Below are positions 1-23,857 of a stretch of DNA of 23,857 bases, one piece after another. Position 1 is the first letter of the stretch, and the number at the start of each line of letters is the position of its first letter. This DNA comes from a virus: positions 1 to 23,857 of the IMG/VR virus record IMGVR_UViG_3300006875_000167. One strand, written 5' to 3'. The notes under the pieces were generated by a model. That model did not search any database, had not been told where the DNA came from, and worked only from the letters and a program-made list of their open reading frames with translations. The translations under genes and the position numbers were made by a program.

Positions 1-1
1 A

Positions 2-742
2 AAAGGTGATATAGTAGATCCAGAAAGAAGAAAAGTTTTAGCCAAGATAGGCTCTGATGCGTGGGTTAATAAAGTAAAGTCTTGTTCTTTTGAAGAAAGA
101 AGAGAGTTATTAAAATCATTCACGACTGCGGGAAACAAAAAACAGGAAGAATTAAGATTAAATAGAACTCCAGAGGATTATCAAAGATTGTATCCTTTTG
201 CAAAAGGAAAGGCAGAATATGGAAACTGCGGTTTTTGCGATAAACAAATTATTATTTGGGTTGGAGGAAAACCTAGGCCGAAAATAAGATTTTGTTCTAA
301 AAAATGTAACAATGAGTATCAAAGAATTCATCCATACTTTACTCTTAAGAATACAGGAAAGCCATATCATTCAAATAAAATGAATTGTGAGTTTTTTCTC
401 AGATCCAGACTTGAGCTGTGGATGTCGGAACTACTTGATTATAGTAATCAAGTAACCTCTTGGTTCACATGCCCTTTTTATATAACTTATTTTTATGAAA
501 ATAAAAAAAGAAAATACTACCCAGATTTTTTGATTAATGAAAAATTTTTGATAGAATTAAAGTCAGGATATATTTATAATATGGATGTAAAAAAAACAGA
601 AATAAAATTAAAAACAGCAAATAAATATTGTCTTTCAAAAAATTTAATATTTAAATATTGGCAATTCAATGATCCAAATATGAGTAAAAATAAGTTTTCA
701 AAAGATGAAAGAGTAATCAATTTTATTGAGAATTTAAAATGA
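2..742 (+). CDS. PD-(D/E)XK homing endonuclease, 5' partial
   Basis: The frame is open from the window edge, so the start lies upstream; the first TTG/ATG-like codons inside it are not convincing starts. The visible 246 residues hold a basic N-terminal region, a likely zinc-binding knuckle (Cys76, Cys79, Cys98, Cys102, counted from the edge) and a nuclease core with YYPDF (Asp175) followed by IELK (Glu185, Lys187), the PD-(D/E)XK signature of Vsr/TnsA-like enzymes. A related family of free-standing homing endonucleases is known to sit between the two halves of phage genes fractured by split inteins. The stop overlaps the next gene's ATG (ATGA, 739-742), and that gene begins with a C-intein, so this is probably the endonuclease occupying a fractured polymerase gene. 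It would cut DNA to spread the arrangement. The fold is fairly secure; the homing role is inferred from context. Confidence 0.72.
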   Translation, partial: KGDIVDPERRKVLAKIGSDAWVNKVKSCSFEERRELLKSFTTAGNKKQEELRLNRTPEDYQRLYPFAKGKAEYGNCGFCDKQIIIWVGGKPRPKIRFCSKKCNNEYQRIHPYFTLKNTGKPYHSNKMNCEFFLRSRLELWMSELLDYSNQVTSWFTCPFYITYFYENKKRKYYPDFLINEKFLIELKSGYIYNMDVKKTEIKLKTANKYCLSKNLIFKYWQFNDPNMSKNKFSKDERVINFIENLK

Positions 743-873
743 TTTTTGACGATGAAATAATTTCAATAGAAAAACACGAAAAAGATGATTGTTATGATAT
801 ATCTCTTTTAATAGAAGAGCATTTATATATTAATGAACCCAATTTTATTGCACAAGATATAGTTGTTCACAAT
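739..873 (+). other. C-terminal half of a split intein (IntC)
   Basis: This encodes 45 residues ending in His-Asn, with Cys as the first extein residue at 874-876. It starts at its own ATG, has no upstream extein and carries no N-terminal splicing block, so it can only act in trans. Its length is typical of natural short C-inteins. The partner N-intein is not in this window. Confidence 0.85.
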
Positions 874-2403
874 TGCAAAATGCACGAGAGATATGTAGAA
901 CGAAAAAGAGGAAGGGAAGACTATGATCTTCATCCTATTTTAGAAAATATATTAAATCATACATATGGAGTTATCATATACCAAGAACAAGTAATGAAAA
1001 TATTAAATGTGGTTGGAAATATTCCTATGAGGGATGTAGAAACAGTAAGAAAAGCAATAAGCAAGAAAAAAGTAGAATCATTTATTAAGTATAAGGAGAT
1101 ATTTTTAAAGAATGGAAAAAATAATTTAAATTGCACAAAAGAAGAAATAGAAAATTTGTGGAGGCAGATGGAAAGTTTCGCCGAATATGGCTTCTGCAAG
1201 TCTCACGCAGTAGCTTACTCTCATATAAGCTCGAGACTTCTATACTTAAAATCTCACTTTCCACATGAATTTTATACAGCAATACTACAGTGCGAAGATG
1301 ATACAGACAAAATCAAAGAATATAAAAAAGAAATTAAAAATCATAATATAAAATTAAAAAAACTAGATATAAACAAATCTTCGGATAATTTTTCTCTAGT
1401 TGGAGACGAGATATACTTTGGATTTTCAAATGTCAAAGGCATAGGAAGTAAAGCAGCAGAAGAAATAATAAAACTGCAGCCATTTAATGGATTCATAGAT
1501 TTTCTTGAAAGATTTGGGACTGATGCGAGCGTGTTGAAGCCCATATTATCGTCTAGATGTTTTGCAGAAAATACCCCAGTAAACCTATTTAAGTTTGCAG
1601 AGTACTATAAAACCTTCACAAAGAAAAAACTAGACTCTAAACTGCGTTATCAAAAGAATAATAAAAAGAATAAAGATGAACTAGTAAGGCTGATAAGTTT
1701 GGCAGAAGATACAGATGAGATAAAAAATAAAATCAAGAATGGAGAATTATCTAAATTTGATTTTTCATTCAAAGATACTACATGCAAAGAAATTAAAGAA
1801 AGATATGAATCTATAATAGTGGAAGAAAAAAATGCATGGAAACAGATATGTAAGGTTTTAAACAAGATAAATTCAGCAAAAAAAAGATTCATAGAGAAAG
1901 AAAATTATGAAAAACCAAAATTAGAAGAATTTGATTTTGATTCATATAAAATTAACTCAAAAATAGAAAAAGAACTATCAGATCCTTACGAAGCAGAAAA
2001 AAAGACATATGGTTTTTGCTGGGAGTTCAGGATAGAAAAAAGCAAAGATTTTGTCGGAGGATTAACTTTTGATAAGCTCATGGATATTGAAGAAGAAGAT
2101 TCTTTACCAGTAGAGGTAGAAGTTATATCATTAAATAAAAGAAAAGGCAAAAGAACAGAATATTATCAAATAAAAGTAGAAGATTCTAACGGAGATGAAG
2201 AATCTGTTAATATCTGGAAAGATGATTATGAATTGTATAAAGATGAATTACAAGTTGGCAACTTTTTAAGAATGAGGCTTAGTCCTCCAACAAATGGATT
2301 TAAAACATACACTTTAGAAAGCATAGGCAAAAAAAATTACTACAGTAAGGTTAAAATAAATAAAAATGATGACTATAGAATAATTTTAATGGAAAAAAGC
2401 TAA
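739..2403 (+). CDS. dnaE: Split-intein C-half fused to C-terminal part of DNA polymerase III alpha
   Basis: Residues 1-45 are a C-intein: the block F-like segment with CYDI and the block G end IVVHN are followed by the +1 residue Cys46. From there the protein is replicative polymerase. YGVIIYQEQVM (76-86) and FAEYGFCKSHAVAY (147-160) are the conserved distal part of the PolIII alpha polymerase region, SNVKGIGSKAA (230-240) is the helix-hairpin-helix DNA-binding segment, and roughly 430-530 looks like the OB fold. Residues 280-420 are lysine/glutamate-rich and diverged. Everything N-terminal of the extein, including the catalytic aspartates, is missing. The mature subunit therefore needs trans-splicing to an N-intein partner encoded outside the window. 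The ATG is fixed by the ATGA overlap with the endonuclease, implying translational coupling. The split point differs from that of the cyanobacterial DnaE intein, which falls at FAEY/CF. Confidence 0.88.
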   Translation: MIFDDEIISIEKHEKDDCYDISLLIEEHLYINEPNFIAQDIVVHNCKMHERYVERKRGREDYDLHPILENILNHTYGVIIYQEQVMKILNVVGNIPMRDVETVRKAISKKKVESFIKYKEIFLKNGKNNLNCTKEEIENLWRQMESFAEYGFCKSHAVAYSHISSRLLYLKSHFPHEFYTAILQCEDDTDKIKEYKKEIKNHNIKLKKLDINKSSDNFSLVGDEIYFGFSNVKGIGSKAAEEIIKLQPFNGFIDFLERFGTDASVLKPILSSRCFAENTPVNLFKFAEYYKTFTKKKLDSKLRYQKNNKKNKDELVRLISLAEDTDEIKNKIKNGELSKFDFSFKDTTCKEIKERYESIIVEEKNAWKQICKVLNKINSAKKRFIEKENYEKPKLEEFDFDSYKINSKIEKELSDPYEAEKKTYGFCWEFRIEKSKDFVGGLTFDKLMDIEEEDSLPVEVEVISLNKRKGKRTEYYQIKVEDSNGDEESVNIWKDDYELYKDELQVGNFLRMRLSPPTNGFKTYTLESIGKKNYYSKVKINKNDDYRIILMEKS

Positions 2404-2423
2404 AAAATATAAATTGATAAGAG

Positions 2424-2432
2424 TATATAATA
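2424..2432 (+). promoter_or_regulatory. TATA-like box directly before a start codon
   Basis: TATATAATA ends four bases before the ATG at 2437, and no purine-rich ribosome-binding site is present. The same arrangement recurs before several other genes here. If it is a -10 or phage late-promoter element, the mRNA would be leaderless or nearly so. Confidence 0.35.
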
Positions 2433-2436
2433 TACT

Positions 2437-3000
2437 ATGGATAAAGTAAATCAATTTAATAACTGGGTAGATCAGTGGGATAAAGCCCTAGCCGATGGTA
2501 TCTTTAAAGACATTCCAAAAGAAGATATAAAAATAGAAGATGAAGGCGAATCCAAAGAAAGCTTTTTTGGTGGATTAAATATAAATTCTAAGTCTGAGCC
2601 TTCTGCCGAGGATGTCAGTTATTGGAATGATGTTTCAAACTATTCAGAAGATACAATATTAAATGAAGGTAAAAAAGAAGAAAAATTATCCAATATGACA
2701 AAAAAGGCGGCAGATAACGCAAATCCAATTCAAATAGATACCGTTGGAAAAGATTCTAAGAAAAATCCAGCTAAAAAAGGATTTGCTTCAAATAAAGCCT
2801 TAGAAGAACTTGATGAATTAAAGAAAAAATTACATTCACTAGAGAATGAGATGCTAACCAAGGAAGCATTAGGTCAAGATTATAAAAAATTAGAGAAAGA
2901 AATGAAAAAAGTTTACTCTATTATTGACAAGGTTAGCGATGAATTAAATCAAGGAAGATTTGAAACAGAATCAGAAGAAGATAACGAAGAAGACGAATAA
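2437..3000 (+). CDS. Hypothetical acidic coiled-coil protein
   Basis: I do not recognise this 187-residue protein. The N-terminal third begins with a Trp-containing helix (NNWVDQWDKAL, 8-18) and is rich in Asp/Glu. Residues 75-118 are a low-complexity Lys/Asn/Ala linker. Residues 119-175 have heptad-like Leu spacing, predicting a coiled coil, and the C-terminus is a run of acidic residues. It has no signal peptide or membrane segment. It follows the polymerase gene after 33 bases on the same strand, with a TATA-like box rather than a ribosome-binding site before the ATG. The layout would suit a virion assembly, scaffold-like or DNA-mimic protein, but nothing in the sequence proves any of these. 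Confidence 0.7.
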   Translation: MDKVNQFNNWVDQWDKALADGIFKDIPKEDIKIEDEGESKESFFGGLNINSKSEPSAEDVSYWNDVSNYSEDTILNEGKKEEKLSNMTKKAADNANPIQIDTVGKDSKKNPAKKGFASNKALEELDELKKKLHSLENEMLTKEALGQDYKKLEKEMKKVYSIIDKVSDELNQGRFETESEEDNEEDE

Positions 3001-3029
3001 TTTAAAGCTCTAGAATGGTATTAATAAAT

Positions 3030-3048
3030 GCCAAGAGCAATCTTTGGC
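3030..3048 (+). promoter_or_regulatory. Small imperfect hairpin before a glycosyltransferase-like gene
   Basis: GCCAAGA and TCTTTGGC can pair around GCAA with one bulge, and TTTT follows directly. It lies just before the ATG at 3053. It could be a weak terminator or a start-site structure. A 13-codon ORF (ATG at 3028, stop 3067-3069) runs through it and overlaps the downstream start. Confidence 0.25.
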
Positions 3049-3052
3049 TTTT

Positions 3053-4150
3053 ATGAAGTTAATTTATAAAAAAAATAAAAATAATAAAACTATTAAAAAC
3101 TTTGTTTTTAAAAAACACATATTTAATAATTCTAATAAAAAAGAAAATTTAATTATAACAAACTTTAGTGAATTTGGTGTAGAAACTCTTGCCTGTCTTT
3201 ATTCTATTCCTTTATTATCAAAAATACATTCAAATTTTAAAACAATAGTAGTAGGTTGGAGTGGCAGAGAATATCTTTATAGACACATAGCCGATGAATT
3301 TTGGGAATTAGATGAGGAGTTTTACTATTTAAAAGATTACAGCAATGCCTTTAAGAATGATAGTAAAGATATAATAAAACTAGAGGAAGAATTAAAAAAA
3401 CTTGGAAAGTTAATACCAACATCATTTTTAGGAAATTTTTTTGTAGCCAAAATTTGTAAAAATTGTTTAAACGTTTGGATGGATGAAACTTTTGTATGTA
3501 AAAGTTGCAACAGTAAAAACATATCTTTACCTTTACTAGAAACACTAGACAAAACTATTGCAGTAGATGTACCTCTGCCGAAAGAAAGAGGCATCAAGGT
3601 TCCAGAAAATAGTGTGGCAATATTTGCCAGAAATAGAAAAACATACGGGAGAAATTTGCCTAAAGAATTTTATTTAAAATTAAATTCTTCTTTAAGAGAA
3701 AATGGATTTAATCCAATATATTTAGGAGAAAATTCATCTAGCTTGAACATGCCGGATTGTATTGATTTTTCAAGCATGCCTTGTGCAAAAGAATTAGATT
3801 TTACACTTGAAGTTTTATCAAAAGTTAAATTTTCAATACAATTTTGGACCGCTAGCACAAGGTTATCGGCAATTACAAAAACTCCATTTATATTGGTAGA
3901 AAGCCCAAATCAAGTTGCACATCAAACTCAAGAACTTCAAAGAATAGCACTAACTAGTGATTTTGATAAAAAAAAGATAATTGTTTGCCATTATGTGGAT
4001 TTTTTAAAAGAACAAGAAGAAGGTATAAATCTTATAAATCAGGCAATAAAAGAAATAAAAGAAAATAATTGGAATCATATAATAGGAATGGTAAAAGATA
4101 AAGAAATTTTACATTCTATTATAAAGAATAATAATTTAGAAAAGTGGTAA
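3053..4150 (+). CDS. GT-B glycosyltransferase-like protein (heptosyltransferase-type) with zinc-ribbon insertion
   Basis: About 365 residues. The C-terminal half resembles the nucleotide-sugar-binding domain of family 9 (ADP-heptose-type) glycosyltransferases: VAIFARNRKTYGRNLP starts a Rossmann-like domain, a 'lengthy-name-to-Leu-Gly-Glu' strand-loop (IYLGE) follows, and a conserved segment (FWTASTRLSAITKTPFILVE) ends the fold. The N-terminal half has ETLACLYSIPLL and VVGWSGREYL in GT-B positions. An unusual CxxC-x11-CxxC (CKNC...CKSC) sits in the middle and probably binds zinc. I chose ATG 3053 rather than the TTG at 3044. The gene is followed two bases later by a second protein of similar size and layout, so the pair probably acts on the same glycan or forms a heteromer. 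The family call is by motif impression, not alignment. Confidence 0.55.
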   Translation: MKLIYKKNKNNKTIKNFVFKKHIFNNSNKKENLIITNFSEFGVETLACLYSIPLLSKIHSNFKTIVVGWSGREYLYRHIADEFWELDEEFYYLKDYSNAFKNDSKDIIKLEEELKKLGKLIPTSFLGNFFVAKICKNCLNVWMDETFVCKSCNSKNISLPLLETLDKTIAVDVPLPKERGIKVPENSVAIFARNRKTYGRNLPKEFYLKLNSSLRENGFNPIYLGENSSSLNMPDCIDFSSMPCAKELDFTLEVLSKVKFSIQFWTASTRLSAITKTPFILVESPNQVAHQTQELQRIALTSDFDKKKIIVCHYVDFLKEQEEGINLINQAIKEIKENNWNHIIGMVKDKEILHSIIKNNNLEKW

Positions 4151-4152
4151 TC

Positions 4153-5295
4153 ATGAAATCAGTAGAATTTTTAAATAATGTATGTGAAAAAATAGGTTTT
4201 AAAAGACAGAAATATGATGATGAAAATGTACCAACAGACTTAGATGATATACTTGTAATACCTTATTTTGGAGATAATAAACACATATATATATTGTCAA
4301 CATTTATACTTAATAACTTTAAAAAACTTAAGAGTTCAAAATATTTAATATTAATAAGCTATCCAGGTTTGTCTCATTTATTTCCATATGTAGACGAATA
4401 TTGGTCTCCAACAGACTTATCGAATATCAATCATGTTTTTAATAATTCAGAATACTTTGAAAATAAATCAACATTTTATTTAAATCTTCTAAGAACATTA
4501 AATGAAAATTTTAGAAATGTAGTAGATTCAAGCTTTTTCAAAGAATTATATTACAATAAGTTTTTAAATAAGTTTTGGGATTTTTTTAACTTTGAAACAA
4601 ATATTTTTTTACCAATGATACCCAGTTCTTCAGTTTTATCAAAAGATATCATTAAAAGCTTAAATTCAAACAATTATAAATTATTTATTTATCCATCACA
4701 AACAATTAATGTATGGAGTAATGGAAAATACAACAAAGTTATAGTATCTAAAAACTTTTATATTGAGTTATTAAAGTATTTAAAAGAAAATGAGATATTT
4801 CCAGTAGTTTGGAACAATAATTTTTCATATGATTTAAACAATGAATTTAAAAACTATACAGATTGTTTGATAATAAATTCAAATAATATGTTTGAAATAC
4901 TTCCAGCTATGAGGATGACAGGTTTGTGTTTAGATATATTCAATAGTGTTTCTAAATTTTCAATAATAGCAAGAACTCCATCACTAATATTTGAAGAGAG
5001 AAACAAATACTTTTTAACAAAAGAATATGAAATAGATGACCTGGTGGACTTGGGATTACCGGGAAAAAGAATATTTACATTTTCTAACACACTAATTAGA
5101 GGTGATAAAAATTATTGGACAAAAGACATATTTGAACCAATAATTTCATATTGTAAAGAGTATCTGCCATATGTGGATAGAGAATCTTTGCCCAATACAT
5201 CTGAGATTGATTCTAAAATGGACGTTTCATTAATAAGAAAAATAAAGAATAAAAGGCTTGGAACAAAATTTATTAAAATAGAAAAGTTGATATAA
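4153..5295 (+). CDS. GT-B-like protein, probable diverged partner of the preceding glycosyltransferase
   Basis: About 380 residues, starting at ATG 4153, two bases after the upstream stop; an in-frame GTG at 4144 is less likely. The layout mirrors its neighbour: an N-terminal alpha/beta region (ILVIPYFGDNKHIYILSTFIL, then VDEYW), a middle helical part, and a C-terminal Rossmann-like part with KLFIYPSQTINVWSNGKY, then IFPVVWNN and LDIFNSVSKFSIIARTPSLIFEE, matching the neighbour's 'AITKTPFILVE' element. It lacks the CxxC pairs. This suggests an old tandem duplication with divergence; it could be a catalytically altered subunit. No transmembrane segment or signal peptide is visible. The C-terminus is basic. 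Confidence 0.5.
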   Translation: MKSVEFLNNVCEKIGFKRQKYDDENVPTDLDDILVIPYFGDNKHIYILSTFILNNFKKLKSSKYLILISYPGLSHLFPYVDEYWSPTDLSNINHVFNNSEYFENKSTFYLNLLRTLNENFRNVVDSSFFKELYYNKFLNKFWDFFNFETNIFLPMIPSSSVLSKDIIKSLNSNNYKLFIYPSQTINVWSNGKYNKVIVSKNFYIELLKYLKENEIFPVVWNNNFSYDLNNEFKNYTDCLIINSNNMFEILPAMRMTGLCLDIFNSVSKFSIIARTPSLIFEERNKYFLTKEYEIDDLVDLGLPGKRIFTFSNTLIRGDKNYWTKDIFEPIISYCKEYLPYVDRESLPNTSEIDSKMDVSLIRKIKNKRLGTKFIKIEKLI

Positions 5296-5349
5296 AAAAT
5301 ATTTTCAGTAAAATAAACAGAACAAGATCCAAATTAAAAAGGAAAAAAA

Positions 5350-5589
5350 ATGAAAGTATATGTAATAAGAGATGATAGCTACTACTCAATGAACAGAAAA
5401 GAAAAAGAAGATATATTTAAAAAATCTTTAAGTGTATTTAAGAAAAAAGTCTCAGACAGTGGTGTTTTGCAAGAATGCAGAAAAAGAGAATTTTATGAAA
5501 GCCCTGGGCAAAAAAGAAGAAGAAAGAAGAAAGAGTCAGATTTAGTAAAAAGGAAAGAGCAAAGAAAAAATAACATGATGGGGTTATGA
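5350..5589 (+). CDS. rpsU: Ribosomal protein bS21 (phage-encoded)
   Basis: This 79-residue protein matches bS21 over its length. The core from residue 30 reads FKKKVSDSGVLQECRKREFYE, followed by a very basic helix (QKRRRKKKESDLVKRKEQRK), as in bacterial bS21. bS21 sits on the 30S platform beside the anti-Shine-Dalgarno end of 16S rRNA and aids mRNA recruitment. Phage copies are known in large and marine phages and are thought to exchange into host ribosomes. The N-terminal 20 residues differ from the usual bacterial form. AAGGA lies about 10 bases before the ATG, so this gene has a clear ribosome-binding site. It overlaps the convergent fibre gene by six bases at the stop codons. The window also encodes IF3, which strengthens the translation role. 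Confidence 0.9.
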   Translation: MKVYVIRDDSYYSMNRKEKEDIFKKSLSVFKKKVSDSGVLQECRKREFYESPGQKRRRKKKESDLVKRKEQRKNNMMGL

Positions 5590-7110
5590 ATCATTACCTC
5601 TTTCGATATGATTGCTTCTGCCATCTACGTGAGGGCTTTTCCAAAATCTCTGAATTAACCCTTTTGTTAGTTTGTAATGACCGTGATGCTTTCTTGTTTT
5701 AAACATGTTAATATTTTGAGAACCACAGTTGGCAGAATTGAAAAAATACCCTAAACCATTTGATGTTTGACTTATGGTATCGGTACTAAATGATACTGTT
5801 ATTACATCTCCTCCTCCAAATTCACCAAACTGTATCCTAATTGGGTAATAGTTACCAGAAATTAAAGGCAAAGATGTTGTTCCTTGGCGTAATCTAGGAC
5901 CGTGTAGACCGCCATTATCGACCAGGGCATTGGAAGAAGAGTATCCAGAAATGGCTGAATCTCCAAGCCATAAGTAACTGGCATCATCTGAGTTTGTGTA
6001 AAATGTATAATTTTCATTGGAACTAGGCCGGAAGTATCCTATCCACTCCCAACTATAATTGTCTGCATCGCTAGTGAAATTTTCAATAGTTGTCAGACTA
6101 TTATGATCTCCGTGAAGGGTAGCAGTAGAAAACCAATTTGTATCATTGCTAAAATATCCTACATATCTTGTTCCACACAAACCATTATAATAAGTTATTG
6201 TAGATGTAGAAGTCGGAGTCGGAGTTAAGGTAGGTGTAGGAGTTGGTGTCTCAGTAATTAAAGGGGTTTCAGTTGGTGTAGGAGTGGGCGAAGATACCTC
6301 CCAACAAAATTCAATATAAGTTCCTGCTGATATGATTCCTGTAGGTTGGTCGAGATTAATAACATATCCTTGGCCACCTTGAAAATAAACAGAATTTGAT
6401 TGACTAATACTCGTAATTGATACTTGAATTCCATTAATATTTGCCGTAGATCCAATTGGTAAATCAGCTGTGCCGGGGTAATCTTCACTTAAAACAAATA
6501 AACTTGAATTGCCACTTGATGGGTCATATCCATATAAATATTGTCTAACAGTGTAACAATTATTAAGTGTAGCAGTTGGTGTAGGTGTAGCAGTTGGTGT
6601 AGGTGTAGCAGTTGGTGTTGGCGTAGCAGTTGGTGTTGGCGTAGCAGTTGGTGTAGGTGTAGCAGTTGGTGTAGGTGTAGGTGTTGGCGTTATAGCCGTA
6701 CCATCAGCATTAAAAACTTGTAATGTATTTCCTGATAAGTCTACAGTTTGAAAACTATCCGTTTTTATGGCATACTCAGTATTTCCACCTGCAGGATCCG
6801 TGGTAGTTAATACCAAACTATATGATCCTGCACTAGCCGTGTAATTTAAAATAAAATCTACGACTTGAAAAGTTTGAGAAATATTATTTTTTGACACAAA
6901 AACCGATGTCAGGATGCTTCCACCACCATTAAGCCCAGAATAAAGTTTAGCAGTAATGCCATCGACAGAACCAGATCCTCTTTTCATAGAAAAGGAACCT
7001 TTATCTATTGTATATGAAGATGATAAAGTAAAATTAAAAATTCTACTATTAGCTGAACTTACCGGGTTATTTGCACCAGTTTGATCGGTTGTAAGATAAA
7101 TATTACTCAT
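5584..7110 (-). CDS. PA14-domain fibre/adhesin-like protein with Thr-Pro repeat linkers
   Basis: About 508 residues from ATG 7110; an in-frame ATG at 7134 would add eight residues. It has three globular parts: an N-terminal beta-rich domain (about 1-135), a middle beta domain bounded by Cys residues (NNCYTVRQYLYGY to IEFCWEV), and a PA14 domain in the last 180 residues, recognisable by WEWIGYFRP, YTFYTNSDDASYLWLGD and YYPIRIQFGEFGGGD. PA14 domains typically bind carbohydrate. The parts are joined by two low-complexity linkers of Thr-Pro-Thr-Ala and Thr-Pro-Thr-Glu type. The C-terminal tail is basic and His-rich. No signal peptide is visible, as expected for a virion protein. It follows another structural gene, so a tail-fibre or capsid-decorating adhesin is the likeliest role. 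The start codon lies at the edge of an 18-bp perfect inverted repeat. Confidence 0.7.
   Translation of the reverse strand: MSNIYLTTDQTGANNPVSSANSRIFNFTLSSSYTIDKGSFSMKRGSGSVDGITAKLYSGLNGGGSILTSVFVSKNNISQTFQVVDFILNYTASAGSYSLVLTTTDPAGGNTEYAIKTDSFQTVDLSGNTLQVFNADGTAITPTPTPTPTATPTPTATPTPTATPTPTATPTPTATPTPTATLNNCYTVRQYLYGYDPSSGNSSLFVLSEDYPGTADLPIGSTANINGIQVSITSISQSNSVYFQGGQGYVINLDQPTGIISAGTYIEFCWEVSSPTPTPTETPLITETPTPTPTLTPTPTSTSTITYYNGLCGTRYVGYFSNDTNWFSTATLHGDHNSLTTIENFTSDADNYSWEWIGYFRPSSNENYTFYTNSDDASYLWLGDSAISGYSSSNALVDNGGLHGPRLRQGTTSLPLISGNYYPIRIQFGEFGGGDVITVSFSTDTISQTSNGLGYFFNSANCGSQNINMFKTRKHHGHYKLTKGLIQRFWKSPHVDGRSNHIERGNDS
6569..6692 (-). repeat. 18-bp tandem repeat encoding the Thr-Pro linker
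   Basis: Six direct copies of an 18-base unit (GTAGCAGTTGGTGTAGGT on the + strand, with two variable third-base positions) run from 6569 to 6676, and a partial copy continues to about 6692. On the coding (-) strand each unit encodes Thr-Pro-Thr-Pro-Thr-Ala. Copy number is likely to vary by slippage, which would change linker length without breaking the frame. Confidence 0.9.
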
Positions 7111-7158
7111 ATAATACGGGTATTGAAGGAACATTCACAACAATACCCGTATTATATG
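7108..7158 (-). repeat. 18-bp perfect inverted repeat at the fibre gene start
   Basis: The arms are CATATAATACGGGTATTG (7108-7125) and its exact complement (7141-7158), around a 15-base loop. On the - strand the 3' arm ends in the ATG at 7110, and the loop contains the alternative ATG at 7134. The 5' arm contains TATAAT. No T-run follows, so it is not a classical terminator. It could hide the start codon in read-through mRNA from the upstream gene while transcripts starting inside the arm escape, as known for some T4 late genes. Confidence 0.85.
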
Positions 7159-7167
7159 TATTAAGCT

Positions 7168-7995
7168 TTAAGGATTTATTAAATCACTATTTTCTAAAAT
7201 ATATGGAATTTCAGTAACCTCGGCTGGGTTGGTATTTGCACCAGAATAAGAATAATTTATCTTCCTAGATAGTGCACCTTGTTTGGCACCAGCGGGATAC
7301 TCTATTATTTGGGTTATTCTATCACTGGCATCTACGCTTATTTTTTGAAATGTAAATAAACCACTTATTCTACCGTTCAATAGTTCCCAGTCTTCTTTTA
7401 CTTCCTCATAATCAAAGCCAGCTTCTTGTATAATATTTTGATGAATATTATCATTTTCATCTAAAAGTATTAAGGTGCCCATAGAATCACTAAAATTTAG
7501 TTTGTTTTCTATGGTGTGTCTTGAAAAATAACTTGGAATTTCTGCTACCCCAGCATATTTATTGAATCTTAAAGCTCTTTCTGCACCTTCATTATCAATC
7601 CACATTATTACATTTTTAGATCTTCCTGGTTTTGACTTTATTAATACCGTATTTTTTGAAACTTCTGCAATAAATAAGTCTGAAAAATTGCTATCTGCAT
7701 TTAGATTATCAGCAACCTCATAAGGTTTAGTGGAAGAAACATCTTCACCAGCTATGTCTATTGACATTGTGTTATATGATGTGCTGTCAACACTAGTGAA
7801 ATAGTTTATATAGAGGTAACTATCATTCCCGCTAACATCAATGCCGGTTAAGTCCCAGGGACCATCATTGTAAGCAAGCTGGTAGTCTTGTGTGTTTCTA
7901 TTTGCAGGCACTTTAAATGTTATAGAATATTGTCTGTCTGACCCTACCCAATTTCCTATAAATTCTTGATTAAATAAATTTTGGTAATAACTCAT
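7168..7995 (-). CDS. Probable phage structural protein, unknown function
   Basis: This 275-residue protein is not assignable to a named family. It is beta-rich with aromatic, Asn/Asp/Ser-rich strands (FIGNWVGSDRQYSITFKVPA near the N-terminus, LYINYFTSVDS and FTFQKISVDASDRITQIIEYPAG later), and it has no signal peptide or membrane segment, a composition typical of virion proteins. The C-terminus (TEIPYILENSDLINP) is extended. AAAGGA lies six bases before the ATG at 7995 and sits in the loop of a small hairpin (ATAAGAA / TTCTTAT). It precedes the PA14 fibre gene on the same strand with 57 bases between stop and start, so the two may form one adsorption unit. The structural role is inferred from composition and neighbours. 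Confidence 0.6.
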   Translation of the reverse strand: MSYYQNLFNQEFIGNWVGSDRQYSITFKVPANRNTQDYQLAYNDGPWDLTGIDVSGNDSYLYINYFTSVDSTSYNTMSIDIAGEDVSSTKPYEVADNLNADSNFSDLFIAEVSKNTVLIKSKPGRSKNVIMWIDNEGAERALRFNKYAGVAEIPSYFSRHTIENKLNFSDSMGTLILLDENDNIHQNIIQEAGFDYEEVKEDWELLNGRISGLFTFQKISVDASDRITQIIEYPAGAKQGALSRKINYSYSGANTNPAEVTEIPYILENSDLINP

Positions 7996-8039
7996 AAGAA
8001 TCCTTTCTTATAAGTATCTATTGTTTATAAATTAAAAAA

Positions 8040-10627
8040 TTAATCATCTTTAAATTCTAATATCATGCTTCTTCCACCTCTGGATTCTGAGAGAAATCTA
8101 GAGAATAAAAGGTCTTCTTTTATGGGATCTACATCCGTTATGCCTAGACAATAACACACTAAACTTCCTACTGCGGAATTATGAACTAAAAAACTGCTAG
8201 TCAAGTAATTTGAATTATTTTTGACTTCAAAATCATAAACACGTTTAACATTTTTTAACTCACTAATTTTACGAACCTTCACCAAGAATCCACCATCCAC
8301 TTTTCTATAGGTATATCTTTTGCACGAAGGTTTTTCTGATAGTTCTTTTACAACAGGAATATTAACCTTATAGCAAAAATATTTTTGATTGTTTCTTTTA
8401 TCCAACCTATCCATGTAGTTGCACGAAGAAGGAACGCCCAAAGATAAAAGTAGGGTTCTTATCTGGGAAACTAAATTTAAAGAAACAGAATCAAAACTAA
8501 TTTTATTTTCAGATAAATGACCATCTGCCATAAAATAACCCTTTATAAAGGCCCACTTAAAAGTATCAGGTAGAGAGAAAACTATTTCTGGGATGTGCTT
8601 GGTTTGTGATGTAAAATGGTAGCTGTTATACATCTCTCTAAATAAGTGGTATAAAAATTTGCTTTTTATAGATAATTGTTTAAGCTTTTTCTTTTTATGC
8701 TTAAATATAGAATATTCTACACACAAATTGGTCGCAAATTTTGTGACCAATTTTAGTCCTACGTGGTCATCTTCGTGAAAAGCAAAACCTATTTCACCTC
8801 TACCATCAGATCTTATCCAGCCATCTCCTGCAAACAACCCGACAATAGTCCAAAAGTCTTTATTGTTAATATCAATAAATCTTTTACATTTTTTATTTCT
8901 TTTAATTGTTTTGGTCAAAGGATTGATATAATCTTGAAAAACAAAATCTTTATCGAACAATAAATTTTCTCCATTGCAATATTTGGAGAGATCTATATCT
9001 GGTAATTCAGAATTATTTAGTTTTAGTTGCGGAATAAACACCCAATCTCCAACACTTATTTGATCTGCTCTTATCCAGTCAAGTGTTCCGGATGGCTCCT
9101 CAATAGATTTTCTAGATTTTTTTGTGGATTCGGCCCAATTTTTATAGTTTTCAACTTTCTTTGATTTTTCAACCAAAACCTTATGATCTCTTGTTAATGA
9201 CACACCTCTATTATCTCCATAATAACTATAGATGGTCAACAAGTCTTCGTTGCATGGATATTCAAAAGTATTTAATACTTCTTGAAAACTACCATCTCTG
9301 GTGCAGACTTTGTCACCAACTTTAATTTCAGAAATAGGCTTATAAAAACCATTCTCAATTAAAATTAGTGTATTACCTTCTAGGCACCCTCTACCGGGGC
9401 CAACAGCCTCGCTACCATCTCCTCCTCCAAGAATCTGGGGACAAATTCTTCTTGCCTCATCTGTCATCATTTTTTGTATTAAAAAATAACTACTAAAACC
9501 TTTTCTCGTAATAAGACTATACTCTTCTTTTATCCTATCTAAGTATCTGCTATTTTTTGGTAAGCCTCTAGCTATAAATCCTAATTTAATAGATTCTTTT
9601 AATTTTTCATCACAATCATCTACAATAGGAAGTTTTAAACTTCTATCAAATTCTACACCCTTAGCTCTCTCGCAAACTTTTACAGTAGTTCTTTTGGCTT
9701 CACAAAAAATTTCATAAGGAATTATTTCAGAGTAGTCTTTGAGCCACTTTTCGTTTAATTCCTCCTCACTTTTCATCCAAAGATTTTCGTCCTGAAGCTC
9801 GAAAAAATCCTTCATTGCATCTTTTTCTTTTTCCTCTTTTATCATTTTAAGAGTTCTTTTGGTCTGTATCATGAGCATAAGTCTTTGATGATAGCTATCT
9901 TCTTTATTACAATAATGAACATCCTGACTTAGTATTATTGGGAGTTTGTATTTTTCATGAGCTTTAATTATGAACTTATTATATTCAAATTGTTTTTTGA
10001 AATCTAAAAGCATAATTTCCAAATAATAATTTTCCTTGCCGAACATTGAAACATATTTTTCAATCACCTTATATCCAGCTTCTTCTCCACCTTTATCAAA
10101 AGCTCTACCCACCTCGCTATTATAACAGCAACTTGTAAATATAATTCCTTCTTTGTGATTCATTAATTGTTCATAATTTACTCTTGGCTTTCTATAAAAA
10201 CCCCTAGTCCATCCCCAGCTGGTTAACTTAACTAAATTCTTATAACCGGTGAGACTAGTTGCTATGGCAAGCAAATGAGGGCTTGCTCTAAAACTATCGG
10301 TTTCATTTGGATCAAGATCCTTAGAATATTTAGATAATTCTTCTTTATCTGTATAGCCTATTTGTAGATCATTGACATATAGCTCCACTCCAAATATGGG
10401 ACTTAATTTATCTTTGTCTTTATGTTTACTGCATATTTTTTCACATATTTTAATTTGTCTGGGTATGGCACCCATCATGCCGTGATCTGTTATTGTGAAA
10501 AACTTTTGATTTATTTCAATGGCTCTATTTGCATATTCCTCTACACTTCCAAAACCGTCGAGGAGTGAATAATCGCTGTCAACTAATGAAGGTGGAGATG
10601 TTCGAAACCGACAATCTCCACCTTCAT
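8040..10627 (-). CDS. dnaE: DNA polymerase III alpha, N-terminal (PHP) fragment with LAGLIDADG intein; frame broken near its start
   Basis: The main frame runs uninterrupted from upstream of its first ATG (10478) to the stop at 8040. The PHP domain is clear: YSLLDGFGS, ITDHGMMGA and FGVELYVND, then LSQDVHYC. After it come ITRKGFSSYFLI and AVGPGRG, the intein, and SAVGSLVCYCLGITDVDP and LLFSRFLSE, which form the start of the polymerase palm. The protein then ends with RGGRSMILEFKDD, before the PDxDxDF motif that carries the catalytic aspartates. The expected beginning, MKVEIVGFEHLHLH, is present at 10627-10586 behind a strong AAAGGAG site. It is followed at once by TAG and is out of frame with SDYSLLDG by eight extra bases. 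The rest of the polymerase is the + strand fragment at 739-2403 and a middle piece not seen here. It could be a live split gene using recoding, a pseudogene, or a sequence error. Confidence 0.85.
8178..9386 (-). mobile_element. LAGLIDADG intein inside the PolIII alpha fragment
   Basis: This 403-residue intein is inserted exactly between GPGRG and SAVGS of the polymerase. It begins with Cys (CLEGNTLILIENGF, block A), has TRDH as the block B Thr-x-x-His, two dodecapeptide motifs of a homing endonuclease (TIVGLFAGDGWI and FIKGYFMADGHL) and ends with VYDFEV, then SSFLVHN, with Ser as +1. All residues needed for cis-splicing are visible, and both endonuclease motifs keep their acidic residue, so it looks fully active. 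It would excise itself from the protein and could home into intein-free alleles of the same conserved site. Confidence 0.92.
10578..10585 (-). other. 8-base frame-breaking interruption in the PHP motif, starting with TAG
   Basis: On the - strand, codons for HLHLH (ending CAT at 10588-10586) are followed by TAGTTGAC, then AGC GAT TAT TCA, giving SDYSLLDG. Removing the eight bases restores HLHLHSDYSLLDG, the usual PHP-domain start. The extra stretch contains an in-frame stop and shifts the frame. A -1 shift at CAT would also reach the second frame, inserting Leu-Val-Asp, but no slippery heptamer is present. Confidence 0.75.
10586..10627 (-). repeat. 14-bp perfect hairpin exactly spanning a 14-codon start ORF
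   Basis: ATGAAGGTGGAGAT pairs perfectly with ATCTCCACCTTCAT around a 14-base loop that contains TTCGAA. On the - strand the hairpin begins with the ATG behind the AAAGGAG site and ends with the last sense codon before TAG. In mRNA the start codon would be locked in the stem, with the ribosome-binding site just outside it. Confidence 0.85.
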
Positions 10628-10641
10628 ATCTCCTTTGTTTT

Positions 10642-11808
10642 TCATTTTAAATTCACGTTCTTTTTTTTAAGCCAATCTAGAAACTCTAGTTTATCATATT
10701 TTGAGTTTTTGATCAAATTTTCCTTGGCAGAAATTGGCCGTAAATTTTCAAGACAATTAATTAATGAAAAATCATCTATTCCATGGTCGATGAAAGCTTT
10801 TATTGGAAAAATATGATCTATATGCCAGGGTTTATCTTTTATAAAATCATAACCAGGATATTGTGATATATGTTTTTGTAAATCCAAATAATCATATCCC
10901 AAAAGGGCAGCGGTTTTTTTATTTTTTACTCTTCCAGTAACATTCATTGTCATTTTAATAAGTTTGTATGACTTTTGTCTAAAAATAAGTTTTTCTCTAT
11001 GTTTATCTCTGTCTTTTTGCCATCCGTAGTTATTTTCACCGGATATTTTTTTAATCCCACACTTCTTACATAATTTCCCTTTTGAAAAATTATTCCATGT
11101 TGTTATTGATTTTTCTCCACAAGCACAAATATATCTCATATGTTTATGTGAATTAACATAAACATCGATAAGGGTGCATTTCGAATCTATAAATTTTTTT
11201 TCAACAGAGGCTGGGTCAAACTTTTTTAGTATCATTTTTTTAATTCCGCAATCTTTACATCTACTACCATTTTTAAAACAAGAAAAACTTATTTTAGATT
11301 TATTTCCACAAGAACAAATATAGTCATAGAGAGTAAAATTATTCTTATACTCTTTGCTTAAAAAAACACAATTATTTTTTTCAAAAAAATCTTTAACATA
11401 ATTTATATCATATTTATTTCTTAAATTATTTTTAATTTTATTTTTATTATTTCTCCTCAAACAATTAGAACATCCTTCGCTTTTGTTTATGTTTTTTAAT
11501 TGACATGTTCTTTTTTTTCCACATTTGCACATACAAGCAACAACATGGTGATTATTAATGTATTTTGAAGAAATGAATACAAACCCTTTGGATTCAACTA
11601 TTTCTTTGATTTTTAGTTCAGAGTATTTTCTTGCTCCTTTTCTACCACATCCACATCTTTTGCCATTTTTAAAATTATTTAAATTAATATATGAAACATT
11701 GTTGCAAGAGCATAAATATTTCATTTTAACATGGGCATTAACATATTTTTTTTCAAGTAATTTGCACCCATGATCATTGAAATATTTTTTTACCTCTAAT
11801 AATTTCAT
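10642..11808 (-). CDS. HNH homing endonuclease with four repeated Cys-rich modules
   Basis: About 388 residues from ATG 11808 (a TTG one codon earlier is less likely). The N-terminal two thirds hold four units of 50-55 residues, at about 5-57, 67-118, 137-189 and 202-252. Each has the pattern Tyr-x-Asn, then CxCG-like, then a short basic stretch and a CxC or CxxC, and probably folds as a zinc-binding DNA-recognition module. The HNH nuclease follows: WHIDHIFPIKAF (329-340) supplies the His-Asp-His and LENLRPISAKEN (354-365) the Asn residues. Free-standing HNH enzymes of this kind home into conserved phage genes. Its TGA overlaps an ATG (10645-10643) that is in frame with the PolIII alpha start at 10627, placing it directly before the polymerase fragment that it may target or protect. 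No ribosome-binding site is visible. Confidence 0.85.
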   Translation of the reverse strand: MKLLEVKKYFNDHGCKLLEKKYVNAHVKMKYLCSCNNVSYINLNNFKNGKRCGCGRKGARKYSELKIKEIVESKGFVFISSKYINNHHVVACMCKCGKKRTCQLKNINKSEGCSNCLRRNNKNKIKNNLRNKYDINYVKDFFEKNNCVFLSKEYKNNFTLYDYICSCGNKSKISFSCFKNGSRCKDCGIKKMILKKFDPASVEKKFIDSKCTLIDVYVNSHKHMRYICACGEKSITTWNNFSKGKLCKKCGIKKISGENNYGWQKDRDKHREKLIFRQKSYKLIKMTMNVTGRVKNKKTAALLGYDYLDLQKHISQYPGYDFIKDKPWHIDHIFPIKAFIDHGIDDFSLINCLENLRPISAKENLIKNSKYDKLEFLDWLKKKNVNLK

Positions 11809-11847
11809 CAATATAATTTAGTTTGTCTTTTTTTTATTTATTTTTTG

Positions 11848-11856
11848 TATAAAATA
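11848..11856 (+). promoter_or_regulatory. TATA-like box directly before a start codon
   Basis: TATAAAATA ends five bases before the ATG at 11862, which has no ribosome-binding site. It lies between two divergent genes, so it is a plausible promoter for the + strand gene. Confidence 0.4.
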
Positions 11857-11861
11857 TAATC

Positions 11862-12353
11862 ATGAAAAAATCATGCTATTTGGCTGGGCCTATAGATAGG
11901 TGTCCGGATCTTGGAATAACTTGGAGAAAAAAAATATCTAGGTTCTTAAACAAGCTGAACATAAAAGTGAATGATCCTTTATTAAAATCAAGTGAAAAAG
12001 GCAAAGAAGATCTGGAATCTAGAGAGCTTAGGACTAGTTGCAAAAAAAGAAAAGATTATGTATCTTTAAGTAAGATAATGAGGGAGATAAGAAATGAAGA
12101 TTTAAAACTAGTAAAGGAAAGTGATATCGTAATAGCAAATATAGACCTTGAAATATACAGCTGTGGAACTTTGGAAGAGATATTTTTAGCTAAAAAATTA
12201 AAGAAAAAAATATTTGTTCGTGTAAAACAAGGAAAAATAAACACACCGGATTGGCTTTTTGGTGTAATTGATCATAAATTTATCTTTTCTAGTTGGGGAG
12301 AGTTACAGAATTTCATTGAAAAAAATGAAAACAAAAACAGTTTGACAAAATAA
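11862..12353 (+). CDS. Nucleoside 2-deoxyribosyltransferase-like protein
   Basis: 163 residues. YLAGPID (6-12) opens a Rossmann-like fold. SDIVIANIDL (87-96) and SCGTLEEIFLAKKL (100-113) match the nucleoside 2-deoxyribosyltransferase/DUF4406 pattern, with Glu106 in the position of the catalytic glutamate in GTxxE. Members cleave or exchange the N-glycosidic bond of deoxynucleosides or nucleotides. In phages they belong to nucleotide salvage, or to pathways that supply or avoid modified nucleotides. Between the two motif groups is a basic, variable stretch (about 40-75). The gene is divergent from the HNH endonuclease, with 53 bases between the starts. The substrate cannot be read from the sequence. 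Confidence 0.68.
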   Translation: MKKSCYLAGPIDRCPDLGITWRKKISRFLNKLNIKVNDPLLKSSEKGKEDLESRELRTSCKKRKDYVSLSKIMREIRNEDLKLVKESDIVIANIDLEIYSCGTLEEIFLAKKLKKKIFVRVKQGKINTPDWLFGVIDHKFIFSSWGELQNFIEKNENKNSLTK

Positions 12354-12390
12354 AAAGTCCAAATTAGAATAACCCCAACAGGAGAAAAAA

Positions 12391-12603
12391 ATGTTAAAAA
12401 AAGAACAAATACTAAATCACTGCATGATCAATTCTGGAAAAAATCAATGCAGATATTTATCTAAAATTGAAAACGAAGAAACATATTGTTGTTTAAAGAA
12501 AACTAAATATAAAATAATTATAGATAGTGTTTTAAAAGAAAACAAAAAAAATAATAAACATCCAGCCGGAGACAATTGCCCAGGCATAGAACAGCTCACA
12601 TGA
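12391..12603 (+). CDS. Small Cys-containing hypothetical protein
   Basis: This 70-residue protein has no family I recognise. It has six Cys residues (Cys11, Cys20, Cys33, Cys34 and, near the end, Cys63 in DNCPGI, with one pair adjacent), which could bind a metal. The start is supported by AGGAG seven bases before the ATG. There is no signal peptide or membrane segment. The last eight bases overlap the convergent lipoprotein gene. Confidence 0.6.
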   Translation: MLKKEQILNHCMINSGKNQCRYLSKIENEETYCCLKKTKYKIIIDSVLKENKKNNKHPAGDNCPGIEQLT

Positions 12604-13072
12604 TTTTTCTCAAAACAGACAAAAATTCCTTATCTTTCTTTTTTTCAGACAATTCTTTTACAACAGAATTCATCAGTTGTGTGTCTTGTGCATCAACTAT
12701 TTTTTGTGTTAATATTTTTGCAACCTCTTGACTATTTTTACTTTTATAATAAAAAAGTAATGCAACAACACTCAATGCAAAAACTAAAATTAATGATCCA
12801 TCTCCCTGAAGTATTTGAACTCCTGTATTTTCGTTTCTTGAGACTGCTGCGTTCAAGTTCACAAGACCTTCTTGTATCTCTCTTAACTTACTTCCTAAAA
12901 TTTCAGTTTCTTTTTTAATTTTTCCTAACTCTAACATGAAGCCATTTTGATTGTTGCTAATTTCTCCACTAGAGTTGGAATTATTTTGTTTTAGTCTAGG
13001 GCTGAAGTTTCCATTATTGCAGCCAGAAAAAAACACAACCAAAAAAACCAAGTAAATTAGAGACTTTTTCAT
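12596..13072 (-). CDS. Lipoprotein with internal transmembrane segment, spanin-like topology
   Basis: 158 residues from ATG 13072; longer in-frame extensions are less likely because MKKSLIYLVFLVVFFSGC is a complete lipoprotein signal with Cys18 as the lipidation site (the -3 residue is Phe, slightly off consensus). A Ser/Asn-rich linker (19-44) leads to a predicted coiled coil (45-77), then a hydrophobic span (about 93-109, SLILVFALSVVALLFYY) and a 48-residue charged C-terminal tail. An outer-membrane lipoprotein tied by a coiled coil to an inner-membrane helix is the topology of single-protein spanins, which disrupt the outer membrane at lysis. Known ones end soon after the membrane helix, so the long cytoplasmic tail is atypical. 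No holin or endolysin is seen nearby. A general envelope protein is the alternative. Confidence 0.6.
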   Translation of the reverse strand: MKKSLIYLVFLVVFFSGCNNGNFSPRLKQNNSNSSGEISNNQNGFMLELGKIKKETEILGSKLREIQEGLVNLNAAVSRNENTGVQILQGDGSLILVFALSVVALLFYYKSKNSQEVAKILTQKIVDAQDTQLMNSVVKELSEKKKDKEFLSVLRKIM

Positions 13073-13110
13073 GTTACCCACTTTCCCTTTAAATATATAG
13101 AGGCCAGAAA

Positions 13111-13599
13111 ATGAAAAATTTTTCCATTGAAGATGACTTTTTTGATGATTTAGAAGAAGAAATAAATTGCGAACATGCATTGGAGAAGATTCAACTCAAA
13201 TCACAAGCAGAATCCGTGCTACGTGACATACAAGTCACTAAAACCAAACATTTTAAAAAAGATATCAAAAAAATAGCAAAACACTATATTAAAAAGTTTT
13301 TTAAAAACAAAAAAGATATTAGTGGAGAAAAAATAGATATTAAAAGTTTATATTCTAAAGAAAAAATAGAAAAACTAATAAACATAAATATATTGGAATC
13401 GACAAAAATAATATATCCTATACTTGCTAAAGAAAAAAAATATATTTCTAAACACAAAAAAGAAGATGTGACAGAAGATATAAAACTTGTAAACGAAACA
13501 TTAAAAAAGATATATAAATTTAAAATACCTCAACAATTTGCAGGAGGAGTTTTACTATTATATTTAGAAGTTTGCAAAGGAATTAAAATTGAAGTTTGA
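13111..13599 (+). CDS. Hypothetical protein, Lys-rich
   Basis: This 162-residue protein is not recognised. An acidic N-terminus (FSIEDDFFDDLEEEI) is followed by a strongly basic, helical body (KTKHFKKDIKKIAKHYIKKFF and similar) and a C-terminal helix with FAGGVLLLYLEVCKG. The acid/base asymmetry suggests a nucleic-acid- or protein-binding role, but no motif identifies one. GAGG lies about 10 bases before the ATG. It is divergent from the lipoprotein gene, with 38 bases between them, so that gap must hold the promoters of both. The next gene starts four bases after its stop. Confidence 0.65.
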   Translation: MKNFSIEDDFFDDLEEEINCEHALEKIQLKSQAESVLRDIQVTKTKHFKKDIKKIAKHYIKKFFKNKKDISGEKIDIKSLYSKEKIEKLININILESTKIIYPILAKEKKYISKHKKEDVTEDIKLVNETLKKIYKFKIPQQFAGGVLLLYLEVCKGIKIEV

Positions 13600-13603
13600 T
13601 TGT

Positions 13604-13927
13604 ATGTTTATAGGAATGACTTTTCTTACAGATGAGATACCAAAAGATAAAAAGTTCCTTTTAAAGTATTTTAGAGGAAAATCTCAAGAAACCTTCTTGA
13701 GATATTTGATTTTTTTTGGTGACTATGAAAACTTTAATGATCACACCGGTATTTTGTGTCACAAAGCATGGCTTAAGAAATTATTTAATAAATATATAGA
13801 CTTGATTTATGTGCATGATATATTGAAAAAAGATATGGATATAGAGAAATTATCTATGGTTGATAGTGGCAAGATAAAAATATATGATAAAACAAAAGCT
13901 AATTATAAAATAAAAGAACAAATATGA
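13604..13927 (+). CDS. Hypothetical protein
   Basis: About 107 residues from ATG 13604; a TTG at 13589 would overlap the upstream gene and is less likely. It is rich in aromatic residues (FLRYLIFFGDYENFNDHTG) with HKAWLKKLFNKYIDLIYV in the middle and a basic end. No family is recognised. It follows its neighbour by four bases, suggesting co-translation. Confidence 0.6.
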   Translation: MFIGMTFLTDEIPKDKKFLLKYFRGKSQETFLRYLIFFGDYENFNDHTGILCHKAWLKKLFNKYIDLIYVHDILKKDMDIEKLSMVDSGKIKIYDKTKANYKIKEQI

Positions 13928-14001
13928 TATTATTATCAATAATTTTATATTTATCACTTTATGTATACTTATGTAATGAATATGGCTGTATTGATGAATA
14001 A
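13924..14001 (+). CDS. Possible 25-residue membrane microprotein
   Basis: An ATG overlaps the upstream stop as ATGA and opens a 25-codon frame whose first 17 residues are hydrophobic (MILLSIILYLSLYVYLC), ending in a short acidic tail (NEYGCIDE). The coupled start and single-span layout resemble small phage membrane peptides. In such A+T-rich sequence it may still be chance. Confidence 0.3.
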   Translation: MILLSIILYLSLYVYLCNEYGCIDE

Positions 14002-14017
14002 TTACAAATAAAATGCA

Positions 14018-14025
14018 TATATAAA
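14018..14025 (+). promoter_or_regulatory. TATA-like box directly before a start codon
   Basis: TATATAAA ends two bases before the ATG at 14028, and no ribosome-binding site is present. It would serve the structural gene and, through it, IF3. Confidence 0.35.
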
Positions 14026-14027
14026 GC

Positions 14028-14651
14028 ATGGGATGTACAACACCAAATTACGATTACACTATTAAAAAAAATGATACTAAACCATTTATTAAATACACAA
14101 TAGAAAGTTGCGATGACATAGACTTAACAGAGGAAAATTTAATAATAACAGCTAGTATGTGGGCAGACTCTAATTTAAAAAATAAAATAACTACCACAGA
14201 TAATTACTTTGAATTAAAAAATAATTACAACTTAGAAGCAATAAAAGAAGAAGATTATATATTAATTAAAAAGTTTAATTCTTCAGAATATATGTTGGTA
14301 GAATCAATAGATGAAACAAAAATAAATATTCAAAGAGCACAATTAGACTCAAATGCTCAAAATTGGAGCAAAAATAACGAAATAAAAATAATAAAATTTT
14401 ACGAAGTTGAAGCTGAGGTTGATATAGAGTATAATACTTCTTTGAACGTTAATGGAGAAGAAGAAACTTCGGCCTCATCTCAAAACTTAGTATATAAGTG
14501 GAGAGATGAAGATACGTCTTCTCCCGGAGTGTTCTTTTTAGAATTCAAAGTTTCTAAAATAGACGGTGATCAAGTTTTATGGACAAAAAAATTACCATCC
14601 CACAAAGAAGGAATTAGTATTAAAATTACTAATGACAGCCTAGAAGCATGA
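14028..14651 (+). CDS. Probable virion protein with Ig-like/BppU-like N-domain pattern
   Basis: 207 residues. The first 85 and last 70 residues are beta-rich with a pattern seen in baseplate upper proteins: PFIKYTIESCDDIDLTEENL at the start and YKWRDEDTSSPGVFFLEFKV near the end, where W, PG and FxxEFxV recur in that family. The middle (IKEEDYILIKKFNSSEYMLVE) also looks like strand-turn-strand. No signal peptide is visible. A baseplate or tail accessory role is plausible but rests on pattern only. Its TGA overlaps the IF3 ATG (14648-14651), so IF3 is probably translated by coupling from this gene, an odd pairing of a structural-type and a translation gene. Confidence 0.5.
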   Translation: MGCTTPNYDYTIKKNDTKPFIKYTIESCDDIDLTEENLIITASMWADSNLKNKITTTDNYFELKNNYNLEAIKEEDYILIKKFNSSEYMLVESIDETKINIQRAQLDSNAQNWSKNNEIKIIKFYEVEAEVDIEYNTSLNVNGEEETSASSQNLVYKWRDEDTSSPGVFFLEFKVSKIDGDQVLWTKKLPSHKEGISIKITNDSLEA

Positions 14652-15184
14652 CAGTTATGACCAAATTTTCTAATAATTCAAACAATAATAAACACAGGAT
14701 AAACTACCAAATAAGGTGTCCAAAAGTAAGATTAATAATAAATAACAGACAAATGGGAATAGTTCCCATAGAGGATGCCAGAAGATTTGCTCAAGATAAT
14801 CAATTAGATTTAGTTGAAATTGCACCAAACGCACATCCCCCAGTGTGTCACGTTATAGATTATAAAAAATACTTATATGAACAAAAAATAAAAGAAAAAA
14901 ACAATAAAAATAAAAAAGAAGAATCAAAAGAAATAAGATTTAAATCATGTATAGAAGAAAATGATTTGAATGTTAAAATTAAACAAGCTAGGGGCTTTTT
15001 AGAAAAAGGCAAAAAACTACAATTAACATTAAGGTTTAAATCATATAGAGATCAAACACATAGAGAAAAAGGTTTTGAAATAATTAAAAAATTTATATTA
15101 GCCCTAGATGATGTTGGTCAAGTTGAAAAACAACCATTTAACAATGGCGATAGAATCATATGTAAATTGATTCCAAAAAAATAA
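14648..15184 (+). CDS. infC: Translation initiation factor IF-3 (phage-encoded)
   Basis: The protein has 178 residues, the length of bacterial IF3. The N-domain runs from NNKHRINYQIR (13-23) through MGIVPIEDARRFAQ (36-49) to LDLVEIAPNAHPPVC (53-67) and IDYKKYLYEQK (70-80), all hallmark IF3 segments. A Lys/Asn-rich linker (81-92) leads to the C-domain with KEIRFKSCIEENDL (94-107), ARGFLEKGKK (114-123) and LTLRF (126-130). IF3 keeps ribosomal subunits apart and proofreads the start codon and initiator tRNA; the C-domain does most of this. The RGRE box of bacterial IF3 appears as KSYRD, a change in the 30S-binding surface. Bacterial infC often uses a rare start codon for self-control, whereas here it is ATG in an ATGA overlap. 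Confidence 0.95.
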   Translation: MTVMTKFSNNSNNNKHRINYQIRCPKVRLIINNRQMGIVPIEDARRFAQDNQLDLVEIAPNAHPPVCHVIDYKKYLYEQKIKEKNNKNKKEESKEIRFKSCIEENDLNVKIKQARGFLEKGKKLQLTLRFKSYRDQTHREKGFEIIKKFILALDDVGQVEKQPFNNGDRIICKLIPKK

Positions 15185-15215
15185 TTTTAAACTAAATTAG
15201 ATAAAAGGTAAAAAA

Positions 15216-15494
15216 ATGAACGAAATTATAAATAAAAAAATATTTTGGGTAATAATATCTTTAACTCTTGCTATAATTTTTATGAACATATTTTCTAATA
15301 AAATTGTAGACATGGTAATATCCAAACATTATGATCAAATAGCAACAGAAGTAATAAATAAATTACAAAAAGAATATTGCCCTTCACCTTATGGTCCAGG
15401 AATTGATCCAGACAAGGTGAACATAGATGAATTAATGAAATCCTCGGGAGAATGGAACAAAACTTGGGGCGAACAAAAGTATGATACTGAGTAA
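15216..15494 (+). CDS. Small single-span membrane protein
   Basis: 92 residues. One N-terminal membrane helix (about 9-25, IFWVIISLTLAIIFMNIF) is followed by a hydrophilic domain with a Pro-rich stretch (YCPSPYGPGIDPDKV). The positive N-terminus suggests the bulk faces the periplasm. AAAAGG precedes the ATG by seven bases. Its last 14 bases overlap the cupin gene, so the two are translationally linked. No family is recognised. Confidence 0.6.
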   Translation: MNEIINKKIFWVIISLTLAIIFMNIFSNKIVDMVISKHYDQIATEVINKLQKEYCPSPYGPGIDPDKVNIDELMKSSGEWNKTWGEQKYDTE

Positions 15495-15846
15495 ACAAGG
15501 TAAAATTTGGGGTTTTACTCAAGAAATATTTAATAAAAATAACGTATCAATAAACAGAATTTATATTAAAAAAAATTCTTGTTGTTCTAAACACTACCAT
15601 GATTATAAAACCAATATATTTTGGGTGGAATCTGGATCAGTCTGCATTGAAGAGTGGAAAAAAGAATATGATTTAGTGGATAAAACAATTTTAAACCCTG
15701 GAGAATGTTGTTCTATACCCCCAAAAACATACCACAGATTCAATGGTCTAGAGGATAGTGTAGTATATGAAATATACTATGTAGAATTGATGGATAACGA
15801 TATAATAAGGGAAAATACTGGCTCGGATGAAATTAAAATTAATTAA
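15481..15846 (+). CDS. Cupin, sugar-phosphate isomerase type
   Basis: This 121-residue protein is a single cupin domain. CCSKHYHDYKTNIFWVESG gives the first cupin motif with His38, His40 and Glu50 as metal ligands, and NPGECCSIPPKTYHRF gives the second with His85. The order and the KIWGFTQEIF start resemble the C-terminal cupin of type II mannose-6-phosphate isomerase/GDP-mannose pyrophosphorylase. An isomerase or epimerase acting on a sugar precursor would fit the glycosyltransferase genes that follow. It starts inside the preceding gene. The substrate is not deducible, and a non-enzymatic sugar-binding role remains possible. Confidence 0.75.
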   Translation: MILSKQGKIWGFTQEIFNKNNVSINRIYIKKNSCCSKHYHDYKTNIFWVESGSVCIEEWKKEYDLVDKTILNPGECCSIPPKTYHRFNGLEDSVVYEIYYVELMDNDIIRENTGSDEIKIN

Positions 15847-15848
15847 GC

Positions 15849-15859
15849 TAATATATATT
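15849..15859 (+). promoter_or_regulatory. TATA-like box directly before a start codon
   Basis: TAATATATATT ends four bases before the ATG at 15864, which has no purine-rich ribosome-binding site. Confidence 0.3.
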
Positions 15860-15863
15860 TGGT

Positions 15864-16433
15864 ATGAGATATATATTAGTGGCTAATAATCTTGATATAG
15901 ACAACGAAATATCTAAGCTTGAAGAACAAGATGGTGATGAATTAGTTTTATTTAATTTTTTACAACCATTTTTTAAATATGAAAAATTAAGAAACTTTAA
16001 AAATATAACGGTAATGTCTAGAAAGAGATCTTCTAGAACAACACCATTGAGCTCTGTATATGCTGGTTTAGAGGAAATAAGAAATAATGTTAATAAATTC
16101 AAGAGTATTATATTTCACAAATCTCCAGAGAGTTATGGGGCTAATTTAAGACAAGCTTGCATTGATTCTTTAAAAGAATTTGGTTTTTTAAACTCGCCAA
16201 AAACAATGTATATTCACGCTGACAGTTATAAGCGGATTATAGGATATAGAAGCGGGAAAGCACTAAGTAGCGGATTGATTGCATACTTATATTATAAGTT
16301 AAATAAAAAACCAGAAGATAAAATAACACTTATAGGATTTACTAGCTCTATAGCAGTGAGATTTCATGAAGTAGATTGGGAAAGAGATTTTTTCAAACAA
16401 GAACTTATAAGAGGGAACTGGGAACAAATCTGA
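15864..16433 (+). CDS. Glycosyltransferase-like protein (GT29/sialyltransferase-type pattern)
   Basis: 189 residues. The C-terminal third has YRSGKALSSGLIAYLYYKL (128-146), followed by DKITLIGFTSS (152-162) and FHEVDWERDFF (168-178). This is the order 'P/A-SSG-helix, then strand-GF, then H-x-x-x-W/F-E' seen in bacterial GT29-like and related transferases, where the SSG loop binds the CMP or nucleotide and the His is catalytic. The N-terminus is a Rossmann-like strand (YILVANN). It is shorter than full GT29 enzymes, so it may be a minimal version. It sits after a sugar-type cupin and converges on a GlcNAc-transferase-like gene with no bases between the stops. I hold the family name loosely. 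Confidence 0.45.
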   Translation: MRYILVANNLDIDNEISKLEEQDGDELVLFNFLQPFFKYEKLRNFKNITVMSRKRSSRTTPLSSVYAGLEEIRNNVNKFKSIIFHKSPESYGANLRQACIDSLKEFGFLNSPKTMYIHADSYKRIIGYRSGKALSSGLIAYLYYKLNKKPEDKITLIGFTSSIAVRFHEVDWERDFFKQELIRGNWEQI

Positions 16434-17678
16434 CTATAGGAGTTCCTCCACCCTATCTACCCAGCCCGCACTTTTTGAATGCATCCAAACAACCCATTTA
16501 TAAGGCTTTTCCTCGCAATTAAATTCTCTCCATATATTACAAAATTGATCTTGAGTTTGCAATATTGATCTGACTTCATTCTCATCAGCATCTCTTCTAT
16601 ATAAAGAATTTCCTTCTTTATCTTCAAAAGAAACAACCCAAAAATCATAATCATCATGCTTGCAAACGCCCTTATAAACAGGTATACAATGTTTGAATAT
16701 TGACAAAAAAGAATTATAATAATCATCTTTGTTTATATAAGTAGGATTAGGAGGATTTTTATTTTCCAATGTATGTCTTTGTATTGCCCTTTTCTTGAAA
16801 TTTAAGCCACTATACATTTCATATTCTTCTAATGTGCGTACTGGGCCGAAGTCATACTTTCCAAAATCTATATCTTTTTTTTCTCCATCCATTTCAAATA
16901 ATTTTCTATTTCTTAAATGGCTATTATTATTTCTTTCGCCCCATGTTGAATCATCATCCCAACATTTTGTTCTTCCTTTTCTAGTATATTCATGCCAACA
17001 AACAACTTTATGAGGATGAAATAAATCATAACCCCAGGTATAAGCTCTAACAGCTATATTAATTTCTTCTCCATGGAAATAATAATTTGGATCATGCTGA
17101 ACCTCTCTGCAAAAATTTCCTGGGGCAAAACAGAAGTGGGCACTATAAAATCTGGCAGGGATTGGGGCAGTTAAATCTTCGTGATTTTCGATGCCTGCAG
17201 GAAGGAAAAACACAGCTCCTTCTGGGATGAATCTGTCGAAATTCATTTTCCATGGCTCGTTAGCTCTTAAAGCAGGGTCATTCTCAGGATCAAAACTTGG
17301 TAAATAAGCAGTTAATAATGGTTTTTCATGTCCTTTTTCTTTCAATAAATCAATCATGCCTATTAAAATTTCATCCCAGTCTTTTACAAATCTGTGGTGG
17401 CTATCTAATTGTAGCATATACTCTTCACCAGAATAATAATCTTGCATCATACTTCTGGCCCAACAAACACCTTTGCTATCTTTGTAATTAATATCTAAAA
17501 TTTTGAATCTTTCATCATTTTTAAATTCATCTAAATTATCCCAAGAATCTTGATCGCTATGTTGCCAACATATGCATATTCTTAAATTTTCTGGGTGTTT
17601 GGCTTTAGAAATCATGTCTCTTAAAGTAGGAAGAAGCTGAGGATCTCTATATGAGGCGATTTGTACAAATATTTTCAT
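16434..17678 (-). CDS. GlcNAc-transferase-like glycosyltransferase (GT60/PF11397 type)
   Basis: 414 residues. The N-terminus VQIASYRDPQLLPTLRDMI, ICICWQHSDQD and GVCWARSMMQDYYSGEEYMLQ are hallmark segments of the family that includes the Skp1 hydroxyproline GlcNAc-transferase. LDSHHRF (91-97) provides the DxH metal/nucleotide site. HGEEINIAVRAYTWGYDLFHP and the following WHEY form the acceptor region. Such proteins occur in bacteria and large viruses. It should move a sugar, probably GlcNAc, from UDP-sugar to an acceptor. The C-terminal 100 residues form an added domain with Trp-rich strands. The ATG is at 17678 behind TATATTTT, with no ribosome-binding site. Possible targets are virion proteins or host surface glycans. 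Confidence 0.8.
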   Translation of the reverse strand: MKIFVQIASYRDPQLLPTLRDMISKAKHPENLRICICWQHSDQDSWDNLDEFKNDERFKILDINYKDSKGVCWARSMMQDYYSGEEYMLQLDSHHRFVKDWDEILIGMIDLLKEKGHEKPLLTAYLPSFDPENDPALRANEPWKMNFDRFIPEGAVFFLPAGIENHEDLTAPIPARFYSAHFCFAPGNFCREVQHDPNYYFHGEEINIAVRAYTWGYDLFHPHKVVCWHEYTRKGRTKCWDDDSTWGERNNNSHLRNRKLFEMDGEKKDIDFGKYDFGPVRTLEEYEMYSGLNFKKRAIQRHTLENKNPPNPTYINKDDYYNSFLSIFKHCIPVYKGVCKHDDYDFWVVSFEDKEGNSLYRRDADENEVRSILQTQDQFCNIWREFNCEEKPYKWVVWMHSKSAGWVDRVEELL

Positions 17679-17686
17679 AAAATATA
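17679..17686 (-). promoter_or_regulatory. TATA-like box directly before a start codon
   Basis: On the - strand TATATTTT abuts the ATG at 17678. A matching box for the divergent gene lies about 25 bases away, so this short gap probably carries two promoters back to back. Confidence 0.3.
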
Positions 17687-17708
17687 CTAGTAAAAAATAT
17701 TGAACATT

Positions 17709-17717
17709 TAATAAATA
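17709..17717 (+). promoter_or_regulatory. TATA-like box directly before a start codon
   Basis: TAATAAATA ends four bases before the ATG at 17722, and no ribosome-binding site is present. It resembles the T4-type late box (TATAAATA). Confidence 0.35.
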
Positions 17718-17721
17718 TAGT

Positions 17722-18714
17722 ATGCCAAGTTTTAAGCATTATGTAGAAATTAAAGATGAAAAAAATGAATCAATAGGTTCCGCTGCTAAATTTGCAGGTG
17801 GCTTTGGAGGAAATTTAATAGGACAAAGTGTTAGGGGTGCAGGAAACGCAATTAAAGGTGTAGGACAAGCCGTAGGAGGCACATTAGGTGCTATTGGTAG
17901 CTTGGGAGCATCGGGTGCATTTGGACTGCTTGGCAACAAAGATAAAGTAAGAGAAAGATTAAAAAAGTCCGGAGAACATATATCCGACAATATCGGTGGG
18001 GGATTAAAAAATATAATAAAAGGCATCATACAAGTAGGTGGTGCTGCTTCTTTTATAACACCGACACTACGTGGTTTTCAGGCCTCCCAAGAAAAAGGAG
18101 TATCCGGTTTCAATAAGAACAGAAATGCTGCTCAAAAATTATTAGGATTAAATTCAAATAAAGATGAACCTTATATTGTAGAAGAAATTCCTTCAAATAT
18201 CATTAAAGCTAAAATTTTTATAGATAAATTATATGAAGCAATAATTAATGGAAGAGAAGTGAGCTTAAGAAAAAAACCAGAAGAATTCTTAAAAGAACTA
18301 ATTCCAGTTATGCACGCAGTAACAAGTAAGTATAAAAATGAAGAATTAAATAAAAAATTTAAATATATATTAAAAACTTATTTCCCTAATTTTGAAATAA
18401 TAGAATTAAATGTAGGAACATTTATAAGTATGATAACTTCAAATTTATCATTTTCAAAAGACTCGACTATAGTTGAATATATAAATTATTTACATAATAA
18501 AAGTCAAAAAAATAATGTAATAATAATAACAAATAATGATGAAATATTTTTTAAAGAATTAATATTAATACACAACAATTATTTATCATCTAAAAATACA
18601 AATGATAAAGAAGATATAGAATTTATAAAAGCACTAAAAAATAAAACTATCGATGTCATTAACAAGTTTTTTCCAAATAAAAAAATAAAATTAAATAAAA
18701 AGACTGCTTCGTGA
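17722..18714 (+). CDS. Hypothetical protein with long Gly/Ala-rich hydrophobic N-domain
   Basis: 330 residues, not recognised. Residues 18-115 are Gly/Ala-rich with repeated GxxxG-like spacing (KFAGGFGGNLIGQ, GNAIKGVGQAVGGTLGAIG, GGGLKNIIKGIIQVGGAA), mildly hydrophobic and interrupted by Lys/Arg, the look of an amphipathic membrane-active or self-packing segment rather than a classic membrane helix. Residues 150-330 are helical and Lys/Asn/Ile-rich, forming a separate cytosolic-type domain. Base use changes with it: the first 400 bases are clearly richer in G than the rest, which hints at a fused origin. It is a candidate virion-internal or membrane-penetration protein, but this is conjecture. 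The last 24 bases overlap the convergent GT2 gene. Confidence 0.6.
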   Translation: MPSFKHYVEIKDEKNESIGSAAKFAGGFGGNLIGQSVRGAGNAIKGVGQAVGGTLGAIGSLGASGAFGLLGNKDKVRERLKKSGEHISDNIGGGLKNIIKGIIQVGGAASFITPTLRGFQASQEKGVSGFNKNRNAAQKLLGLNSNKDEPYIVEEIPSNIIKAKIFIDKLYEAIINGREVSLRKKPEEFLKELIPVMHAVTSKYKNEELNKKFKYILKTYFPNFEIIELNVGTFISMITSNLSFSKDSTIVEYINYLHNKSQKNNVIIITNNDEIFFKELILIHNNYLSSKNTNDKEDIEFIKALKNKTIDVINKFFPNKKIKLNKKTAS

Positions 18715-19341
18715 TATTGCTTGTTTAAAATTTCTTTTGTTCATTTTGTTGTATACAGAGTTGGATATTTCTACCACCTTATCAGTACTTTCAATCTTTC
18801 CTATTGTTCTAAAGAGATCTTTGTGAAAAAAAAGAACATTAAAAGGAAGAAAGTGCTCAGTAAGAATAACATCTTTTTTATTATCTTTGTAATAATTAAA
18901 AAAATTATTATTAACAATAAAAGGGCTGATCATTTTGACGCCTTCAGCTTTAAGTTTCTGCATAGAGTTAAACAAATTAGCACACCAAACAACATTATGT
19001 GGTTTAAAGTTTGAATTAATATAAAAAATCCAATTATTAGAACAATTATCTATAGATAAATTTATAGCATCTCCATAGGTTTTATCATTGATTAAATAAT
19101 TTATAAATTTATACTTATCAGTTATTTGATTAAAATACTCATTATTTAAAGATCTATCATTCACCAATATAATTTCTAATGGATTGTAGATTTTAGTCAA
19201 TAAATTTTCAAGTAAAATTGATATATTTTGAAAGTCATTATGACAGTGTATAATAAAGCTAACCGGGATATTTTTCAAAGAATTAAAATTTATAGAAACT
19301 TTTAGGTCATTCATAAATTTAAAGTAGTTAAATAAATACAT
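18691..19341 (-). CDS. GT2-type (GT-A fold) glycosyltransferase, short
   Basis: 216 residues from the first ATG; an internal ATG at 19314 (207 residues) is the likelier start, because the first lies one base from the divergent HNH start. PVSFIIHCHNDFQNISILLEN opens the GT-A fold, PLEIILVNDRSLN carries the family's V-N/D-D-x-S nucleotide site, and YGDAINLSIDNCSNNWIFYINSNF is the segment that normally ends in DxD. Here it reads NSN, so the metal-binding aspartates are replaced. The protein is also shorter than usual GT2 enzymes. It may be inactive, use another metal site, or act with one of the other transferases in the window. Confidence 0.65.
   Translation of the reverse strand: MYLFNYFKFMNDLKVSINFNSLKNIPVSFIIHCHNDFQNISILLENLLTKIYNPLEIILVNDRSLNNEYFNQITDKYKFINYLINDKTYGDAINLSIDNCSNNWIFYINSNFKPHNVVWCANLFNSMQKLKAEGVKMISPFIVNNNFFNYYKDNKKDVILTEHFLPFNVLFFHKDLFRTIGKIESTDKVVEISNSVYNKMNKRNFKQAISRSSLFI
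19329..19338 (+). promoter_or_regulatory. TATA-like box before the HNH gene
   Basis: TAAATAAATA ends four bases before the ATG at 19343, and no ribosome-binding site is present. It lies inside the first codons of the divergent gene if that gene starts at 19341. Confidence 0.3.
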
Positions 19342-19342
19342 T

Positions 19343-19900
19343 ATGCAAGTACTAGCTTTAAATAAAAGTTTTTCTCCAGTAGGAATAATAAGTTTTAAAA
19401 AAGCAATAATACTTCTATTTAAAGAAAAAGCTAAAGTTTTAGAAGTAAATTCATACTATACATATGATTGGCATGAGTGGGCCGATATGGATTTTGAAAA
19501 TTACAATAAAATCAGAACATCAAAACAAAGCATCTGCGTTCCAGAAATAATAGTATTAAAGGAATATGATAAGATACAAAAAAGAAGATTAAAGCCCAAC
19601 AAGAAAAACATATACAAAAGAGATAACGGTCACTGTCAGTATTGTAGTAAGTTCTTAACAATAAAAGAAGCAACTATAGATCATATAAATCCAAAAAGTA
19701 AAAATGGAAAATTTACATGGGATAACTGTGTATTGTCTTGCGTTAAGTGTAATTTGAAAAAAGGAAATTATGATTTAAAAGAAATTGGAATGAAACTACT
19801 AAAGAAACCAGAAATTCCAAGTCATGATAAAATAAATTTTTATCTTTTAGAAAATACACCAGAAAGCTGGAAAATGTTTAAATTAAAAGTCATCCTTTAA
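19343..19900 (+). CDS. HNH nuclease, bacterial-type (zinc-finger HNH)
   Basis: 185 residues. The N-terminus VLALNKSFSPVGIISFKKAIILL, with KAKVLE after it, is the typical lead of a widespread bacterial and phage HNH family. The nuclease has CQYC (98-101), IDHINPKSK with Asp113 and His114, WDNCVLSCVKCN (126-137) and a structural zinc bound by the two Cys pairs. These enzymes nick or cut DNA. In phages they serve as homing enzymes, in host-DNA degradation or in packaging. It stands alone among accessory genes and does not interrupt a conserved gene here, so a homing role is not evident. It overlaps the convergent small gene by 18 bases. Confidence 0.85.
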   Translation: MQVLALNKSFSPVGIISFKKAIILLFKEKAKVLEVNSYYTYDWHEWADMDFENYNKIRTSKQSICVPEIIVLKEYDKIQKRRLKPNKKNIYKRDNGHCQYCSKFLTIKEATIDHINPKSKNGKFTWDNCVLSCVKCNLKKGNYDLKEIGMKLLKKPEIPSHDKINFYLLENTPESWKMFKLKVIL

Positions 19901-20110
19901 TATTTCTTTGCATTTTTCTAGTAATTCTTCAAACTCTTTTGGTTTACAATTTAAAAGTCTACAAACACCACTTTTATTTATTCTGCCCTTTTTTGTATAT
20001 GCTTTATTCTCATTTAATAATAACATATCTACTAAATCCCCAAACCCCTTATCTATAAGTTTTTGAATAAGTTCTTGTTTTTCTAAAGTGTCAACAAAAT
20101 TTTTTGCCAT
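19883..20110 (-). CDS. Small helix-turn-helix-like hypothetical protein
   Basis: 75 residues, all helical in appearance. KKGRINKSGVCRLLNCKPKEFEELL (41-65) has the size and spacing of a helix-turn-helix (INKSGVCRLL as first helix and turn, PKEFEELL as recognition helix), so a DNA-binding role is possible. AAAGGA lies about 10 bases before the ATG. It follows the tail-tube genes on the same strand, and may be a late regulator or a small tail-assembly factor. Confidence 0.6.
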   Translation of the reverse strand: MAKNFVDTLEKQELIQKLIDKGFGDLVDMLLLNENKAYTKKGRINKSGVCRLLNCKPKEFEELLEKCKEILKDDF

Positions 20111-20157
20111 ATTTTAATATTCCTTTCTATTTAATTAATTATATAATAAAATAATAT

Positions 20158-20673
20158 TTATTCAATATATGCTCTATCATATCTTAGTGTTAGATCTATA
20201 GTGACAACTTCGCTAGAACTCATATCCAACTCGCCAAATTCTATATTTTGTGGCCAAGCACCCTCAAACTTCCATTTTTCCATTACATTTCCACAACCAT
20301 CGTACATTTCTAATGTGCAATTTTTTTTAAAACTGTCGAGTCCACTAACCGCTGGCTTCCAGTTATTTTCATCGCCTTTTGGGTCGTAAATTTTGGTTAA
20401 CCAATCCCAAACAGGATCAACATTAGAATTATTTTTTACATCATACAAAACCAAGTTAACAGGCTTCCATTCAGGCTTACTAGGGAAATATAATGTTTCA
20501 TTTAAGTGTTGTGCATCCATCTCTTTAAAACTTAAACTAGGCCTTGCACTTTTAGAAGGAGGAAGTGCATTGACGCCATCATATGAAACATCGGTTATTT
20601 TGAATAACCATCTATATTTTCTTTTAAAACAAATATCATTACTAGCGAGTTTGCCAAGACCCATTGATTGCAT
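20158..20673 (-). CDS. Phage tail tube protein, copy 2 (gp19-like)
   Basis: 171 residues. It aligns by eye with the copy upstream: both have CFKRKYRW or IFKRKYRW near residue 15-25, ARPS or ARPN, a central NW-containing segment (DWLTKIYDP / NWLSTVYEF) with DGCG just before MEKW or METW, and end with NIEFGELDMSSSEVVTIDLTLRYD, the terminal signature of myovirus tail tube proteins. Tail tubes are stacked hexamers inside the sheath. Its beginning (MQSMGLGKL) is shorter. It is separated from the first copy by a strong terminator and preceded by a TATA-like box (20674-20683), so it should be transcribed independently. It may form a different part of the tube, for example its end. Confidence 0.82.
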   Translation of the reverse strand: MQSMGLGKLASNDICFKRKYRWLFKITDVSYDGVNALPPSKSARPSLSFKEMDAQHLNETLYFPSKPEWKPVNLVLYDVKNNSNVDPVWDWLTKIYDPKGDENNWKPAVSGLDSFKKNCTLEMYDGCGNVMEKWKFEGAWPQNIEFGELDMSSSEVVTIDLTLRYDRAYIE

Positions 20674-20683
20674 ATAGTATATA
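20674..20683 (-). promoter_or_regulatory. TATA-like box directly before tail-tube copy 2
   Basis: On the - strand TATATACTAT abuts the ATG at 20673. It lies just after a transcription terminator, so a promoter is needed here. There is no ribosome-binding site. Confidence 0.45.
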
Positions 20684-20702
20684 TGAGTCTATAATAAATA
20701 AA

Positions 20703-20734
20703 AAAACAGACTGCTTTTTAGGGCAGTCTGTTTC
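20703..20734 (-). terminator. Rho-independent terminator after tail-tube copy 1
   Basis: On the - strand, AACAGACTGC pairs with GCAGTCTGTT around a short A-rich loop and is followed by a run of seven T. It lies 24 bases after the stop of the gene ending at 20758 and is the one clear intrinsic terminator I find in the window. Confidence 0.9.
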
Positions 20735-20757
20735 TTCGTATCTGAGAGTTTTTAATA

Positions 20758-21372
20758 TCAGCCGCAGCCTACGCAGCCGCAAGCCTGGAAGTCATTGCCA
20801 CAGCTACTCTTGTATACTACCTCTGAGTATCTCAGTGTTAACTCTACGTTAACTTCTTCTGAACTGCTGTAGTCTAAATCACCAAAGTTTATAGCTTGTG
20901 GCCAAACGTGTCCTAGTGTCCATGTTTCCATGGCCTTGCCACAGCCATCATATAATACTAATCTACCAACACCAGCATATCCTGGGCCGCCACTGGTGCC
21001 GTTTGTTCCCAAGACTGTCCCTCTCTTGGAACTTTGTCTTAAGGTTGTTGGATCATGAAATTCATAAACAGTGCTAAGCCAGTTATAAAGACTAGTTATG
21101 CTGTTGTTGGCATCTGCAACAACGTCATAATAAGTTACTGTTATGGTTTCCCAGCTAGCTTTGCCTGGAATCCACATTTTGCCATGCAAAAAGTTAATTT
21201 CAGTTTCTTCTATGTTGATGTTGGGACGAGCAGCAACTTTTACTATTGTTTCTGGTATTGTCCCACATGGTGTTTCTAATTCAAAAGTCCATCTATACTT
21301 TCTTTTGAATATTGCATTAGAAGAGCCTAAAGCTCCCATGCCCATCCCGCTTCTTGTAAATGCTTGTGCCAT
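20758..21372 (-). CDS. Phage tail tube protein, copy 1 (gp19-like), Cys-rich C-terminus
   Basis: 204 residues. IFKRKYRWTFELETP near the start, LYDGCGKAMETW (137-148) and WPQAINFGDLDYSSSEEVNVELTLRYSEV near the end are tail-tube signatures shared with copy 2. It has an extra central loop (about 105-130, Gly/Ser/Thr-rich). The C-terminus carries an unusual tail with four Cys in 13 residues (SCGNDFQACGCVGCG), absent from copy 2. AAAGGAG lies eight bases before the ATG. It follows the sheath gene by 26 bases and is closed by a terminator, so sheath and tube 1 form one transcription unit, the order usual for contractile tails. Confidence 0.88.
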   Translation of the reverse strand: MAQAFTRSGMGMGALGSSNAIFKRKYRWTFELETPCGTIPETIVKVAARPNINIEETEINFLHGKMWIPGKASWETITVTYYDVVADANNSITSLYNWLSTVYEFHDPTTLRQSSKRGTVLGTNGTSGGPGYAGVGRLVLYDGCGKAMETWTLGHVWPQAINFGDLDYSSSEEVNVELTLRYSEVVYKSSCGNDFQACGCVGCG

Positions 21373-21398
21373 TTAAAAACTCTCCTTTAAAAATTTAA

Positions 21399-23810
21399 TT
21401 AAAATGTATCAGTGTTGGTGCTAAAGTCTCCGGTTCTATGAATAGAGAACTCTAAGAATATGAATTCTGCCGCTCTGGTTGGCTGAATTCCGATTCTGGC
21501 TCTAAATTCATTTCTATCTATAACATCAGCGGTATTTAACTCTTCATCAGCTTGAACTCTGAAGTCTGTTATACCTCTACCTACCTTTATTTCTCTTAGT
21601 ATATCTGTTGCGATGTTGACAAATTTTTCTCTGAATAATTCGTCATTTGGTTCAAATATTAAAGCCCTACTTGCACTTCTGATTCTCTTTTCCACAGCAA
21701 GCATTAGCCTTCTGACATTAACTCTATCAAGAGCTGTTGGTCTTCTTTGGAGAGTTTTTTGTCCAAATATGACAAATCCATCAACATCAACAAATTGGAC
21801 AATTGGATTTATTGCATTTCTATTTCCATACATTAGATCTCTTTCTTCTAATGTAGGACGTTGATAAACATCATTAATGTTTGCAACAATTCCTCTATTT
21901 ACTCCTGCTGGTGCGAACCAAGGAGCACTAGATGAGTCGCTGGTGGCTATTGTTGCCATTACAGAACCACTTGGTGGAACCCAAACATCTATTCCATTGA
22001 AATTGTCTCTCATTCTCAACCAAGGCCAGTATAATGCACCGAAGTCACTATCTAGTCTAGTTAAGTTTAGTGGATGAACACCATTCTGCCATTGTGTGAT
22101 TTCTCTTACACTTAGGCCAAATGGAGGATCTATGATAGCCATACAATCCATTCTAACATTTTGACAAATATTGAGCATTGCAGAAACAACATTTGTGCTA
22201 GAATGTCCGGGAACAGCCAATAGATCAATGTCTATTTGCTCTGGTTCGCTTAATGCATATAATCCAGTGTAGCCCACGTCGCTACCAATTATTAATTCAT
22301 CTTGATCATCAGGATCACTTGGAATTCCGTCTGATCCGCCAGATAGAGTGTAAACTCCATCCAAAGGACTAAATGTGTTGGAGTTTAGTGGAGGACTTGT
22401 TGTATCAGAAAAATCCTCTACTTTAATGTAGTCGGATACAAGAGAAAGATAAGATGCCACATAGAATCTACTAGATGGATCTTTTGTTAATCCCCCCCAA
22501 GATTCGACCTGAACTCCGTTATTATAGACTTGCATCACAAATGTATTATTGCTAGTGTCATTTGTGATCTTGACTTGTGTTCTATTTCCCTCTATTCCAG
22601 GGCTGTCTGCTTTGATTACAAAAGTATTTTCAGCATAATTGGCATTTTCTTTGCCATAAACAATACCTGCCTCTTCAGAATTATCTCCTGTAACAGCTTC
22701 TGGGCTTGCACCTTGTGCTGTATTATTTGATAATCCTAGTGTGTAATCAACTGTGCTATCTGGCTTGACTCTTACTCTAGCATCTCTACCAGTGTGTAAA
22801 GTTTTGATGACTACTACAGAATGATCAGAGTCACTGGTGTCTTGATCATCACTTGCACTGATTGCTTCAACCACTGCTTGGAATCCACCAGGCAAATCAG
22901 TTACAGCAGCATTGATCATGTTAGCTACATCTTGAGCAGTTAATAATGATAATGTTTTTCCAGATGGTGCAACACTCAAATCCACAGTTTGAACTATATT
23001 ATCAATTAATACATTATCTGTACCATCTACAACTATGTTTAACTTTGGGTTGGTAATTGTGCTAAAGTCATAAGGACCAGAAACATTTCCCATTACTTCT
23101 GCAGCTGTCATGCCTGTTCCTAATACTGCAAGATCTCCAGTTCCTATTTTGGCATTTTCCCCATAAAGAGAATCTTGAACTGAAACTAACTCTAAGTAAG
23201 CATTTGGACCATAAGCATAAACTGTCTTAACAGCCAAGTATTCATTTGAATTTAATACTTTGACATAAAATATTATGCCATCACTATTAGAGTCTATTTG
23301 GTCATTGAGCTCATTTACAAGGTCTGAGGCTGAGTATGGGTCTGTTCTTCCGGAAACTACAAGTGTTTTTGCTGATAGTATTCCATTAACCTTGAATCTG
23401 AAGAACTTGTCAGATTCTATTGTGTATGGACCTGGGACTGTTGCCTCTACTTCAACAACTTCACCGGCACTTGGAACTTCAACAAAAGCTGTTTCAGCTC
23501 TTTCATCACTGACTGGCTCTTCATTTGCAACTCTAACAACATACAATTGGTTGGCAGCATTTAAATATTGCTCTGCAGCATAGATCATGTATGGATCACT
23601 GGCATCTGGGTGAGGGTAACCAAACACAGTATGTAATTGTCTAGTGCTAGTAATGAGCGTGGGTATATTTATTGGACCTTTGCTACAAAAACCTACCATG
23701 GCACCTCTGCTATTGGTTGTGTTTGATGTTACAAAGCTTAAATCCTTTTCTGTAATTCTTACGCTAGGACTTATTGTGTTTGAAGGTGGAAAACCTCTTA
23801 GTATCGCCAT
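21399..23810 (-). CDS. Phage tail sheath protein
   Basis: 803 residues, larger than the T4 sheath (about 660). The N-terminus (ISPSVRITEKDLSFV, GAMVGFCSKGPIN, FGYPHPDASDPYMIYAAEQYL) and the C-terminus are conserved sheath segments: PPSGSVMATIATSD, NRGIVANINDV, NAINPIVQFVDVDGFVIFGQKTL, RRLMLAVEKRIRSASRALIFEPN and FEFRARIGIQP-like IGIQPTRAAEFIFLEFSI. The middle (about 110-480) is an insertion of beta domains that would project from the tail surface and account for the extra length. Sheath subunits form the contractile outer tube, and the C-terminal domain makes the inter-subunit mesh. The ATG at 23810 follows GAGGGAGAA by eight bases. It is the first gene of a sheath-tube unit whose promoter must lie at or beyond 23825. 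Confidence 0.93.
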   Translation of the reverse strand: MAILRGFPPSNTISPSVRITEKDLSFVTSNTTNSRGAMVGFCSKGPINIPTLITSTRQLHTVFGYPHPDASDPYMIYAAEQYLNAANQLYVVRVANEEPVSDERAETAFVEVPSAGEVVEVEATVPGPYTIESDKFFRFKVNGILSAKTLVVSGRTDPYSASDLVNELNDQIDSNSDGIIFYVKVLNSNEYLAVKTVYAYGPNAYLELVSVQDSLYGENAKIGTGDLAVLGTGMTAAEVMGNVSGPYDFSTITNPKLNIVVDGTDNVLIDNIVQTVDLSVAPSGKTLSLLTAQDVANMINAAVTDLPGGFQAVVEAISASDDQDTSDSDHSVVVIKTLHTGRDARVRVKPDSTVDYTLGLSNNTAQGASPEAVTGDNSEEAGIVYGKENANYAENTFVIKADSPGIEGNRTQVKITNDTSNNTFVMQVYNNGVQVESWGGLTKDPSSRFYVASYLSLVSDYIKVEDFSDTTSPPLNSNTFSPLDGVYTLSGGSDGIPSDPDDQDELIIGSDVGYTGLYALSEPEQIDIDLLAVPGHSSTNVVSAMLNICQNVRMDCMAIIDPPFGLSVREITQWQNGVHPLNLTRLDSDFGALYWPWLRMRDNFNGIDVWVPPSGSVMATIATSDSSSAPWFAPAGVNRGIVANINDVYQRPTLEERDLMYGNRNAINPIVQFVDVDGFVIFGQKTLQRRPTALDRVNVRRLMLAVEKRIRSASRALIFEPNDELFREKFVNIATDILREIKVGRGITDFRVQADEELNTADVIDRNEFRARIGIQPTRAAEFIFLEFSIHRTGDFSTNTDTF

Positions 23811-23857
23811 TTTTTTATTCTCCCTCTTTATTTAAAATTTTCTTTATCTTAATCAAA

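What the first reader, a model, noticed from the sequence alone, without database searches (positions are those of the whole stretch)
2..2403. PolIII alpha gene fractured by a split intein with a PD-(D/E)XK endonuclease at the break
The C-part of a replicative polymerase begins with a stand-alone 45-residue C-intein, and the gene before it, overlapping by ATGA, is a Vsr/TnsA-type nuclease. Fractured phage genes of this layout are known for helicase, IMPDH and ribonucleotide reductase genes. Here the gene is PolIII alpha and the split point lies upstream of the one used by the cyanobacterial DnaE split intein, so it looks like an independent event.
Basis: partly seen in the sequence, partly recalled or inferred. 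Interest (0 to 1): 0.85.

Follow-up and report, generated by a model that had tools for sequence, protein, structure and literature searches.

The report
Phage polymerase III gene in pieces

Summary
ORF 739-2403 is the C part of a DNA polymerase III alpha subunit and opens with a 45-residue C-intein. A TnsA/I-Bth0305I-like nuclease ORF precedes it, overlapping by ATGA. The record ends at base 1, so the N-intein half is not visible here. Three other phage lineages show the whole layout at the same site: palm gene with N-intein, nuclease, then C-intein with the finger gene. Carriers are scattered among intein-less relatives, so the element moves or is lost often. Named phages show no match to the nuclease.

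The window holds more. The polymerase N gene lies separately on the minus strand (10645-8040), so the enzyme is in at least three pieces. That gene carries a cis-intein and is broken just after its HLHLH metal motif by a stop codon and an 8-nt gap, behind a 14-bp hairpin and an HNH nuclease gene. About 30 related contigs share this hairpin-stop-gap; others have 40-47-nt hairpin inserts, stop-hop-like codons or group I introns at the same spot; 34 relatives are uninterrupted. The best reading is a mobile ribosome-bypass element like T4 gene 60. Trans-splicing and bypass are inferred from sequence, not measured.

The parts
2..742 (+). PD-(D/E)XK-type (TnsA / I-Bth0305I-like) putative homing endonuclease ORF, about 89 residues missing at the contig edge
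   Evidence: catalytic pattern E..PDF..ELK invariant in four homologues
739..873 (+). C-intein half of a split mini-intein, 45 aa, ending VVHN, ATGA overlap with the nuclease
   Evidence: homologues 63-78% identical in L005/L006, L016/L017, L057
874..2403 (+). PolIII alpha C-extein (rest of finger domain, HhH, C-terminal domains), +1 Cys
10642..11811 (-). free-standing HNH endonuclease ORF directly upstream of the polymerase N gene, ATGA overlap with its start
   Evidence: phrog_559 HNH endonuclease E 4e-21; homologues at the same place
10583..10645 (-). first reading-frame segment of the polymerase N gene: MKNKGDMKVEIVGFEHLHLH then TAG stop
10614..10627 (-). 5' arm of 14-bp perfect hairpin (ATGAAGGTGGAGAT)
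   Evidence: (z -5.9)
10586..10599 (-). 3' arm of the hairpin (ATCTCCACCTTCAT), encoding HLHLH up to the presumed take-off codon CAT
10578..10585 (-). TAG stop plus rest of the 8-nt gap (TAGTTGAC) presumed to be bypassed by the ribosome
8040..10577 (-). second reading-frame segment of the polymerase N gene (SDYSLLDG... PHP domain, first part of the palm up to GGRSMILEFKDD)
8178..9386 (-). cis-intein (403 aa, Hint plus LAGLIDADG) inserted at GPGRG|C...HN|S in the polymerase active-site motif

Best explanation
The replicative polymerase (PolIII alpha) of this phage is made from at least three genes. (1) The N gene (PHP domain plus the GS motif of the palm) is a separate cistron throughout the close relatives that have both genes. 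Its product presumably docks non-covalently on the palm. (2) The palm gene ends in an N-intein; this is inferred for the window phage and seen in three relatives. (3) The C gene (739-2403) starts with the matching C-intein. The two intein halves associate and splice in trans, joining ...YRPGPLN (or its counterpart) to CKMHERY and giving a normal palm-finger polypeptide. The nuclease between the halves is probably a homing endonuclease that cuts intein-less palm/finger genes, so that the whole cassette is copied in. Shown by sequence: the halves, conserved splice residues, exact junction, conserved nuclease active site and patchy inheritance. Inferred: trans-splicing, cutting and homing. In addition (about 0.7 probable), the N gene is read by a ribosome hop. 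After translating ...FEHLHLH the ribosome meets TAG, the peptidyl-tRNA(His) lets go of CAU, refolding of the 14-bp hairpin drags the mRNA, and decoding resumes 8 nt downstream at SDYSLLDG. The HNH gene upstream is probably the motor that spreads this element. The confidence below is for the split-intein part.
For: Split intein: junction and halves in W, L005/L006, L016/L017 and L057. Four homologous nucleases with invariant E/PD/ExK. TnsA and I-Bth0305I fold match. N-intein pieces hit Intein_splicing, below the gathering cut-off but at the right place, E 3e-4 to 5e-3. NG86 dN/dS for W versus L005 is 0.23/1.84 for the nuclease and 0.14/1.32 for the C-intein, i.e. still under selection. Extein tree: four carriers, four forced changes. 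No second copy of the palm/C gene on the carrier records. Two-gene state; fused 1183-aa version in LR756511. Bypass: HLHxH-to-LDG distance is exactly 15 nt in 32 sequences, otherwise 20-23 or 55-62 nt apart from two outliers. 5' stem MFE is -18 to -25 (short class) or -20 to -29 (long class), against -12.7 or weaker in all 34 uninterrupted genes (p 1e-9 and 1e-4). Stem covariation 0/500 shuffles, none in the uninterrupted control. No in-frame start codon in W before DHGM. Post-gap codon-position entropy 0.78/0.62/1.48. Single N-gene copy on 12 records.
Against: The N-intein of this phage is off the contig. No splicing, cleavage or proteomic data exist. The C-intein alone finds no relevant PDB hit and the N-intein only a weak gp41-1 hit (E 0.06). 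[quoted passage not shown] The nascent peptide is only 20 codons long.
Confidence: 0.88

Rival explanations
1. The C-intein is a decayed remnant: the gene was fractured and the C part is no longer spliced to a partner.
For: The N half is not visible in this record.
Against: All splice residues are intact, dN/dS is far below 1, four lineages keep both features in the same layout, and a polymerase lacking the palm would not work.
Confidence: 0.05
2. An ordinary cis-intein with an internal endonuclease was broken by assembly or sequencing errors.
For: Large inteins often carry endonucleases between the same two blocks.
Against: In L005, L016 and L057 the N-intein, nuclease and C-intein are separate ORFs with own starts. 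L057 has two further ORFs between nuclease and C-intein.
Confidence: 0.02
3. N gene: ordinary programmed frameshifting or stop readthrough, not bypass.
For: The short and stop-hop-like classes place a stop codon at the break.
Against: Net gaps of 5, 6, 7 and 8 nt occur at the same point, so -1, +1 and readthrough would all be needed. Long-class gaps of 40-47 nt carry their own hairpins. The stop varies (TAG, TGA, TAA), so codon reassignment does not explain it.
Confidence: 0.12
4. N gene: the 13- to 20-codon ORF is a leader peptide and the polymerase starts at the downstream ATG (DHGM), losing the first PHP motifs.
For: An in-frame ATG follows 84 nt after LDG in many.
Against: HLHLH is kept by synonymous changes while the other stem arm changes amino acids to keep pairing. 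The 28 codons before that ATG are under purifying selection (median dN/dS 0.18). Nearly all uninterrupted relatives keep the full motif.
Confidence: 0.12
5. N gene: a minimal RNA-level excision (degenerate intron or endonuclease/ligase splicing) removes the gap.
For: Two relatives carry true group I introns a few codons away (RF00028).
Against: Gaps of 5-8 nt cannot be self-splicing introns. The window has no Rfam intron hit.
Confidence: 0.06

Closest known systems
Fractured phage genes with split inteins and Vsr-like homing endonucleases (Dassa et al. 2009, doi 10.1093/nar/gkp095; paper not held, content from memory)
   Same: Two extein genes, N- and C-intein halves, and a free-standing PD-(D/E)XK-related nuclease between them
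   Different: Host gene is PolIII alpha, insertion site GPLN|C in the finger domain; nuclease has no match in 50,697 named phage records; the polymerase is additionally divided upstream without an intein
Cyanobacterial DnaE split intein
   Same: PolIII alpha rejoined by a naturally split mini-intein with +1 Cys
   Different: Site lies 104 residues further upstream; halves are neighbours with a nuclease between; phage, patchy inheritance
I-Bth0305I (3r3p) and TnsA (1f1z)
   Same: Predicted nuclease core fold; conserved acidic/Lys pattern
   Different: Extra N-terminal C..C..H..H and Zn-ribbon-like regions; no activity known
Phage T4 gene 60 bypass (50 nt) with the HNH gene mobA next to it (PMC5009743, PMC2988022)
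   Same: Stop codon right after the take-off codon, stem-loop 5' of it, length-independent resumption, adjacent HNH endonuclease, suspected link to a degenerate group I intron
   Different: Gap here is 8 nt (relatives 5-8 or 40-47 nt), gene is PolIII alpha, take-off and landing codons only partly match, hairpin lies at the very start of the gene
Split PolIII alpha of group 2.2 jumbo phages (Iyer et al. 2021, PMC7824862)
   Same: Catalytic domain divided over two distant genes
   Different: That one is a minimal enzyme beside a family B polymerase; here the pieces include PHP, finger, HhH and C-terminal domains

Membership tests
Fractured gene with split intein | C-intein fused to C-extein with penultimate His, terminal Asn and +1 nucleophile | tested here: met
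   VVHN|C at 862-876
Fractured gene with split intein | N-intein fused to N-extein in a separate upstream ORF | tested here: inconclusive
   Off the contig in the window; met in L005/L006, L016/L017, L057
Fractured gene with split intein | Endonuclease ORF between the halves | tested here: met
   2-742 in the window; all three relatives
Fractured gene with split intein | Intact intein-less homologues define the same junction | tested here: met
   L002/L004, L003, L054 and others, GPL(N/G)-MxM
Fractured gene with split intein | Protein trans-splicing | not testable with these tools
   needs co-expression
Cyanobacterial DnaE split intein | Insertion at AEY|CFN | tested here: not met
   Site is 104 residues upstream
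PD-(D/E)XK / EDxHD homing endonuclease | Fold and catalytic residues | tested here: met
   TnsA E 5.7e-4, I-Bth0305I prob 0.95; E227, PD264, E274-x-K276 invariant in four homologues; model pLDDT 71 overall, about 77-93 in the C-terminal core
PD-(D/E)XK / EDxHD homing endonuclease | Cleavage of intein-less target and homing | not testable with these tools
   Patchy carrier distribution is only indirect support
T4 gene 60-type bypass element | Stop codon directly 3' of the take-off codon and out-of-frame resumption of a conserved protein | tested here: met
   CAT TAGTTGAC AGC in the window; relatives
T4 gene 60-type bypass element | 5' stem-loop next to the take-off site | tested here: met
T4 gene 60-type bypass element | Identical take-off and landing codons | tested here: not met
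   Window CAU/GAC matches only in part; synonymous or identical Leu codons only in the stop-hop-like relatives
T4 gene 60-type bypass element | Stem-loop within the gap | tested here: not met
   Window gap is 8 nt; present in all six long-class relatives
T4 gene 60-type bypass element | Nascent-peptide signal and measured bypass | not testable with these tools
   needs reporter assay

The most novel reading that the evidence does not exclude
The start of this phage polymerase gene is a hotspot for a family of mobile ribosome-bypass elements. There are three forms: a short form (5-8 nt, as in the window), a long form (40-47 nt with its own hairpin) and a stop-hop-like form (CUU UAA CUA; CUU UGA CUA). 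They spread with HNH endonucleases and compete for the site with group I introns. One uncultured phage (L232) appears to need two hops in a row. If so, T4 gene 60 is not a singular curiosity but one member of a class of mobile elements that survive in essential genes by being skipped at translation, alongside introns (skipped in RNA) and inteins (skipped in protein); this phage clade carries all three in one enzyme.
Probability: 0.68. Interest if true: 0.93.

Novelty: new variant of a known kind. Interest (0 to 1): 0.82.

Why it matters
The split intein adds an essential replication enzyme, a new site and a new nuclease subfamily to fractured genes, and gives three complete native N/C intein pairs for trans-splicing tools. 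The N-gene element matters more. Efficient programmed bypassing in bacteria and their viruses rests essentially on T4 gene 60, and its origin is debated. Here sister genes with and without the element, three gap classes, natural stop-hop-like codons and true group I introns at the same place make origin, mobility and mechanism directly testable.

Tried and rejected
Window against named phages at DNA level: no match. Nuclease against named phages by tblastn: none. C-intein against PDB sequences: nothing relevant. Pfam on the HNH ORF: nothing at E 0.1; PHROGs identified it. Rfam on the window: nothing. Codon reassignment as a cause of the N-gene break: rejected, because TAG, TGA and TAA all occur at the break in different relatives and most gaps are out of frame. 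Assembly error: rejected, same structure in 28 contigs found by pattern and a variant in a GTDB contig. Intact second copy of the N or palm/C gene: none on the records searched, all fragments. Dassa et al. 2009 could not be read (not held), so its nuclease and host-gene list were not compared directly. One literature query failed for a short term, one read for a disallowed sign, one pattern for its form.

Full report
1. What is there. The window is a whole 23.9-kb IMG/VR fragment. ORF 739-2403 (+) is the C part of PolIII alpha, preceded by a 45-residue C-intein. The nuclease ORF 2-742 overlaps it by ATGA.

2. The missing half, in relatives. Scans of viral contigs with the C part, the N gene and alignments of them gave three further lineages with the complete layout: L005=L006, L016=L017 and L057. 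In each, a palm gene runs to ..YRPGPLN|CLQKDVKV....FRPGCIK|CLQKDSFV.. or ..NRPGPMQ|CVKESTNV.. and ends after a 68-73-residue N-intein. A separate ORF of about 335 aa encodes the nuclease; then comes the C-intein and the finger gene. Uninterrupted relatives read GPLN-MKMHERY or similar. L057 also has a 177-aa ORF and a methylase-like ORF between nuclease and C-intein. The nuclease shares E, PD and ExK positions across four homologues and its model matches TnsA and I-Bth0305I. On the extein tree the four carriers need four changes, all forced by well-supported branches. Carriers sit among uninterrupted relatives, for example L006 with L004, L057 with L054 and L136 (=L016) with L056. The C-intein of the window is 78% identical to that of L005, while the exteins are 60% identical. 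Selection still acts on nuclease and intein.

3. The polymerase was already divided. In LR756511 (595 kb) PolIII alpha is one 1183-aa protein. In the IMG/VR clade the N gene (about 460 aa, ending near GGRSMxLEF) and the palm/finger gene (about 880 aa) are separate cistrons, typically 1-7 kb apart. The GS motif (GPGRGS) and the catalytic PDxDxD lie on different polypeptides. No intein is found at that break. Split polymerases that work as complexes are known (phage 25 gp43A/B, PMC2988022), and a split PolIII alpha is predicted in group 2.2 jumbo phages (PMC7824862). In the window the N gene is on the opposite strand (10645-8040) and has a 403-aa cis-intein at GPGRG|C..HN|S.

4. The break at the start of the N gene. 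In the window the frame reads MKNKGDMKVEIVGFEHLHLH-TAG, and the conserved protein resumes 8 nt after the His codon, in another frame, at SDYSLLDG. Among the distinct sequences scored, the distance between HLHxH and LDG is 15 nt in 32; the others fall at 20-23 or 55-62 nt, apart from single outliers at 14 and 18 and four sequences that could not be scored. The short class (20 sequences there, plus L241) always has the stop directly after HLHLH, preceded by a stem whose 3' arm encodes HLHLH. The long class has the break one or two codons later, a 40-47-nt gap with a hairpin of -21 to -30 kcal/mol, and the 5' stem too. Three sequences read FSVL-UAA-LDG, flanked by identical or synonymous Leu codons, with a longer-range 5' stem, and a contig in a Neisseriaceae MAG reads HLHL-UGA-L-HTDFS. 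L043 and L048 carry group I introns (RF00028, 91 and 102 bits) between FSL and LDG. L232 has both a short break and a long break.

5. Tests. All 26 genes of the short and long classes fold their 5' segment at -18.3 kcal/mol or better; all 34 uninterrupted genes at -12.7 or worse. The window segment has z = -5.9. The stem covaries (16 double-change cells, covariation score 0.254 against 0.122 shuffled, 0/500), and the uninterrupted control does not. With one exception (L201) the changes in the HLHLH arm are synonymous, while the partner arm changes K/Q/R and E/K: the protein constrains one arm and pairing the other. In the window no ATG, GTG or TTG lies in the resumed frame between an upstream stop and DHGM. 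The post-gap codons show third-position variability and median dN/dS 0.18, with a wide spread. Window-type HNH genes lie directly upstream of 14/28 interrupted (including intron-bearing) but 2/34 uninterrupted genes (Fisher p 1e-4). On the N-gene tree the interrupted state changes 18 times, 13 forced. The relatives L198 (element plus HNH) and L148 (neither) are mostly 83-98% identical downstream (one 100-nt stretch 65%), but only 27/42 in the hairpin segment and unrelated upstream, as expected of a cassette that replaced HNH gene, hairpin and gap together. A pattern scan of 2.9 million viral contigs found the short element in 28 contigs; 26 were already known N-gene contigs and the two new ones are the same gene.

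6. Reading. Net gaps of 5, 6, 7, 8 and 40-47 nt at one place cannot be served by a fixed frameshift or by readthrough. A ribosome hop does not depend on frame, and every interrupted class carries a 5' stem of the kind that in T4 gene 60 is thought to pull the mRNA (PMC5009743). In most short-class genes the triplet before resumption ends in AY, matching the CAY take-off codon at two positions. In the long class GAY faces GAA or AAC, two of three. In the stop-hop-like genes the flanking codons are both Leu. The neighbouring HNH gene and the group I introns at the same place fit collaborative homing (PMC6083498) and the proposed origin of the T4 element from a degenerate intron (PMC5009743). This is inference; no protein was measured.

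7. Verdict on the finding. The split-intein reading is right, at a site different from the cyanobacterial DnaE one, so it looks like an independent event. It is one of several interruptions in the same enzyme: two-gene division, a cis-intein in the N gene and the hairpin-stop-gap. Elsewhere in the clade there is a second intein site at EYGFN(K/R)|..SHA, fractured with a free-standing LAGLIDADG gene in L007 and uninterrupted (cis) in L016 and L069.

Noticed in passing
window 10578-10645 (-): Hairpin, stop and 8-nt gap at the start of the polymerase N gene, shared by about 30 related contigs; probable ribosome-bypass element (developed in the report).
   Followed up: yes
L232 3003-3160: N gene with two successive interruptions: short stop-gap after HLHLH and a hairpin insert after a TAA within TDFSLL; would need two hops.
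   Followed up: partly
L215 about 3840-4000 (RXKI01000131.1, Neisseriaceae MAG): HLHL-TGA-CTA-HTDFSLLDG: stop-hop-like CTT TGA CTA next to a 9-bp stem, found in a GTDB contig; the match stops at the GPGRGS position, which suggests an intein there.
   Followed up: partly
L007 11500-13130: Second, independent fracture of the PolIII alpha C gene at EYGFNR|C..SHAV, with a free-standing LAGLIDADG ORF between the halves.
   Followed up: partly
L016 16317-16984, L017 16179-16846: Cis mini-intein after EYGFNK that appears to begin with Thr instead of Cys or Ser.
   Followed up: no
L055 about 7000 (= L032): Uninterrupted C gene that nevertheless has Cys at the split-intein +1 position (GPLNCRMHERY): possible scar of intein loss.
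   Followed up: no
L057 5550-6855: A 177-aa ORF and a DNA-methylase-like ORF between the nuclease and the C-intein gene.
   Followed up: no
window 14648-15184 (+): Phage-encoded translation initiation factor IF-3; a similar ORF is in L002.
   Followed up: no
L043 11616-11974; L048 14631-15006: tmRNA genes on the phage contigs.
   Followed up: no
window 739-742 and 10642-10645: Both endonuclease ORFs of the window overlap the following polymerase gene by the same ATGA, suggesting translational coupling.
   Followed up: no
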